Assembly (NCBI GenBank): GCA_012729785.1
Contig: JAAYCL010000038.1
Coordinates: forward strand, 1 to 64,000
DNA: 64,000 bases
Source of the DNA: Chlamydiota bacterium
GTDB lineage: Bacteria > Auribacterota > Tritonobacteria > UBA1439
Direction of reading: 5' to 3'
The notes under the pieces are model-generated. The model was given only the letters and a program-made list of their open reading frames with translations. It did no database searches and was not told the origin of the DNA. Below, in pieces: positions 1-64,000 of the stretch. Position 1 is the stretch's first letter. Every line of letters begins with the position of its first letter. The translations under genes and the position numbers were made by a program.

Positions 1-8
1 CGTTTCAT
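1..8 (-). CDS. Start of a further propeller-gene copy (partial)
   Basis: Only the first codons (Met-Lys and part of Arg) lie inside the window, preceded on the minus strand by a GGAGG ribosome site at good spacing. The sequence matches the start region of the propeller gene beginning at 1593, shifted by 1585 bases. I infer another copy of that gene running off the left edge, but its body cannot be seen. Confidence 0.6.
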
Positions 9-443
9 GCCAGCACCTCCATCGGTTTACGTGTGTGCGGCGCGCTCCCTACCGCACCGTGAACGGGCTCCGCGCCAGGAGGAACGCGTCCTCCGGCTTC
101 GTGATCGGCTGCGACGGGTCGAAGAACCCCGCCATCACCTCGTAGCTCCCCGGAATCCCCGCCGGCACCTCCAGGTCCATCAGCGGATACGTCATCGGGT
201 CCAGCCGCGGCACGTTCGACGCCACCGGCACGATCTCCGGCCCCAGCGTCAGGCAGTTCAGCATCGACTTGTCCGGCAGCACCACCACCGCGTACGCCGT
301 GAACAACCGTTCCACCGACCGGTTCAATCTGAACTCCGCCTTGAACCGCTGCCCCGCGGAGAACTCCGTCCCGTTCAGCACCACCTCCGCCTGCGGCACC
401 GGAGTCGCCGTCGGCGTCCGCGTCGGCGTACGCGTCGGCGTCG
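1..443. repeat. Direct repeat, copy 1 (partner 1586-2028)
   Basis: This stretch matches 1586-2028 with about 11 mismatches counted by eye (about 97.5% identity), offset 1585 bases. It covers the start of the left-edge gene, the 40-base spacer and the C-terminal module of the propeller gene. Similarity stops inside the Thr-Pro linker, whose repetitive codons are the likely recombination site. Confidence 0.9.
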
Positions 444-1593
444 GCGTCGCCGTCGGGACGACCGGCGCCTCCGTGGGCGTGGGCGTCGGCGCCTGGCCGA
501 TACAGTAGAAGTTGTTGTCCATCGAACCGACGTACACAAGGCCGTCGCTTCCGATGATCGGCGAGGATTCCACCCCAGCGCCGGTCAGGAACGTCCACAG
601 CAGGGCCCCGCCGGAGTCGACGGCGTATATCGAGTTGTCGGACGAGCCGATGTACACATTGCCGCTGCTCCCGATCGCGGGCGACGTGATCCTCAACGTC
701 CCGCCGGTCTGATAACTCCACTTCAATGTCCCCGCGATGATTTTCAACGCATACAGCCGATTATCGTCGGAGCCGATGCATACGTCGCCGCCCGTCGTCA
801 GCGCGGGGGAGGAGTAGATCGCCTTTCCCGTCCGATAGCTCCACGCGAGGCTTCCGTCGGAATCGACTGCGTAGAGGACATTGACGAGGGTTCCCACGAA
901 AACCCTTCCGTTAACGGTGACGGCGGGAGAGCTTTGCGCGATGACGCCAGTATCATAGGACCACGTCAGCGTTCCGTCGCTCGAGAGTGCGTAGATCCTG
1001 CTGTCGGCGGATCCGAAATACACGGCGTCGGCGGTGTCGATGGCGGGGGACCCGTAAATGTCATTGCCGCTCTGATACGACCAGGTGAGCACCCCCGAGG
1101 AGGTCATCTGGTAAAGCCGGTTATCCATCGAACCGATGCAGATGCGCCCGTCGCTTCCCATCGTGGGCGCGCCGACCAGTTCTTCACCTGTCTCATAACT
1201 CCAGGAAAGCACGTGGGCGGAATCGAAGGCGTAGAGACAATTGTCGGCGGCGCCGAATCGTATGCCGTTGTTCTCATCCACCGCAGGCGAGGCCGTGTTG
1301 TTGAGCAAATCGACGTTATACGTCCATTGCAGAGCCCCCGTGTGCGTGAAGGAGAAGACGCAGTCGTCGGTCCCGATGTATACGCTGTTGTTGGTGCCGA
1401 CGGCGGCAGAAGCAGTGATGACACCGGTCGTGTAGCTCCACTTGAGCAGGCATGCCGACGGTCCCTCGCACGTGCTCCTGCCGGTGTGCCGCGCGTCGTG
1501 CCGGAACATCGGCCATGGGGAGGAGGAGGGTTGCGCGAGCGAGGACCCGGCGGCGAGCGCAATGATGACCGACAAGACGAGCACGCGTTTCAT
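49..1593 (-). CDS. Secreted PQQ-like beta-propeller protein with Thr-Pro linker
   Basis: A 514-residue exported protein. Residues 1-20 form a signal peptide ending near SLA-QP. A conserved WPMFRHDARHTG entry motif follows, then about eight repeats of the type WSY-TG / SPA-G / VYIGS-DN-LYA, the signature of PQQ-like (pyrrolo-quinoline quinone type) propellers. No quinone cofactor is implied, since many such proteins are scaffolds. A Thr-Pro linker at about 368-402 leads to a C-terminal beta-rich module ending in SPFTVR that recurs in other secreted proteins here. The start has a GGAGG site. The gene belongs to a tandem duplication. The role is unknown, and a surface or periplasmic adhesion or assembly function is inference. 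Confidence 0.85.
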   Translation of the reverse strand: MKRVLVLSVIIALAAGSSLAQPSSSPWPMFRHDARHTGRSTCEGPSACLLKWSYTTGVITASAAVGTNNSVYIGTDDCVFSFTHTGALQWTYNVDLLNNTASPAVDENNGIRFGAADNCLYAFDSAHVLSWSYETGEELVGAPTMGSDGRICIGSMDNRLYQMTSSGVLTWSYQSGNDIYGSPAIDTADAVYFGSADSRIYALSSDGTLTWSYDTGVIAQSSPAVTVNGRVFVGTLVNVLYAVDSDGSLAWSYRTGKAIYSSPALTTGGDVCIGSDDNRLYALKIIAGTLKWSYQTGGTLRITSPAIGSSGNVYIGSSDNSIYAVDSGGALLWTFLTGAGVESSPIIGSDGLVYVGSMDNNFYCIGQAPTPTPTEAPVVPTATPTPTRTPTRTPTATPVPQAEVVLNGTEFSAGQRFKAEFRLNRSVERLFTAYAVVVLPDKSMLNCLTLGPEIVPVASNVPRLDPMTYPLMDLEVPAGIPGSYEVMAGFFDPSQPITKPEDAFLLARSPFTVR

Positions 1594-2028
1594 GCCAGCA
1601 CCTCCATCGGTTTACGTGTGTGCGGCGCGCTCCCTACCGCACCGTGAACGGGCTCCGCGCCAGGAGGAACGCGTCCTCCGGCTTCGTGATCGGCTGCGAC
1701 GGATCGAAGAACCCCGCCATCACCTCGTAGCTCCCCGGAATCCCCGCCGGCACCTCCAGGTCCATCAGCGGGTACGCCATCGGGTCCAGCCGCGGCACGT
1801 TCGACGCCACCGGCACGATCTCCGGCCCCAGCGTCAGGCAGTTCAACATCGACTTTTCCGGCAGCACCACCACCGCGTACGCCGTGAACAACCGCTCCAC
1901 CGACCGGTTCAATCTGAACGCCGCCGTGAACCGCTGCCCCGCCGTGAACTCCGTCCCGTTCAGCACCACCTCCGCCTGCGGCACCGGCGTCGCCGTCGGC
2001 GTCCGCGTCGGCGTACGCGTCGGCGTCG
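1586..2028. repeat. Direct repeat, copy 2 (partner 1-443)
   Basis: Second copy of the 443-base segment. Together with copy 1 it shows a tandem duplication of a 1585-base unit (one gene plus spacer), followed here by a third, truncated gene copy. Confidence 0.9.
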
Positions 2029-2083
2029 ATGCCGCCGATACACTGCGCGAAATAGCTCCGCGTTTCCCGCCGTGATCCGGTCT
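1634..2083 (-). pseudogene. Truncated copy of the PQQ-like propeller gene (C-terminal part only)
   Basis: The frame encodes the Thr-Pro linker and the complete C-terminal module of the neighbouring propeller protein, nearly identical to it. Above position 2028 similarity ends, and an in-frame stop closes the frame at 2084-2086. No signal peptide, propeller repeats or credible start remain; the only in-frame option is a GTG at 1984 inside the linker. It is best read as the remnant of an unequal crossover or deletion within the linker repeats. Confidence 0.75.
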
Positions 2084-2084
2084 T

Positions 2085-3424
2085 CATCGTGCCGGCCGCC
2101 CTTTCATAGAACGCTGTCCGTTGCCATCTCAAAGAGCACGCGTCTCCCGCCCCTTGCGAAAAGACGACGCACTGAAGCGACAACGGGAGGGAGACAAGGG
2201 GGTGTAACATATCGGAATGATCTGATAGGCCGCGGGTGAACCAGCGCGGCGTGAGGACGGCGGCTGCGCAACTCCAACCCGCTTCATATCCCGATCGCGA
2301 AACGTCTTCATCCGGCAGGTATCGGAGCAACGCTCGGGTGGCTCAATGCGCGACGAACGAGAATTGATGGCAATGGCGGCATCGATCTGTGATGCGACTC
2401 GGTGACAATGTGAATCGTCAGACTCATAGTTCTTAGAAGCCCTTTGGGGCATTACACCATCAGTCGTTTTTCAAGCTATCACCACGCTTCAGAAAATACA
2501 ATCACCCGCAAGGGGGGATTTTTAGAGGGGCAATATCATTGGCCGGCATACACCCTCCGCCGATGTGTACTGATATTCACGGGCTTGGATGCATCTTCAT
2601 CGCCACACATAACGCGATCCCGGAATCAAGACGATTATGCTATTACGGATTGCATCTCGGGCGCATGTCCCGCCGGTAAATGCATGATAAGATAGTTACA
2701 CTTGTCGTTCTGCGCGATTCGAGAGTTTTCGCTGAATATGACGCATGGAGGAAGTGAGTTTCAAGCGATCGTCCCCCGCCAGACCCTATTCTTGAAGGTC
2801 CTCTCGTGCGCCCATACCGCAGTTCACCGACCTTGTCCGCCCCGTCTGATGGATGGAGAACGGTCGATCGAGAAGAGGTGACGGGGCGGTTCGATCCGGC
2901 ATCCCGGCGCTACCGACGGCAATGCGGGGCGACCCGGCGATGGCGGAGGGGCGCCGAAGGGACTTCACAAGGGCATGTGCCCGCGGGACGGCGGACGAGA
3001 AGCGCCGGTTTGCCCGCGTATTCGTCAGGAGGATCGTGGCAACTCCGGCCGCCGGGGAGATTCAGATGCACCCGTTCGGCGATCCGACGGTGCTGGAGAG
3101 GAACGGAACGCCTGCAGGCGTTCTGACAGGCGTTTCGATCGACCTGGCAGCGGGGGCGGGGTAGCCGATTCGCACAGGGTGCCCATTCTCACGGCCTGCC
3201 GGCGCTATGCCGTGGAGGGACAGGAAGCTGGGGATATGCAGCTGCTCGACGCGGCGGTCTGAGGCACGCCGCCCCGCACGGGACTGGAAGCGGCGTCACT
3301 ATCGTCGCAGTGTCACACCTCGACACGAGGGGACAGCACCGCCCCCTGTCCCCTCACCCATCACGGGGGACTAGTCGGAACGCAATCCCCTCCCGCCGCG
3401 CCGCTCCCGCGGCGAGGCGGCCGT
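2085..3424. other. Gene-poor, partly AT-rich interval
   Basis: About 1.3 kb without a convincing gene. From about 2100 to 2800 the base composition is clearly more AT-rich than the surroundings, suggesting foreign or decayed DNA. A small hairpin followed by T residues lies at about 2499-2523 on the plus strand. Between 2850 and 3165 is a possible recombinase remnant, described separately. Confidence 0.6.
2853..3164 (+). pseudogene. Possible serine-recombinase C-terminal remnant
   Basis: A 103-codon frame containing a segment of the form EKRRFARVFVRRIVATPAAG. It resembles the helix-then-strand region near the end of large serine recombinases, where the family has patterns like ERR-L-R-LFERIVVDP. 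No catalytic domain, zinc ribbon or ribosome site is visible. The match is short and from memory, so this is a weak call. If right, it is a decayed mobile-element gene in the atypical AT-rich interval. Confidence 0.25.
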
Positions 3425-5485
3425 TCACGGCGACAGCGTCGTCCTATTGGAGTTCTCTACCGGCAGGTCGGCACGCACCCATCCCGACCCGTCGCTGTAG
3501 AGGAACGCGGTGGCGAAGACCCAGTTCCCCCTGAAGTACGGGTCCGTCGGCGTGACGAACGCGAGCGTCCCGGACAGATCCACCGGCGGGAACGCCACCG
3601 CGCGCCACGTCGGGCCCTTCACCGACCCCTCGTACCGGTACGCGCCCGCCATCCCGTTCTCGAAGATGAACAGCTCTCCGCCCGCGAGCGCATCGTCGAT
3701 GGAGGACGGGCCGTCGATTACGCGCGGGTTCCTTATGGCGGCCAGGTAGACGTCGACGGGCCGGGAGCGGTAGTTCCATCTCGTGAAGTCGCACGCCCAG
3801 CCGAGCGAGAGCGTCGCGCCGGGCTTGACGCCCGCGGGCGACAGGCGGAGCATGACGTAGTTCGACCGCGGCGTCGGCGTCCGCGTGGGCGTCCGGGTCG
3901 GCGTGCGCGTGGGTGTCCGGGTCACCGTGGGCGTCGGGGTGCGCGTGGGCGTGGACGTGGCGGTCCAATCGGGCGTGGGAGTCGGAGTCGGCGTATCCAG
4001 CGGGAGGGCAAACGGGTCGGTCGTGTCGTACGACCCGGGCGTTCCCGACGGGGTCGGCTGCGGCTGCACGCGGAAGTAGACGACGGGCGCCCCCCCGGGC
4101 AGGTCCGTCGCGGAGTCCCACACGTAGCTGTGCGGCGCACCACCGATGCCCGCGGAGAGGTCCGTCTCCCCGTCCCCCCCCGCTCCCATTGTGGCCGGGA
4201 CGAAGGTGCTCCCGTCCGTGCTGTAGGTGAAGAGAGCCGAGGACGCGGTCGCCGGCTCCCAGTGGAAGAGCCGGTAGTCGATGAGGATGTTCCTGTCCGG
4301 CGAACTCTCGGGCGTATCCACCTCCGCCGACATATTCCCCTTCCGCACCGCCGCGCCGAGCGTGTAGAGCTTCGACAATCCCTCCATGCCCGAGCGAAGG
4401 AAGAAGTAGCTCTCGCCGAGGCGCACGGCGTCGAGGCCGTAGTTGCGCTCCGAATTCCAGTAGGACCCGCCCGAATGGATTTCGCCGATGCCGTTGATCG
4501 GCTCCTCGCGCATCGTCCAGTCGACACCGTTCGTCGAGTAGTAGGAGTATATCTGCGTATAACTGTTCTCGACCCACAGCATATACCCCTGCAATTCCCC
4601 GTCCCGGTAAACCTCCTCCAGCGCGCTTACGTGCAGGCTGGAAGAAGGTGTTGATCCCCCGGCGAACGTGATGATGTCGCGCACCTCGGCGGTGGGGACA
4701 GGCGCCGGCTGGCCGTCCCAGTGGCTTTGACGCTGCTGATCCCACGCGTACAGCTTCCAGTCGAGGCCGTTGTGCGAGATGTACATCTCGAAGTAACCCG
4801 GGTTCCCCGATGAGGTGCTATTCGAGTTCAAGTAGCATATGTACCGGTTGTTCATCGGGTTGTCGGTGTCGAGCGTGGGCGAACCCTCGGGGCGATAGAG
4901 GACATCGGGCTTCGTCATAAACTTGGTGGTCAGAGGGAGGTCGGAAACCTTGTAGTACGGCGGGCAATAGACCCCGTCGAAGGTCTCGGTCCCGGTCCAG
5001 GTGACGCCGTCGGGCGACTCGGCGTATCGGAAATAGGCGTGGTTCGAGTACCGGTTGTACCACATCTTGAACCTGATATCCGTGTCGCCGTTCATCGTGT
5101 CGCCGGCGGGGAAGCAGTTCGGATCGCAGGCGACGGCGTGGTGGCCAACGCCCCATTCCGGAGCGAGGCTCGCGAGCGGCGTGGGCGTGCCCCACGTCCG
5201 GCCGTCGGCGGAATGGGATATCCAATACGTTGCAGGAGTAGGGGTGGGAGCAGAAGGATTAGGGTTGGTGTACTCGTGTATGCTCACGAACTGCGTCCCG
5301 TCCCACGCCGTCCGGCTCTCGTAGTGCCGTTCGCCGCTGACGCCGATCGCGGGGGGCACCTCAGGACTCCAGTCGGTGTAGGTGAAATCCGTCCATAACG
5401 GCTGGGCCGGCAAACGAGCGGGCGCCGCGGCGGAGCCGAGCGCGAGCGCCGCAAAAAGATATGTCACCGCTGAATATGTCTTCAT
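3425..5485 (-). CDS. Secreted sialidase-like propeller protein with Thr-Pro linker
   Basis: A 686-residue exported protein. The start at 5485 is chosen for its signal peptide (MKTYSAVTYLFAALALGSAA) and a GGGGG ribosome site; a longer frame upstream has no leader. The N-terminal two thirds carry repeats such as ADGRTWGTP, ESPDGVTW and YSTDGSTF, typical of BNR/sialidase or five-bladed glycosidase-like propellers. I could not identify a catalytic site. A long Thr-Pro/Thr-Arg linker and a C-terminal module (PVDVYLA ... RADLPVENSN) follow; the module closely matches the end of the metalloprotease at 16601-18250. The next gene (5598-7184) is a close paralog. Function is unknown; carbohydrate binding at the cell surface is a guess. 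Confidence 0.8.
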   Translation of the reverse strand: MKTYSAVTYLFAALALGSAAAPARLPAQPLWTDFTYTDWSPEVPPAIGVSGERHYESRTAWDGTQFVSIHEYTNPNPSAPTPTPATYWISHSADGRTWGTPTPLASLAPEWGVGHHAVACDPNCFPAGDTMNGDTDIRFKMWYNRYSNHAYFRYAESPDGVTWTGTETFDGVYCPPYYKVSDLPLTTKFMTKPDVLYRPEGSPTLDTDNPMNNRYICYLNSNSTSSGNPGYFEMYISHNGLDWKLYAWDQQRQSHWDGQPAPVPTAEVRDIITFAGGSTPSSSLHVSALEEVYRDGELQGYMLWVENSYTQIYSYYSTNGVDWTMREEPINGIGEIHSGGSYWNSERNYGLDAVRLGESYFFLRSGMEGLSKLYTLGAAVRKGNMSAEVDTPESSPDRNILIDYRLFHWEPATASSALFTYSTDGSTFVPATMGAGGDGETDLSAGIGGAPHSYVWDSATDLPGGAPVVYFRVQPQPTPSGTPGSYDTTDPFALPLDTPTPTPTPDWTATSTPTRTPTPTVTRTPTRTPTRTPTRTPTPRSNYVMLRLSPAGVKPGATLSLGWACDFTRWNYRSRPVDVYLAAIRNPRVIDGPSSIDDALAGGELFIFENGMAGAYRYEGSVKGPTWRAVAFPPVDLSGTLAFVTPTDPYFRGNWVFATAFLYSDGSGWVRADLPVENSNRTTLSP

Positions 5486-5597
5486 CCGAGCCCCCTTTTT
5501 CTGACGCCGCCCGCATTCCCATTCCGGCGGGCGCCCGCGGATCCGACAGCCGCGATATCCCGGCGCCTGCATCGGTCCGCCGAAGCCGCAGGGGTGA

Positions 5598-7184
5598 TCA
5601 CCGCCAACCCCACGAGGCCCACCCGTGGTCGCCGTACGCGCCGCCGGTATCCACATGGGGGAACCACGGCGGCGCCGGGTACTCGGGCGGCTGATAGTTC
5701 AGGCGGATCGGCGCGCCCGCTGTCACATCGAAAGCGCCGGAGGTTCCGTACGAGCCGTCTTCGGAGTCGGGAACCGGCTGTACCCGGAAAGTCACGCCCG
5801 TCGCCCCCGCGGGGAGGTCCGCCGCGGCGTTCCACGCGTAGACGTGCGCCGCGCCGCCGATGCCCGCGGAGAGGTCGGTGTCCCCGTCGCCCCCTGCGCC
5901 CATCGTGGCGGCTTGGTAGACGATCCCATCAGTGCTGTAGGTGAACAACGCCGACGGCGCGACCTCCTCCGTCCAGTTGAAGAGGCGGTACGACACGAGG
6001 ACGGTCCCGGACGCAGGGCTCTCGGGCGTCTCCACCTCGGCCGACATCCTTCCCTTCCGGACCGCCGCCCCGAGCGTGTAGATATCGTAGGCCGTGCTCC
6101 TCCCCGAGCGAAGGAAGAAGTAGCTCTCGCCGAGGCGCACGGCGTCGAGGCCGTAGTTGCGCTCCGAATTCCAGTAGTCGTAGTACCCGTCCGAATGGAT
6201 TCCGCCGATGCCGTTGATCGGCTCCTCGCGCTTCGTCCAGTCGACGCCGTCCGTGGAGTAGTAGGAGTATATCTGCGTATAACCGTTCTCGACCCACAGC
6301 ATGTACCCCTGCAATTCCCCGTCTTGGTAAACCTCCTCTAGCGCGCTCACGTGCAGGCTGGAAGAAGGTGTTGATCCCCCGGCGAACGTGATGATGTCGC
6401 GCACCTCGGCGGTGGGGACCGGCGTCGGCTGGCCGTCCCAGCGGTCCTGGCTCTGCTGGTCCCATGCGTACAGCGTCCACTCGAGACCGTTGTGCGAGAT
6501 GTACATCTCGAAGAAACCCGGGTTCCCCGAGACGGTGTTCGAGTTCAGAAAACATATGTACCGATTGTTCATCGGGTTGTCGGTGTCGAGCGTGAGCGAA
6601 CCCTCGGGGCGGTAGAGGACGTCGGGTTTCGTCATGAATTTGGTGGTTATGGGGAGGTCGGAAACCTTGCAGTACGGCGGGCAATAGACCCCGTCGAAGG
6701 TCCCGGTCCCGCTCCAGGCGATGCCGTCGGGCGATTCGGCATATCGGAAATAGGCGTGGTTTGAGTAACGGTTGTACCACATCTTGAATTTGATATCCGT
6801 GTCGCCGTTCATCGTGTCGCCAGCGGGGAAGCAGTTCGGATCGCAGGCGACGGCGTGGTGGCCGACGGTCCATTCGGCCATAGCCGGGAGCGGCGTGGGG
6901 GTGCCCCACGTCTGGCCGTCGGCGGAGTAGGCTATCCAATAGGAGCCTTTGGCCCCCGACGGTTCGGTGTACTCGTGTATGCTCACGAACTGCGTCCCGT
7001 CCCACGCCGTCCGGCTCTCGTAGTGCCGTTCGTCGATGACGCCGATGGCGGGGGCGACGCCGGGGTTCCAGTCGGTGTAGGTGAAATCCGTCCACAACGG
7101 CTGGGCCGGCAGAAGGGCCGGCGCGGCGGCAAAGGCGAGCGCGAGCATTAGGAACAGCAGCGCGGGTAAGAGGGCTTTGTGCAT
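5598..7184 (-). CDS. Secreted sialidase-like propeller protein, paralog lacking the C-terminal module
   Basis: A 528-residue exported protein with a signal peptide (LLPALLFLMLALAFAAAPALL). It is strikingly similar to the protein at 3425-5485 over about the first 480 residues, including SADGQTWGTP, YAESPDGIAW and the MGAGGDGDTDLSAG segment. It then ends in a short Pro/Trp/Gly-rich tail instead of the Thr-Pro linker and PVDVY module. The two genes are a recent tandem duplication in which one copy lost, or never gained, the C-terminal module. If that module is a sorting or anchoring domain, the two proteins may end up in different places. Function unknown. Confidence 0.8.
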   Translation of the reverse strand: MHKALLPALLFLMLALAFAAAPALLPAQPLWTDFTYTDWNPGVAPAIGVIDERHYESRTAWDGTQFVSIHEYTEPSGAKGSYWIAYSADGQTWGTPTPLPAMAEWTVGHHAVACDPNCFPAGDTMNGDTDIKFKMWYNRYSNHAYFRYAESPDGIAWSGTGTFDGVYCPPYCKVSDLPITTKFMTKPDVLYRPEGSLTLDTDNPMNNRYICFLNSNTVSGNPGFFEMYISHNGLEWTLYAWDQQSQDRWDGQPTPVPTAEVRDIITFAGGSTPSSSLHVSALEEVYQDGELQGYMLWVENGYTQIYSYYSTDGVDWTKREEPINGIGGIHSDGYYDYWNSERNYGLDAVRLGESYFFLRSGRSTAYDIYTLGAAVRKGRMSAEVETPESPASGTVLVSYRLFNWTEEVAPSALFTYSTDGIVYQAATMGAGGDGDTDLSAGIGGAAHVYAWNAAADLPAGATGVTFRVQPVPDSEDGSYGTSGAFDVTAGAPIRLNYQPPEYPAPPWFPHVDTGGAYGDHGWASWGWR

Positions 7185-7222
7185 CTCTCCGCCTCGTAGT
7201 AGCGCGCACCAGCGAAATTAGT

Positions 7223-7237
7223 ATATGGATTCCATAT
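7223..7237. promoter_or_regulatory. Perfect 7-1-7 palindrome between divergent genes
   Basis: Arms ATATGGA and TCCATAT flank a single central T in the AT-rich gap between the divergent genes starting at 7184 and 7390. Position and symmetry suit an operator for a dimeric regulator, but none is identified. Confidence 0.4.
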
Positions 7238-7241
7238 TCTT

Positions 7242-7270
7242 TTGTCAATTACAACTACCTTACATATTAC
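7242..7270 (+). promoter_or_regulatory. Putative sigma-70 promoter for the 7390 gene
   Basis: TTGTCA at 7242-7247 and TATTAC at 7265-7270 are separated by 17 bases. The expected transcript start near 7277 would leave a leader of about 110 bases, including a GCAGGG/CCCTGC stem-loop near 7308-7325. A repeated motif (ATTACA-CTACCTTACA, twice) overlaps the promoter. Confidence 0.45.
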
Positions 7271-7389
7271 AGCTACCTTACAGACTGTCAACATACAGAC
7301 TACAACACGCAGGGACTACACCCTGCTTGAATCGAGCGCCCCACAGGCCTATACTTGTTGCGTTGGCATGTGTGCGCCGGAGGTGTCTC

Positions 7390-10300
7390 ATGCGACAGAC
7401 GCGGTTCATCCCCGCCGTCTTCCTCGTCGCGGCTGCACTGCTCCTGTCCGCCGCCCAAACGCCGGGGCAGGAGTGCCAGACCTGGGAGTTCGACGACCCG
7501 GCGGGGTTCACGGGGAACCACGTCCTCATCGGGGACGGGGCCGCGTCCCTGCAGAAAAGCCGAGAGATCGGGGAGGAGTGGGAGGATGTATCTCTTCCCT
7601 ACGGCGCAGACATCTCCCAGGTGCGCGATCTCGAGGTGCTCGCCGACGGGTGCCTCTACGCCTCCTCCTCCAGGCCCATCGCGGGCGGCCCCGAGTGCGG
7701 GGTCATCTGCAAGTCCTGCGACGGCGGCCTCACCTGGAGCTGTGCGGACCTCGAGGTGCCGGGCGTCCGGCGCTGCATGAGAATCGGCCGATTCTGGCAG
7801 GCCGCGGACGGCACCATCTACGCGGGGGGGTACGACTACTCGTTCACGACCGACAACTCGGGCGTCTGGAAGAGCGTCGACGACGGGGCGACGTGGACGC
7901 TCGTTCACGCCCTCCCCGGGACCGGATGCACGAGCGTCGTCGAGGCCGCCGACGGGGCACTCCTCGCCTCCACGCAGGGCGGCGGCACCGTGTGGCGCTG
8001 CGCCGAGCCGGTCGGCGCCCCCGGAACGTGGACCGCCGTCTTCGAAACCCCATCCATCCCGTGGGGCGGCGCGCCCGCCACGTACCCCCCCTACCCTCCC
8101 CCCGTGCTGCCCGCCTGCGACTATCTCTGGGACAACTACGGCGAGGGCTGCGGAGGAAATCCGTACACCTCCTATCCCAATCCGTACAGGCCGGACAGGA
8201 CGCAGTCCCTGTTCCGGGCGGACGACGGGACGCTGTTTGTGTCGATTAACAGCGGCGCCCCGAGCATCTGGTCCGGCGGCGTCGCCGTGCGGAACTTCGC
8301 CCACATCTACCTCTCCTCGGACAACGGCCTCACCTGGCAGGACAGCGGCCCGTGGGACCCTCCGCCCGTGACCGAGCCCTACTACTGGGGCTACTGGGAC
8401 GGGGCCGCGTGGGTCCAGCACCACCACCTCAACGGCTCGTTTGCCGCGGACCCGGTGCCCACGATGCAGTCGTTCCCGACCTGGGTGGACCACATCTGGC
8501 AGGACCGCGGCGGCACGATCTACGCCGCCTCATCGAGCGGCGACCCGTACCGCTCCTGGATCATCGACCCGCGCCCGGACGGCATCGTCTTCGCGTACAA
8601 CCCGGTCGATAAGGTGTGGGAGGCGCTGGGGAACCTGCCGGGCCTCGGGGTCCCCCCGGGCACCGACACCTACAGCCAGAACAACGTGCTCTACTGCCAC
8701 GAGATCGACGAGGACGCCGTCACCGGGCACCTCTACGCCGCCACGAGCAGCCAGGCCCTCGTCGTCCGCTCGGAAGACGGCGGCACGACGTGGGACTGGG
8801 CGATGTCGCCGCGGCCGCTGTTCGGCAAAGACGCCGCCGGCGACTTCTACTGCATCGAGGTCGCGTGCAACTCCTGCCTCTACCTCGGCTACCGTCGCTT
8901 CGGCGAGGTCTACGCGTCGCGCTCCGCCTACCACGACGACGGGTACGTACAGAATGCGGCCGGCTACGTGTACGGCGGGCCGCTCGCGCAGTTCGTGGAG
9001 ACCGCCGCGGACGACAGCCACGGCACGGTCACCTACTGGCTCTCCGCCGACGGCTCGACCTGGCGCTGGTGGGACGGGAGCGGATGGGCTGCCACGACGG
9101 ACCCCGCCGAGAGCAACACGGCCTCGACGGTGAACGCGCATATCGGGTCGTTCCCCTCCCCCGGGACGCTCTTCTTCCGCGCGTTCCTGCATCCGGCGAC
9201 GGTGCACGGCTGCCCCAAGTCGCCCCGGCTCGCGTCGCTCGAGGTGTGCGCGGGGACGCCCACGCCGACCGTCACGCCCACCGGCACGCCGACGCCGACG
9301 CAAACCCCGGCGCCGTGCAACACGCCGCTGGAGATCGGCGACATCACTGACCTGCACATCGCTTCGACGCGTTCGAGCATCGACGGGGGATGGTTTTTCT
9401 ACTTCGGCCTGGCGGACGACGTCTACTATAACCCGCTCGGGTACGTGGGCGACAACAGCAACATCTTCACGGACGGGGCCGCCTACACGCCCCAACCCGC
9501 CGGGGTGTGGGTGGGCCGCGACTCCGAGGACATCGCCATCCAGGCGGGCGACTATGTCACGGTGACCTATGACGGCGGATTGACGAAAAGGATCTACTTC
9601 CCGGCGATATACGGCGCGGACGTAACCCTCTACATCGCCCACGACGGTTCGACGTACTGGGACCTGGGACTGTGCGACCTGGCGCAAGGGGTTCCGACCC
9701 CCACCCCGACCGGCACGCCCACGGAGACGCCGACGCGGACCCCGACGCCGTGTAACACGCCGCTGGAGATCGGCGACATCACGGCGTTGCGGATCGCCGC
9801 GACGCGCGCGCAGGTCAGCTCGGGGTGGAGCTTCTACTTCGGCCTGGCGGACGACGTCTACGGGAAGCCGCTCGGGTACGTGTACGACAACAGCAACATC
9901 TTCACGGACAAGGCCTCCTACGCGCCGCAGCCAGCGGGGGTGCTGGTGGGGCTGGACCAGGAGGGGATCGCCGTCCAGGCGGGCGACTACGTCACGGTAA
10001 CGTACGACGGGGGCCAAACGAAGCGGGTCTACTTCCCGGCGATACACGGCGATACCGTGGGCCTCTACATCGCCCACGACGGTTCGACGTACTGGGACCG
10101 GGGGCTGTGCGACCTGGCCCAGGCAGCCCCCACCTCCACGCCCACGCCGACCCCGGAGGTCTGCTCGTGCAGGGAGGTCGCGCTCGAGGTGAGCCCCGAG
10201 ACGCTGTCCCCCGGGGATTCGTTCGTCGTGTCGGTCTGTATCCCGGTGATCCCTCCCCCTCCCGTCGACATCTACTGCGTCATCCTCGGCCCCGGCGGGA

Positions 10301-10524
10301 GGTTTTGGTCGCTGACGCCCAACGGGGAACTGGTGGACGGCATCCGCCCGGCCGCCCGGGGGTACGCGAACGCGGACTGCTTCTGCAATCAGTTCCGGCA
10401 CACCGCCTGCACCGGCCTCACCCCGGGGACCTACTCGATGTGCCTCGGCCTGATGCCCGCGGGCGCGCCGCCGGACACGCGGAAAGCCCTGGATCTCGAC
10501 TGGGCGTACGTCACCGTGCGCTGA
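7390..10524 (+). CDS. Large secreted BNR-type propeller protein with internal module duplication
   Basis: A 1044-residue exported protein. The ATG at 7390 has GGAGG six bases upstream and opens a signal peptide ending near AQTPGQ. The first about 620 residues have BNR/sialidase-like repeats (DGGLTWS, DDGATWT, DNGLTWQ, DGGTTWD). Two near-identical modules of about 120 residues follow, each beginning CNTPLEIGDIT and ending CDLAQ, separated by Thr-Pro linkers (DNA about 9316-9690 and 9751-10125, offset 435). The C terminus (from CSCREVALEVSPETLSPGD to AYVTVR) is another version of the shared module. Many cysteines suggest disulfides. It is divergent from the 5598-7184 gene and convergent with the propeller gene ending at 10710. 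Function unknown. Confidence 0.8.
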   Translation: MRQTRFIPAVFLVAAALLLSAAQTPGQECQTWEFDDPAGFTGNHVLIGDGAASLQKSREIGEEWEDVSLPYGADISQVRDLEVLADGCLYASSSRPIAGGPECGVICKSCDGGLTWSCADLEVPGVRRCMRIGRFWQAADGTIYAGGYDYSFTTDNSGVWKSVDDGATWTLVHALPGTGCTSVVEAADGALLASTQGGGTVWRCAEPVGAPGTWTAVFETPSIPWGGAPATYPPYPPPVLPACDYLWDNYGEGCGGNPYTSYPNPYRPDRTQSLFRADDGTLFVSINSGAPSIWSGGVAVRNFAHIYLSSDNGLTWQDSGPWDPPPVTEPYYWGYWDGAAWVQHHHLNGSFAADPVPTMQSFPTWVDHIWQDRGGTIYAASSSGDPYRSWIIDPRPDGIVFAYNPVDKVWEALGNLPGLGVPPGTDTYSQNNVLYCHEIDEDAVTGHLYAATSSQALVVRSEDGGTTWDWAMSPRPLFGKDAAGDFYCIEVACNSCLYLGYRRFGEVYASRSAYHDDGYVQNAAGYVYGGPLAQFVETAADDSHGTVTYWLSADGSTWRWWDGSGWAATTDPAESNTASTVNAHIGSFPSPGTLFFRAFLHPATVHGCPKSPRLASLEVCAGTPTPTVTPTGTPTPTQTPAPCNTPLEIGDITDLHIASTRSSIDGGWFFYFGLADDVYYNPLGYVGDNSNIFTDGAAYTPQPAGVWVGRDSEDIAIQAGDYVTVTYDGGLTKRIYFPAIYGADVTLYIAHDGSTYWDLGLCDLAQGVPTPTPTGTPTETPTRTPTPCNTPLEIGDITALRIAATRAQVSSGWSFYFGLADDVYGKPLGYVYDNSNIFTDKASYAPQPAGVLVGLDQEGIAVQAGDYVTVTYDGGQTKRVYFPAIHGDTVGLYIAHDGSTYWDRGLCDLAQAAPTSTPTPTPEVCSCREVALEVSPETLSPGDSFVVSVCIPVIPPPPVDIYCVILGPGGRFWSLTPNGELVDGIRPAARGYANADCFCNQFRHTACTGLTPGTYSMCLGLMPAGAPPDTRKALDLDWAYVTVR

Positions 10525-10709
10525 CCGCAGGCGGTGCGCGCATTCGTTCCCGCGCAGGGGGTTCAGCGGCGGTTCTCCCCCCGCCCCGCCGTCCGGCGCC
10601 GCGTCGGCGCGCTATCCGTCACGATGCGGCCCCCCCTCCCCCGCGCGGCGCGAGGACAGGGACGTTTAACGCCGCATTCGATTGCGCGCGAAAAAGTTAG
10701 ATACAACGT

Positions 10710-12503
10710 CTACGGCATGAGGGTGAAGCCGCCGGACACGATCACCGGTTTCGACGGGACGATCCAGTCGTAGGTGCGCGTGTTCAGGAACGCCGCCGCG
10801 AAGCACCACTCCAGCGTGTCGCCTATCTCTGGCACCGTGAAGACGAGCGAGCCGAGGACGATATCCCCGTTGATCCCCACCGGGAACTCCACGTTCTCGA
10901 ATGTCTTGGGGGGCGGCACCCCCTCCTCGTAGCGCACCGGCTTGAACGTGTCGTCGAAGATGTAGAGCCAGCCGGTGCTCGAGGCGATCTCCTCGACCGT
11001 CACCGCGCACGAGGTCGAACCGCCCGCCGGCGGGGTGGAAGCCGGGACGCACGGGGGGTTCGCCCGCGCGGCGACGTAGATATCCACGGGGACGCCGCGG
11101 TAGCCGTACTCGTCGAGGAACACCTCCCACAGGAGGGCGACCTTGTCGCCGGGGCGGTAGATGGTCTTCCCCTGGTTGGGGAGCACCTCGAGCTCGACGT
11201 AGTTGACGAATGGCGTCGAGGTGGGGGTCGGCGTCGGGGTGGGCGTCAAGGCGGAGTTGACGGCGTAGACGTTGTTGTCGCCGGAGCCGAAATGCGCCCT
11301 GCCGTCGGAGGAGAGGCCCGGGGACGACTCGATCGCGCCGGCCGCGACATAACTCCAGAGAAGGGCGCCGGTGGAATCGAGGATGTAGAAGCTGCCGTCC
11401 CCCGATCCGAGGTACACCCTCCCGAGCGCGTCGAGGGCGGGTGAGGAGAGGATCTCGCCGGCCGTCTCGAACGACCCCCTGAGGGTGCCGTCGGAATCGA
11501 GGAGATAGACGGTCTTGAACGCGGCGAAGCAGACGCCCCCGCCGGAGCCGATCGCGGGGGAGGTGCGCACATTCCCCAGGGTGCGGAACGACCAGCCGAA
11601 GGCGCCGTCGGAACGCAGCCGATAGAGGTAAAGGTCGTCCGAGCCGACGAACACGCTCCCGTCGGTGCCGAGCGCCGGCGACGAATTGACGGCGCCGCCG
11701 GTTGCGTAGCTCCACAGGAGCGTCCCGTTCGAGTTCAGGAGGTACACGCGATTGTCCCGGGAACCGAACGCGATCCGCCCGGCGCCGCCGACTGCGGGAG
11801 AGGAATGGATCCCGCTCCCGGTCGCGTACGTCCAGCGGAGGGAGCCGCCGGAATCGAGCGCATACAGCCGGGCATCGTACGAGCCGAAATACAGGGCCCC
11901 GTCTGTCCCGAGGGCGGGCGAGGAATGCACACGGTCCCCCGTCAGATAGGACCATTGCGCCGCGCCCGCCGCACGGTCGACGGCGTACAGGGCGTTGTCC
12001 CACGAACCGATGTACACCGTGCCGGTGCCCGTGATCGCCGGGGAGGAGGATAGTTCCCCGCCCGTCGCGAAACTCCACTGCAGCGAGCCCCTGGAGCCGA
12101 CCGCGTAGAGATTCGCGTCCTCCGAGCCGACGTAGACGGTCCCGTCGGAGCCCACCGCCGGGGACGAATCGACCGCCCCGCCGGTGGCGTAGGACCACTG
12201 GAACCGGGGGATCAGCGGCCCCTTGTACGGGCTCGTGCCGGTGTGGCGCGCGTCGCGGCGGAACATCGGCCACGGGAGCGGCGTCGGGGTTCTGGTCGGC
12301 GTGGGGGTGATAGTCGGGGTCGGCGTCTCGGTGGGCGTCTCCGTCGGCGTGGGAGTGTTAGTCGGGGTCGGCGTCTCGGTGGGCATGGGGGTCTCGGTCG
12401 GGGTCGGGGTTTCCATGGGCGTTTCGCTCTGCGCGCGCGCGGCGGGGCAGGCGCAGAGCAGCGCGGACGCGACGAGGGAGAAGAGGAGCGCTACGGATTT
12501 CAT
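10710..12503 (-). CDS. Secreted PQQ-like beta-propeller protein with two Thr-Pro linkers
   Basis: A 597-residue exported protein: signal peptide (VALLFSLVASALLCACPAARA), a Thr-Pro/Glu linker, the WPMFRRDARHTG entry motif, then about nine PQQ-like repeats (WSYATG / SSPA-G-DG / VYVGS-D--LYA). A second Thr-Pro linker and a C-terminal module containing GVPVDIYVAARANP follow. The domain order matches the protein at 49-1593 but with an extra N-terminal linker. The gene lies 52 bases downstream of the diadenylate cyclase gene on the same strand, so read-through is possible. No enzymatic residues were recognised. Confidence 0.85.
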   Translation of the reverse strand: MKSVALLFSLVASALLCACPAARAQSETPMETPTPTETPMPTETPTPTNTPTPTETPTETPTPTITPTPTRTPTPLPWPMFRRDARHTGTSPYKGPLIPRFQWSYATGGAVDSSPAVGSDGTVYVGSEDANLYAVGSRGSLQWSFATGGELSSSPAITGTGTVYIGSWDNALYAVDRAAGAAQWSYLTGDRVHSSPALGTDGALYFGSYDARLYALDSGGSLRWTYATGSGIHSSPAVGGAGRIAFGSRDNRVYLLNSNGTLLWSYATGGAVNSSPALGTDGSVFVGSDDLYLYRLRSDGAFGWSFRTLGNVRTSPAIGSGGGVCFAAFKTVYLLDSDGTLRGSFETAGEILSSPALDALGRVYLGSGDGSFYILDSTGALLWSYVAAGAIESSPGLSSDGRAHFGSGDNNVYAVNSALTPTPTPTPTSTPFVNYVELEVLPNQGKTIYRPGDKVALLWEVFLDEYGYRGVPVDIYVAARANPPCVPASTPPAGGSTSCAVTVEEIASSTGWLYIFDDTFKPVRYEEGVPPPKTFENVEFPVGINGDIVLGSLVFTVPEIGDTLEWCFAAAFLNTRTYDWIVPSKPVIVSGGFTLMP

Positions 12504-12555
12504 CCGAGACCTCCGGCACGAGGGGATTGTCCGACGCCGCGTTGTGCGATCACGG

Positions 12556-13467
12556 TCATGTCCCCGGATTCTTCTCGATGCAGGTGACGACCTGGCCGCC
12601 CTTGAAGATGTAGATGTCTCCGGTCGACTGGGATATGGCGATGGCGACAGCGCGCGTCGCGGCGGTGATGGCGGCCGCGCTGTAGTGCCGGGAGCCGAGC
12701 CCCTGCGGCAAGGCGGTGGGCACCATCTGCGCCGAGATGTACGCCCCGGCGGTCTCGATAACCCCGTTGGACCGGATGATGAACGCCCCGTCGAGCTGGG
12801 CGAGCTCCTTGATCGTCTCCTGCACGCCGGGGTTGAGTATCTGGCGGCTCTGCTCGGAGTGCCCCTTGAACGGGTTGATGATCATCTGCTCGACGTGCTT
12901 CATCACCTCGCGCGTGTCGCCGAGGACGAAGATCGTCCCCACCGCGTGCCCCTCGCGCCCCTCGTTCGCGATCTCGATGGCGATGCGCATCAGCTGGTCG
13001 AAGACCGTGTGATCCACCTCGTCGGTGAACTGGGCCATTTCGGGCGACGAGAGGAGGGAGAACTCCTGTTCCACGTCGATGACCGCGAGCACGTCGAGGG
13101 TGCCCCTCTCCGCCGTGCCCGACAGGAATACGATCTTGTCCCTGGGGTTGATGATCTTGCCGGAGATCGCCATGATGATGCTGACGGTGAACTGCCCGAT
13201 GCGCGACAGGTTCGACGAGGGGAGCTGGATCGCGTTGCCGAACATCTCCCGGCCGCGCGCCACCAGTTCCGGGTACGCCGAGACGAGGACGACCTTGTGC
13301 GGATGCTCGGCCTTGCGCAGGGAGGCCAGGTTGACCCGGACGTCCCCGAAGACGAAGAGCGCCTTCGCGGACGTCTGCCGGGCGATCGAGAGGCCCGCCC
13401 TGATGATCGCCGAGGTGACCGGCGCGGGCTTGGCCTGCTTCTGCTCCTTCGGTTCGCGCTTCGCCAT
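12556..13467 (-). CDS. Diadenylate cyclase, DisA_N domain (DacZ-like)
   Basis: A 303-residue cytoplasmic enzyme predicted to make cyclic di-AMP from two ATP. The start at 13467 is set by AAGGAGG six bases upstream; a longer frame lacks this. Residues about 16-140 resemble a pyruvate-kinase C-terminal-like domain, and residues about 150-295 form the DisA_N domain. The DGA motif is at 226-228. The second motif, usually RHR, reads R260-H261-Y262 followed by SAAAIT. The PK_C-like plus DisA_N arrangement is known for archaeal DacZ-type proteins and some bacterial relatives. The neighbours dnaJ and the propeller gene give no clear link. Cyclic di-AMP usually controls potassium and osmotic balance. 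Activity with the RHY motif is inferred. Confidence 0.8.
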   Translation of the reverse strand: MAKREPKEQKQAKPAPVTSAIIRAGLSIARQTSAKALFVFGDVRVNLASLRKAEHPHKVVLVSAYPELVARGREMFGNAIQLPSSNLSRIGQFTVSIIMAISGKIINPRDKIVFLSGTAERGTLDVLAVIDVEQEFSLLSSPEMAQFTDEVDHTVFDQLMRIAIEIANEGREGHAVGTIFVLGDTREVMKHVEQMIINPFKGHSEQSRQILNPGVQETIKELAQLDGAFIIRSNGVIETAGAYISAQMVPTALPQGLGSRHYSAAAITAATRAVAIAISQSTGDIYIFKGGQVVTCIEKNPGT

Positions 13468-13571
13468 TGCAGCCTCCTTCGGATCAAGAGACACGGTTAC
13501 CGCCGTTCAACCGCCAAGACCGGACACCCGGGCGCCTCCCCGCCCGAGGGCAGGCGCGACGGAGCCGCGCC

Positions 13572-14666
13572 TCAGTATCGCAATCCCGCCTCGCGCGCGA
13601 ACTCCTCGAGCGCTTTGCGCGCCTTCGGCGCGAGGTTGCGCGGCGTGGCGACCTTGATGCGCACGAACATGTCCCCCCGCCGCCCGCCGGCCGCCGCGAT
13701 CCCGCGCCCCTTCAGGCGGAGCGAGGCGCCCGTCTGCACCCCCGCGGGGACCTTCACCACCGCCGCGCCGTCCGTCGTGCGGACGCGGATCGTCGAGCCG
13801 AGCGCCGCCTGGGCGAAGTTGACCGGGACCTCGCAGTAGATATGCTCGCCCTTCCGGCCGAAAAAGCGGTGGCTCCCGAGACGCACGACGAGGATCAGAT
13901 CGCCGGGCGGCCCGCCCGCGGGCCCCGGCTCGCCCTGCCCGGCGACGCGTATCTTCGATCCGTTGTCCACCCCCGGCGGGATCTTCACGGTGATGCGCCG
14001 GTGGCGGCGCACCACGCCCTGCCCCCCGCAGGCGGGGCACGGGTCGCGGATGAGCTGCCCCCTGCCGTAGCAGCGCGCGCAGGGGCGGCTGAAGGCGAAC
14101 CCCCCCTGCGAGATCGAGACGGTGCCCGCCCCGCCGCAGTCGGGGCACTGCGACACGGGGGAACCGGGACGCGCCCCGGCGCCTCCGCACGCGCCGCACG
14201 ATTCCTGGCGCGGGATGGTGACGGTGCGACGCCCCCCCCGGATCGCCTCCTCGAACGGGATCTCGACCTCGAAGGTGAGATCCTCGCCGCGGCGCGGCCC
14301 GTAGCGCTCCCGCCGCGCGTACGTCCCGCGGTCGAAGTACGAACTGAACAGATCGCCGAGGTCCCCGAAGCCCCCGAAGTCCTGGTAGGAGAACCCGTGC
14401 CCCCCTCCGCCGGCGCGCGCGCCACCCCCCCCGGGGTCGAACCGGAACGCCGCGTCCTTCATCTGGTCGTACTGCTTCCTCTTGGCAGGGTCCGCGAGGA
14501 CATCGTACGCCTGGGATATCTCCTTGAACCGCTCCTCGGCGGCCTTGTTGCCGGGGTTGGCGTCGGGGTGGTACTTCTTGGCGAGCGCGCGGTAGGCCCG
14601 CTTGATCTCGGCGGCCGTGGCCGACTTCCCGACACCGAGTGTCTCGTACAGGTCTTTCCTGGTCAT
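13572..14666 (-). CDS. dnaJ: Chaperone protein DnaJ
   Basis: A 364-residue Hsp40 co-chaperone that stimulates DnaK ATPase and delivers unfolded clients. The J domain (residues 1-70) contains the HPD triad in YHPDANPG. A Gly/Phe-rich stretch follows, then four zinc-binding CxxCxGxG motifs (CGACGGAG, CPDCGGAG, CARCYGRG, CPACGGQG) and the two C-terminal substrate-binding beta domains. Length and order are those of a type I DnaJ. dnaK and grpE are not in the window. It sits between the ETF-quinone oxidoreductase and the cyclase on the same strand. The ribosome site is weak. Confidence 0.95.
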   Translation of the reverse strand: MTRKDLYETLGVGKSATAAEIKRAYRALAKKYHPDANPGNKAAEERFKEISQAYDVLADPAKRKQYDQMKDAAFRFDPGGGGARAGGGGHGFSYQDFGGFGDLGDLFSSYFDRGTYARRERYGPRRGEDLTFEVEIPFEEAIRGGRRTVTIPRQESCGACGGAGARPGSPVSQCPDCGGAGTVSISQGGFAFSRPCARCYGRGQLIRDPCPACGGQGVVRRHRRITVKIPPGVDNGSKIRVAGQGEPGPAGGPPGDLILVVRLGSHRFFGRKGEHIYCEVPVNFAQAALGSTIRVRTTDGAAVVKVPAGVQTGASLRLKGRGIAAAGGRRGDMFVRIKVATPRNLAPKARKALEEFAREAGLRY

Positions 14667-14722
14667 GGACGCTCAACGCGCGGGGGCCGCGAGGCCTCTC
14701 CGCCGGGCGCGGCCGCGCCCCC

Positions 14723-16393
14723 TCACATCAGTTGGTATTTCGGGCCGCCGCCCGCCTCGGGGCAGCGCCACCGGATGTTGCCGTACGGGTCCTTGATATC
14801 GCAGGTCTTGCAGTGCAAACAGTTCGAGAAGTTCACCTGGAGCCGGCGCTCCGCCCCCTCCCCGACGAATTCGTACACCTTGGCCGGGCAGAACCGCTGG
14901 CACGGGTTGTCGTACTCCCGGGCGCAGCGCCCGTGGCAGATGGCAAGGTCGGGCACCTCGAGATGGCACGGCTGGTCCTCCTCGTGCTCCGTGCCGGAGA
15001 AGTAGAGGTTCTCCTCGCGGGTGAACGTCAGCGTCCCGTCGCATCGCATCGGGGCGGCGCCCGTCCCGCCGCCGCGCGCGGCGACCGTCTCCAGTGTCCG
15101 CGCGTCCTCCTCGGCGCCCAGCGGATCCCGGAGCCCGCGGCCGCGGGTGAGATACTGGAGGCCCGCCGCGAGCATCCCGGGGAAGAGGCCGCGGTGGAAC
15201 GCCTGATGGAAGTTCCGGACGAGCCGCATCTCCCTCCCCGCCCGCCCGCGCAGCACCCGCCTGTCGTACGCCCCGAGCGACGCTGCGGAGACGTCGTCGT
15301 TTCGCAGCGCCTCCCAGGCCGTCTCCGCCGCCGCCATCCCCGACTCCATCGCGAGGTGGATCCCCTTGACGCGCTGGGCATTCACGAACCCCGCCGCGTC
15401 GCCGACGATGAGGCAGCCGTCCGTCGAGAGGCGCGGCAGGGCGTACGCGCCGCCCTCCGGGATGGTCTTGGCGCCGTAGGCGACGCGCTCGCCCCCCTCG
15501 AGGAGCCGCGCGAGGAGCGGGTGCGTCTTGAAGCGCTGCATCGCCTCGTACGGGTCGAGCAGCGGGTCGCGGTAGTCGAGCGAAACGACGAGCCCGAGGG
15601 CGACGTGCGCGTCCCGCATATGGTAGACGAACCCGCCGCCGAACGTCTTCAGCCCGAGGGGGAACCCGATTGTGTGGCTCACGTGGCCGGGCCGGGCGCG
15701 CTCGGGCCTCACCCGCCATACCTCCTTCATCCCCAGCGCGTAGCCCTGCGGGTTTTTCCCCTCGAGGAGCCGCTTCTTGGCGGCAAGCGCCTTCGTCAGC
15801 GAGCCGCGCGTCCCCTCGGCGAGCACCGTGAGGCGGGCGCGTATCTCCGCGCCCGGCTCGAACTGTTCCTTCTCCGCGCCGGTCTTGTCGCGCCCGCGGT
15901 CCTTGCACCGCACCCCCGCGACGCGCTCCCCGTCCCAGAGGAGCTCGTCCGCGGGGAAATGGTCGAACAGGTTCGCGCCGAGCGCCTCCGCCTTCTCTCC
16001 CATCCAGCGCGTGAAGCGCGAGAGGGAGATGACCGGGTACCCCTTGTTGGCGAGCGGGGGCGGGGTGACCGGCGCCGCGACGCTCCCACGCCGGAACAGC
16101 CAGCGCACCTCGTGCGAGACCACCTCCGCCTCGATCGGGGCGCCCTGCAGGCGCCAGCCCGGCATCAAGGCGTCCATCGCGCGCGGATCGAGCACGGCGC
16201 CGGAGAGGTTGTGGGCGCCGAGGCCCGCGGACTTCTCGATCACGGCGACGAGCAGATCGCTCTTCTCCCCCGCCCCGGCCTTCGCGTTGTGCTCACCCTG
16301 GAGCTGCAGCAGCCGGATGGCGCCCGCGAGCGACGCGGGGCCGGCGCCGACGAACAGGACATCGACCTCGAGGATTTCCCTCTCCTTCGTCAT
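14723..16393 (-). CDS. Electron transfer flavoprotein-ubiquinone oxidoreductase family protein
   Basis: A 556-residue flavoprotein that in its family passes electrons from electron transfer flavoprotein to membrane quinone. An FAD-binding motif (VLFVGAGPASLAGAIRLL) lies at about residues 10-30, and the family motif LSRFTRWMGEKAE follows later. The C terminus holds a ferredoxin-like [4Fe-4S] region with CPAKVYEF and NCLHCKTCDIKDP. Size and architecture match ETF-QO. The start at 16393 has GGGGG upstream and a strong promoter further up. The partner etfA and etfB genes are not in the window, so its electron donor here is unknown. Confidence 0.9.
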   Translation of the reverse strand: MTKEREILEVDVLFVGAGPASLAGAIRLLQLQGEHNAKAGAGEKSDLLVAVIEKSAGLGAHNLSGAVLDPRAMDALMPGWRLQGAPIEAEVVSHEVRWLFRRGSVAAPVTPPPLANKGYPVISLSRFTRWMGEKAEALGANLFDHFPADELLWDGERVAGVRCKDRGRDKTGAEKEQFEPGAEIRARLTVLAEGTRGSLTKALAAKKRLLEGKNPQGYALGMKEVWRVRPERARPGHVSHTIGFPLGLKTFGGGFVYHMRDAHVALGLVVSLDYRDPLLDPYEAMQRFKTHPLLARLLEGGERVAYGAKTIPEGGAYALPRLSTDGCLIVGDAAGFVNAQRVKGIHLAMESGMAAAETAWEALRNDDVSAASLGAYDRRVLRGRAGREMRLVRNFHQAFHRGLFPGMLAAGLQYLTRGRGLRDPLGAEEDARTLETVAARGGGTGAAPMRCDGTLTFTREENLYFSGTEHEEDQPCHLEVPDLAICHGRCAREYDNPCQRFCPAKVYEFVGEGAERRLQVNFSNCLHCKTCDIKDPYGNIRWRCPEAGGGPKYQLM

Positions 16394-16428
16394 AACGTCC
16401 CCCGTGGCGTCCTGCGCTGCGGGGACCC

Positions 16429-16457
16429 AGTATAATACACGCGCCGCATGACGGCAA
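16429..16457 (-). promoter_or_regulatory. Sigma-70 promoter of the ETF-QO gene
   Basis: On the minus strand TTGCCG (16457-16452) and TATACT (16434-16429) are separated by exactly 17 bases, about 36 bases before the ATG at 16393. Confidence 0.7.
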
Positions 16458-16600
16458 CAACACGCAGACGTTGCAGGCGGCCGGTTCCGGCGCGAAAAGC
16501 CGGACGGGCATTCCCGGCTGTCCCCACAGGCGAGAATACCCGTCCATTTATCCGGGCGCCGGGAGGGTGCGTGCAACATCCGCGGGGAGGGCTCCGGCCC

Positions 16601-18250
16601 CTACCTGACGACGAAGGAGTTCGAGTTCTCCACGGGGAGATCGGCGCGGATGAACCTCCCGGTCAGCGGATCCACGAACGCCGCCGCCCAGCAGTACCTG
16701 CCCGGCGGCGCGGTGAGCCGCAGGTTCAGCGTCCCGGAGACCGGCTGCGGCGGGAACGCGACGCGGCGCCAGGTCGGGCCGTAGACCCTCGTCTTGAATA
16801 CGTAGACGTCGCGCAGCCCCTCCGTGGACAGGTAGACCCTGCCGCCGGAGAGGGCCTGGCCGAGGGTCGAGGGGCAGTCGGCGATCACCGGGTTCCAGAC
16901 GAGGGCGAGGTACACGTCCACGGGGACCCCGTAATAGTTCACGTCGTCGAAGCTGCACGAGTAGTCGAGGGCGAGGTCCCCGCCGGAATCGATGACCGCG
17001 GGGCTCGTGCGCAACTCGAGGTAGTTGTCGCCGCACCAGGCGACGCAGCAGCCGCCGAACGACGGCGGGGCCGGGGTCGCCGCCGGGGTCGGGACGGGCG
17101 CGGACATCCAGTTCGTCACCTCGATCTTCCTGAGGCCGGAGGGGTACTCGGCGCCGTCAACCTCCTTGACGTCGACGAGCAGCATCCGGTTGTTCTCGGG
17201 CACGTCGTCCTCGGCCCCCCACACCGTGACGATCGCCCCGATGTAGTAGGAGCCGGAGCCGACGACGTTGGCCGGGATGGGCGAGAGGGGCCAGGTGCCG
17301 CTCCACTCCTCGTTCCGCTTCAGGTACTTCCCGCCGTCCCAGCACACCCCGCCCAGGCAGGGGTCGTCCGACGTGACGACGGTGTCCCTCGAGAGGTAGA
17401 AATACACGTAGATCTTCGTCTCGTCCGTGACGCCGCAGTTCTGCACGGTGAACGGGCCCACGCTGATCGCGCTCCCCGCCGCGGCCGTCGCGGGGGCCGA
17501 GGCGTAGCTCTCGGCGTACTGCCCCTGCCGGTACTTCAGCGGGTAGATCCCGATGTCCCTCACCGGCCGCTCCCGGTCCGGATAGGCGTCCCGGATGGTG
17601 TTGGCGTCCATCCGGGTGATCTTCATCATCCCGTAGTCGGACATGTAGTTCATCACGGAGAAGGCGTTGTGCTCGTAGGGCGAGGTGTTGAAGACGTGGT
17701 GCGCGCCCCAGGCGTGCCCGAGTTCGTGGACGGCGGTCGCCTGGATGGACGCTTTGCCGAAGTCGAACGGGTCCGCGGACCACCCGCCGGAGAACCCGTC
17801 GTTGAAGACGATGTCGACCTCGGTGAAGGTTCCGCACCCGGAAGGGGAGAAGTCTCTGCAGTCGTCGAAGACGCCGAAGCCGGACTCCGGGAACAGGATG
17901 GTCATCGCGTAGACATCGTCGCCGAACCGGATCCCGTAGCGGTCGCGCATATCCTCCGGCGAGATGGCGACCGTCATCTCGTTCTTCCCGTTGTCCGGCG
18001 CCCCCGTGCCGTAGTCCACGCACGGGTCGAAGATGTCCGCGTAGCGGCCCCAGTACAGAAGCTGGGCGGCGGCCCAGGAGCGCTCGGACTCGGTGCCGCT
18101 CCCGACGACCTCGAACCGCAGGGGCGTGCGGGGGTGGACGCCGCAGTAGCAGCCCTCGCGGTTCACCCAGGCCCCCTGCGCGAGGGCGGGGCGGGGCGGG
18201 ATGATGGCGCAGGCGAGACAGAACGCCGCGAGGGGGGCCGCGGTCCTCAT
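16601..18250 (-). CDS. Secreted metzincin-type zinc metalloprotease with CARDB-like and C-terminal modules
   Basis: A 549-residue exported protein. The signal peptide ends near ALAQGAW. The zinc site HELGHAWGAHH (175-185) fits HExxHxxGxxH, and Met200 in SVMNYMSDYG is the expected Met-turn, so this is probably an active metzincin (matrixin-like). Residues about 270-400 look like a CARDB-type beta domain (VQNCGVTDETKIYVYFYLS). A short Pro/Ala linker and the PVDVYLA module ending RADLPVENSNSFVVR follow, as in 3425-5485. The ATG at 18250 has GGGAGGG and overlaps the upstream stop as ATGA, indicating translational coupling. Substrate unknown; processing of surface or secreted proteins is likely. 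Confidence 0.85.
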   Translation of the reverse strand: MRTAAPLAAFCLACAIIPPRPALAQGAWVNREGCYCGVHPRTPLRFEVVGSGTESERSWAAAQLLYWGRYADIFDPCVDYGTGAPDNGKNEMTVAISPEDMRDRYGIRFGDDVYAMTILFPESGFGVFDDCRDFSPSGCGTFTEVDIVFNDGFSGGWSADPFDFGKASIQATAVHELGHAWGAHHVFNTSPYEHNAFSVMNYMSDYGMMKITRMDANTIRDAYPDRERPVRDIGIYPLKYRQGQYAESYASAPATAAAGSAISVGPFTVQNCGVTDETKIYVYFYLSRDTVVTSDDPCLGGVCWDGGKYLKRNEEWSGTWPLSPIPANVVGSGSYYIGAIVTVWGAEDDVPENNRMLLVDVKEVDGAEYPSGLRKIEVTNWMSAPVPTPAATPAPPSFGGCCVAWCGDNYLELRTSPAVIDSGGDLALDYSCSFDDVNYYGVPVDVYLALVWNPVIADCPSTLGQALSGGRVYLSTEGLRDVYVFKTRVYGPTWRRVAFPPQPVSGTLNLRLTAPPGRYCWAAAFVDPLTGRFIRADLPVENSNSFVVR

Positions 18251-18936
18251 CGAGGCGCCCTCCCCAGGATGTAGTCGATGAACGCGCCTTTCTCCATCGG
18301 CCGGCCGCCGCGGGGCGCTTTCTCGGCCGCCGCGGGGGGCTTCCGCCCGGGGACGATCCTCCCCCCGGCGTCGCATCCATCCGGGTCAGGCGCGGAGGGG
18401 CCCTCCGGCGCCCCCGGCTCGACGAATGCGAGCCGGTCGCGCGCCGCGGGGTCCACGAGGCGCCCCCTGACGACGCGGCCGTCGGCCGCCTGCTCGACCA
18501 GGCGCCCGAAATAGTCGACGACGTAGTCCCGGCCCGCGGAGCTGTCGCGCAGTATCCGGAAGACGCCCTGCCCGTGCCCGACCGTCGGAACGGACGACCT
18601 CTCGTTGGCGAGGCCGAAGAGCAGGTACGTCTCCCCCACCTCGAGCCGCGGCGTGTCGCTGACGAGGATCGTTTTGCCGTCCGCCGTCCCGCCCGCGAAG
18701 CTCATCAGGACCGGGTCGCCGGGCTCCCCGAGGACGCGCTCCTTCACCGCGACGACGTAGTCGGTGAAGAGCATCACGCCCCGGTCGTCCCAGCGGCAGG
18801 CCCTGTCCAGGACCTCCCCGACGAAGACGAAGTCGGCCCTCGCGGGCATCTCCCCGATGGGAACGGGCGCGACCAGCGCCGAGGCGAGTGAGGGGGAGAG
18901 AAGAAACGGCAGGAGCGCGAGGACGGCCGTCTTCAT
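18247..18936 (-). CDS. Secreted protein coupled to the metalloprotease
   Basis: A 229-residue exported protein (signal peptide LLPFLLSPSLASA). The N-terminal half has a beta-rich pattern, ARADFVFVGEVL ... FTDYVVAVKERVLG ... LEVGETYLLFGL ... GQGVFRIL. I recall this pattern from small secreted proteins encoded beside matrixin-like proteases. The C-terminal third is Pro/Gly/Arg-rich and probably disordered. Its stop overlaps the protease start by four bases (ATGA), so the two are made together. An inhibitor, chaperone or cofactor of the protease is plausible, but no direct evidence is visible. Confidence 0.75.
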   Translation of the reverse strand: MKTAVLALLPFLLSPSLASALVAPVPIGEMPARADFVFVGEVLDRACRWDDRGVMLFTDYVVAVKERVLGEPGDPVLMSFAGGTADGKTILVSDTPRLEVGETYLLFGLANERSSVPTVGHGQGVFRILRDSSAGRDYVVDYFGRLVEQAADGRVVRGRLVDPAARDRLAFVEPGAPEGPSAPDPDGCDAGGRIVPGRKPPAAAEKAPRGGRPMEKGAFIDYILGRAPR

Positions 18937-18994
18937 GCGTCCTCCGTCAACGCGGGCGCGGAGCGCACCACGGGGCGTTCCCTACCCCGACCCG

Positions 18995-19270
18995 CGGCAG
19001 ATCGCAGGGCGTCCCACATCCCTCTACTGTATGGTACTCCTCCACCGCCCAGAATGCAAGAGATTTTTGTGGACATTTTCCGCCTATCCGCATATCCCGG
19101 CGAGCGCGCCGCCGCGCGCATCTTTTCGGGCGCCGGCTTCACGCAACTTGCCGCGGCGGTTGCGATTGCGCGGGAATTCCCGCCCCGCCGCGCGGGCGGG
19201 AATGGCCGTGCATCAGGCTGGACGCTGGGGGGGGGTGGTGCGTACGGCGTCCGCAAAGGAAGGGGCCGGA
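18995..19270. repeat. Degenerate intergenic repeat, copy B
   Basis: It shares blocks with 20780-20985: GATCGCRGG then CGTCCCACATCCC, GTGGACATTTT, ATCCGCATATCCCGG, and GCGTAC followed by ATCTGC/GTCCGC and AAAGGAAG-GGCCGG. A partial third copy lies at about 16530-16600. Confidence 0.55.
19031..19059 (-). promoter_or_regulatory. Promoter of the 18936 gene, conserved with that of 20730
   Basis: Minus-strand TTGCAT (19059-19054) and TACCAT (19036-19031) are separated by 17 bases. The spacer matches the corresponding spacer at 20822-20838 in 14 of 17 positions, suggesting shared origin or shared control. Confidence 0.5.
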
Positions 19271-19607
19271 TCAAAGGGAGGAGCTTCGTTCTCATGGCGT
19301 CCCTCCTTCGGTGCGCGTTCTATTTCCGAGCATAGCCCGCGGCCGGGACTGAGTCAACAATGTTGCCCCGGGGGTGAAGAAGCGGAGAGGAGCTCCCATT
19401 TTCGTTGTTTCATCGCCTGGATTGCTTCGCCCGCGAAGACAGCGGGGGACGCGAGGTGAAGAGAGGGAAGAAGGCCGGGAGGGCGCCATCCCCCCCCCCG
19501 GGCGGGACGGAATGAGCGGGTGGATTCAGCGGGGGGGGCCGGCTTGTCTGACGCATCGCACTTGTCCGATCTTCCGACCTCTCCGAAAGGTGAAGAGTCA
19601 CAAAGAG

Positions 19608-19631
19608 GCCGGGAGGTCGCCCTCCCGGCCC
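19608..19631 (-). terminator. GC hairpin after the 19660 gene
   Basis: GGCCGGGAGG and CCTCCCGGCC flank a tetraloop-sized centre (TCGC on the plus strand), followed on the minus strand by TCTTTG. It lies about 30 bases past the stop codon at 19660. The T-run is weak. A closely similar hairpin follows the paralogous gene at 21027. Confidence 0.5.
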
Positions 19632-19659
19632 CTTGTACGGCGTTCCGATGCGCCGCCCG

Positions 19660-20730
19660 CTACTCGACGACGAGGGCCTTGCGGTCCACGAGGCCGAGGT
19701 ACTTGAGGTCGTCCACGCTGGTCGTCGTCGCCGGGTCCACCGCGCCGCCCTCGAGGTAGTACGTCCCGGCTGGGATGCCGTTGAACTGGAGGTTCTGGAG
19801 GACCGGGTAGTCGAAGACCTCGGGCAGGGCGATGGGCCCCGCGGCGAGGCCGAGGTACGGCGTCACGGCCGGGACGAACCCCGCGCCCCGCTGGTAGTAG
19901 AGCGCCGAGCCGTCCGGCCGGATGACCCTGACGAACGGGTAGCACGGCGTGGATGACGCGGTCACGTTCGCCGTGACGTTGATGATGTCGGTCTGGCGGA
20001 ACGACTTCTTGTCGGGCCTCAGGTCCACCGGCAGCGACCCGATTTCGAAGGCGAAGTTGATGGGATCGAACTCATAGCAGGCCTCGACAAGATAGAAGAG
20101 CGGACTCCACGGATCGGAGCCCATAAAGTTCAACTCGTGCCCCGTGCCGAGTAAGTCGGCGGGCGGCGTGTTCAGCCATTCCCAGTATTGGAACCCGCTT
20201 CCGATGGACGAGGCCGGATCGTCGTTGAATTGCGCGGAGACCTGGAGCCAGTAGATCTCGCCCGCGGTCTGCGCCCACGGATATACCATCGCCTGGTAAC
20301 TGAAGATGTGGTGATAGACGCCCCCCGCGTACACCGTCCCCGCGTACGCCTCGTTGCAGTCGGCGAGGGGGACGCTGGCCTCGTTGAAGCCGCCGCCGGG
20401 CTTCGAGTCCAGGGGGTCGAAGGCGTCGTTCAGGTACTGGTTCAACGTGAAGCCGTTCGGCCGGAGCCCCGTCGGAGGGCTCACCGGGCCGGGGGTGCCG
20501 TTCTCGTACCCTTCGTACTCGCCCCACCACCTGATTACGTTGATCGGCTGGCCGTCCGGGCACCTCCAATCGTCCGCGGAAACGTAGCTGGTTCCCCCGT
20601 CGAAGCACACCTGCGACATCCAGCCGTCCGGGCAGGTCATATCCACCGGCTGCCTCCAGCCCCCCGCCGCCGCGGCGCCGGCCACCGCGAGCGCGCACAA
20701 CGCGACAGCGAACATCGGCGTCCTACTCAT
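19660..20730 (-). CDS. Secreted protein of unknown function, paralog of 21027-22055
   Basis: A 356-residue exported protein with signal peptide MFAVALCALAVAGAAAAG. Aromatic-rich patches DDWRCPDGQPINVIRWWGEY and IYWLQVSAQF resemble a beta-sandwich family common in planctomycete-like secreted proteins. The C-terminal about 130 residues (LRPDKKSFRQTD ... GIPAGTYYLEGGAVDP ... ALVVE) match the shared C-terminal module. Start 20730 is preferred over 20736 because AAGGAGG is then nine rather than three bases away. Two DAxx/DDW segments suggest ligand binding, but no catalytic site was identified. Confidence 0.75.
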   Translation of the reverse strand: MSRTPMFAVALCALAVAGAAAAGGWRQPVDMTCPDGWMSQVCFDGGTSYVSADDWRCPDGQPINVIRWWGEYEGYENGTPGPVSPPTGLRPNGFTLNQYLNDAFDPLDSKPGGGFNEASVPLADCNEAYAGTVYAGGVYHHIFSYQAMVYPWAQTAGEIYWLQVSAQFNDDPASSIGSGFQYWEWLNTPPADLLGTGHELNFMGSDPWSPLFYLVEACYEFDPINFAFEIGSLPVDLRPDKKSFRQTDIINVTANVTASSTPCYPFVRVIRPDGSALYYQRGAGFVPAVTPYLGLAAGPIALPEVFDYPVLQNLQFNGIPAGTYYLEGGAVDPATTTSVDDLKYLGLVDRKALVVE

Positions 20731-20779
20731 AGGCATTCCCCTCCTTTTGTGTCCCCGGGCCGCCCGTCGCGCCGCCCCG

Positions 20780-20985
20780 AGGCGGATCGCGGGTCGTCCC
20801 ACATCCCACGGCTTCAAGGAACTCTTCAACCGCCCCGAAGGCAAGCGGCTTCCGCGTGGACATTTTTGCCACATCCGCATATCCCGGTGCGCGCCCCGTT
20901 CGGCGGGTGAGAATACCAGCCCATCTATTTGGGCGCGATCGCGTTGCGTACAACATCTGCAAAGGAAGAGGCCGGGAGGTCGCCC
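20780..20985. repeat. Degenerate intergenic repeat, copy C
   Basis: Partner of 18995-19270, in the same orientation. It begins about 50 bases upstream of the 20730 start and ends in a GC hairpin past the stop of the next gene, so it spans one gene's promoter and its neighbour's terminator. Confidence 0.55.
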
Positions 20986-21001
20986 CCCCGGCCCCTTCGC
21001 C
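20976..21001 (-). terminator. GC hairpin after the 21027 gene
   Basis: GGCCGGGAGG pairs with a CC-rich arm ending CCCGGCC, followed on the minus strand by TCTTCCTTTG. Same layout as the hairpin after the paralogous gene at 19660. Confidence 0.45.
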
Positions 21002-21026
21002 ATGCGACCTTCGTCCGCGCGGCGCG

Positions 21027-22055
21027 CTACTCGATGACGAGCGGCGTGCTGTCGACGATGCCGATGTACTGCAGGTCGTTGATGTCCGTCGTCACCGGAT
21101 CCACCGCGCCACCCTCGAGACGGTACGTCCCCTTGGGCATATTTTCGAATCGCGCGTTGGGCAGGATCGAGTAGTCGTCGATCTTCGGCAGCGCGATCGG
21201 CCCCGCCTCGATGCCGAGGTACGGCGCCACGGACGGCACGAACCCGGAGGCCTGGGTCAGGTAGAGCACCGATTTATTGGGCTGGACTATCCTGACGAAC
21301 GGCCAGCACGGCGTGGCGGTCGCCGCCACGTCGGCCGTGACGCTGATCGAGTCGCTCTGCCGGAACGTCGGTTTGTTCGCCGCCAGCCCAACCGGCATCG
21401 TCCCGATCTCGAAGGCAAAGTTGTTCTTCTCCGACGGGTCGTCGATCCATATGGGGTTCCACGTGATTCCATCGGCGGAGTCGTGCCCCGTGCCGAGGAA
21501 GTCGCCCGGCGGCGTGCTCATCCAGCCCCAGTGCGCATACCCGTCGAGATCCCATTCGATCGGTCTTGAGTATTTCGCCTGCACGCTGAGCCAGTAGACG
21601 CTGCCCTTCGTCTGCGTCCACGGCTGCGCCAGTGTGGCCTGGTAGGAGAAGACGTGCCGGGAGAACCCGCCCTCTATCGCGGCCATCCCGACGTGCGTCT
21701 GCCTGCACTGGGCGCGGGGCACCTCGACCGTCTTGAGGAGCGTTCCCGGCTGCCCGTTGTTGTCGGCGTACTGCCTCAGGATGAACGCGGTCGGCTGAAA
21801 CCCCGGCGGGGCGACCACGCCCGGCATCCCATCTGCATAGGGATGGTAGTTCCCCCACCACTTCACGGCGACGATCGGCTGGCCGTCCGTGCACTTCCAA
21901 TCGTCTGCGACCCTGGTGCCGCCGTTTGGATCCACCAGCGAGGGCCATTCGAATGAATTCGTCATAGCCACCGGTTGAATCACGCTCCCCGCCATGGCGG
22001 AGGCGCACATCGCGAGCGCCGCCGCCGCCACCGCACAGATCACCACCCTATTCAT
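21027..22055 (-). CDS. Secreted protein of unknown function, paralog of 19660-20730
   Basis: A 342-residue exported protein with signal peptide VVICAVAAAALAMCASAMAG and a GGGGGAGG ribosome site supporting the ATG at 22055. It shares domain order and motifs with 19660-20730: ADDWKCTDGQPIVAVKWWGNY, VYWLSVQAKYS, FAFEIGTMPVGL, then the C-terminal module (FRQSDSISVTADV ... MPKGTYRLEGGAVDP ... PLVIE). The pair is an older tandem duplication. No Thr-Pro linker is present in either, so the module can be attached directly. Function unknown. Confidence 0.75.
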   Translation of the reverse strand: MNRVVICAVAAAALAMCASAMAGSVIQPVAMTNSFEWPSLVDPNGGTRVADDWKCTDGQPIVAVKWWGNYHPYADGMPGVVAPPGFQPTAFILRQYADNNGQPGTLLKTVEVPRAQCRQTHVGMAAIEGGFSRHVFSYQATLAQPWTQTKGSVYWLSVQAKYSRPIEWDLDGYAHWGWMSTPPGDFLGTGHDSADGITWNPIWIDDPSEKNNFAFEIGTMPVGLAANKPTFRQSDSISVTADVAATATPCWPFVRIVQPNKSVLYLTQASGFVPSVAPYLGIEAGPIALPKIDDYSILPNARFENMPKGTYRLEGGAVDPVTTDINDLQYIGIVDSTPLVIE

Positions 22056-22401
22056 TCCGCACCTCCCCCAATCCGTTTGTACGCCTCTCCCAGCTTTACT
22101 GTCCATGCGCCTCCTCTATCTGAACCGCCGTAGCGGAACGCGCGAAGCCTGTGAATCACACTACCCGTTCCCCCCCGAGAAAAGCAAGAGTTATCTTTCT
22201 CAAAACGATTGGATCGAAAAGGTTACCTTTTACTTTGCCCCTGTCCCGCCCGCCAACGGGCGAACAGCGAGCCGTCGAGCGGCTGCGTCCATGCGGGCGC
22301 AGGGGCGCGTCTTTGCCGGCCGGCGGAACTAGCATGACAAGGGCGCCGCGATGCTGAAAGAGGGGGTGCGCGGCGGCCTCGTTCAGGTGTATACTCTCCC
22401 C
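22056..22401. other. Divergent intergenic region with palindrome
   Basis: About 345 bases between divergent genes. It contains a perfect 7-1-7 palindrome (AAAAGGT-T-ACCTTTT, 22217-22231) in an AT-rich patch, a plausible operator, and the -10 element of the lipoprotein gene at its right end. No gene seen. Confidence 0.5.
22390..22395 (+). promoter_or_regulatory. -10 element implying a leaderless transcript
   Basis: TATACT ends six bases before the GTG at 22402, so transcription should start at or next to the start codon. No ribosome site is present and no good -35 was found. Confidence 0.45.
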
Positions 22402-23412
22402 GTGAAACACGCATTCCCGCCCCTCGCCGCCGCCGCGCTCGCCCTCGACGTCCTCGCCGGGTGCGCCGCCCCGAAGGTCTGGATCACCGTCGTCCCCCGC
22501 TTCGACTCCCGGGCCATCTCTACCGTGGCCGTCCTGCCGTTCGAGAACCGCTCCGACGACCCGGACGCCGGGAAGGTCGCCGCGGAGAAGCTCGCCCGCC
22601 TCCTCGATCAGCGAAGCGCCTGGAGGGTGATCACCTGGCGCGACCTCGGCCCCGACGCCGCGGACGACCTCTTCCCGGGCGGGAAACTCGACTTCGCGCG
22701 CGCCACAGCCCTCGCGCGGGCGCACGGGGCGGACGCCGTCCTCACCGGCGCGGTCCTCCAGTACGGATCCGACCAGTCGCACGAGGTCCGGCTCGCCAAC
22801 GTCCCGTTCCACGACGTGAGCGCGCTGCAGGGGGGCCAGGCGTTCGACGACGAGCCGATCGACTGGTACCAGCTGGACGCGGCGGCCGAGTTCTCCGTCG
22901 CCCTCCTCGACGCCGCCGACGGGCGGGCGCTCTGGACCGACTCGCGGACCGGCACCGCGTCCGACCGCGGCGCGCCGCCGCGCCTGACCGGCGCGGAACT
23001 GCTCGACCGGGCGGCGGACGCCGCCGCGCGGAAGCTTCTCCTCGGCTTCGTCCCCCACCGGGAAAGCGTCCAGCTCCCGCCGGGCTGCCTCGTGACCTGC
23101 GCCGACTTCATCGACCACCCGGTCGACATCCGCTCCCGGTTCACGACCGGAGACCCCGCGCTCTACGCCGTCCTCGAGCTGGGGAGCATCTTCGCGGGCA
23201 AGGAGATCGTCCTCTCGCTGCGAAAGCCCTCCGCGAACTCGCTCGTGCGGGAGCACCGCTTCGTTTGGGACGATGCGCAGGAGAGCCGCGCCTTCAGGCA
23301 GGAGACCGCGGCGCTCGCCGACGAGGCCGGGTACGGGCGCTACCGCGTCGCCTGCGCGGTCGAGGGGCGGGAGATCGCCCGCGCCGACTTCACCCTGGAA
23401 CCCGCGCCGTAG
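22402..23412 (+). CDS. Lipoprotein with GNA1162/CsgG-like N-terminal fold
   Basis: A 336-residue probable lipoprotein. The GTG at 22402 gives a compact signal sequence ending LDVLAGCAAP with a lipobox cysteine; earlier in-frame starts would spoil it. The segment AISTVAVLPFENRSDDPDAGKVAAEKLA plus HGADAVLTGAVLQY is the pattern of lipoproteins that assemble outer-membrane-associated complexes (CsgG/GNA1162-like). The C-terminal part is beta-rich (PVDIRSRFTTGDPALYAVLELG) and reminiscent of sugar- or ligand-binding sandwiches. It may be translated from a leaderless mRNA. The role is otherwise unknown. Confidence 0.7.
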   Translation: MKHAFPPLAAAALALDVLAGCAAPKVWITVVPRFDSRAISTVAVLPFENRSDDPDAGKVAAEKLARLLDQRSAWRVITWRDLGPDAADDLFPGGKLDFARATALARAHGADAVLTGAVLQYGSDQSHEVRLANVPFHDVSALQGGQAFDDEPIDWYQLDAAAEFSVALLDAADGRALWTDSRTGTASDRGAPPRLTGAELLDRAADAAARKLLLGFVPHRESVQLPPGCLVTCADFIDHPVDIRSRFTTGDPALYAVLELGSIFAGKEIVLSLRKPSANSLVREHRFVWDDAQESRAFRQETAALADEAGYGRYRVACAVEGREIARADFTLEPAP

Positions 23413-23447
23413 CGCCTCCGCCTCCCGAGAATACCGAGAATACCGTG

Positions 23448-23477
23448 TTGCCCGACCGCGCCCCGTTGTGGTATTCT
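23448..23477 (+). promoter_or_regulatory. Sigma-70 promoter of the NTase/PRTase operon
   Basis: TTGCCC (23448-23453) and TATTCT (23472-23477) with an 18-base spacer, 48 bases before the ATG at 23525. Confidence 0.55.
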
Positions 23478-23524
23478 CCGGCAGAGGGTTGCGGGGTTCA
23501 CGCCCACCCGATCGGAGAAAGACG

Positions 23525-24532
23525 ATGAGCGACCGATTCGACCAGGTGATGCAGCAGTACCTCCTCCCGATGGAGAAGCTCTCCTACGGGCCCGTCGACT
23601 CCACCTACTTCCTCCACAAGAAAGGCGGCCTCGTCTACTGCGAGGGGTACGCTCATCCCCCGGACGGTTTCTACGGCGCCCTGATCAAATACCCGGACCC
23701 GAAGGGGCATATCGACATCTTCGGCAGGAAATTCAACTGGACGCACCGTCGCTACGAAAACGGGGAGCTGGTCATCATCCCCGGCGACGAGCAGGTCCGA
23801 CGGATGATCGAGATCTACCCGGAGCTCGCGTCGCGCCCCCCCCTGCCGCTCTTCGCCGACCATTTCTGCCACTTCCTCTTCAGCGAGATGCAGGGGTTCT
23901 TCGACAGCAGGCGCTCGCTGGAGCTCCTCTGCAGGGAGAACCAGCGGCTCCGCGAGGTCGTCGACTCCCTGCACGAGCTTCTCGGGGTGCCGCGCGAGCG
24001 GATCGGCTGTTCGGGCTCGCTCGCCTACGGCTACTACGAGGAGCCGCTCGAGGACGTCGACGCGACCTTCTTCGGGACCGTCGAGCAGAACTTCGACGTG
24101 GTGCTCCGCATCGCGGAGCTTCTGAAGCGCGAACCGGAGCGGGAGGTCAGGGAGCTCGGCAAGTCGTGGCCGCTGCGCTTCAAGCACATGGGCACCCTGG
24201 TCTGCCCCTTCTTCCGGTACGCGGACCCGGCGGAGATCCCGTACCTGAACTGCACGATGGAGCTCCTCGCCCCGTCGGTCTCGATCACCGGCACGGTCGC
24301 CGACGGCCGCCACACCCCGTACCTCCCCGCCGTCTTGCCGTTGGAGGACGTCAGGGCCGACGGGAAGGCGCGCCTCCCGATCGAGGTCGTGATCTACGAC
24401 GGGGCCCAGCGCGGCGAGTATCTCAAGGGCGACCGCGTCTGGGTGAAGGGCCGGCTCGTGAAGGTCGCTCGGGGCGGGCGCGCGCACGAGGCGGCGCTGG
24501 TCACGAAGCCCGAGGAGATCGGGAAGCGGTAG
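23525..24532 (+). CDS. Nucleotidyltransferase-fold protein of unknown function
   Basis: A 335-residue cytoplasmic protein with a GGAG ribosome site. Residues 164-179 read GS, eleven residues, then DVD, the classical motif of the polymerase-beta-type nucleotidyltransferase superfamily. A third acidic residue could be D292 in VVIYDG. The N-terminal about 100 residues (YCEGYAHPPDGFYGALIKYPDP) and the overall layout recall archaeal NTase-domain proteins of unknown function. The C terminus (GDRVWVKGRLVKV) looks like a small beta-barrel. It is followed 19 bases later by a phosphoribosyltransferase-fold gene, so the two probably act together, perhaps on a nucleotide or RNA. Substrate unknown. Confidence 0.65.
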   Translation: MSDRFDQVMQQYLLPMEKLSYGPVDSTYFLHKKGGLVYCEGYAHPPDGFYGALIKYPDPKGHIDIFGRKFNWTHRRYENGELVIIPGDEQVRRMIEIYPELASRPPLPLFADHFCHFLFSEMQGFFDSRRSLELLCRENQRLREVVDSLHELLGVPRERIGCSGSLAYGYYEEPLEDVDATFFGTVEQNFDVVLRIAELLKREPEREVRELGKSWPLRFKHMGTLVCPFFRYADPAEIPYLNCTMELLAPSVSITGTVADGRHTPYLPAVLPLEDVRADGKARLPIEVVIYDGAQRGEYLKGDRVWVKGRLVKVARGGRAHEAALVTKPEEIGKR

Positions 24533-24551
24533 GCGCCCGCAGGGGAGAGAC

Positions 24552-25664
24552 GTGGAATACCTCGCGCTTGCGCGAAAGAGCCGCCAGGCCGCGGTCTACG
24601 AGCTCAAGGGGGAGTACGGCGACAGCCTCACGCGCTACATCGCCTCGACCCCCCAGAGCCGCCTCCTGCTCAACAGCCCCGAGATCGTCGGCGTCCGCTA
24701 CACCGACCTCCTCGAGGACGCGGTCGTCGCGGTGCTGGCCAACCTCCCCGCGGCCTCCTCGCTCCGCCGGCTCGATCCGCGCACGATCGGCGTCATCCAC
24801 TTCCTCCGCGGGAGCCTGAACTTCGGCATGCGGCGCGCCCTCGCGCGCGCCTACGGCTTCAACGTCCACTGCTCCTCCTTCATCACCTCGCAGCGCGAGC
24901 GCGACGCCTACGGGCGCTGGTTCATCAAGGACAACCAGTACCGGAAGATCGCCATCCCCCCCCACGCCACCCTCTTCTTCGCCGATGTCATCGCGACCGG
25001 CGTCACGATCTCAAACGGGCTGGAGATCATCGTCCAGCTCGCCAAGAACAGCGGCGCCCCCATCCGGCAGATCGTCTTCTTCACCATCGGCTGCCACAAG
25101 CTCGAGAAGCTCCTCAGGGAGTACAGCCGCCGGCTGAAGGAGATCTTCCCCGGCTACGAGCGCACCGTCGCCGTGTACCTCGAGGGGAAGTTCCACCTCG
25201 CCGACTCGAAGACCGCGGTGCGTATCAAGCTCCAGGGGACCGACCTGATGCGGCACCCGGCCATCCTCGCGCCGGAGTTCGAGCTCGCGCAGTACGAACG
25301 CCTCTCCTCCGCGCTCGAGCGGTGCGTGGTCTACGACGCGGGGACCCGCGCCTTCGACGCCGACGACTACCTGCGGAAGCTCGAGGCGTACTGGGAGGAG
25401 GTGCGCCGTCAGGCGGGGAAGGGCTGGACGCTCGAGGAGGCGCTCCGGGAGCGGTGGCCCGAGGAGGAGTACCGGCTGCCGTACGACCGGTTCAGGGCGG
25501 CGAAGACGGCGCAGTGGCGCGGCGTCGGGGACGCGTTCCTCAGGAGACTGCACGGCGCCTTCAAGGCCCGCTGGACGAAAGGGTTCGCGCACCGGGCGGG
25601 AACGCCGAAGGCGCTCGCCGAGCTCTGCTCCCTCCGCCTCAGAGAGATCGCCCGAGCCCGCTGA
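24552..25664 (+). CDS. Phosphoribosyltransferase-fold protein of unknown function
   Basis: A 370-residue cytoplasmic protein starting at GTG (ribosome site GGGGAGAG). Residues 141-155 (LFFADVIATGVTISN) fit the PRPP-binding loop of type I phosphoribosyltransferases, with hydrophobic strands either side (IGVIHFLRGSLNFG upstream, IRQIVFFTIGC downstream). The C-terminal about 120 residues are helical and basic and match no known hood domain I recognise. It sits 19 bases after the nucleotidyltransferase-fold gene, and its last 26 bases overlap the end of aroE on the other strand. Function unknown. Confidence 0.65.
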   Translation: MEYLALARKSRQAAVYELKGEYGDSLTRYIASTPQSRLLLNSPEIVGVRYTDLLEDAVVAVLANLPAASSLRRLDPRTIGVIHFLRGSLNFGMRRALARAYGFNVHCSSFITSQRERDAYGRWFIKDNQYRKIAIPPHATLFFADVIATGVTISNGLEIIVQLAKNSGAPIRQIVFFTIGCHKLEKLLREYSRRLKEIFPGYERTVAVYLEGKFHLADSKTAVRIKLQGTDLMRHPAILAPEFELAQYERLSSALERCVVYDAGTRAFDADDYLRKLEAYWEEVRRQAGKGWTLEEALRERWPEEEYRLPYDRFRAAKTAQWRGVGDAFLRRLHGAFKARWTKGFAHRAGTPKALAELCSLRLREIARAR

Positions 25665-26493
25665 GCAGCGCCTCCCGCATCTCGTCGACCGGCGCCTCCA
25701 CCCCCAGCCAGACCCGCTCCTGCTCCGCCGCCTGCCAGAGCAGCATCTCCGTCCCGGGGATCGCGACCGCCCCGGCCGCGCGGGCGTCGGCGAGGAGGCG
25801 CGTCTCGATCGGATTGTAGACGATCTCCAGCACGGAGAGGCCCGGCCTCAGGAACTCCCGCCGGATGGGGCTCTCCCCCGTCTTCGGATGCATCCCGACC
25901 GATGTCGCGTTGACGAGGATGCCGGCGGAGGCGACCGCCTCCGCGAGCGCCGGGCCGGCGGCGGGGATGACGGCGATCCTCCGTTCGGCGCCGCACGCCC
26001 GCGCGAGGTCGTCGCGCAGCCGCTCCGCGCGCGCCGGCGTCCGGTTCGCGATCGCGACGGAGGCCGCCCCGCCGCGCAGGAGCCCCCAGCAGATCGCCCG
26101 CGCCGCGCCGCCCGCGCCCAGGATCACCGCCCGGGCGCCCGCCACGGCGACCTTCGCCTCCGCGAGCGCGCGCAGCGCCCCCGGCGCGTCGGTGTTGCAC
26201 GCCGCCAGGCCCCCGTCCTCGCCGACCGTGACGGTGTTCGCCGCGCCGATCGCGGCGGCGTCCGGCGCGACCGTCGCACAGCGGGCGAGGACCGCGCACT
26301 TGTGCGGGATGGTGACGGCGAGGCCGCGGAGCCCCGACGCGGGCAGCGCGCGGATGAACGCGTCGAGGCCGTCCGGGGGGACGGGGATCGACTCGAACCG
26401 GCAGGGGAGCCCCAGCGCCCTGAACGAGGCGTTGTGGACGGCCGGCGACATCGAGTGGCCGAGCGGCCATCCTATGACGGCGTAGCGTCTCAT
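25639..26493 (-). CDS. aroE: Shikimate dehydrogenase
   Basis: A 284-residue enzyme reducing 3-dehydroshikimate to shikimate with NADPH in aromatic amino acid synthesis. It has the substrate motif GHSMSPAVHN, the catalytic lysine in TIPHK, NTDAPG, the nucleotide loop GAGGAARA, the cofactor motif NRTPARAERL and the NATSVGM motif. Length is normal. It starts 13 bases after the aroA stop on the same strand, so the two form an operon. The 3' end overlaps the convergent PRTase-fold gene by 26 bases. No good ribosome site is visible, so it may depend on coupling with aroA. Confidence 0.95.
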   Translation of the reverse strand: MRRYAVIGWPLGHSMSPAVHNASFRALGLPCRFESIPVPPDGLDAFIRALPASGLRGLAVTIPHKCAVLARCATVAPDAAAIGAANTVTVGEDGGLAACNTDAPGALRALAEAKVAVAGARAVILGAGGAARAICWGLLRGGAASVAIANRTPARAERLRDDLARACGAERRIAVIPAAGPALAEAVASAGILVNATSVGMHPKTGESPIRREFLRPGLSVLEIVYNPIETRLLADARAAGAVAIPGTEMLLWQAAEQERVWLGVEAPVDEMREALLSGLGRSL

Positions 26494-26506
26494 CGGCGTA
26501 CGGAGG

Positions 26507-27802
26507 TCAGCGGCCCCCCTCCCCGCGGGCGCCGGGGGCGGCGAGCTCCATCGACGCGCCGCAGCGCCGCATCAGATCGACGAAGGTCGGGAAGGTGACG
26601 CGCACCGCCTCGGCGGTGTCCACGACGGTTTCGCCCTCCGCCGCGAGCCCCGCGACGGCGAGCGCCATCACCACGCGGTGGTCGCCGTGGCCGCTCACCC
26701 GGGCGCCGCGGAGGGGGCGGCCGCGGATCACGAGGCCGTCCTGGAGCTCCTCCACGTCCGCGCCCATTTTCGCCAGCTCCCGCGCCATCACCGCGATGCG
26801 GTCGGTCTCCTTGAGGCGCGCCTGCGGCACGTTGCGGAGGCGGGTCTCGCCGGAGGCGAAGCAGGCGGCGGCCGCGAGCGCGGGCAGGGCGTCGGGGGTG
26901 GCGTTGAGGTCGAACTCGGCCCCCCGCAGGTCGCCCCCGCGGATCCGCAGCCCCCCGGGGACCGGCTCGACCTTTGCGCCCATCTCGGCGAGCATCCCGA
27001 CCACCGCCCGGTCGCCCTGGACATCCGCCGTGTCGAGGCCGCGCACCAGGAGCTCGGAACCGGTCGCCGCCGCCGCGCAGAGGAAGAAGGTCGCCGAGGA
27101 GAAGTCCCCGGGGATGCGGCGCTCGAACGCGCGGTACCCCTGCCCGCCCCTGACGGAAAAGCGCTCCCACCCGCGCCGCTCCCAGACGACCCCCAGCCCC
27201 TCGAGCCACGCGAGCGTCATCTCGACGTACGGGGCCTCGTTCAGCTGGAGGACGCGGATCTCGGTGTCCCGCTCCGCCAGCGGGGCGGAGACGAGCAGGG
27301 AGGAGAGGAACTGCGAGGTGACCGCGCGGATCTCGGTGCGCCCGCCGGTGATCCGCCCCCGGAGCGCCGCCGGCGCGCAGCCGTTCCCGCGCGCGCAGAA
27401 CCCCTCGGCCCCCAGGAGCCGGTACGCGTCGATGAGCGGCTGGAGCGGGCGGCGTTTCGTCTGCTCGTCGCCGGTGAAGAACGTCCACCCGTCGCAGAGC
27501 GCGGCGACGCCGAGGAAGATGCGGAGCGTGGTGCCGGAGTTGCCGACGTCGACGACGTCGACGGGGAGGACGGGGCGGCCCGCGGTCCCCGTGACGATCC
27601 ACTCCTCGCCCGCGGAGACCTCGGCGCCGAAGAGACGGGCGGCGTCGAGCGCGGCGCGCGTGTCGGAGGAGTCGAGCGGGGCGACGATCCTCGAGGTCCC
27701 CGAGGCGAGGGAGGCGAGGACGACCGCCCGGATCGTATGCGACTTCGACCCGGGGATCTCCACCTCGCCGGCAAGGCGCGACGGCGCGACGACAAGCTGC
27801 AT
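26507..27802 (-). CDS. aroA: 3-phosphoshikimate 1-carboxyvinyltransferase (EPSP synthase)
   Basis: A 431-residue enzyme that joins shikimate-3-phosphate and phosphoenolpyruvate in the shikimate pathway. The phosphate-binding PGSKSHTIR, NSGTTLR, RLKETDRI and HGDHRVVMALAVAGL motifs are all present. The first motif has Ile where many homologs have Asn. The start at 27802 has GGGAGGG upstream; a ten-residue longer frame begins inside the promoter-like TATACT at 27828-27823 and is unlikely. Forms an operon with aroE. Confidence 0.95.
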   Translation of the reverse strand: MQLVVAPSRLAGEVEIPGSKSHTIRAVVLASLASGTSRIVAPLDSSDTRAALDAARLFGAEVSAGEEWIVTGTAGRPVLPVDVVDVGNSGTTLRIFLGVAALCDGWTFFTGDEQTKRRPLQPLIDAYRLLGAEGFCARGNGCAPAALRGRITGGRTEIRAVTSQFLSSLLVSAPLAERDTEIRVLQLNEAPYVEMTLAWLEGLGVVWERRGWERFSVRGGQGYRAFERRIPGDFSSATFFLCAAAATGSELLVRGLDTADVQGDRAVVGMLAEMGAKVEPVPGGLRIRGGDLRGAEFDLNATPDALPALAAAACFASGETRLRNVPQARLKETDRIAVMARELAKMGADVEELQDGLVIRGRPLRGARVSGHGDHRVVMALAVAGLAAEGETVVDTAEAVRVTFPTFVDLMRRCGASMELAAPGARGEGGR

Positions 27803-27856
27803 CGGCGGCTCCCTCCCGGAAAAGTATAGCACAGGACCGGCCGAAACCCGCAGGCC

Positions 27857-28882
27857 CTATGCCGCCCCGGACGCCGTCGCGAGGTCCGCGATGCGGCAGA
27901 CAAGTTCCGCGTACGACAGGCCGGCCGCCGCGGCGGAGCGCGCGAACCCGGCGTCGGGGGCGATGCAGGGGTTCGGGTTCACCTCGAGGACGTACGGAAC
28001 GCCGTCGCGGCCGAGCCGCAGGTCCACCCGCGCGTAGCCGCGGCAGGAGAGGAGCCGGAACGCCGCGAGCGCGACCCGCTTCAGTCGCCGCGCCTCGGAC
28101 GGCGACAGCGAAGCCGGGCACCGGGGCACCGTCCGGGCGTACTCCCGGCTCCCGGGGATCCACTTCGCCCGATAGCCGCAGATGCGCGGGGCGCCCGCGG
28201 GCAGGCGCCCCATCTCGATCTCCGAGACGGGGAGGGCGACAGGGTCGCCCGCGCCGAGTATCGCCACGTTCAGCTCGCGCCCGTCCACATACTCCTCCAC
28301 GAGCGCGGGCTGGCGGTAGCGCGCCTGCACCCGCCGGCATCGCGCCGCGAGCTCCGCGGGGTTCCGCACGAAGGCGGAGGGGCCGATGCCGATGCTCGCG
28401 TCCTCGCGGACCGGCTTCACGAAGAGCGGGTACCGCATCCCCCGGGGAAGCCTCCGGGGCGGCTCGCCCGCGCAGACGAAATGCGGCGGCGTCGGAACGT
28501 TCCCGGCCGACAGGAGCGTCTTGGCGAGCGCCTTGTCGAGCGCAAGGCCGAGCGCCAGCGGCCCGCTGCCGGTGTACGGCAGGCCGAGGAGCTCGAGCAG
28601 GGCGCAGGCGTGCATCTCGAGGCGGCTTTCGCCCCGCGCCCCCTCGAGGAGGTTGAAGACGAGGCGCGGGCGCGCGGCGGCGAGGCGGCGAAGGAACGCC
28701 GCCGGGCTCCGCCGCATCGGCGCGAGGAACGCCCGCCGGCCCGCCGCGAGGAGCGCGTCCCGCACGGCGCGCGCGTCGCGGGCGACGCTCTCATTCGCCT
28801 CGGCCTCCGCGGCGGGGATCCCGCCCCGCGGGTGATACCCGTTGTAGACCACGGCGATGCCGCCGCTGCGCCTCCCGCCCAC
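27857..28882 (-). CDS. ATP-grasp ligase, D-Ala-D-Ala ligase superfamily
   Basis: A 341-residue cytoplasmic ligase that should activate a carboxylate as acyl-phosphate and join it to an amine. The GTG at 28882 is chosen because GGGGGAGG lies five bases upstream. Motifs: VFNLLEGARGESRLEMHACALLE (rewritten as N-terminal family signature, residues about 80-100), YTGSGP, the lysine in FVKPVREDASIGI, EEYVDGRELNVAIL and the metal site VLEVNPNPCI. It is a paralog of 31530-32552. Both resemble Ddl but with divergent substrate-binding parts, and neither lies beside peptidoglycan genes. Substrates unknown; plain D-Ala-D-Ala ligase is possible but not supported by context. Confidence 0.8.
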   Translation of the reverse strand: MGGRRSGGIAVVYNGYHPRGGIPAAEAEANESVARDARAVRDALLAAGRRAFLAPMRRSPAAFLRRLAAARPRLVFNLLEGARGESRLEMHACALLELLGLPYTGSGPLALGLALDKALAKTLLSAGNVPTPPHFVCAGEPPRRLPRGMRYPLFVKPVREDASIGIGPSAFVRNPAELAARCRRVQARYRQPALVEEYVDGRELNVAILGAGDPVALPVSEIEMGRLPAGAPRICGYRAKWIPGSREYARTVPRCPASLSPSEARRLKRVALAAFRLLSCRGYARVDLRLGRDGVPYVLEVNPNPCIAPDAGFARSAAAAGLSYAELVCRIADLATASGAA

Positions 28883-29025
28883 CTGTTCCTCCCCCGCTCG
28901 GTTCGATGCGCGCTTGAGTATACCGCGCGGTTGGAACCGGCTCCAGACGAAAAGAGCCGCCGCGACGGCGGCGCCGTGTCCGCCCCCACTCCGCGTCCCG
29001 TCCCCGCACCCCGGCTCGGTATCGG

Positions 29026-29054
29026 TTGCCTGTTTCCGCCCGACGTGGTATAGT
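29026..29054 (+). promoter_or_regulatory. Sigma-70 promoter of the 29125-30308 gene set
   Basis: TTGCCT (29026-29031) and TATAGT (29049-29054) with a 17-base spacer. The predicted transcript starts near 29061, leaving a leader of about 64 bases. Confidence 0.65.
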
Positions 29055-29124
29055 GCGGTGTGAGCGGTCGGTCCCTCCCCGCGAACGGGGGCCGCCTCGT
29101 CACTCCATGCAGAGAGGTGTAGCC

Positions 29125-29502
29125 ATGCGCACGCGTACAGTCGCCGCCGCCGCCGCCGTCGCCCTCCTCGCTGCCGCCGAGGTTTCCGCGCAGTGGGACG
29201 CCTACCGCTGGGACTCGGGCTCCTGGGTCCCCCGCAGGGACAGCAACGCCCCGTCGAGGCGGGGCCCAATCCGCCACCCGTCGTACCGAGGCGTACGGGG
29301 CCCGATCCAGCACCGGCGGGCGGTCACGCGGGGCCCGGTGACGCGGGGGCCGTTGACGCCCCGGGGACCCGTCGGGCAGCGCGGACCCTCCGGCGAATGG
29401 GCCCAGCCGTACGGTTCCCGCTCGGCCGACTACCGGTACTATGACTACGCGATCAGCGACGGCGCCAGACGCTACACCCACACCCCGGGGATCAAAGAGT
29501 GA
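29125..29502 (+). CDS. Small secreted Arg/Gly/Pro-rich protein
   Basis: A 125-residue exported protein. The ATG at 29125 follows GAGAGG and opens a signal peptide (TVAAAAAVALLAAAEVSA). The mature part is basic and low-complexity, with repeats of RGP/TRGP (for example TRGPVTRGPLTPRGP) and a Tyr-rich end (DYRYYDYAI). Such composition suggests binding to an acidic polymer or the envelope, but no family is recognised. First gene after a strong promoter, 27 bases before the DksA/TraR gene. Confidence 0.65.
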   Translation: MRTRTVAAAAAVALLAAAEVSAQWDAYRWDSGSWVPRRDSNAPSRRGPIRHPSYRGVRGPIQHRRAVTRGPVTRGPLTPRGPVGQRGPSGEWAQPYGSRSADYRYYDYAISDGARRYTHTPGIKE

Positions 29503-29529
29503 AGGCGGGAGGAGCAGACGACGGCACCG

Positions 29530-29913
29530 ATGGATGCGCGCACGATTGCGGAGATGCAGCGGCGGTTGACGCTGCTCCAGGAGGAGATGACGGGGCAGGT
29601 GGCGAATCGCCAGCGCGACGCGCTCAGCCGATCGCCGCGGGAGCAGTCGGGCGACCTCTCCGGGTACTCGATCCACCTCGCCGACTCGGCGAGCGACTCC
29701 TACGACCGCGAGTTCTCCATCTCGCTCGCCTCCCGCGAGCAGCGGATCCTCAACGACGTGAACGCCGCCCTGTCGAAGATACGCAACGGGGAGTACGGGA
29801 CCTGCGAGCTCTGCGCCCGGACGATCGACGAAACGCGCCTGGCGGCAATGCCCTACGCGCGGCTCTGCCTCGCGTGCAAGGAGCGCCAGGAAAAGCCCCG
29901 GAAACCCGGATGA
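29530..29913 (+). CDS. DksA/TraR-family C4 zinc-finger protein
   Basis: A 127-residue cytoplasmic protein. An N-terminal helical region (residues 1-85) with DSYDREFSISLASREQRILNDV precedes a zinc finger with CELC and CLAC pairs, the TraR/DksA signature. Members bind RNA polymerase through the secondary channel or act as small regulators. The coiled-coil tip residues typical of true DksA (DxxDxA) are not evident, so ppGpp synergy is uncertain. The stop overlaps the next start by four bases (ATGA). Confidence 0.85.
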   Translation: MDARTIAEMQRRLTLLQEEMTGQVANRQRDALSRSPREQSGDLSGYSIHLADSASDSYDREFSISLASREQRILNDVNAALSKIRNGEYGTCELCARTIDETRLAAMPYARLCLACKERQEKPRKPG

Positions 29914-30308
29914 ACCGCCCCGCCGCGCCCGCCTTTGTCCCGATCCTCGTCGCCGTTGCGATCGCCGGCGGCTTCCCGTCTCCCGCGGCCGCGGCTCCCG
30001 AGACGCGTCCGGTGCGCACCATCGAGGCCGCCATCCGCTCGATCGACGCCGCGGGCGGCCTTCTCTCCGTCGAGGCACGCGGCGGCGAACGCGCCGCCTT
30101 CTCGCTGCACGAGACGGACACCGTCATCTTCCGGGGGATACGGGCGCTCGGCGTCGACGAGCTCTCGGAGGGGATGCGGGTTGAGATCGACTACCGCGAC
30201 GCGTCCGGCGGGGAGCCGCCGCGCGCGTTGTGGATCGAGGTTCACGAGGACGCGGCGCGCGGCGGCGTGTTCAGAGCGGCCGCGCCCGCCTCGAAAACGG
30301 TTCGTTAG
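29910..30308 (+). CDS. Small secreted protein, possible OB-like beta domain
   Basis: A 132-residue exported protein translationally coupled to the DksA/TraR gene (ATGA overlap). The signal peptide (FVPILVAVAIAGGFPSPAAAA) is followed by about 90 residues with alternating strands: IEAAIRSIDAAGGLLSVEA ... VIFRGIRALGVDELSEGMRVEIDY. This resembles small beta-barrel proteins of the DUF5666 or YgiW/OB kind. No active site visible; function unknown. Confidence 0.65.
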   Translation: MNRPAAPAFVPILVAVAIAGGFPSPAAAAPETRPVRTIEAAIRSIDAAGGLLSVEARGGERAAFSLHETDTVIFRGIRALGVDELSEGMRVEIDYRDASGGEPPRALWIEVHEDAARGGVFRAAAPASKTVR

Positions 30309-30356
30309 GTTTCGGGCGCGGGAGCCCGGGCCTGTCGAAGAAAGGAAGGGGAAGCG

Positions 30357-31055
30357 ATGCCGGGCGAGTATATGACAATCGAGGATGCCGCAAAATTCCT
30401 GAACATGAGCGAGGGGGCGTTCAAGCTTCTCGTCGAGAAAGGGATATCCTCGCGCGACAAGAACGGGAAGGTGATGGTCAAGACGGCCGAGATCAGGGAG
30501 TGGCTCCACCGGGGGATCCGCTACTTCGACCCGGACCAGCTCAAGGTGCTCGAGAGCGACTACAGCGGGAAGTCGACCCGCATCGCGCCGCTCCTCGACC
30601 CGCGCTGCATCAAGATGAAGCTCACCGGCGTGACGAAGACCGGCGTCATCGCCGAGCTCGTCGACATGCTTGTCGAGCGCGGCGGCGTGGACCCCAAACA
30701 CCGCGAACGGGTGATGACGGCCGTCATCGAGCGCGAGCGGATGTGCAGCACCGCGCTCGCGGACGGCGTCGCGATCCCCCACCCGCGGGAGCCGCTCACC
30801 GGCATCATCAAGAAGACCCGCCTGGTGCTCGGCCTCTCCTGGCGGGGGATAGACCTCGAGGCGTTCGACGGCCAGCTCACGCACGTGGTCGTCCTCCTAT
30901 GCACGACGCGCATCGACACGCACCTCCAGATACTCGCGAGCCTCACGAAACTGCTTCGCAGCATGCGCCTGCGCGTGGCGATGTGCCGGGCCAAGGATGA
31001 GCAGGCGGCCATCGACGTCCTGGACGCGTTCGAGAAGCAGCTCCACGGCTCCTGA
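30357..31055 (+). CDS. PTS EIIA (PtsN-like) domain with N-terminal helix-turn-helix
   Basis: A 232-residue cytoplasmic protein. Residues about 5-50 (MTIEDAAKFLNMSEGAFKLL) look like an excisionase/MerR-type winged helix-turn-helix. Residues about 85-230 form a fructose/nitrogen-type EIIA domain with the phospho-histidine motif GVAIPHP. The fusion suggests a regulator whose DNA binding or partner choice responds to phosphorylation by a PTS chain. No EI, HPr or sugar permease is in the window. A second, stand-alone EIIA lies at 59138-59602. The start has GGAAGGGGAAGCG upstream. Confidence 0.8.
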   Translation: MPGEYMTIEDAAKFLNMSEGAFKLLVEKGISSRDKNGKVMVKTAEIREWLHRGIRYFDPDQLKVLESDYSGKSTRIAPLLDPRCIKMKLTGVTKTGVIAELVDMLVERGGVDPKHRERVMTAVIERERMCSTALADGVAIPHPREPLTGIIKKTRLVLGLSWRGIDLEAFDGQLTHVVVLLCTTRIDTHLQILASLTKLLRSMRLRVAMCRAKDEQAAIDVLDAFEKQLHGS

Positions 31056-31164
31056 CAGCCGCGGCCTCGTTTTCGCGGAGTCCCGGCACGGATTTCGCCG
31101 GACGCATCATCCCCGGCGGGCCCGCAGCTGCCGGCGCTTTTTCGTATACGCGATCATTTTTTTG

Positions 31165-31193
31165 TTGACATATAGGTGTCATAGCACTAATAT
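31165..31193 (+). promoter_or_regulatory. Consensus sigma-70 promoter with built-in operator (beta-lysine-type operon)
   Basis: TTGACA (31165-31170), 17 bases, TAATAT (31188-31193), behind a T-rich stretch. An inverted repeat TGACA-TATAGG-TGTCA (31166-31181) overlaps the -35 element and spacer, exactly where a repressor would block polymerase. The first gene encodes a ribbon-helix-helix protein, so autoregulation is likely. Confidence 0.75.
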
Positions 31194-31203
31194 GCCTTAG
31201 GAT

Positions 31204-31223
31204 TTGGCATTTTTTTTTGCCAG
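31204..31223 (+). promoter_or_regulatory. TGGCA/TGCCA stem with poly-U loop in the operon leader
   Basis: Just after the predicted transcript start, TGGCA and TGCCA flank a run of about nine T. The unpaired U-rich loop could be an RNA-protein site or a weak attenuator. A TCATT-G-AATGA palindrome lies further down at about 31256-31266. Confidence 0.35.
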
Positions 31224-31323
31224 TGCAGACATAACTATGTATTTGCGCCGATATGTCATTGAATGATTCACTGCGCGGGCGGCGCACGCCCCGCGCACGA
31301 GCAGACGAAAGGCACGCGCGTCT

Positions 31324-31518
31324 ATGAAGAAGAGAACGACGATCTATATGGACGAGGAGCTTCACAAGAAGGTGCGGATGCTGGCGATCCGGGAGAACAC
31401 GACGATGGCGAGGATCTTCGTCCACGCGCTGCGGCGCTACCTCGCCGAGCTGCAGGAGGACCCGCGGCAGGAGAAGTTCCCCCAGTTGCTGACCTCCCCG
31501 GAAAAGGCGATCCGCTGA
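31324..31518 (+). CDS. Ribbon-helix-helix (CopG/Arc-type) regulator
   Basis: A 64-residue protein. Residues 4-10 (RTTIYMD) form the DNA-contacting strand, and residues 11-45 (ELHKKVRMLAIRENTTMARIFVHALRRYL) the two helices of an RHH dimer. The C-terminal tail may bind a partner. It is the first gene after the consensus promoter and 11 bases before the ATP-grasp gene. Autorepression through the inverted repeat at 31166-31181 is the simplest reading. Antitoxin function is less likely because no toxin follows. Confidence 0.8.
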   Translation: MKKRTTIYMDEELHKKVRMLAIRENTTMARIFVHALRRYLAELQEDPRQEKFPQLLTSPEKAIR

Positions 31519-31529
31519 AAGGCCGGGCC

Positions 31530-32552
31530 ATGCGCGTCGCGCTCACCTACAACCTCAAGCCGCAGGCCTCGACGGCCCCGCGCCCCGACTATTTCGCCGA
31601 GTGGGACGACTCCGCCACCATCGAGGCCGTCTCGACGGCGCTCGCGGGCGGGGGGCGGGAGGTCGTCGGGATCGAGGCGGACCGCGACCTCGCGGAGAAG
31701 CTGAAGCGGGTGCGCCCCGACATCGTCTTCAACATCGCCGAGGGGATCGATTCCCCCAGCAGGGAGTCGCAGGTCCCGGTCATCTGCGAGATGCTGGAGA
31801 TCCCGTACACCGGTTCGGACGCGTTCACCCTCGCGGCCTGCCTGAACAAGGCGCGCGCCAAGGAGATCATGTCGTTCCACCGCGTCTCCACGCCGCCGTT
31901 CCGGGTGATGGCCTCCCCGGACGAACCGCTGAACGGGATGCGTTTCCCGGTCATCGTGAAGCCGCTCTGGGAGGGGTCGAGCATGGGCATCCGCGACGAC
32001 GCGGTGGTGGAGACGGCGGATGCGCTCCCCGCGCGCCTGGGGCGGATCCTCGAGGAGTACCGGCAGCCGGCGCTCGTCGAATCGTATCTCGACGGCAGGG
32101 AGTTCACCGCCGCCTTGTTGGGCAACGGCGACGAGGTGCGGGTGCTGCCGCTCGTGGAGATCGACTTCGCGACGCTCCCCGCGGGGGCGCGGCGCATCTA
32201 CTCCTGGGAGGCCAAGTGGGTCTGGGACCGTCCCGAGGCGCCGCTGAAAATCTTCTCGTGCCCGGCGGCCGTGAAGGTCGGCCTGCGGCGCGACATCGAG
32301 GAGGTCTGCACGCGGGCGTACCGGGCGCTCGGCTGCCGGGACTGGTGCCGCATCGACGTTCGCCTGGACGGCGACGCGGCGCCCCACGTGATCGAGCTCA
32401 ACCCCCTGCCGGGGATCCTCCCCGACCCGGATGAGAACTCCTGCTTCCCAAAGGCGGCGCGGGCCGCCGGGATGAACTACGGGGAGCTGGTGCGGGAGGT
32501 GCTCCGTATCGCCTGCAGGCGCTGCGGGCTGAACGGGGAGGGGGCGCGATGA
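31530..32552 (+). CDS. ATP-grasp ligase in the aminomutase operon
   Basis: A 340-residue cytoplasmic ligase of the D-Ala-D-Ala ligase superfamily. Motifs: VFNIAEGIDSPSRES (about 66-80), IPYTGSD (91-97), the ATP-binding lysine in VIVKPLWEGSSMGI, ESYLDGREFTAALL and the Mg-binding VIELNPLPG. It is a paralog of 27857-28882 but with a distinct middle region (YSWEAKWVW). The stop overlaps the GNAT start as ATGA. Given the downstream lysine 2,3-aminomutase, the amine or acyl substrate may be beta-lysine or a derivative; this is inference. Confidence 0.8.
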   Translation: MRVALTYNLKPQASTAPRPDYFAEWDDSATIEAVSTALAGGGREVVGIEADRDLAEKLKRVRPDIVFNIAEGIDSPSRESQVPVICEMLEIPYTGSDAFTLAACLNKARAKEIMSFHRVSTPPFRVMASPDEPLNGMRFPVIVKPLWEGSSMGIRDDAVVETADALPARLGRILEEYRQPALVESYLDGREFTAALLGNGDEVRVLPLVEIDFATLPAGARRIYSWEAKWVWDRPEAPLKIFSCPAAVKVGLRRDIEEVCTRAYRALGCRDWCRIDVRLDGDAAPHVIELNPLPGILPDPDENSCFPKAARAAGMNYGELVREVLRIACRRCGLNGEGAR

Positions 32553-33034
32553 CGGCGCCGCCTATCCGCCCCGCGGAGCCGGGGGATCGGGCGGAGATCG
32601 AGCGTCTCCTCTCCGCGGCGAAGGAGTTCAGGGCGGAGGAGGTCGCGTGCGCGCTCGAGCTGTTCGACGAGTCGTGCGCGGGCGGCGACGGCGACGAGGA
32701 GTACCACGTCCTCTGCGCCGAGGCGGAGGGGGGCGGGATCGCGGGCTTCGCCTGCTGGGGGAAGACCCCGCTGACGCGGGCCACGGCCGATCTGTACTGG
32801 ATCGCCACGGACCCGGCGAGACGGCGGAGCGGCGTGGGGAGACGTCTGCTGCGGCAGGTCGAGCAGGCGCTCGCGGAACGGGCGATAGCCCTCCTCGTCG
32901 CGGAGACGTCGTCGCTCCCCTCCTACGCGCATGCGCGGGCGTTCTACGAGAAGGAGGGATTCGCGGAGGAGTCGCGCATCAGGGATTTCTACGCGCCCGG
33001 CGACGACCGGGTGATCTACTGCAAGAGGCTATGA
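32549..33034 (+). CDS. GNAT-family N-acetyltransferase
   Basis: A 161-residue acetyltransferase. The acetyl-CoA loop is in TDPARRRSGVGRRLLRQVEQ, preceded by strand LYWIATD and followed by HARAFYEKEGF, all standard GNAT parts. It is coupled by ATGA overlaps to both neighbours. Beside a lysine 2,3-aminomutase it could be a beta-lysine N6-acetyltransferase (AblB role), but it is shorter than the AblB proteins I know, so the substrate is uncertain. Confidence 0.85.
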   Translation: MTAPPIRPAEPGDRAEIERLLSAAKEFRAEEVACALELFDESCAGGDGDEEYHVLCAEAEGGGIAGFACWGKTPLTRATADLYWIATDPARRRSGVGRRLLRQVEQALAERAIALLVAETSSLPSYAHARAFYEKEGFAEESRIRDFYAPGDDRVIYCKRL

Positions 33035-34272
33035 AAACCATACCGACCGCCCCCCGCACGCGGGGGACGCAGAAGGAGGAGGTCACGTTGCCTACGCGAC
33101 CCGTTGGCGCGATCTGGAAGGATGTCCCGGAGACGGACTGGAACAACTGGAAATGGCAGATGCGGCACCGGGTCGTCACCCTCGCCGAGCTCTCCCGCCT
33201 GATCCCCCTCACCAAGGACGAGGAGGCGGGCATCCGGCGCGAGGCGAACAGGCTGCCGATGGCGATCCCCCCGCACTTCCTCTCGCTCATCGACCCCGAC
33301 AACCCGGAGTGCCCGCTGCGGAGGCAGGTGATCCCCCGCATCGAGGAGCATTTTGCCTGCTCGCGCGACATGGAGGACCCGTGCGGGGAGGAGAAGGACT
33401 CCCCGGTCCCGCGGGTCGTCCACCGTTACCCGGACCGCGTCCTCCTCATCGCGACCGAGGCGTGCGTCTCCTACTGCCGCTACTGCACCCGCAAGCGCAT
33501 CGTGGGCACCACGCAGCACAGCATCAGCGCCGACGAGCTCGCGCGGGCCTGCGACTACATCGCGGGTAACCGGAAGATCCGCGACGTCCTCGTCTCGGGG
33601 GGCGACCCGCTCGTCTTCTGCGACGACCGGCTCGAGGGGATCCTCAAGGCGCTCCGCGCCATCAAGCACGTGGAGGTCATCCGGATCGGGACGCGCGCGC
33701 CGGTCTTCCTCCCCCAGCGCATCACCCCGGAGCTCGTGGCGATGCTGCGGAAATACCACCCGCTCTACATGAGCATCCACTTCTCGCACCCGCGCGAGCT
33801 CAGCCCCGCGACCGTGCGGGCCTGCGAGATGCTCGCCGACGCCGGCATCCCGCTCGGGAGCCAGACCGTCATCCTCAAGGGGGTCAACGACAACCCGCCG
33901 ACGGTGAAGCGGCTGATGCACGAGCTCATGCGGGCGCGCGTGCGGCCGTACTACCTGTACCAGTGCGACCTCGCGGTCGGCACGGAGCATTTCCGCACGC
34001 CGATCTCCACCGGCATCAACATCATCGAGAAGCTGCGCGGCCACACCTCCGGCTACGCGGTGCCGACCTTCGTGGTGGACGCCCCGGGGGGCGGCGGCAA
34101 GATCCCGCTCGGCCCGAGCTACTTCATCTCCATCGTCGAGGGGCGGGTGGTGCTGAGGAACTACGAGGGGAAGATCTTCGAGTATCCGGAGCCGATGGAC
34201 GCGCGGCGGCTCAAGGTGAAGCTCCGGAGGGAGGAGATCTCGGAGAGGAGCCGCCCGCTGCTGGTGTCGTGA
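33031..34272 (+). CDS. Lysine 2,3-aminomutase (KamA family, radical SAM)
   Basis: A 413-residue radical SAM/PLP enzyme predicted to convert L-lysine to L-beta-lysine. The cluster motif is C145-x3-C149-x2-C152. The PLP lysine is K357 in DAPGGGGK. D313 (in YQCDLAVGTEHF) and D350 (VVDAPGG) line up with the two aspartates that bind the lysine side-chain amine in the clostridial enzyme, favouring lysine over glutamate. The ATG at 33031 overlaps the GNAT stop, but AAGGAGGAGG sits just before an in-frame TTG at 33088, which may be the true start and removes 19 residues. Last gene of the four-gene operon. EF-P-modifying EpmB is less likely: no EpmA partner. Confidence 0.88.
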   Translation: MKTIPTAPRTRGTQKEEVTLPTRPVGAIWKDVPETDWNNWKWQMRHRVVTLAELSRLIPLTKDEEAGIRREANRLPMAIPPHFLSLIDPDNPECPLRRQVIPRIEEHFACSRDMEDPCGEEKDSPVPRVVHRYPDRVLLIATEACVSYCRYCTRKRIVGTTQHSISADELARACDYIAGNRKIRDVLVSGGDPLVFCDDRLEGILKALRAIKHVEVIRIGTRAPVFLPQRITPELVAMLRKYHPLYMSIHFSHPRELSPATVRACEMLADAGIPLGSQTVILKGVNDNPPTVKRLMHELMRARVRPYYLYQCDLAVGTEHFRTPISTGINIIEKLRGHTSGYAVPTFVVDAPGGGGKIPLGPSYFISIVEGRVVLRNYEGKIFEYPEPMDARRLKVKLRREEISERSRPLLVS

Positions 34273-34299
34273 GGGGCGTTTCTTTTCGATAATTGCACG

Positions 34300-34328
34300 T
34301 TGACAAGCCCCGGCCGCGGTAGTACCTT
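34300..34328 (+). promoter_or_regulatory. Sigma-70 promoter of the 34375 gene
   Basis: TTGACA (34300-34305), 17 bases, TACCTT (34323-34328), giving a leader of about 40 bases before the TTG start with GGAAGGAGG. Confidence 0.65.
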
Positions 34329-34374
34329 ACCGGCAGGGTTGGGCATTGCGTATGCGCGCGGAAGGAGGTGGCGG

Positions 34375-34848
34375 TTGAAGAAGTGCGTGGCGGCCGTTCT
34401 CACGATGACGTGCGGTGTGCTGTGCGTGGCCGCGCCGGTCCTCGCCGACCAGGGGGCGTACCCCGCCGCCCCGCCGCAGGAGCCGTCGTTCGCGGCCCCG
34501 TCCGGAGAGGCGTCGTCTCCGGCTGAGCCGAAGGGCGACCTGGATCCGCGGTGGGTCGGGGCGATGTCCGCGGTCATCCCCTGCACCGGGCAGTGGTACA
34601 ACGGGGAGCTGCTGACCTGGAAGACCGCCGCGATGGCGGTGCTCGAGGGCGGCTCCATCTTCGTCCTCGTCTACTTCCTGGTCGAGGGTCCCCGGCCCGT
34701 GGCGTTCGCCGGCGGCGGCGGGATGCTCATCGCGCACACCTGGAGCGCGTGGGACGCCTGGAACGTTGCCAAGAAGAATCAGGGCCTGGCCCTCAACATG
34801 GACCAGGAGCGGCAGCGGGTCATGGTGAGCTACAACGTCCCCTTCTGA
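34375..34848 (+). CDS. Small exported membrane protein with GQWYNGE motif
   Basis: A 157-residue protein starting at TTG with a strong GGAAGGAGG site. A signal sequence (CVAAVLTMTCGVLCVAAPVLA) and Pro/Ala-rich spacer precede a hydrophobic domain containing AVIPCTGQWYNGE, the kind of PG-GQ-YNG motif found in DUF5683/TM2-like membrane proteins. One or two further membrane segments follow (AMAVLEGGSIFVLVYFLV and the Gly-rich GGGGMLIAH). It has its own promoter and terminator, so it is a single-gene unit. Function unknown. Confidence 0.7.
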   Translation: MKKCVAAVLTMTCGVLCVAAPVLADQGAYPAAPPQEPSFAAPSGEASSPAEPKGDLDPRWVGAMSAVIPCTGQWYNGELLTWKTAAMAVLEGGSIFVLVYFLVEGPRPVAFAGGGGMLIAHTWSAWDAWNVAKKNQGLALNMDQERQRVMVSYNVPF

Positions 34849-34873
34849 AGCGCCCCGTGCGCAACGGATCGAG

Positions 34874-34906
34874 CCCCCGGGCCTCGCGGCCCGGGGGTTT
34901 TTCTTT
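34874..34906 (+). terminator. Rho-independent terminator
   Basis: A near-perfect GC stem (CCCCCGGGCC / GGCCCGGGGG) closed by a short TCGC loop is followed by TTTTTCTTT, 26 bases after the stop at 34848. Confidence 0.9.
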
Positions 34907-35022
34907 CGTCCCCGCCCGCCCCGCCGCCCCCCGCGCCCGCGGGCCGTCCGCGCCCGATCCCGGTAGGCCCCTCCCGCCGGCCGTGGTAGAATGACGGGCA
35001 CACGGCGGGGGCATCGACGGCA

Positions 35023-35769
35023 ATGCGCTTCATCACCGAACTCGGCAGGATCGCCTCCTTCGGCGCGCAGACCCTCTACTGGGCCGCCCGCCCGCCGTGG
35101 TTTTTCCGGGAGACGTTCAGGCAGATGGCCCTCACCGCGGAGCGCTGCCTCATCCCCGTGATCGCGGTCGTGGCCCCGTTCGGGATGGTCATCACGCTGC
35201 AGGGGCTCGCGATCGTGAACCTGTTCGGCGTCGAGCGGATGCTCGGCAGCATCCTCGTCGTCTCGCTTCTGCGCGAGCTCTCCCCGGGCCTCACCGGCAT
35301 CATGATGGCGGCGCAGGCGGGGAGCACGGCCGCGGCGGAACTCGGCACGATGCGCCTCAGGGAGGAGACCGACGCGCTCGCCGTGATGGCCGTGAACCCG
35401 TTCCAGTACCTCGTCGTCCCCCGGCTGATCGCCCTCACCCTGGCCTGCCCGCTCATCAACGCGATCGCCTGCTCCAGCGGCATCGCGACCGGCTACGCGG
35501 CCGCGGTTTTGCTGAAGGGGGTGAACCGGGGGGCGTTCGCGGCGAACCTGTACGGCTTCGTGCGGGCCGCCGACCTCTGGGGGGGGATCGTGAAGACGCT
35601 CGTCTTCGGCTTCATCATCGGGCTCGTGAGCTGCTACTACGGTTCCACCGTCAGGGGGGGCGCGGAGGGGGTGGGGAAAGCCGCCAACGACGCCGTCGTG
35701 CGGTCGATCATCGCCTTTCTCGGGATCAACTATTTTCTGACCTCGGCGCTGCTGTCGATGGCGGGATAG
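35023..35769 (+). CDS. MlaE/YrbE-family ABC permease (first of two)
   Basis: A 248-residue inner-membrane permease with about five membrane segments. The family-defining stretch LLRELSPGLTGIMMAAQAGSTAAAELGTMR lies at about residues 86-115 (quoted parts only), followed by EEIDAL-like EETDALAVMAVNP. MlaE proteins form the membrane core of MCE lipid transporters that move phospholipids between inner and outer membranes. A -10 TAGAAT lies at 34987-34992. It heads a five-gene operon with a second, different permease, an ATPase and an MCE protein. Confidence 0.9.
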   Translation: MRFITELGRIASFGAQTLYWAARPPWFFRETFRQMALTAERCLIPVIAVVAPFGMVITLQGLAIVNLFGVERMLGSILVVSLLRELSPGLTGIMMAAQAGSTAAAELGTMRLREETDALAVMAVNPFQYLVVPRLIALTLACPLINAIACSSGIATGYAAAVLLKGVNRGAFAANLYGFVRAADLWGGIVKTLVFGFIIGLVSCYYGSTVRGGAEGVGKAANDAVVRSIIAFLGINYFLTSALLSMAG

Positions 35770-35814
35770 CGGCGGCGGGGACGGACGCCGCAGGCGCCGG
35801 AGAGGGAGGGACGG

Positions 35815-36591
35815 ATGCGAGCGGAAGGCGAAGCCGCCGGGCGCGCGGCGCCCGCGCGCCTCCTTGCGCAGACGGGACGATGGTGGCTCTTCTGCGCCCG
35901 CACGGCGCGCGCGGCGGCCGCGGCCCCCCCGCCCCTTGCCTGGATCCTCGAGGAGGCGTACCGGATCGGCGTCGGGTCGCTCTTCATCGTCTGCGCCGTC
36001 TCCCTCTTCATCGGGAGCACCATCGCGCTCCAGGGCTGGCACGCCTTCCGGCAGTTCGGGGGGGAGGGGCTCGTCGGGATCTTCGTCGCGCTCGCCTGCG
36101 TCCGAGAGATGGGGCCGATCGTGGCGGGCTCGATGGTGGCGGCGAAGGCGGGGACGGCGATGGCCGCCTCGGTCGCCGCGATGCGGGTGAAGGGCCAGAT
36201 CGACGCCCTCGAGGTGATGGCGGTCAACCCGTACCGCGCCCTGGCGGCGCCGCGGATCGCCGCCGCCCTCATCGCCCTGCCGATCCTCGTGATCTTCGCC
36301 GATTTCTTCACCGTGCTGGCGGGCTACCTCGTGGCCGTGCGCCAGCTCGGGGTCGACCCGGGGACGTTCATGGAGAACGTGCGGAGCAGCGTCGGGCTCC
36401 TCGACCTCTGGTACGGTATGGCGAAGGGGGCGGTCTTCGCGGCGATGATCTCCACCCTGAGCTGTTGCCACGGCTTCCACTCCGCCCCCGGCCCCGAGGG
36501 GGTGGGGCGCGCCACCAACCGGGCCGTCGTGAGCGTCTGCGTGGTGTGCATCGTGCTGAACTACTTCTTGAGCGAGCTGATGTACGGGTGA
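35815..36591 (+). CDS. MlaE/YrbE-family ABC permease (second of two)
   Basis: A 258-residue inner-membrane permease clearly different in sequence from the preceding one but with the same hallmarks: REMGPIVAGSMVAAKAGTAM, KGQIDALEVMAVNPY and FADFFTVLAGYLVAV. It has a longer, Arg/Ala-rich N terminus. Having two adjacent MlaE-type permeases suggests a heterodimeric membrane core, as in actinobacterial mce operons, rather than the usual homodimer. The ATPase gene starts four bases later. Confidence 0.9.
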   Translation: MRAEGEAAGRAAPARLLAQTGRWWLFCARTARAAAAAPPPLAWILEEAYRIGVGSLFIVCAVSLFIGSTIALQGWHAFRQFGGEGLVGIFVALACVREMGPIVAGSMVAAKAGTAMAASVAAMRVKGQIDALEVMAVNPYRALAAPRIAAALIALPILVIFADFFTVLAGYLVAVRQLGVDPGTFMENVRSSVGLLDLWYGMAKGAVFAAMISTLSCCHGFHSAPGPEGVGRATNRAVVSVCVVCIVLNYFLSELMYG

Positions 36592-36595
36592 GACC

Positions 36596-37327
36596 GTGAT
36601 CGAGTACCGCAACGTCTGCAAGTCGTTCGACGGCGTCCGTGTGCTCGCGGACGTCTCCTGCTCCCTCCCCGAGTCGAAAATCACCGTCTTCGTCGGGCCG
36701 AGCGGCGTGGGGAAGAGCGTCTTGATGCGGATGATCGTGGGCCTGGAGAGACCCGACTCGGGCGCGGTCCTCGTCGGCGGGGAGAACGTCGCGGCGCTGG
36801 ACGAGCGCGGCCTCTACCGCCTGCGGCGCAGGATGGGGATGCTCTTCCAGGACGGCGCCCTGTTCGACTCGATGACCGCCGGGGAGAACGTCGCCTTCCC
36901 CCTGCGCCGGCACACCCGGCTCTCCGAGCGCGAGATCGAGCGCGTCGTGGCCGAGAAACTCGCGCTTGTCGGGATGCCGGACTGCGCCCCCAAATACCCG
37001 TCGGAGCTCTCCGGCGGGATGCGCAAGCGCGTCGGCCTGGCCCGCGCCATCGCCCTCGAGCCGGAGATCGTCCTCTTCGACGAGCCGACCTCCGGCCTCG
37101 ACCCGCTGATGGCGGACGCCATCGACGACCTGATCCTCGACATGCAGCGCACGCTCGGCTGCACCTTCGTGGTGAACAGCCACGACATCCCCGGGACGTT
37201 CAAGATCGCGGACTCCATCGGGGTCCTCCACGACGAACGTCTCGTCGCCTTCGGGGAAAGGGAGGAGATCATCCGCTCGCACGACCCGGTGCTGACGAAC
37301 TTCTTCGCCAGGCACCGGGGCCGATAA
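36596..37327 (+). CDS. MlaF-type ABC ATPase
   Basis: A 243-residue ATP-binding subunit starting at GTG. Walker A GPSGVGKS (about 35-42), signature LSGGM, Walker B IVLFDEPTSGLDP and the switch histidine in VVNSHD are all intact. The MRMIVGLERPDSG and LFQDGALFDSMT patterns are typical of MlaF. It powers lipid transport with the two upstream permeases and the downstream MCE protein. Confidence 0.93.
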   Translation: MIEYRNVCKSFDGVRVLADVSCSLPESKITVFVGPSGVGKSVLMRMIVGLERPDSGAVLVGGENVAALDERGLYRLRRRMGMLFQDGALFDSMTAGENVAFPLRRHTRLSEREIERVVAEKLALVGMPDCAPKYPSELSGGMRKRVGLARAIALEPEIVLFDEPTSGLDPLMADAIDDLILDMQRTLGCTFVVNSHDIPGTFKIADSIGVLHDERLVAFGEREEIIRSHDPVLTNFFARHRGR

Positions 37328-37385
37328 CGGCGCCGCGAGACGGCGCCACAAACCACGATCAGACGCATTCGACAGGAGGCAGACG

Positions 37386-37997
37386 ATGCGCACACGCTTC
37401 AGGTACGAAATCTCGGTGGGGCTCTTCGTCGTCGCGGCGGCGCTGCTCCTCGGCTTCATCTCGCTGAAGATCTCCCGCGCCCGGGTGCGGGACGGCGTCG
37501 AGGTGTCGTTCCTCTTCCCCCACGCCTGCGGCCTCGTCAAGGACTCGCCGGTGGCGGTGGCGGGGGTCGAGGTGGGCTACGTCACGGGGCTTCGCCTCGA
37601 AGGGGGGAAGGCGCTCGTGGGGGCGCGCGTGAGCGCGGCGGCGGGGCTCAGGAGCGACCTGCGCGCCCGTATCCGCTCCAGGAGCCTCCTCGGCGAACCG
37701 TACCTCGAACTCGTCCCGTCGGGCGGCTCGGCGCCGCTCCTGCGGGACGGCGACCGGATCGACGCCGCCGTCTCCCCGGTCCAGATCGACCAGCTGGTCG
37801 CGTGGCTCGGCCGCCTCCTCGAGCGCATCGACCCCGACGACGCCGCGCGCCTCGTCGACGCCCTCGCGCGGGACCCCGAGGCGGCCGCGCGGATCGTGAG
37901 GAACGCCGACGCGCTCCTCGGCCGCCTGGCCGCGACCGACGCCGAGGCGCTGCGGAACTTCGTCCGGGAACTCAGCATACGCGCGAGGCTCTTCTAG
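37386..37997 (+). CDS. MCE-domain substrate-binding protein (MlaD-like)
   Basis: A 203-residue protein with one N-terminal membrane anchor (LFVVAAALLLGFISL) and a single MCE domain (about 35-120, with PVAVAGVEVGYVTGL and SRSLLGEPYLELVPSG), which in this family forms a hexameric lipid channel on the ABC core. A C-terminal helical region (LVAWLGRLLERID onward) could extend the pore. The ribosome site GGAGG lies just upstream. The next gene starts one base after its stop. Confidence 0.9.
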   Translation: MRTRFRYEISVGLFVVAAALLLGFISLKISRARVRDGVEVSFLFPHACGLVKDSPVAVAGVEVGYVTGLRLEGGKALVGARVSAAAGLRSDLRARIRSRSLLGEPYLELVPSGGSAPLLRDGDRIDAAVSPVQIDQLVAWLGRLLERIDPDDAARLVDALARDPEAAARIVRNADALLGRLAATDAEALRNFVRELSIRARLF

Positions 37998-37998
37998 G

Positions 37999-39099
37999 AT
38001 GCGCCGCATCGCCCTCTACCTCAGCGGACACGGCCTCGGCCACGCGATGCGGATGAAGGAGCTGCTCTTCCGCATCCGGGAACGCGCCCCCTCCGCGGCC
38101 CTCTACGTGACCGGCCCGGTGCCGCGCTGGGTCTTTGAGGAGCCGCCCGCCGTGCCGGTGCGCCTCCGCCCGCTCCGTTGCGATGTCGGGGCGATTCAAG
38201 ACGACAGTCTGCGCCTCGACGTGCGCCGCACGATCGAGGAGAACGAGAGGTTCTACCGGGACGCCGACGCCCTCGTGCGGCGGGAGGCGGCGTTCCTCCG
38301 GGCCGAACGGATCGACCTCGTCGTGGGGGACATCCCCCCCCTCGCCTTCCTCGCCGCCTCGGAGGCGCGCCGGCCGAGCGTCGCCGTCGGCAACTTCTCG
38401 TGGGACTGGATCTACGAGGAGTACGCGGCGGAACGCGCCTCCTTCGGCTCCGTCGTGGAGCTCGCGCGCGAGGCGTACCGGCGGGCGGACCTCCTGCTCC
38501 GTCTCCCGATGCACGGGGCGATGGAGGCGTTCCGCCGGGTGCGGGACATCCCCCTCATCGCGCGGAAGGCCGCGACGCCCCGCCGGGAGGTGCGCCGGAG
38601 GCTCGGGATCGCCGACGGGGAGCGGCGAAAGGTGATCTTCATCTCGATGGGCGGGCACGCCGGGGCCGAGATCCGGGAGAGCGGCCGGGCCGACTTCGGC
38701 GGCCATCTCTACCTGTCGTACTTCCGGCCGGCCGCGCGGATCCCGAACCTGATCCTGATCGCCGACCGGGCGGGGATCGCCCACCCCGACATCGTCGCGG
38801 CGAGCGACTGCGTGATCAGCAAGCCCGGCTACTGCACCGTCGCCGAGTGCATCGCGAACGAAACGCCGCTCGTCTACACCTCGCGCGACCATTTCCGGGA
38901 GTACGCCGTGATGGCGGAGGGGGCCGCGCGCTACTGCCGCGCGCGGCTCCTGCCGAGGGAGGATTTCCACGCGGGTGCGTGGGCGGAACAGATCGAGGCG
39001 CTCCTCGCCGGACCGCCGCGGCGGCCGGAGGCGCTGCGCACAAACGGCGCGGAGGAGGCGGCGGGGATCATCCTGGAGGCGGCGGAGAAGTCCGCATAG
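37999..39099 (+). CDS. GT-B-like glycosyltransferase (MurG/arabinokinase-N-type)
   Basis: A 366-residue protein with two Rossmann-like halves. The N-terminal GHGLGHAMRM motif and the C-terminal SDCVISKPGYCTVAECIAN segment resemble the glycosyltransferase-like domain of L-arabinokinase-type proteins and MurG-like GT-B enzymes. It is fused to the lipid transport operon with no gap, suggesting it glycosylates a lipid or envelope component handled by the transporter. Donor and acceptor are unknown. Confidence 0.75.
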   Translation: MRRIALYLSGHGLGHAMRMKELLFRIRERAPSAALYVTGPVPRWVFEEPPAVPVRLRPLRCDVGAIQDDSLRLDVRRTIEENERFYRDADALVRREAAFLRAERIDLVVGDIPPLAFLAASEARRPSVAVGNFSWDWIYEEYAAERASFGSVVELAREAYRRADLLLRLPMHGAMEAFRRVRDIPLIARKAATPRREVRRRLGIADGERRKVIFISMGGHAGAEIRESGRADFGGHLYLSYFRPAARIPNLILIADRAGIAHPDIVAASDCVISKPGYCTVAECIANETPLVYTSRDHFREYAVMAEGAARYCRARLLPREDFHAGAWAEQIEALLAGPPRRPEALRTNGAEEAAGIILEAAEKSA

Positions 39100-39159
39100 C
39101 CCCTCCAGGAGCCGCGCGCGAGAAGACGGCCCGGTCGACGGGGCGGACCCGCGCGCCGT

Positions 39160-39417
39160 CTACCGGCTCCGGCGCGTGTTCTCCCAGGTCCTGGTCAGCA
39201 TATCCATGATCCTGCGGTTGCCCTGGAGAAGCTGGTCGAGTTTCTGGTTGATCGAGGCCAGATCCCGCGAGATGTTCTGTTGCGCGTACGCCTGCGCCTG
39301 GGACGGATACCCGACCTGCGACTCCCCCCGGCGCGGGGAGAGCACGAGCAGGGAGGCGGCGAATCCCGCCGCCATTCCGATCCCGACGAGGCCCGCGCGC
39401 GCGCGCATACTCTTCAT
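39160..39417 (-). CDS. Small exported or membrane-anchored coiled-coil protein
   Basis: An 85-residue protein. The ATG at 39417 has AAAGGAGG upstream and a good promoter. The N terminus is a hydrophobic anchor (AGLVGIGMAAGFAASLLVL), followed by a Gln/Ala-rich stretch and a short heptad-like helix (DLASINQKLDQLLQGNRRIM). Function unknown. It is convergent with the glycosyltransferase gene. Confidence 0.7.
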   Translation of the reverse strand: MKSMRARAGLVGIGMAAGFAASLLVLSPRRGESQVGYPSQAQAYAQQNISRDLASINQKLDQLLQGNRRIMDMLTRTWENTRRSR

Positions 39418-39450
39418 GGGGCGCCTCCTTTCGCGTCCTTCCGTCAGTAC

Positions 39451-39479
39451 AGTATACACCGAGCGCGGCTGCATGTCAC
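39451..39479 (-). promoter_or_regulatory. Sigma-70 promoter of the 39417 gene
   Basis: Minus-strand GTGACA (39479-39474) and TATACT (39456-39451) with a 17-base spacer, 34 bases before the start codon. Confidence 0.6.
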
Positions 39480-39504
39480 CATGCCGCCCCCTCCGGCAAT
39501 GCGT

Positions 39505-39626
39505 ATTGGGGGCGGACCACGATAATTCGTTGCGGAAGTGGATGTTGCGACTATTCTGGCCCCTAAAAAGGGCTTTTTCAGCATAACTCATTCCGGCACA
39601 ATACAATATCGTGGTCCGACCCCAAT
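39505..39626. mobile_element. MITE-like element with about 28-bp terminal inverted repeats
   Basis: The left end (from ATTGGGGGCGGACCACGATA) and the reverse complement of the right end (ATTGGGGTCGGACCACGATA onward) match in about 23 of 28 positions. The 122-base unit has an AT-rich centre that includes a CCCTAAAAAGGG inverted repeat. It encodes nothing and has no clear target duplication, fitting a non-autonomous transposable element or its remnant. Confidence 0.6.
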
Positions 39627-40010
39627 GCTCCTCTCTGCTCCTCTCGGATGCAGCTCCACAGGTCCCGCGCCGCATATCCCACCATGAAGCCAAGGTCTTG
39701 CCTGTCAGGATCGAAATCCCACACACTGTGTCTCGTTCGTGGCACGGTATCCTCTCCTTTCTTTCCTGCCCGATTGGACCGGAGAGGATACCTTTGTTGT
39801 CCCCCTGTTCCCTTGCCCTTTTCACCCCCCTCCCGGGGACTTCTTCCTCCTTTTGCATACACTACTTGACGCTGCCCGACCTTCTACCCCCTTCCCCATC
39901 CTCCCCCTTCGTGGCATAATCACCCTCGGCGGTCCGATGCCGATACCGGCCTCCCGCCGCGCGCCGACTCGATCTGCAGGAGAAACCCGTTGCACGGAGG
40001 GAACCATCTC

Positions 40011-40220
40011 GTGAGGATACCGTTAGCCGTACCCGCGGCGATCGCCTGTCTCGCATGCGCCGGGTGCACCGCTCCCGGCGGCAGGGCGCCGGGGCAGCCG
40101 GATTTCCCCTCGATGGCCAGGGAGATGGCCGGCGAGTTCGGGACGTTCACGGTCGACGTCAAGGACGAGGTCGTGGACAGGGTCCTCGATGAGACCGCGG
40201 GGCTGCGGGGGCAGCCGTAA
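40011..40220 (+). CDS. Small putative lipoprotein
   Basis: A 69-residue protein. The GTG at 40011, nine bases after GGAGGG, gives a short signal sequence (LAVPAAIACLACAGC) with a lipobox-like cysteine. The mature part is about 45 residues with an acidic helix (VDVKDEVVDRVLDE). Function unknown. Confidence 0.6.
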   Translation: MRIPLAVPAAIACLACAGCTAPGGRAPGQPDFPSMAREMAGEFGTFTVDVKDEVVDRVLDETAGLRGQP

Positions 40221-40361
40221 CGGATACGCGCCGCGCGCGCGGCGGCGAACCGGGGGCGTGTTCTCATCGCCCCAACGCCGCGGCGCGGACCAGACGCAAC
40301 GCGCCGCGACCGCAATCGGTCCGCCCGCGCCGGCGGCAGCGGCGGTTCGAGGAGTGAGGCG

Positions 40362-40760
40362 ATGCGGATCTTCCGAAAGATGAAACCCTCCCCGGCGCGA
40401 AGGGGCGCGCGCGGCGCACTGCTCGCACTGGCCCTGGCCGGGTGCGTCACGTATACGGGACCGAGATCGAACTTCATCGTGCCCAAGGAGGCTCTGTACG
40501 TGACCGGTCCGGATGCGCAGAACCGTGTCGAGGTCGGCGGCTCGATCCGGTTCCGCGAGTACACGCCGCGTTTCGTGACGTATGCGATCAGGAACAAGAA
40601 CTCGGGAGCGACGGTCGAGGGCTCTCTCACGCCCGGCCACCCGTTCAAGGACTCGATAGCCGCCGGGGTGCACGACAAGATCAAGGTGACCTTCACGGAT
40701 GACCGGGGAAAAACAAAAAGCAGAACGTTGAAGGTCCCCGCCTCGCGGCGCGCAAGATAG
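40362..40760 (+). CDS. Putative lipoprotein
   Basis: A 132-residue protein with GAGGAG upstream of the ATG. The signal sequence ends LLALALAGC, a good lipobox. The mature part is beta-rich (VPKEALYVTGPDAQN, VEVGGSIRFREYTPRFVTYAI) and basic at the end. The order suggests an immunoglobulin-like or bacterial surface domain, but no family is recognised. It follows another small lipoprotein gene. Confidence 0.7.
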   Translation: MRIFRKMKPSPARRGARGALLALALAGCVTYTGPRSNFIVPKEALYVTGPDAQNRVEVGGSIRFREYTPRFVTYAIRNKNSGATVEGSLTPGHPFKDSIAAGVHDKIKVTFTDDRGKTKSRTLKVPASRRAR

Positions 40761-40853
40761 ACACGGCAAGGATCCCCTCCGGGATCAACCGGGGCACCCT
40801 TTCGCCGTCCAGTGCCGCCTGCCCGTTCCGCCCCGCCCCCCGCCGGCCTGTGT

Positions 40854-40859
40854 TATACT
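40854..40859 (+). promoter_or_regulatory. -10 element of the tRNA gene
   Basis: TATACT ends 17 bases before the mature tRNA 5' end at 40877. The -35 element is not clear. Confidence 0.55.
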
Positions 40860-40876
40860 TTCCCCGTGCGACACCC

Positions 40877-40953
40877 GCGCCCGTAGCTCAGCTGGACAGA
40901 GCAACGGATTTCTAATCCGTCGGCCGCAGGTTCGAGTCCTGCCGGGCGCGCCA
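40877..40953 (+). tRNA. tRNA-Arg (anticodon TCT), CCA encoded
   Basis: A complete cloverleaf: acceptor GCGCCCG pairs with CGGGCGC, D arm contains AGCTCAGC, anticodon stem ACGGA/TCCGT with loop TTTCTAA, T arm GCAGG-TTCGAGT-CCTGC, discriminator G and encoded CCA. It decodes AGA/AGG, rare codons in this GC-rich genome. The last 20 bases plus one are repeated at 41068-41088. Confidence 0.97.
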
Positions 40954-40954
40954 C
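40934..40954. repeat. 21-bp direct repeat, tRNA 3' end copy
   Basis: GAGTCCTGCC followed by GGGCGCGCCAC occurs here, as the tRNA 3' end, and again 134 bases downstream. Sequence after both copies is also related (TTTCGTTTCC / TCTCGTTTCC). Confidence 0.85.
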
Positions 40955-41067
40955 AACTATCGTCCCTGGCGCATCGTCTTTCGTTTCCAGGGATAACGGG
41001 ATCATCGCGAGGCCGGCAGGACGAGAAGCTGCGCTGCAGGAGAGTCTGTTTCGAGCGCAGCCGAGGG

Positions 41068-41088
41068 GAGTCCTGCCGGGCGCGCCAC
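41068..41088. repeat. 21-bp direct repeat, displaced copy
   Basis: Exact copy of the tRNA-Arg 3' end without the rest of the tRNA. It could be an old attachment-site scar or one end of a short tandem duplication of about 134 bases. Confidence 0.85.
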
Positions 41089-41141
41089 GACCGCCGTTTC
41101 CGGTCATTCGTTTCTCGTTTCCAAAGGGGGAGGGGCAGACG

Positions 41142-42383
41142 ATGAAGACGGCGACGATCTGTATCCTGCTGCTCGCCGCGGCGGGGCGGGCGAGCATCGA
41201 GAACCCGACGATCAGGGAGTACCCCCACCTCGGGCTTTTCTACGCCCACACCGGGCAGCACGAGCTCGCCGTGGCAACCTACCGCGCGATGCTCTCCCGC
41301 CACCCCGACGCGGGTGAGGCGCAGGAGGGCTGGCTGGAACTCGGCGTCTGTTGCCGTGAACTGCTGCGGCAGGCGTTGGCCGATCTCGCGCGGGCCAGGG
41401 AGGGCGGGGCGCCGAAACGGGAGATCGAGGAGATCGAGTCGAAGGCCTCCTCGTGGATGACCCAGGCGCTCGCCGCCTACCAGACGGTCCTCGCCCGGTA
41501 CCCCGCCTCGCGGGCGGAGGCGATCATCGGCACGGGGGACGTTCTGGCGGCGTTCGGCGCGGAGAAGGCGGACGAGGCGCGGCGCGAGTACCTGAAGGTG
41601 GTCGACGGCTATCCCGAGGAGGCGGCGCGGGCGCAGGTTTTGATCGGCGACCTGCTCGCCGCCACGGGGGATCCGGCCGGGGCGAAGACGGCCTACCGCC
41701 TGGCGGTGCTGTCGTTCCCCGAGATCGCGCCGCTGGCGATGATGCGCCTCGCCGACCTCCTGTTCGCGGAGGGGGCGTTCGGCGAGGCCGCGGACGCCTG
41801 CACCTCCCTCGTCGAGGGGATGGCGGTGGACGGCGCCTACGACCACAGACTCCACCCGATCGGCGACATACTGGAGAGGGCCATCGCCCGGCGCGGCGAG
41901 GCGGAGCGGGCCCTCGGCAACAGGGACGCCGAGCTCTCGGGCTACGCCGACGCCGCGACCCGGTACGACGGCACGCGCGCGGCCGCGGCCGCCCGGTTCG
42001 AGTCGGCCGAGGCGCTCGACCATTACGGGAAGGGGGACGAGGCGGCGGGCACGCTCGAGGCGGTCGTCTCCCGTTTCCCCAAGAGCGTCTGGGCGGTCCG
42101 GGCGCGGATGCGCCTGGCCGCGATGCGGGGGGCCTCGGCGCGCGCGGTCGAGCAGTACCGGGGGATCGCGGACTCCTGGCCGCAGAGCATCTACTGGGTC
42201 GAGGCGCAGATGCGGATCGCGGACACGTGGAGGAGGATCGCCGAGGCCGAGGAGGAGGCGGACAAGAAGAAGGAGGCGCGGACGAAGGCGCGCGCCGCCT
42301 GCGAGGAGATCGTGGCGCGCTGGCCCGCGTGCCCCGAGACCGCGAAGGCGAAGGAACTCCTCGCCGCCATCCCTGCGCCGTGA
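41142..42383 (+). CDS. Exported tetratricopeptide-repeat protein
   Basis: A 413-residue, mostly helical protein with a short N-terminal hydrophobic segment (TATICILLLAAAGRASI), likely a signal peptide, and about ten TPR-like repeats (HTGQHELAVATYRAMLSRHP, KADEARREYLKVVDGYP and similar). The architecture resembles periplasmic YbgF/BamD-type scaffolds for protein complexes. The ribosome site GGGGGAGG is upstream of the ATG. Partner unknown. Confidence 0.8.
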   Translation: MKTATICILLLAAAGRASIENPTIREYPHLGLFYAHTGQHELAVATYRAMLSRHPDAGEAQEGWLELGVCCRELLRQALADLARAREGGAPKREIEEIESKASSWMTQALAAYQTVLARYPASRAEAIIGTGDVLAAFGAEKADEARREYLKVVDGYPEEAARAQVLIGDLLAATGDPAGAKTAYRLAVLSFPEIAPLAMMRLADLLFAEGAFGEAADACTSLVEGMAVDGAYDHRLHPIGDILERAIARRGEAERALGNRDAELSGYADAATRYDGTRAAAAARFESAEALDHYGKGDEAAGTLEAVVSRFPKSVWAVRARMRLAAMRGASARAVEQYRGIADSWPQSIYWVEAQMRIADTWRRIAEAEEEADKKKEARTKARAACEEIVARWPACPETAKAKELLAAIPAP

Positions 42384-42477
42384 CCGCGCCCCCCGTCCGG
42401 ATCGTCAGGCAGACGGACCGGCCGAGAGGCGAAGGTCAACCGCCGGCCGGATCCCGCCCCCTCCGCGCCGGGGCATG

Positions 42478-43809
42478 TCAGATCTTCAGGTAGACGAATC
42501 GGGCGACGAAGAGCGCCGCGCAGACGTAGATGAGCCACGGCACCTCCCGCCCGCGCCCCGCGGCGAGCTTGATGGCCGCGAAGAGGATGAAGCCGAAGGC
42601 GATGGCGGTGGCGATGCTGAAGGTGAGCGGCATCAGGATGACGATGAGGAACGCCGGGATCGATTCGGTGCAGTCGCGCCAGTCGATCTTCACGACCGGC
42701 TGGAGCATCATGCTCCCGACGATGATCAGACCGGGCGCCGTCACCGGATGGAGCAGCGCCCCGGCGATCTCGACGCCCCCGCCGATCATCCTGACCAGCG
42801 GCGAGAAGAAGATCGCGGCGACGAAGAGCAGCCCGGTGACGACGCTCGCCAGGCCCGACCTCCCCCCGCAGGCGATCCCGCTCGCGCTCTCCACGTAGGA
42901 GGTGACGACGGGGGTGCCGCACACCGCCCCCGCGCAGGTCCCCACCGCGTCGACGAGCATCGCCTTCCCGACCCGCGGGAACCTCCCGTTCTTGATGAAC
43001 CCCCCGAGCTCGCCCACGCCGGCGAGCGTCCCCACCGTGTCGAAGACGTCCATGAACAGGAACACGAGGATGATGGAGACGAGCCCCATCTGCATCGCCC
43101 CGGCGAGGTCCATCTGGAGCAGGGTGGGCATCATCGAGGGGGGCGCCGCCGCGATCCCCTGGTAGCGCACGATCCCGAGCGGGATCCCGGCGAGGGCGGT
43201 GGCGAGCATCCCCCAGAGGATGGCCCCCTTCACCCCCCGGACCAGCAGGGCGCCGGTCAGCACGAGCCCGCCGAGCGACAGGAGCGCCGGCCGACTCATC
43301 ACGTCGCCGAGGGAGACGAAGGTGGCGGGGTCGGCGACGATCAGCCCGGCGTCCTTCAGGCCCACGAAGGCGATCAGGAGGCCGATGCCGCAGGCGACCG
43401 CGTGCCGGAGCGACTCGGGGATCGCGTCCATGATCGCCTGCCGGATCCTCGTGAGCGTGAGGACGATGAAGATGAGCCCCTCGATGAAGACGCAGCCGAG
43501 GGCGACGCGCCACGGCACCCCCATCCCGAGGCAGACGGTGTAGGTGAAGAAGGCGTTCTCGCCCATCCCGGGGGCGAGGGCGATCGGGTAGTTCACCCAG
43601 ACTCCCATCAGGATCGTCGCGAAGGCGGCGGAGAGACAGGTGGCCATCATCGCCGCCCCGAAATCCATCCCGGTGGCCGAGATCATCGCGGGGTTGACGA
43701 AGATGATGTACGCCATCGTCATGAAGGTGGTCACCCCGGCGACCATCTCCGTGCGGACGTTCGTGCCGAGCGCGCCGAGGCCGAAGTATCTCTCGAGTGC
43801 CCTTTTCAT
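42478..43809 (-). CDS. NCS2-family (AzgA/PbuG-like) purine permease
   Basis: A 443-residue inner-membrane transporter with about 12-14 membrane segments. Family motifs: TTFMTMAYIIFVNPAMIS near the N terminus, APGMGENAFFTY, the DVFDTVGTLAGV stretch and ESASGIACGGRSGLASVVTG. Relatives import hypoxanthine, guanine or adenine by proton symport. Start 43809 is supported by GGGAGGG. No purine salvage gene is adjacent. Confidence 0.92.
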   Translation of the reverse strand: MKRALERYFGLGALGTNVRTEMVAGVTTFMTMAYIIFVNPAMISATGMDFGAAMMATCLSAAFATILMGVWVNYPIALAPGMGENAFFTYTVCLGMGVPWRVALGCVFIEGLIFIVLTLTRIRQAIMDAIPESLRHAVACGIGLLIAFVGLKDAGLIVADPATFVSLGDVMSRPALLSLGGLVLTGALLVRGVKGAILWGMLATALAGIPLGIVRYQGIAAAPPSMMPTLLQMDLAGAMQMGLVSIILVFLFMDVFDTVGTLAGVGELGGFIKNGRFPRVGKAMLVDAVGTCAGAVCGTPVVTSYVESASGIACGGRSGLASVVTGLLFVAAIFFSPLVRMIGGGVEIAGALLHPVTAPGLIIVGSMMLQPVVKIDWRDCTESIPAFLIVILMPLTFSIATAIAFGFILFAAIKLAAGRGREVPWLIYVCAALFVARFVYLKI

Positions 43810-43912
43810 CCCGAAACCCTCCCGTGTGCGGCGGCGCCAGGAGGATAGCACAGCGCGGAAAGCCGTGTCCAATCCGGGAACTGGTCATGGACATACTGCC
43901 CTGATGGTGTCA

Positions 43913-43946
43913 TCGAAATCGGGATCGGGATCGCCATCGGGATCGA
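43913..43946. repeat. GGGATC-type repeat arm (left)
   Basis: Starts ATCGAAATCGGGATCGGGAT and continues with further GGGATC units. Its first about 22 bases pair with the reverse complement of 44077-44098. Confidence 0.7.
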
Positions 43947-44025
43947 AACGGAACGGCACTCGGATACGAGCGACCAGGATCTATACCGGGTGCGGGAGAA
44001 GATTGCGATCCACGAGGGGAACGAG

Positions 44026-44098
44026 ATCGATCCCGTTCCCGATCCCGTTCCCGTTCCCAATCCCGTTCCCGATCCCGATCCCGATAGCGATTTCGATT
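44026..44098. repeat. (GATCCC/GTTCCC)n repeat array (right arm)
   Basis: About eleven six-base units of GATCCC or GTTCCC, ending in CGATAGCGATTTCGAT, the inverse of the left arm. Together the arms could form a large stem with a loop of about 100 bases or mark a decayed insertion. Confidence 0.75.
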
Positions 44099-44210
44099 TG
44101 GATGCGCGCACGCCTCGACACGCGGTTGGGCAAACGACTTTTCGCTTGACGCCCCCCGCGGATGATGTTGAACTGACCGCAGGGCTTAAGCCCCGGAAGG
44201 GAGGCCTTCG

Positions 44211-46154
44211 ATGCGAGTCTCCTCGTTGCGTGCCGCCGTCGTTCTCCCCCTCATTCTCCTCCTCGCCATCCCCGCATTTGAAGCCGCCGCGTCGGGACTG
44301 GACTTTTCCACCTACCTCGGCGGGAAGGATAATGATTCGGTCCGCGACATGGCGATGGATTCCAACGGGAACATCTATCTTGTCGGGACCACCGAGCCGC
44401 CGCCCGAAGGGGGTTCTCTCAAAGGCGATTTCCCCACGCACACTCCCTTCAATCTCTGCACAAAACCCAATCGGGGCGGGCATGACGATCGCGCCGGCGA
44501 TCTCTTTATCTCGAGGTTCTCATCCGGGGGGCAGCGCCTCTCCTCGACGTATTTCGGCGGGGACAAGGACGATTATGCCTGCGCGATCGCCGTGTGGAAC
44601 GGCAGCATCTTCGTCGCGGGACACACAGGGAGAGCCTCATCAGACACGGAATCGAAAAACCTCCCCACCAAAGAGGGCGCCTACAAAGAGAATGGCAGCG
44701 GCGTCTTCGTCACCAAATTCGATTCTCCGTGCCAAACGATGCTGGCCTCCACGCTCATCGAGGGCACCGATGTCACGGACATGGCGCTGGATCAGGCCGG
44801 GTCCCCCATCGTGGTCGGGTACTGGAACGGCGGGAACTTCACCACCACAGAGAACGCGTATCAGAAAAAATGTAAGGGCGGCTGGGATGGCATCATCGTG
44901 AAGCTCGACCCCGATCTGAGCCGCGTCGTCTACGCCAGCTTCCTCGGCGGCAGAGAGGACGACGAGATCACAGGCATCACGACGGCTCCGGACGGGTCGT
45001 TCTACGTCGTGGGGAGAACGGCATCGCCGAATTTCCCCGTCTCGCAGGACTCCCTCCAGCCGAACTACCCCCCGCAGTCCACGGGAAACGGCTTCGTCGT
45101 CCGTTTCTCGAGCGACTGCCGCTTCGAGCGGTCGACGCTCCTGGGCGCGTGGAGCATCGACGGCCTAAAGAACAACGCCTCCAACCTGGAATCCGTCGCC
45201 ACGGACTCCTCCGGCAACGTGTATGTGGCGGGAACGTACACGCGGAACGGCATGGACGGGGGGTCGCAGCAGAGCGAGGCGTTCGCAGCCAAACTCACCC
45301 CGCGCCTCGGCGATCTGTTTTACTACAAGCCCCTCTACGGGCTCACGGAGCGCGACGGCTGGACGAACGCCCACTCGATCGCCGTCGACGAAAACGGTTC
45401 CGCGCTCGTCGCGGGGATGACCACCTTCGACGATTTCCCCGTGGTGCATCAGTACCAGGAGTCCCGCGCCGGAGATAGGGACCTGTTCCTGACGAAACTC
45501 TCGCCCGGCGGGGAGTTCATCACCTATTCGACCTACCTCGGCGGCGCCGGGAACGACGCGGCGCCGGTCGTGGCCATCGCCCCGGACGGAAACGCCGTCG
45601 TCGCCGGCACCACCGCGTCGACCGACTTCCCGGTCGACAGCTACCCGTACCAGAAAGAGTTCAAGGGAGGGAAGGACGCGTGCATAAGCGCCCTCACCAC
45701 CGCCCCCTCCAGCAACGTCAACGCGGCGAACCTCGGCCTCCTCCTCTCCTCCCCCCGGCTGCGGTCGGGCGACCTCCTCTCCATGTCGATATCCCTCGGC
45801 AAGGATATCGACACCGCGTTCGACGCCTACATCGGCGTGTCGAACAACACGACGGGGCAGATCGCGAGCATCCTCCTCAACGGCTACGTGGATGACGGCC
45901 TGTTCCCGTGCGCCCGGGGGATGCAGGGGTTGAAGGCGCCGGTCCTGCACTCGGTCTGGAAGAACATGGCGGTGACCCCGAGTTTGGCGGGGTCGTGGAC
46001 GCTCTACGTCGTCACGACCGACCCCGGCCGGCTCCCCGAGGGGGTCGGGAGCGTCAACGACCTCAAGGAGTTCGAGCTTCTGGGCAAACTCCCGAAATAC
46101 GCGCAGACGATCTACACGATGGACTGCGTCCTGTCCGCCTCCAGGGTTCACTGA
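44211..46154 (+). CDS. Secreted SBBP-repeat beta-propeller protein
   Basis: A 647-residue exported protein with GGGAGG upstream of the ATG. The signal peptide ends near [12 protein letters not shown] (seven-bladed propeller) repeats of the form [25 protein letters not shown] and [10 protein letters not shown] run to about residue 500. The last about 140 residues ([18 protein letters not shown] ... [14 protein letters not shown]) look like another version of the shared C-terminal module, without a Thr-Pro linker. Function unknown; SBBP proteins are usually secreted or surface bound. Confidence 0.85.
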
Positions 46155-46368
46155 GCGGGGGGGCGGGGCGCGTCGCCATTTCGCGCCTGATCTCCTCGCA
46201 TCCGCCGACAAGGCGGCCGTCTTTTCGAGACGGCGGCCGCGACGCCTTTGCCGTTCCTCTCTTCGCCGTGAAATCGCCGCCCCCACGTTCTCGACGCGGT
46301 CCCATGGCCCGCCGCGGCGGCAGCTGATGGTATACTGTGACGCACCGCACACAGGGAGGGCACGCCTC

Positions 46369-46944
46369 ATGAAGGTCGTCGCGTTCAACGGGAGCGCCCG
46401 GAGGGACGGGAACACCGCGATACTCATCCGGGCGGTATTCGCGGAGCTCCAGCGGGAAGGGATCGAGACCGAGCTGATACAGCTCGCCGGGGAGCGGATC
46501 GGCGGCTGCACGGCCTGCGGCGCCTGCCTGAAGAACAAGAACCGCCGCTGCGCGATCGACGACGACATCGCGAACACCTGCATCGCGAAGATGTTCGAAG
46601 CGGACGGCGTCATCCTCGGATCCCCCACCTACTTCGCCGACGCCACGGCGGAGATGAAGGCCCTGATCGACCGGGCCGGCTACGTCGCGCGGGCGAACGG
46701 CGACATGCTCCGGCGCAAGGCCGGCGCGGCGGTCGTGGCGGCGCGGCGCGGCGGGGCGATTCACACCTTCGACACGCTCAACCATTTCTTCTTCATCGGC
46801 CAGATGGTCGTCCCCGGATCCTGCTACTGGAACGTCGGGATCGGGAGGGAGATCGGCGAGGTGGAGCGGGACGAGGAGGGGATGGAGACGATGCGCCTCC
46901 TCGGCGAGAACATGGCCTGGCTGCTGAAGAAGCTCAACGGATAG
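46369..46944 (+). CDS. Iron-sulfur-flavoprotein-like NAD(P)H-dependent FMN reductase
   Basis: A 191-residue flavodoxin-fold protein. The FMN phosphate loop is [10 protein letters not shown] (about 7-16). [15 protein letters not shown] gives a compact cysteine cluster like the Fe-S site of archaeal and clostridial iron-sulfur flavoproteins. [21 protein letters not shown] is the typical second flavin-binding stretch. It should transfer electrons to an unknown acceptor or reduce quinone or metal substrates. A -10 TATACT lies at 46331-46336 and a ribosome site AGGGAGGG follows. A strong terminator comes after it. Confidence 0.85.
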
Positions 46945-46984
46945 CGAATGCCGGAGCACGTTGTGTAGTCACCGCACACGGCGG

Positions 46985-47018
46985 AATCCCCGGGCGTTTC
47001 GGAACCCGGGGATTTTTT
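46985..47018 (+). terminator. Rho-independent terminator
   Basis: AATCCCCGGG and CCCGGGGATT arms separated by a short loop, followed by TTTTTTA, 40 bases after the flavoprotein stop. Confidence 0.92.
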
Positions 47019-47031
47019 ATCCTTTTTTTGT

Positions 47032-47060
47032 TTGACATACCTGCGCCGGTATGCCAGTAT
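47032..47060 (+). promoter_or_regulatory. Sigma-70 promoter with inverted repeat (small gene 47144)
   Basis: TTGACA (47032-47037), 17 bases, CAGTAT (47055-47060), behind a T-rich tract. A CATACC-TGCGCC-GGTATG inverted repeat (47036-47053) fills the spacer, a likely operator. The layout closely parallels the promoter at 31165. Confidence 0.7.
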
Positions 47061-47143
47061 GCGCCCGAGGGCTGCAACGGGTGTCGTGGAACACGTCGTC
47101 ATACCAGTCTCAAACCAACTCAACTACCGGAGCGGGGGCGTCC

Positions 47144-47326
47144 ATGGACGAGCGGATGATGCACGAGGATTGCGTGGCGGGGAGGAGCTACCTGGTCGAC
47201 ATCAAGGGGAAGAGGTTCGAGGCCCGCTTCAAGGGCTACCCCGACGGCGACCAGTACAACCCGGTCTTCGAGATCCGGGACGGGCAGGGAAGCGTCAAGA
47301 TTCTGGGGGAGTGCCGGGTGGAGTAG
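47144..47326 (+). CDS. Small soluble protein of unknown function
   Basis: A 60-residue protein with GGGGG five bases before the ATG. Its sequence (AGRSYLVDIKGKRFEARFKG ... FEIRDGQGSVKILGECRV) suggests a small all-beta fold with alternating charged and hydrophobic residues. It is a single-gene unit with its own regulated-looking promoter and terminator, so it is probably expressed strongly under certain conditions. No family recognised. Confidence 0.65.
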   Translation: MDERMMHEDCVAGRSYLVDIKGKRFEARFKGYPDGDQYNPVFEIRDGQGSVKILGECRVE

Positions 47327-47361
47327 CGTTCCGGCGACAGGGGCAGCGCCGGATCACGCGG

Positions 47362-47392
47362 GGGGAGGGCCTGCAGGCCCTCCCCTTTTTCT
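47362..47392 (+). terminator. Rho-independent terminator
   Basis: GGGGAGGGCC and GGCCCTCCCC arms around a TGCA centre, followed by TTTTTCTTT, about 36 bases after the small gene stop. Confidence 0.92.
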
Positions 47393-47519
47393 TTCCGGGG
47401 CGCGGCGCATTTCGCGGACGCCCGCAGCGTGCCGAACGCGCCCGAGCCGCGCTGCCGCCCGGGCCGCGGATACCCCCGCCGCGGCCGGCCTTCTTTCCCC
47501 TGCGCGGCCCCGCCTTTGC

Positions 47520-47525
47520 TATACT
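47520..47525 (+). promoter_or_regulatory. -10 element of rnr implying a leaderless transcript
   Basis: TATACT ends eight bases before the ATG at 47534. The expected start site leaves a leader of 0-2 bases, and no ribosome site is present. Confidence 0.5.
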
Positions 47526-47533
47526 ATGATCCC

Positions 47534-49717
47534 ATGAGCCGGAATCGTCTCCCCTCCCCCGAACAGATCCTGGGATTCATCGCATCCCCGCGCTACCGCC
47601 CGATGCGGCGGGCCGAGCTGTGCCGCGCGTTCGAACTCTCCGGCGACGACGCCCGCGATCTCCGCAAGACGCTCAAGGAACTCGAGCGCGCCGGGCGCCT
47701 CGTCCGGGTCAAGGGGAGCCGCTACGCCGTCCCTGCGGAGGTGAACCTCGTCACCGGGAAGCTCCAGGTGCACCCGCGCGGATTCGGCTTCGTCGAGCCC
47801 GCCGGAGAGGCCGGCGGCGACGTGTACATCCACGGCGAGAACATGGGCGGCGCGATGCACGGCGACACCGTGGCGGTCAGGATGCTCGAGGAGGGGCGCG
47901 GGCGCCGCGGGCGGGGCGACGGGCGGCGCGAGGGGCGCGTCGTCGAGATCCTCGCGCGCGCCAACGAGATCGTCGTGGGGACGGTCGAGAAGACCGGCGC
48001 CCTGCTGCGCGTCGCCCCCGACAACCCGCGCCTCGTGCGCGACGTCTACATCGCCGCCGGCGACGCCGGGGGGGCGCGGCCGGGACAGAAGGTCCTCGTC
48101 CGGGTCACGAACTGGGGCACGCAGCAGGCGAACCCCGAGGGGGTGATCACGGAGGTGCTCGGCGAGGCGGGCGAGCCGGAGACCGACCTCCTCGCCATCA
48201 TCCACGACCACAAGCTCCGCATCCAGTACCCGCCGGCGGCGCTCAAAGAGGCGCGGAGCGTCGCCCAAAAGCCCGGCCCGGCCGACCTCGGGGGGCGCGA
48301 GGATTTGCGCGGGGAGATCATCTTCACCGTGGACCCGGAGACCGCGAAGGACTTCGACGACGCGGTCTCCCTCTCCCGGAAGGGGACCGACTGGATCCTC
48401 GGCGTGCACATCGCCGACGTCTCGCACTACGTCCGGCCGGGAGGCCCGATCGACGACGAGGCGCGCCGCCGCGGCACGAGCGTCTACTTCCCGGGGCGCG
48501 TCCTGCCGATGCTCCCCGAGGCCCTCTCCAACGACGCCTGCAGCCTCAGGGAGGGCGAGGACCGCCTCGCCCTGAGCGCCTTCGTCACCGTCTCCCCCGA
48601 GGGGGTCGTGAAGGCGAGCCGCTTCGCCCCGACCGTCATCCGCTCGCGCAGGCGCTTCACCTACGCCCGGGTGAGCGCCCTCCTCGGCGGCGAGGCGCTC
48701 CCGGAGGGGGAGGCCGAGCGCCTCATCCTCCCGGTCTTGCGGGAGATGGAGCGGCTGGCGGGCCTCCTCAGGAGGCGCCGATTCGCGCGCGGCGCCATCA
48801 ATCTCGACATGCCGGAGGCGGTGATCGAGTTCGACGACGAGGGGCGCATCGCCGCCGTGCGGCGCGAGGAGCACGACATCTCCCACATCCTGATCGAGGA
48901 GTTCATGCTCGCGGCCAACGAGGCGGTCGGCGCCTTCTTCACCGCCCGGCGCGCCCCCGCGCTCTGGCGGGTGCACGAGAAGCCCGACGAGAAGAAGCTC
49001 CTGGAGTACCTCGACCTGATCAAGCCGTTCGGGCACACGATACGCGACTTCCGCGATCCCCGGGCCATCCAGCAGTTCCTCGACCGGGTGCAGGGGAAAC
49101 CGGAGGCGTACGCCCTCCACCTCAGCTTCCTGCGCTCCCTGAAACTCGCCGTCTACTCGACCCGCAACGTCGGCCACTACGGCCTCGGCTGCCCGCACTA
49201 CCTCTACTTCACCTCCCCGATCCGGCGCTACCCGGACCTCGTCACGCACCGGTTCTTGAAGGAGCTCTGCGCCGGCGCAAAGGTGTCGCCGCCCGCGGAT
49301 CTGCCGGGGCTGGCCGCGCACTGTTCCGAGGCCGAGCAGACCGCGGAGGACGCCGAGCGGGAGTGCGTGAAACTGCGGAAGCTCCAGTACCTCAGCGGGC
49401 ACCTCCTGGACGGGACGATCGACGAGTTGCAGGGGGTCATCACCGGCGTCCGCGACTTCGGCTTCACCGTCTACCTGAACGACTACCTCCTCGACGGGCT
49501 CGTGCACGTCTCCTCGCTCACCGACGACTTCTACCGGATGGCCAAAAACCGCTCCTGCATCACGGGCGAACGGACGCGGCGCAGGTTCCGGGTGGGGGAG
49601 ATCGTCACCGTCAGGATCTCGCGCGTGGACCTTCCGACGAGGCAGGTGGATTTCATCCTCGCCGGGCCGAGCGCGATCCGCCCGCCGCGGAGCTCCCGGC
49701 GGCGCGGATTCAGATAG
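47534..49717 (+). CDS. rnr: Ribonuclease R
   Basis: A 727-residue 3'-5' exoribonuclease of the RNB family that degrades structured RNA. Domains in order: winged helix (about 10-70), cold-shock domains (HPRGFGFVEP ... GGDVYIHGENM), the RNB catalytic domain with DPETAKDFDDAVSL (metal-binding aspartates) and YFTSPIRRYPDLVTHR, then an S1 domain (GVITGVRDFGFTVYL ... GLVHVSSL) and a basic tail (PPRSSRRRGFR). Length suits RNase R rather than RNase II. Its own promoter appears to give a leaderless mRNA. smpB and the tmRNA gene are not seen. Confidence 0.95.
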   Translation: MSRNRLPSPEQILGFIASPRYRPMRRAELCRAFELSGDDARDLRKTLKELERAGRLVRVKGSRYAVPAEVNLVTGKLQVHPRGFGFVEPAGEAGGDVYIHGENMGGAMHGDTVAVRMLEEGRGRRGRGDGRREGRVVEILARANEIVVGTVEKTGALLRVAPDNPRLVRDVYIAAGDAGGARPGQKVLVRVTNWGTQQANPEGVITEVLGEAGEPETDLLAIIHDHKLRIQYPPAALKEARSVAQKPGPADLGGREDLRGEIIFTVDPETAKDFDDAVSLSRKGTDWILGVHIADVSHYVRPGGPIDDEARRRGTSVYFPGRVLPMLPEALSNDACSLREGEDRLALSAFVTVSPEGVVKASRFAPTVIRSRRRFTYARVSALLGGEALPEGEAERLILPVLREMERLAGLLRRRRFARGAINLDMPEAVIEFDDEGRIAAVRREEHDISHILIEEFMLAANEAVGAFFTARRAPALWRVHEKPDEKKLLEYLDLIKPFGHTIRDFRDPRAIQQFLDRVQGKPEAYALHLSFLRSLKLAVYSTRNVGHYGLGCPHYLYFTSPIRRYPDLVTHRFLKELCAGAKVSPPADLPGLAAHCSEAEQTAEDAERECVKLRKLQYLSGHLLDGTIDELQGVITGVRDFGFTVYLNDYLLDGLVHVSSLTDDFYRMAKNRSCITGERTRRRFRVGEIVTVRISRVDLPTRQVDFILAGPSAIRPPRSSRRRGFR

Positions 49718-49799
49718 CCGCGGCGCGGCGGGAAAACGAAGCAGGCGCTGCCGGCCGGTGGAACCGCGGAAACGCCGCGAGGCGGAGGAGGGGGTTCGC

Positions 49800-50114
49800 A
49801 TGCCGATGAAGGACGCCGTCGAGCAGGTGCTGCGGGCCGAGGCGGACGGCAGGAAACGCCTCGCGCAGGCGCGTCTCGAGGCCGACGCGATGCGCGCCGA
49901 CGCCGAGCGGAAGGCGGCGGAGATCGCCGCGCGGGCGGAGCGGGAGGCGCGCGAGGAGACCAACCGCGTGCGGTCCGCCGCGCGCCTCGCCGGCGAGGCC
50001 GAGCGGGAGCGCATCCTGCGGGAGGCGCAGGAAAACGCCGCGCGCGCCGCGCGCGAGAAGGAGCCGCTCCTCGACGGGGCGGCGAAGGCCGTCATGGAGT
50101 TTCTGCTGGGATGA
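49800..50114 (+). CDS. V-type ATPase peripheral stalk subunit (G/H-like)
   Basis: A 104-residue Ala/Arg/Glu-rich protein, predicted as one long coiled coil (residues 5-95), as in the AhaH/NtpF stalk subunits that pair with subunit E. The ATG at 49800 has GGAGGAGGGGG five bases upstream. It is the first gene of the V-ATPase operon, and its stop overlaps the next start (ATGA). Confidence 0.8.
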   Translation: MPMKDAVEQVLRAEADGRKRLAQARLEADAMRADAERKAAEIAARAEREAREETNRVRSAARLAGEAERERILREAQENAARAAREKEPLLDGAAKAVMEFLLG

Positions 50115-51139
50115 TATCGCTCGCGAGATACGCATTCCTGAACGCGTTCCTGCGCGCGCGGCTGCGCGCGCGGCTCGACGAGCGGTTTTTCGCCTCCCTC
50201 GCCCGCGCCGCGGACCTCCAGGAGGCGGCCGCGATGCTCCTCGACACCGAGTACCGCCCCGTCGCGGCCGCGATCGAGCGCGGCGCGGCGCCGGAGGCGG
50301 CGGAGAAGCTCCTCATCGAGCTCGAGATCGAGCGCCACCGCGCGATCCTCCGCCATGCGAAGGGGGCCGTGGCGGAATTCGTCTTCGCGCTGCTGGAACT
50401 GTACGACGTGGGGAAGGTGGAGCGGATCATCCGCATCTGGAGCGAGAAGGCGTGGGAGGAACGCGACGGGATCATCGCGGAGACGATCTGCCGCGAGATC
50501 CCGGTGGAGGCGATGCTGAAGGCCTCCGGCATCGAGGAGATCATCCTGCTCCTGGAGGAGACCCCGTACCGAAAGCCGCTCGTCTCCGCCTACCCGCGGT
50601 ACCGCCGGACCGGGAAGCTGTTCACCCTCGAGTCGGCGATCGAGATCGACTACTACCGGCGCCTGGGCGAGGCCGTGCGCGGGCTCGGCCGCGCGGACCG
50701 GCTCGCGGCGGCGCGGATCATCGGCACCGAGGTGGACATCCGCAACATCGAGAACCTCCTCCGCCTGATGCGCTACACCGGGCTGACCGCGGAGGAGGCG
50801 CGGCGGACGCTGCTCCCCGGCGGCCACCGGCTGCGCGAGGATCTCCTGCTGCGCGCCTACACGGCGAAAAGCCCCCGCCTCGTCGTCGAGACCCTGGGGG
50901 GCGTCTCCCTCCCCCCCCCCTCCGCCGCGCGCGAGGCCGACGCGCTGGAGCAGTTGCGGTTCGTGGGGACGCTCCTCGAGGAGGCGCTCGCCTCGGAGGC
51001 TCGGCACGCGCTCGCCGGGTTCCCGTTCGGCATCGGGACCGTCATCGCGTACCTGTCCCTCTCCCGGGCGGAGTCGTGGCGGATCCGGAGGATACTGGCG
51101 GGAAAGAGTCTCGGCATCGCGGCGGAGCAGCTCGTCTGA
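50111..51139 (+). CDS. V-type ATPase subunit C (d)
   Basis: A 342-residue helical protein, the cap linking the central stalk to the membrane K ring. It matches the bacterial/archaeal subunit C pattern: YAFLNAFLRARLRARLDE at the N terminus, FVFALLELYDVGKVERIIR, EIDYYRRL and TEVDIRNIENLLRL. Translationally coupled to the stalk gene (ATGA). Confidence 0.88.
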   Translation: MISLARYAFLNAFLRARLRARLDERFFASLARAADLQEAAAMLLDTEYRPVAAAIERGAAPEAAEKLLIELEIERHRAILRHAKGAVAEFVFALLELYDVGKVERIIRIWSEKAWEERDGIIAETICREIPVEAMLKASGIEEIILLLEETPYRKPLVSAYPRYRRTGKLFTLESAIEIDYYRRLGEAVRGLGRADRLAAARIIGTEVDIRNIENLLRLMRYTGLTAEEARRTLLPGGHRLREDLLLRAYTAKSPRLVVETLGGVSLPPPSAAREADALEQLRFVGTLLEEALASEARHALAGFPFGIGTVIAYLSLSRAESWRIRRILAGKSLGIAAEQLV

Positions 51140-51186
51140 ACCGCCGCGGGGGCGGCGGTTCGGCAGCCCGGCCGTCTGGAGGCAAC

Positions 51187-53566
<2,380 letters not shown>

Positions 53567-53597
53567 CCGGCGCGGCGCGCGCCAAAAGGAATCGATC

Positions 53598-53900
53598 GTG
53601 GGCTACCTCGTCATCGGCGACGACCAGACGGTGACCGGCTTCCGCCTCGCGGGGATCGAGGGGCGGGCGGCGCGGACGCCGTACGAGGCGCGGGAGGCGT
53701 TGAAGGCCGCCGCGGCGGCCGGGGAGGTCTCGGTCGTCGTGATCACCGAACGGATCGCGGCCGCGGTGAAGGCCGAAATCGACGCCTGCCGCCTCCGCGG
53801 GAAACCGCTTGTCGTCGAGATCCCGGACCGGCGCGGCCCGATGGAGGGGCGCAAGACCATCCGGGAGCTGGTCAAGGCCGCGGTGGGCGTCACCGTATGA
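53598..53900 (+). CDS. V-type ATPase subunit F
   Basis: A 100-residue Rossmann-like protein of the central stalk, starting at GTG with AAAGGA upstream. It shows the family pattern YLVIGDDQTVTGFRLAGIEG at the start, VVVITERIAAAV in the middle and LVVEIPDRRGP near the end. The stop overlaps the subunit E start (ATGA). Confidence 0.9.
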   Translation: MGYLVIGDDQTVTGFRLAGIEGRAARTPYEAREALKAAAAAGEVSVVVITERIAAAVKAEIDACRLRGKPLVVEIPDRRGPMEGRKTIRELVKAAVGVTV

Positions 53901-54562
53901 ACGCAAACGCACGGCCCGGCCGAGCCGGGGAGACGGAGATGGAACCGCAGGGAGCCGCCGACCTCTGCCGCAGGATCGCCGAGGACGCCGCGGCGCAGGC
54001 CGCCGAACTGCTCCGCCTCGCCGCCGAGAAGGCGTCCGCCCGCATCGCGCAGGCGGAGGCGGAGGCGGCGCGCCTCCGCGAGGAGGCGGTCCTCCGGGGC
54101 CGCGCCGCGGCCGCGCAGGAGGAGACGCGCCTCCTCGCAAAGGTGCGCCTCGATGCGCGCCGGAACGAGCTCGCGGAGCGCGAGCGGCTCATCGAGGAGG
54201 TGATGGGCCGCGTGCGGCGGAGGATCGCGGGACTGCGCCTGGAGCCTGGGTACGCCGGGGTGCTGAAGCGGCTCGCCGCCGAGGCCGTCCTGGAACTCGG
54301 CGAGCGGGAGGCGGAGATCCTCCTCCCCCCCGGAGACCGGGAGCGGCTCGACGGCGCGGCGCTCCGCGAGATCGCCGAGGCGCTCGCGCGGGAGGGGATC
54401 GCGGACGCATCCGTCGCCGTCGCGGCGGAGCCGGCCCCGGGCGTCGGCGCGGTCGCGCGGTCGCGCACGGGGCGGGTCTCGGTGGACAACACCCTCGAGG
54501 CGAAGATCTTCCGGAACGGCAGGGAGATCCGGCTGCTGGTCTCGAAGGCGCTGTTCGGGTAG
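53897..54562 (+). CDS. V-type ATPase subunit E
   Basis: A 221-residue stalk protein: a long Ala/Glu/Arg coiled coil (about 20-115), then a globular C-terminal domain (LAAEAVLELGEREAEILLP ... RTGRVSVDNTLEAKI) that binds the A3B3 head. The VDNTL pattern near the end is family-typical. The start at 53897 couples with subunit F; an internal ATG at 53939 is also possible. Confidence 0.88.
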   Translation: MNANARPGRAGETEMEPQGAADLCRRIAEDAAAQAAELLRLAAEKASARIAQAEAEAARLREEAVLRGRAAAAQEETRLLAKVRLDARRNELAERERLIEEVMGRVRRRIAGLRLEPGYAGVLKRLAAEAVLELGEREAEILLPPGDRERLDGAALREIAEALAREGIADASVAVAAEPAPGVGAVARSRTGRVSVDNTLEAKIFRNGREIRLLVSKALFG

Positions 54563-54614
54563 AGGGAGGCGCGGCGGCGACGCGGAGACGCGGCGCCTCT
54601 GAAGGGGCATGGGC

Positions 54615-56405
54615 ATGAATGCGATTACCACGGGCGGAAGGGTGATCGGGCGGGTGAGCCGGGTCGTCGGGCCGCTCGTGCAGGCGCGCGGCGTCAAGGA
54701 CGCGCAGATGCTCGAGCTGGCCGAGGTCGGCGCCGACCGCCTCGTCGGCGAGATCGTCCGCCTCGACGGGGAGCGGGCCGCCCTCCAGGTCTACGAGGAC
54801 ACGACCGGCCTCAAGCCCGGCGAGCCCATCTACGGCACCGGGATGCCGCTCTCGGCGGAGCTCGGTCCCGGCCTTCTCGGAGGGATCTTCGACGGCATCC
54901 AGCGACCGCTCGCCGCGATACGGGACGCGGGGGGACAGTATATCCGGCGCGGCATCCACCTGCCGGTCCTCGACCGGGAGCGGACCTGGCCTGTCGCGCC
55001 GCGCCTGCGGGCCGGCGACCCGGTCCGCGCCGGCGCGGTCATCGCCGCCGTCCAAGAGACGGGGAGCATCGAGCACCGCGTGCTGGCGCCGCCGGGGGCC
55101 GAGGGGAGAATCACGTCGATCGCGCCCGAGGGTGAGTACCGCCTCAACGACACGATCGCCGTCATCTCCGGCCCCGGGGGGGAGCGGGCGGTGACGCTCT
55201 GCCGGCGCTGGCCGGTGCGCAGGGGCCTCCCGTACGCGCGGAAGATGCCGCCGGCGGCCGTGCTCGCCACCGGGCAGCGCGTGATCGACACCCTCTTCCC
55301 GGTCGCCAAGGGGGGCACCGTGGTGCTCCCCGGGGGGTTCGGCACCGGCAAGACGATGCTCCAGCATGCCCTCGCCAAGTGGTGCGACGCCCAGGTGATC
55401 GTCTTCATCGGCTGCGGGGAGCGCGGGAACGAGATGACCGACGTGCTCACCGAGTTCCCCAAGCTCCTCGATCCCCGCACCGGGAGGCCGCTGATGGAGC
55501 GGACGATCCTGATCGCCAACACCTCGAACATGCCGGTGGCGGCGCGCGAGGCGTCGATCTACACCGGCATCACCCTCGCCGAGTATTACCGGGACATGGG
55601 CTACCATGTCGCGGTGATGGCCGACTCCACCTCGCGGTGGGCCGAGGCGCTGCGGGAGCTCTCCGGGCGCCTCGAGGAGCTCCCCGCGGACGAGGGGTTC
55701 CCCTCCTACCTCCCCACCCGCCTCGCCGAGTTCTACGAGCGCGGCGGCGCGGTGACGACGCTCGGCGGGGAGGAGGGATCCGTGACGGTGATCGGCTCCG
55801 TGTCGCCGCCGGGGGGCGACTTCTCCGAGCCGGTGACCCAGCACTCCAAGCGCTTCGTGCGCGCCCTCTGGCTGCTCGACCGCAAGCTGGCCAACGCCCG
55901 CCACTACCCCGCGGTCAGTTGGATCGACTCGTACAGCGAGTACGTCGAGGAGCTCGCCCCCTGGTGGGAGGCGCAGGGCTTCCCGCAGTGGCGGGAACTG
56001 CGCGCCGAGATCATGGGGCTCCTCCAGCAGGAGAACCGCCTCCAGCAGGTGGTCAAGCTGGTGGGGCCCGACGTCCTCCCGGATTCCCAGCGCATCGTGC
56101 TGGAGACCTGCGCCCTCTTCAAGAACTCGTTCCTCCAGCAGGACGCCTTCAGCGCCCGGGACGCCTACACGCCGGCGGAGAAGCAGATGAAGATGCTCTC
56201 GCTCATCCTCCGCTTCCACCGGCTCGGGAGCCGCGCCCTGCAGAAGGGGGCCACCCTCGTCGCCGTGCGCGGGCTCCCCTCCTACCGGGAGATGATGCGG
56301 ATGCGGCAGACGGTGCCCAACGACGACCTCTCCGCGCTCGACCGGATGGGGGAGGAACTCGAGCGCTCGATCGCCGAACTGGAGGCGCGCTATGGGCGGC
56401 GCTGA
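54615..56405 (+). CDS. V-type ATPase catalytic subunit A
   Basis: A 596-residue catalytic subunit. It contains the P-loop GGFGTGKT, the non-homologous insertion after the N-terminal barrel that marks A over F-type beta, [12 protein letters not shown] with the catalytic glutamate, and [14 protein letters not shown]. The ATG at 54615 is preferred over 54609 because AAGGGG then has seven-base spacing. It overlaps the subunit B start by 14 bases. Confidence 0.95.
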
Positions 56406-57786
56406 GCGGGCGGCGGGCGCCCGCGAGTACCGCGGGATCTCCGAGGTGCTCGGACCGCTCGTGATCGTCAGGGGCGCGGGGAGCGTGGGCTTCAACGAGC
56501 TCGCCGAGGTCCGCGGCGCGGACGGCGAGACCCGTCTCGGCCTCGTCCTGGAGACGTCGGACGAACTGGCCGCCCTGCAGATCTTCGAAGGGACGATGGG
56601 GCTCACCATCCCGGACACCCGGGTGCGCTTCCGCGGGCGGCCGCTCGAGCTTTCCGTGTCGAGGGAGATGCTCGGGCGCGTCTTCGACGGCATCGGGCGC
56701 CCGCGCGACGGCGGCCCTGAGCCGATCGGAGGAACCCTCCTCGACGTCAACGGCCTCCCGATCAATCCGACCGCGCGCGAATACCCGAAGCGGTTCATCC
56801 AGACCGGCATCTCCGCCATCGACGGGATGAACACCCTCATCCGCGGGCAGAAGCTCCCGATCTTCTCCGGGAGCGGCCTGCCCCACAACCGCCTCGCCGC
56901 GCAGATCGCCCGGCAGGCGAGGATCCTCGGCGAGGAGACCCGGTTCGCGGTCGTCTTCGCGGCGATGGGGATCAAGTACGACACCGCCCGCTTCTTCACC
57001 GACAGTTTCGAGGAGAGCGGGGCGTTGGAGAACGCGGCGCTCTTCCTCAACCTCGCCGACGACCCCCCGGTGGAGCGGCTGATCACGCCGCGGGCCGCCC
57101 TGACGCTCGCCGAACACCTCGCCTTCGACGAGGGGATGCACGTGCTGGTCGTCCTCACCGACGTCTCGAACTACTGCGAGAGTCTGCGCGAGATCGCGAC
57201 GGTGCGGGGGGACATCCCGAGCCGGAAAGGGTACCCGGGGTACCTGTACAGCGACCTCGCGAGCATCTACGAGCGCGCCGGGATGGTCCGCGGGATCCCC
57301 GGCTCGATCACGCAGATCCCCATCCTGACGATGCCGAACGACGACATCACGCACCCGATCCCCGATCTCACCGGCTTCATCACGGAGGGGCAGATCGTGC
57401 TGGATCGGGATCTCTTCGGGCGCGGGATCTACCCCCCCGTCGCGGGCCTCCCGTCGCTCTCCCGCCTGATGAAGGACGGGATCGGCGAGGGGATCACCCG
57501 CGCGGACCACGCGCACCTCGCCGGGCAGCTCTTCGAGGCGTACTCCCACGTAAAGGATCTCCGCGCCCTCGCCTCCGTCATCGGGGAGGAAGAGCTGAGC
57601 CCGCTCGACACCGCCTACCTCGCCTTCGGCAGGGAGTTCGAGGGGTCGTTTTTGCGCCAGGGGGAGCACGAGGATCGGCCGATCGAGCGCACACTCGACC
57701 TCGGTTGGCAGATGCTGCGCCTCCTCCCCCGGGAGGAGCTCCACCGGATGACGGACGAGGAGATGGAACGGCACTACCCGCGGTAG
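56392..57786 (+). CDS. V-type ATPase regulatory subunit B
   Basis: A 464-residue non-catalytic head subunit alternating with A. It has no P-loop at the usual place ([17 protein letters not shown] instead), plus the family motifs FINLADDP-like [27 protein letters not shown] and [15 protein letters not shown]. Length and order are normal. Its start lies inside the end of the A gene. Confidence 0.95.
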
Positions 57787-57824
57787 TGTCGACACGCCCC
57801 GACGATCGAGGAGAAAGCGCCGCA

Positions 57825-58472
57825 ATGCCGCGAGACGCGATAGCCCCGACGAAGTCGAACCTGCTCGCCGCGGCGGCGAGCCTCGCCTTCGCCCGCGAGG
57901 GGCACGAGCTCCTCACGAAGAAGCGCGATATCCTCGTCGCCGAGCTCCTCGACCTCGCGGCGGAGGCCGCGCACACGCAGCGGCGGCTCGACGAGAAGCT
58001 CGGGGAGGCGTTCGCCGCGCTGGACCGGGCGGTGCTCGACTCGGGGCGGCGCGCCGTCCGCGAGGCGTCGTGGGCCGTCGACGCGAGGGTGGAGACGCGC
58101 GTCTCCGAGCGCAGGGTGATGGGGGTCGGCCTCCCGGTCGTGCACTCCACCGCCCGCGGCGAACCGCCGTTCTACCCCGCGCGGCAGACCGGATTCCGGC
58201 TCGACGAGGCGCAGCGGCTCTTCGCCGAGGCGGTGAAACTCCTCGACGCGTTCACCGGGATGTTCAACTCGGTCCTCCGCCTCGCGGCCGAGGTCAAGAA
58301 GAGCATGCGGCGCGTGAACGCGCTCGAAAAAATCTATATCCCCGACTACACGGACGTCCTACAATACATCGCGAACACCCTCGAGGAATCCGAGCGGGAG
58401 TCGTTCTTCGTCCTCAAGATGATCAAGGCGCGCCTTTCCGGCGCGCGGAGCGGGGCCCGGGGGGGCGGCTGA
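57825..58472 (+). CDS. V-type ATPase central-stalk subunit D
   Basis: A 215-residue subunit with the antiparallel coiled coil of the rotor. The N-terminal PTKSNLLAAAASLAFAREG and the C-terminal RRVNALEKIYIPDY are hallmark segments. AGGAG lies about 11 bases before the ATG. It closes the ATPase operon in the order stalk-C-I-K-F-E-A-B-D; the stress protein gene starts five bases later. Confidence 0.92.
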   Translation: MPRDAIAPTKSNLLAAAASLAFAREGHELLTKKRDILVAELLDLAAEAAHTQRRLDEKLGEAFAALDRAVLDSGRRAVREASWAVDARVETRVSERRVMGVGLPVVHSTARGEPPFYPARQTGFRLDEAQRLFAEAVKLLDAFTGMFNSVLRLAAEVKKSMRRVNALEKIYIPDYTDVLQYIANTLEESERESFFVLKMIKARLSGARSGARGGG

Positions 58473-58476
58473 ACGT

Positions 58477-58971
58477 ATGGCGCAGGCCCGCGGCATCGGG
58501 AGGATACTGGTCAGCATCGGCGGGAACGAGCGTTCCCTCCTCGCCGCCCAGTACGCGGTGGCGCTCGCGCGCCTCCTCGGCGCCGAGCTCATCGCCGTCT
58601 ATGTGGTGGACACGAAGATACTCGCCGGCCTCCTGAAGGCGCGCATCTTCATCCAGATGGAGGAGAGGGACTACGCGCGCGATTTCGAGGAGAACGGGCG
58701 CCGGTACCTGAACCATGTCCGGGATTTGGCCGAGGCGAAGGGGGTCCCGATCTCCACGATCCTCGAGAAGGGCGAGGTCCACACGATCGTCACCGCGAAG
58801 GCGCGCGAGATGAGGGCGGATTTGCTGGTGATGGGGGAACCCGACGCCCCCGCCTCGCGGAGGGACTACTACTTCAACGAGGGGGAGCGGATCTTCCGCG
58901 AGGCGCAGTGCCCGGTCCTCGTCGTGAAGGGGGAGGAGAGGATCCGCGCGCTGTACGACGGCGTGGAATAG
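58477..58971 (+). CDS. Universal stress protein family protein
   Basis: A 164-residue UspA-fold protein (ILVSIGGNERSLLAAQYAVALARLLGAELIAVYVVD ... quoted in part only; ADLLVMGEPDAP ... CPVLVVKG). The usual ATP-binding G-x2-G-x9-G-S/T loop is degenerate after VMG, so nucleotide binding is doubtful. It is five bases after subunit D, implying co-expression with the V-ATPase. Confidence 0.85.
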   Translation: MAQARGIGRILVSIGGNERSLLAAQYAVALARLLGAELIAVYVVDTKILAGLLKARIFIQMEERDYARDFEENGRRYLNHVRDLAEAKGVPISTILEKGEVHTIVTAKAREMRADLLVMGEPDAPASRRDYYFNEGERIFREAQCPVLVVKGEERIRALYDGVE

Positions 58972-59137
58972 CCCCCCGGCCGCGGATCCGCGCGCCTGCC
59001 GGCAGGCGGGGACGCGCGCAGACAGGTTTCGGCCGCGGCTGAAGACGCGGTTTCTTGCGTCAGCGAAGGTTCGCCTGTATCCGCGGCGGGAGACCTCGTC
59101 GTCGCCTCCGCGGCAAGAGACACGGAAAGGCACCGCC

Positions 59138-59602
59138 ATGCAACTGACCGAACTGCTCACCCCGAACCTGATCCGGATCGGGCTCCAAAGCCGCGACAAG
59201 CGCGGCATCGTCGAGGAGCTCGTCGGCATACTGGCCTCGGCCGGGAAGGTCGCCGACGAGGGGCAACTCGTGGAGGCGGCGATGCGGCGCGAGGCCGAGG
59301 CGACCACCGGACTCGCGCGCGGGGTCGCGATCCCGCACTGCAAGACCGACGCCGTCCGCGAGCTCACCTGCTCGCTGGCCGTTGCGCCCGACGGCCGCGA
59401 TTTCGAGGCGATGGACGGGAAGCCGTCGTTCATCTTCTTCTTCCTCTCCGCCCCCACCGGGATGTCGGGCCCCCACGTCAAGGCGCTCGCCAACATCGCC
59501 GCGCTCTCCCAGAGCGACGCGTTCCTCGAGAGGCTCCGCACCGCCGCGACGCCGGAGGACGCGTTCCGCATCATCGCCGAGGAGGAGACGCGCGAGGACT
59601 GA
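59138..59602 (+). CDS. PTS EIIA, nitrogen/fructose type (PtsN-like)
   Basis: A 154-residue cytoplasmic protein with GAAAGG upstream. It matches the EIIA-Ntr pattern: an N-terminal helix region (LTPNLIRIGLQSRDKRGIVEEL), the phospho-histidine in GVAIPHCKTD, and FFFLSAPTGMSGPHVKALANIA. Such proteins regulate potassium transport, stress or carbon flow by phosphorylation state. It lies downstream of the V-ATPase/UspA genes. A second EIIA fused to a DNA-binding domain is at 30357-31055. Confidence 0.9.
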   Translation: MQLTELLTPNLIRIGLQSRDKRGIVEELVGILASAGKVADEGQLVEAAMRREAEATTGLARGVAIPHCKTDAVRELTCSLAVAPDGRDFEAMDGKPSFIFFFLSAPTGMSGPHVKALANIAALSQSDAFLERLRTAATPEDAFRIIAEEETRED

Positions 59603-59615
59603 GCGCGGGGCCGTG

Positions 59616-61625
59616 ATGCCGATGGCCGCACCCCACCCGTACCCCGCCCCAGGCGCCCGGCGCACTTGGCCGTTGCTGCTCCTCGCCGCGGCCGCCTGCG
59701 CCGCCTGCATCGTGCAGACGCAGCGCCTCGACACCCTCCCCCCCTCGAGGGACGAGGCCGACTGCCTCCGCCTCGGCCTCCGCTGGCGGGCGGCGTTCGA
59801 CCGGCCCCTGCGGGAACGGCCCCGTCTCGTGGCGGCGCTCGTCTCCTCTGAATCGGCCCCGCTCCTGCACGCGGCGGCGGCCCCCTGTCTCTCGCGCGTC
59901 GGGCGTACGCGCGCGGCGGCCGTCCTCGCGAACATCCCGTTCCTCGCCCTTCTCCTTGTCTCGGTCTACTGCATCGGGAGCATCCTCCACGGCGAGGGGA
60001 CGGGCGCGGGGGCGGCGGCGCTCGCCGTATCCTACCCGCTCGCCCTCGGCCTCTCGAGACAGTACCTGCCCGGGACGGCCGACGCGGCGCTGGCCGCCGC
60101 CGCGGTCTGCGCGGCGCTTTGCGCCGAACGCTCGCGCACGATCCCCTGGCACCTCCTCCTCGGCCTCGCCTTCGGGATGGGCACCCTCTCCTCCCCCCTC
60201 TTCCCGCTCTTCGCCGCCCCCCCGATCGCCTGGATCCTGTTCGGGCCCCGCCGCACGCTGCGCTACCGCGGCACGCCCTCCCGGAGGGCGTTGCTGCGCC
60301 TCCTCGCCCTCGCCGTCGCCGCCGCGACGGCCGCGCCGTGCATCCCGCGACTCGCGGCGGCGTGGGGAGGGCTCTTCCAAGGAGTGTCCCCGCGCGGCTT
60401 CTTCCGGTTCCCGCGTCTCCTCGTCGACTCCGTCTTCTTTCTCCCGATGGCGCTGCTCCTCCTCGCCGGCATCAGTTCCGCGGCGGTCCGCCGCAGGGCG
60501 GATCCCGCCCTGCTCCTCTGGCTTTTCGTCCCGCTCCTTGTCCTCTCTCTCTCCGGCGCGGGCGATCCCCGGCTCTTCGCCCCGGCGCTTCCGGCCGCCG
60601 CCCTGCTCACCGCCGCGGGGATCGCGATGCTCCAGCGCCCCGCGTGGCGGCGCGGCCTCGCCGCCGCCGCGCTCCTCGCGGCGGCGCTGAACGCCGCCGC
60701 CTTCACCTTCCCCTCCGCCGCCGCCCTGCTCGACCTCTCGATCCCCCTCCGCCCGGGCGGGGCCGGGCTGCCGGTCGTCCGCGGCGTCATCCCCGCCGCC
60801 GGCATCGGCGTTCCCCTCCGCGAGGAGTGGCGCATCGACGAGATCCTGCGCGACCTCTCGGCGCAGGCGGGGCCCGGCGGGACCTCGCTGGGCTGGTTCC
60901 TGGCGCCGCACCCGCGGTTCCACGGCGCAGCCCTCATCTACCGCCTCGAGGCCGGGCGTTACCGGATCTCCGCCGCGGCCCCCGGGGACGCCGCGTTCAT
61001 CATCACGCGCCTCGTCGGGGCGGGGCAGCGGGAGGAACTCAGACGGTTCACCGCCCCCTGGCTCCACCTCGACACGATCAAATCCTACCCGCTCCCGGAC
61101 GGGTCCGAGGCGGCGCTGCACCGCGCGATCCTCACCCGGCGCCGCCGCTACGACGCGGCGGGGCTTCCCGGGGAGACGGGAGAGATTCGCGCCCCCGACG
61201 CGGGGGCGGGTCCCGGGCGGGCGCGCGGCGCGAACCGGGATTCCTCGCCGCCCGGCGTCCTCGCCGCGACCCCCGCCCACCCGCTCGATCCCGGCGCCTA
61301 CCGTCTGACGGTCCTGATGCGGTGCAGGGGCGCGCGCCCCGGCGCACCCCTCGCGCGGATCGAGCTCTCCGGGGCGAACGGCGGGATCCTCGCGGAGCGC
61401 GAGATCGCCCTGCCGGAGGGCGGGGATTCCGGCGGCTACCGGTCGGTCGATCTCGACTTCGCCCTGCCGCGCCGGGAGGCGCTCGCGGCGCGCGTCGTCC
61501 ACACCGGCGCGGCGGACCTCGAGATCGACACGATCTCCATCGCCCCGCGCCTGCCACGCGGCGCGGGACGCGCCCCGACGCCTTTCCCCGCCGCCCCGCC
61601 GCGCGGCGGCGGAGCCGCCGATTGA
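59616..61625 (+). CDS. Membrane glycosyltransferase-like protein (PMT/ArnT type)
   Basis: A 669-residue membrane protein with about ten hydrophobic segments (LLLLAAAACAACIV, FLALLLVSVYCIGSIL, LLGLAFGMGTLSSPLF, ALLLLAGISSAAV). An early PSRDEADCLR segment fits the catalytic DE of the PMT/ArnT superfamily, which uses lipid-linked sugars. The C-terminal 180 residues form a soluble region with a beta-sandwich-like end (DPGAYRLTVLMRCRG ... LEIDTISIAP). Assignment rests on topology and the DE motif, so the sugar and target are unknown. The start is uncertain (59616 or 59622). Confidence 0.6.
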   Translation: MPMAAPHPYPAPGARRTWPLLLLAAAACAACIVQTQRLDTLPPSRDEADCLRLGLRWRAAFDRPLRERPRLVAALVSSESAPLLHAAAAPCLSRVGRTRAAAVLANIPFLALLLVSVYCIGSILHGEGTGAGAAALAVSYPLALGLSRQYLPGTADAALAAAAVCAALCAERSRTIPWHLLLGLAFGMGTLSSPLFPLFAAPPIAWILFGPRRTLRYRGTPSRRALLRLLALAVAAATAAPCIPRLAAAWGGLFQGVSPRGFFRFPRLLVDSVFFLPMALLLLAGISSAAVRRRADPALLLWLFVPLLVLSLSGAGDPRLFAPALPAAALLTAAGIAMLQRPAWRRGLAAAALLAAALNAAAFTFPSAAALLDLSIPLRPGGAGLPVVRGVIPAAGIGVPLREEWRIDEILRDLSAQAGPGGTSLGWFLAPHPRFHGAALIYRLEAGRYRISAAAPGDAAFIITRLVGAGQREELRRFTAPWLHLDTIKSYPLPDGSEAALHRAILTRRRRYDAAGLPGETGEIRAPDAGAGPGRARGANRDSSPPGVLAATPAHPLDPGAYRLTVLMRCRGARPGAPLARIELSGANGGILAEREIALPEGGDSGGYRSVDLDFALPRREALAARVVHTGAADLEIDTISIAPRLPRGAGRAPTPFPAAPPRGGGAAD

Positions 61626-61650
61626 CGCGGGGCGCCCGATCGTCTATACT
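61622..61650 (+). promoter_or_regulatory. Sigma-70 promoter of the 61704 gene
   Basis: TTGACG (61622-61627) and TATACT (61645-61650) with a 17-base spacer. The leader is about 47 bases with GGGGG before the ATG. The -35 element overlaps the stop codon of the preceding gene. Confidence 0.75.
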
Positions 61651-61703
61651 AGTGCCGATATGCCGGGGAAGACGCATCCCGGCGGACCTGAACGGGGGGA
61701 CCG

Positions 61704-61907
61704 ATGGCAGCCAAGAGCAACGCGTTTCAGAAGATGCAGTACGACGAGATCGCGGAGCGGGCCCGCCTGTTCCAGCGGCTCGCGCACAGCAAGGAGCACG
61801 CCAAGCAGCGCATCCTCCAGAACCTGCGGTGGGAGTTCTCCTCCGCCCCCTCCGCGGCGATCGAGAAGAAGGTCGATGAGATCGTCAATCGCGTCTACGG
61901 CGCGTAG
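61704..61907 (+). CDS. Small helical protein of unknown function
   Basis: A 67-residue protein, predicted all-helical and strongly charged (QYDEIAERARLFQRL, KEHAKQRILQNL). It has its own strong promoter and GGGGG ribosome site. The next gene starts inside its last 32 bases. No family recognised; size and charge would suit a small regulator or RNA-binding protein. Confidence 0.65.
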   Translation: MAAKSNAFQKMQYDEIAERARLFQRLAHSKEHAKQRILQNLRWEFSSAPSAAIEKKVDEIVNRVYGA

Positions 61908-62250
61908 CGTCCCTGCCCGGGCGTTCCTCCTTGCGGCGGCGATCGCGGCGGCGTCCGTGGTCGGCGCCGAGACGCCTCCGCCCGCCGCGGACGCGGACGG
62001 GCTCGAACGGTTCCTCTGCAGCGCGGAGCCGTGGGCGGGTGACGACGTCCGTTTCGTCACCGACATGCTCCTCAAATGGCGGCCCGATTACCAAAAACTC
62101 TCCACCGGCGAATTCAGGGTCTATGTCCGGGACGTCCTCCTCGGGCTCCAGCCGCCGGGCGAGCGCTACACGATAGACACCACCAAGAGGGGCTCGATTC
62201 TCTTCGAGCGGAAGGACGGCGACATCTTCTGCACCATGCGGCAGCCGTGA
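61876..62250 (+). CDS. Small secreted protein of unknown function
   Basis: A 124-residue exported protein whose ATG lies 32 bases inside the preceding small gene, in a different frame. The signal peptide (ARAFLLAAAIAAASVVGA) is followed by a helical region (DGLERFLCSAEPWAGDDVRF) and a beta hairpin (SILFERKDGDIFC). Two cysteines may form a disulfide. Function unknown. Confidence 0.6.
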   Translation: MRSSIASTARSVPARAFLLAAAIAAASVVGAETPPPAADADGLERFLCSAEPWAGDDVRFVTDMLLKWRPDYQKLSTGEFRVYVRDVLLGLQPPGERYTIDTTKRGSILFERKDGDIFCTMRQP

Positions 62251-62295
62251 CGCACCGCCCCGGCGCCATCGCCCCCCGGCACAGGCGGTCCCCCG

Positions 62296-63129
62296 ATGCG
62301 CATTGACCTGCACGTCCACACAAACGCCTCCGACGGCCTCTTCGCCCCCGCCGAGGTGGTGCGGAAGGCCCGCGAAGCCGGGCTCTCGGCGCTGGGGATC
62401 GCCGACCACGACACCGTCAACGGCGTCGAGGAGGCGCTCCAGGCGGCCGGAGAGGAGCGGATCGAGGTCGTGCCGGCGGTTGAGATCAACGCCTACCACG
62501 GGGCGTTCGAGTACCATATCCTCGGCTACTTCCTCGACCACCGCGACGAACGCCTCGGCCGCGCCCTCGCGGAGCTGCGAGAGGCGCGGATCGTCCGGAT
62601 GCGCCGCATCGTCGAGAAGCTCGGCGCGCTCGGGATGGAGGTCGATCCCGAAGAGATCTTTGCCGCGGCCGGCGGCGGCTCCGTCGGAAGGCCCCACATC
62701 GCCCGCGTGATGCTCCAGAGGCGTTACGTCTCCTCGATGCGCGAGGCGTTCGACCGCTTCATCGGGGAGGGGAAGCCCGCCTACGCCCCGCGCTCGAAAC
62801 TCGCCCCCGGGGAGGCGATCGCCCTCATCCGGGAGGCCAGCGGCGTCGCGGTCCTCGCGCACCCGGGCCTCTGGGGGGGCGACGAGCTCATCCCGCAGCT
62901 GGCGGCCTGGGGCATCGCCGGCATCGAGGTGTACACGCCCGACCATACCGGCGCGCAGCGGGAGCGCTACCGCGGGTTCGCCCGCGACCTCGGGCTCATC
63001 CAGACCGGCGGCAGCGACTACCACGGGTGGAAGGACAACTCGGGGAACACGCTCGGCGCCGCGGCGACCCCTCCCGGGGAGTTCAGGCGCCTCGCGGAGC
63101 TCGCCGGCGCCGCCCGGGTCTGGCCGTGA
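62296..63129 (+). CDS. PHP-domain phosphoesterase (TrpH/RNase AM-like)
   Basis: A 277-residue metal-dependent phosphoesterase. Motifs of the PHP domain are complete: DLHVHTNASDG, IADHDTVNG, VPAVEINAYHG, VLAHPG and TGGSDYHG, which together bind a trinuclear metal site. Relatives hydrolyse 3',5'-nucleoside bisphosphates or trim RNA 5' ends (E. coli YciV/RNase AM). Length is normal. Confidence 0.88.
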   Translation: MRIDLHVHTNASDGLFAPAEVVRKAREAGLSALGIADHDTVNGVEEALQAAGEERIEVVPAVEINAYHGAFEYHILGYFLDHRDERLGRALAELREARIVRMRRIVEKLGALGMEVDPEEIFAAAGGGSVGRPHIARVMLQRRYVSSMREAFDRFIGEGKPAYAPRSKLAPGEAIALIREASGVAVLAHPGLWGGDELIPQLAAWGIAGIEVYTPDHTGAQRERYRGFARDLGLIQTGGSDYHGWKDNSGNTLGAAATPPGEFRRLAELAGAARVWP

Positions 63130-63168
63130 CGCCGGACTGAACGCCCGCCGCGGCGGGGGGAGGCCACG

Positions 63169-64000
63169 ATGAAATCGAACGTCTACTTCACCGACCTCAG
63201 GGCGAAGTCGGGGGAGTCGCTCCTCGACAAGACCGCCCGGCTCTTCGACCTCGTCGGTTTCGGCGGCCTCCTGCGGCCCGGCGACAAGGTCGCGGTCAAG
63301 CTCCATTGGGGCGAGTGGGGCAACGTCGCCTTCCTCCCCCCCCCGTTCGCCCGCCGCCTGGTGGAGAAGGTGCGGGAGGCGGGCGGGAAACCGTTCCTGA
63401 CCGACACGAACACGCTCTACACCGGCGGGCGCCACAATGCGATCGACCATATCCTCACCGCCCTGAAGAACGGCTTCTCCGTCGCCTCCGCCGGGGCCCC
63501 GATCATCATCGCCGACGGGCTCAGCGGCGGCGATTCAGTCGAGGTGCCCGCGGACGGGAAACGGGTGCCGAGCGTGCGGGTCGCCGGGGCGATCTACTGC
63601 GCGGACGCGATCCTCTCCCTCGCCCATTTCAAGGGGCACGAGCTCTTCGGCTTCGGCGGCGCGCTCAAGAACATCGCGATGGGGTGCACGACCCCCGCCG
63701 GGAAGCAGATCCTCCACTCCGACGTGAAACCGAAGGTGGACCGCGGCCGCTGCATCGCCTGCGGGCGGTGCGTCCGCTCCTGCGCCCACGGGGCCATCCG
63801 CCTCGCGGAAGGAGGGAAGGCGGGGATCGACACGGACAGATGCGTCGGCTGCGGCGAGTGCGTGGCGGTCTGCCCGGCCGAGGCGATCCCGGTCAACTGG
63901 GAGACCGCCGCGGAGCCGCTGCTGGAGAAGTCCGCCGAGTACGTCAAGGCCATCCTCGCGAACAAGGGGGGGCGCGCGGCGTTCTTCAACTTCCTCCTGC
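63169..64000 (+). CDS. DUF362 protein with two [4Fe-4S] clusters (truncated by window end)
   Basis: At least 277 residues, with GGGGGAGG before the ATG at 63169; the frame is open at the window end. The N-terminal DUF362 domain contains KVAVKLHWGEWGNV, LTDTNTLYTGGRHNA and LAHFKGHELFGFGGALKN. Two ferredoxin motifs follow (CIACGRCVRSC and CVGCGECVAVC). Such proteins are cytoplasmic electron carriers or accessory iron-sulfur proteins of unknown role. The downstream part is not visible. Confidence 0.9.
   Translation, partial: MKSNVYFTDLRAKSGESLLDKTARLFDLVGFGGLLRPGDKVAVKLHWGEWGNVAFLPPPFARRLVEKVREAGGKPFLTDTNTLYTGGRHNAIDHILTALKNGFSVASAGAPIIIADGLSGGDSVEVPADGKRVPSVRVAGAIYCADAILSLAHFKGHELFGFGGALKNIAMGCTTPAGKQILHSDVKPKVDRGRCIACGRCVRSCAHGAIRLAEGGKAGIDTDRCVGCGECVAVCPAEAIPVNWETAAEPLLEKSAEYVKAILANKGGRAAFFNFLL

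Follow-up and report, generated by a model that had tools for sequence, protein, structure and literature searches.

On balance, we think that gene 2 of the two-gene locus described here encodes a divergent phosphoribosyltransferase (PRTase), most likely of the uracil type, that acts in anaerobic base catabolism and salvage, that its neighbor gene 1 encodes a nucleotidyltransferase (NTase)-like protein with an OB fold, and that the pairing of the two is specific to one lineage. Gene 2 has a PRTase fold in a confident model, carries conserved motifs, and is genetically linked to allFGH and to nucleoside phosphorylase genes. Its most likely role is the recycling of bases freed in anaerobic nucleoside and pyrimidine catabolism, for which we infer catalysis, base specificity, and the direction of the reaction. 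Homologs of gene 2 are conserved in several candidate phyla, and the allFGH/phosphorylase association offers a concrete, testable function for a PRTase that has had no name.

Layout of the two-gene locus

The window, a 64-kb stretch of DNA, comes from a 2.59 Mb genome (G000), in which it is contig C38. The genome is an Auribacterota-like MAG, its nearest named relatives being MAGs of Candidatus Auribacterota. The features of the locus are as follows:

23525..24532, + strand: gene 1, nucleotidyltransferase-like, 335 aa, ATG start, one of nine paralogues in its own genome
24014..24061, + strand: gene 1 GS-x11-DVD, polymerase-beta-type catalytic motif, residues 164-179 (from sequence and family conservation)
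24257..24529, + strand: gene 1 C-terminal OB-fold domain, residues 245-335 (AF2 and Foldseek)
24533..24551, + strand: gap of 19 bp between genes 1 and 2 (8-19 bp across five genomes of the family)
24552..25664, + strand: gene 2, divergent phosphoribosyltransferase, 370 aa, GTG start, single copy (AF2 and Foldseek)
24801..24824, + strand: gene 2 FLRGSLNF, residues 84-91, at the position of ILRAGLGM in uracil PRTases (near-invariant in 30 homologs)
24981..25007, + strand: gene 2 PRPP-loop-like ADVIATGVT, residues 144-152 (conservation in 30 homologs)
25317..25343, + strand: gene 2 ERCxxYDAG, residues 256-264, possible counterpart of GLGDAGD of uracil PRTases
25359..25661, + strand: gene 2 C-terminal all-helical extension, residues 270-370 (AF2 model, pLDDT above 88)

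Both ORFs, which a sequence-only reading of this DNA had proposed as neighbors 19 bases apart, were recovered, and the two motifs on which that reading was built, G164-S165-x11-D177-V178-D179 in gene 1 and ADVIATGVT (144-152) in gene 2, lie exactly as it described. Gene 2 is 71–81% identical over its full length in five other genomes of the family and 41–54% identical in more distant groups; gene 1 is 59–77% identical in four complete neighbors, the copy in a fifth neighbor being truncated. Because of this conservation in homologs, we regard both as real genes rather than chance ORFs. They are probably co-transcribed in one bacterial family. The single promoter proposed for them is unconfirmed, as a scan gave no sigma-70-type site above threshold; the candidate TTGCCC-18-TATTCT at about 23447, picked by eye, scores only 8/12. 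Elsewhere in the window, two adjacent secreted-like proteins of about 310–350 aa, encoded on the − strand at 19660-20715 and 21027-21965, look mutually paralogous.

Gene 2 is a divergent member of the PRTase fold

The AF2 model of gene 2 has a mean pLDDT of 92.4, and its top PDB match in Foldseek is the Sulfolobus uracil PRTase 1xtt (E = 7.4e-6, prob 1.00), with PyrR, HPRT, and APRT coming next among the plausible matches (prob about 1). Matches to clamp-loader (RFC) structures had an rmsd of about 15 Å and were taken as artefacts of helical content. The confident model and the PRTase matches, together with weak Pfam matches, bear out the PRTase fold first suggested by the PRPP-loop-like motif.

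Profile searches place gene 2 near several PRTase families and within none of them. Pfam UPRTase (PF14681) matched 4 of 23 homologs (best E = 8e-5) and gave no match to the window protein, and Pribosyltran matched 5 of 23 (best E = 1.2e-4). The PRTase-CE profile (PF24390) reached E = 8.6e-5 in its best homolog and 23.0 bits in the best of the single scans; the window protein scored 12.9 bits, the family cut-off of 27 bits not being reached. The curated PF14681 cut-off was likewise not reached by gene 2, and canonical Upp, run as a control, scored 242 bits with the same profile. Since the Pribosyltran, UPRTase, and PRTase-CE matches are of about 1e-4, and sub-cut-off where shown, we treat gene 2 as belonging to an unnamed PRTase family. 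The expectation that no catalogued family would cover the genes thus held at cut-off for both gene 1 and gene 2 across Pfam, NCBIfam, and the PADLOC models. Searches of PDB sequences gave nothing useful.

Across 30 homologs of gene 2, the segments FLRxxLNF, SQR, YRK, ATGxT, GTDL, and ERCxxYDxG are near-invariant. Nearly all of these proteins carry (D/E)xxATGxT, in agreement with the PRPP loop of the PRTase superfamily, in which [ST]TGxT or ATGxT comes after one or more acidic residues; within the loop A148 and G150 are invariant and T149 is present in 29 of 30, and the first of the usual two acidic residues is A/G, replacing D. Residues E256, C258, Y261, D262, and G264 are also invariant, as is the late-fold YDxG that they include, mostly in the form YDAG, which on motif similarity may be the counterpart of GLGDAGD, the uracil-binding region of Upp. 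An hhalign comparison of gene 2 with Upp was insignificant (prob 0.9%), although its motifs, including FLRGSLNF/ILRAGLGM, fell in register, and a profile-level sequence match between the two was therefore dropped.

Gene 2 resembles Upp (PF14681) in its fold, its FLRxGLxF-like segment, its ATG PRPP loop, its late DAG-containing motif, and its linkage to uridine phosphorylase. It differs in being only 17% identical and below the Pfam cut-off, in its large insertions, in its helical C-terminus of about 100 residues, in having a different acidic residue in its PRPP loop, and in coexisting with canonical Upp in many genomes. To PRTase-CE (PF24390) the likeness is a weak sequence similarity near the PRPP loop in several homologs, whereas the members shown always score below 27 bits and the contexts of gene 2 are metabolic.

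Gene 2 is linked to nucleoside phosphorylases and to allFGH

Gene 2 is single copy wherever whole-genome searches found it. Of the 44 genomes that make up the phylum set, 12 have it; so do MAGs labelled Deltaproteobacteria, Myxococcales, Oligoflexia, Desulfobacterales, and Peregrinibacteria, as well as another seven genomes from other groups. Two 1 Mb Peregrinibacteria genomes (loci L042 and L043) carry homologs about 46–51% identical in their best segments, a similarity that suggests horizontal transfer.

Outside the Auribacterota, a nucleoside phosphorylase gene of the PNP/UDP type (PF01048) lies directly downstream of gene 2 in 9 of 13 loci (three checked by Pfam, the rest by sequence similarity). 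At locus L033, gene 2 adjoins ABC permeases and an ATPase, subunits of the xanthine-dehydrogenase family, and a NUDIX/nucleoside deoxyribosyltransferase protein. Gene 2 sits between an allF-like gene and allG in G128, G149, G269, and G287, which represent two families, and some of these loci also contain allH, glycerate kinase, a metal-dependent amidohydrolase, a cyclase, or another PF01048 phosphorylase. These assignments were checked by Pfam for allF and allG in G149 and for allG in G269, the others being made by similarity of translations; a separate check bore out allG in both G128 and G287. In two more genomes (G074 and G221) the neighbor of gene 2 has a sub-threshold OTCase-N match. These contexts point to nucleobase and nucleoside catabolism and salvage. 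The small proteins encoded at L144:5081-5908 and L145:5157-5981, which carry a partial OTCase/ATCase carbamoyl-phosphate-binding domain, adjoin gene 2 in an arginine/lysine cluster.

The association with AllG extends to whole genomes: in a set of 384, AllG is present in 17 of 19 gene-2 genomes versus 31 of 365 others (Fisher 4e-15 counted by genome; about 4e-6 by family, assuming 230 families). Part of this co-occurrence may come from an anaerobic way of life or an ancestry that the genomes have in common.

AllFGH was reportedly characterized only in 2024, for allantoin. The genome from which the window comes has its own allF, allG, and allH, which lie with a uridine-phosphorylase-type PF01048 gene within 20 kb (C36:16000-35900, locus L153). 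The same cluster encodes PreA/PreT-like dihydropyrimidine dehydrogenase subunits, a dihydropyrimidinase-like amidohydrolase, a CN_hydrolase, a class-III aminotransferase, a PnrA-like binding protein with an ABC ATPase, and malonate decarboxylase alpha. Judged by its predicted gene content, this is a cluster for reductive pyrimidine catabolism with an unusual combination of genes; gene 2 is separate from it, on contig C38 rather than C36. A literature search returned no paper on COG1665, on PRTase-CE, or on fdrA, uridine phosphorylase, and dihydropyrimidinase together. In E. coli, AllFGH is an oxamic transcarbamylase, and the text of the paper describing it makes no mention of a phosphoribosyltransferase (PMC11326118). 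Homologs of the genes for this enzyme lie beside gene 2 in four genomes, and the genome that contains the window has them in a cluster of their own; gene 2 is no subunit of the E. coli enzyme as described (PMC11326118).

A proposed role in base salvage and its rivals

In the scheme we favor, nucleosides would be imported and their bases released by phosphorylases. A freed base could then be degraded, in the genome studied here by a reductive pyrimidine pathway with carbamoyl transfer of the AllFGH type, or it could return to the nucleotide pool through gene 2, which would convert PRPP and a nucleobase to a nucleoside 5'-monophosphate and PPi. Several observations count against this scheme. A canonical, full-length upp is present in most genomes of families f1 and f9 (G006 and G021 have only weak matches) and would make an ordinary uracil PRTase superfluous in them; the idea that gene 2 stands in for canonical Upp was dropped as not general. 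A salvage enzyme is not an obvious fit within an allF-allG operon. Gene 2 itself is below all Pfam cut-offs, has one acid of its PRPP loop replaced, and lies away from the allFGH cluster of its own genome.

There are two main rivals. Gene 2 could be a PyrR-like or otherwise catalytically altered PRTase fold that senses UMP or PRPP and regulates the enzymes of pyrimidine or ureide catabolism, any enzyme activity being secondary or absent. PyrR is among its best PRTase-fold structure matches and its weak profile matches, and the replaced acid, the extra helical domain, and the canonical upp found alongside gene 2 in most f1 and f9 genomes would all suit a regulator; yet across the 30 homologs there is hardly any variation in the ATGxT loop or at the putative base-site residues, and we judge this reading unlikely. 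We are a shade more skeptical of a role within the AllFGH pathway itself, in which gene 2 would phosphoribosylate a ureide intermediate or an unusual base, or serve as an accessory part of AllFGH, with no ordinary nucleobase salvage. The allF-gene 2-allG order of four genomes, which come from two families, the co-occurrence with AllG, and the OTCase-N-like neighbor in G074 and G221 favor such a role, but E. coli AllFGH is active without any gene 2-like protein (PMC11326118), and in 9 of the 13 non-Auribacterota loci the neighbor of gene 2 is a nucleoside phosphorylase.

Beyond salvage as such, we put forward only tentatively, as a bolder idea that may well prove wrong, that gene 2, AllFGH, and a uridine- or purine-type phosphorylase form one undescribed anaerobic pathway. 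Gene 2 would be a dedicated PRTase choosing between salvage and fermentation of the base, and AllFGH would act on a pyrimidine-derived carbamoyl compound instead of oxalurate, for example by converting N-carbamoyl-beta-alanine to carbamoyl phosphate for ATP. The gene associations suggest a wider role for AllFGH in pyrimidine or ureide catabolism of anaerobes.

Genes 1 and 2 do not form an obligatory pair

The sequence-only reading treated the two genes as one system, possibly for tRNA or nucleotide modification, signalling, or defence. Such a joint NTase-PRTase system could account for the adjacency of genes 1 and 2, in the same order and on the same strand with gaps of 8–19 bp, in five genomes from four genera of one family (a sixth genome of the family retains the adjacency with a truncated gene 1), for the full overlap, within the phylum set, between the 12 genomes that have gene 2 and those that have the gene 1 family, and for the sub-threshold PRTase-CE matches of up to 8.6e-5. 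The adjacency is weak evidence, however, because the flanking aroE/aroA region is syntenic in the family too, and the co-distribution in the phylum set could be explained by shared ancestry. Moreover, a tree of 63 gene 1 paralogues shows that the orthologs of the operon copy in other Auribacterota families are sited elsewhere.

Genomes that have gene 2 alone also speak against a joint system. No gene 1 relative was found in 13 gene-2 genomes outside the Auribacterota, by a search that had no internal positive control, which weakens an empty result, but was of the same kind as one strongly positive in all 12 Auribacterota genomes, and none was found in seven more gene-2 genomes, by a search that included Auribacterota positives. 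With at least 20 non-Auribacterota genomes having gene 2 and no gene 1 relative, the pair is not obligatory for gene 2, and we reject a dedicated two-gene system; gene 1 is, besides, one of nine paralogues. Nor did a defence role fare better: PADLOC gave no match, plasmids and viral contigs gave nothing convincing, and the neighbors of gene 2 are metabolic, so a defence or mobile-element reading was set aside. We therefore consider a joint function of any of these kinds improbable. The pair, adjacent in one family only, is a lineage-specific arrangement and not a two-component machine.

Gene 1 belongs to an expanded NTase-like OB family

The GS-x11-DVD motif of gene 1 fits the hG[GS]x(7-13)Dh[DE] pattern of the polymerase-beta nucleotidyltransferase superfamily and is kept in nearly all 63 family members, among which G164 is invariant and S165, D177, and D179 are at least 90% conserved; E210 is a candidate third carboxylate. 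NTP_transf_2 (PF01909) matched 28 of the 63 members at E≤0.1 (best 1.2e-6), whereas the window protein itself goes unrecognized, with no Pfam match. The AF2 model of gene 1, made from a shallow alignment of 5 sequences, has a pLDDT of 54.5 (about 50–69 in the NTase region), and we accordingly make no fold claim from it. The NTase fold proposed for gene 1 finds support as an NTase-like assignment at the level of the family, through the NTP_transf_2 matches, and not in its own model, which is poor in that region. The C-terminus of the model is locally confident and matches SSB, PriB, and RPA OB folds in Foldseek (prob about 1.0, best E = 2.4e-3). Gene 1 probably transfers a nucleotidyl group to a nucleic-acid or small-molecule acceptor; of the roles that the sequence-only reading proposed, nucleotide or tRNA modification may still apply, to gene 1 alone.

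The family has nine copies in the genome studied here and 6–10 in each gene-2-carrying Auribacterota genome. Gene 1 brings to light an expanded, uncharacterized NTase-OB family characteristic of the Auribacterota genomes examined. A distant homolog was found in one non-Auribacterota bacterial genome (L138:4729-5856, profile match E = 3e-7), and its layout resembles that of the archaeal COG1665 NTases. This lends some support, as a lead, to the archaeal-like layout ascribed to gene 1. Gene 1 and the L138 protein share the order of a beta-rich N-terminus, the GS...D-x-D motif, and a C-terminal OB region of the RGxF type, presumably the layout of COG1665; the gene 1 family differs in being strongly diverged and present in about nine copies in Auribacterota, the only protein compared being bacterial.

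At L089:4051-6585 (contig C2 of G000), a gene 1 paralogue forms an in-frame fusion with a CCA-adding/poly(A)-polymerase-type protein that has a PolyA_pol head, RNA-binding, and HD domains. The fusion may hint at a function on the ends of tRNA or other RNA; G003 has the two as separate genes. Three paralogues stand in tandem at L085:7593-10714 (contig C16 of G000), runs of two or three recur in the other gene-2-carrying Auribacterota genomes, and a protein-L-isoaspartate methyltransferase gene adjoins such a run in G000, G002, and G006. The paralogue at L088:6601-7632 (contig C37 of G000), beside an Hsp20 gene, has lost the D-x-D motif (GPLAYGWEEDRALNLVF) and is therefore probably catalytically inactive.
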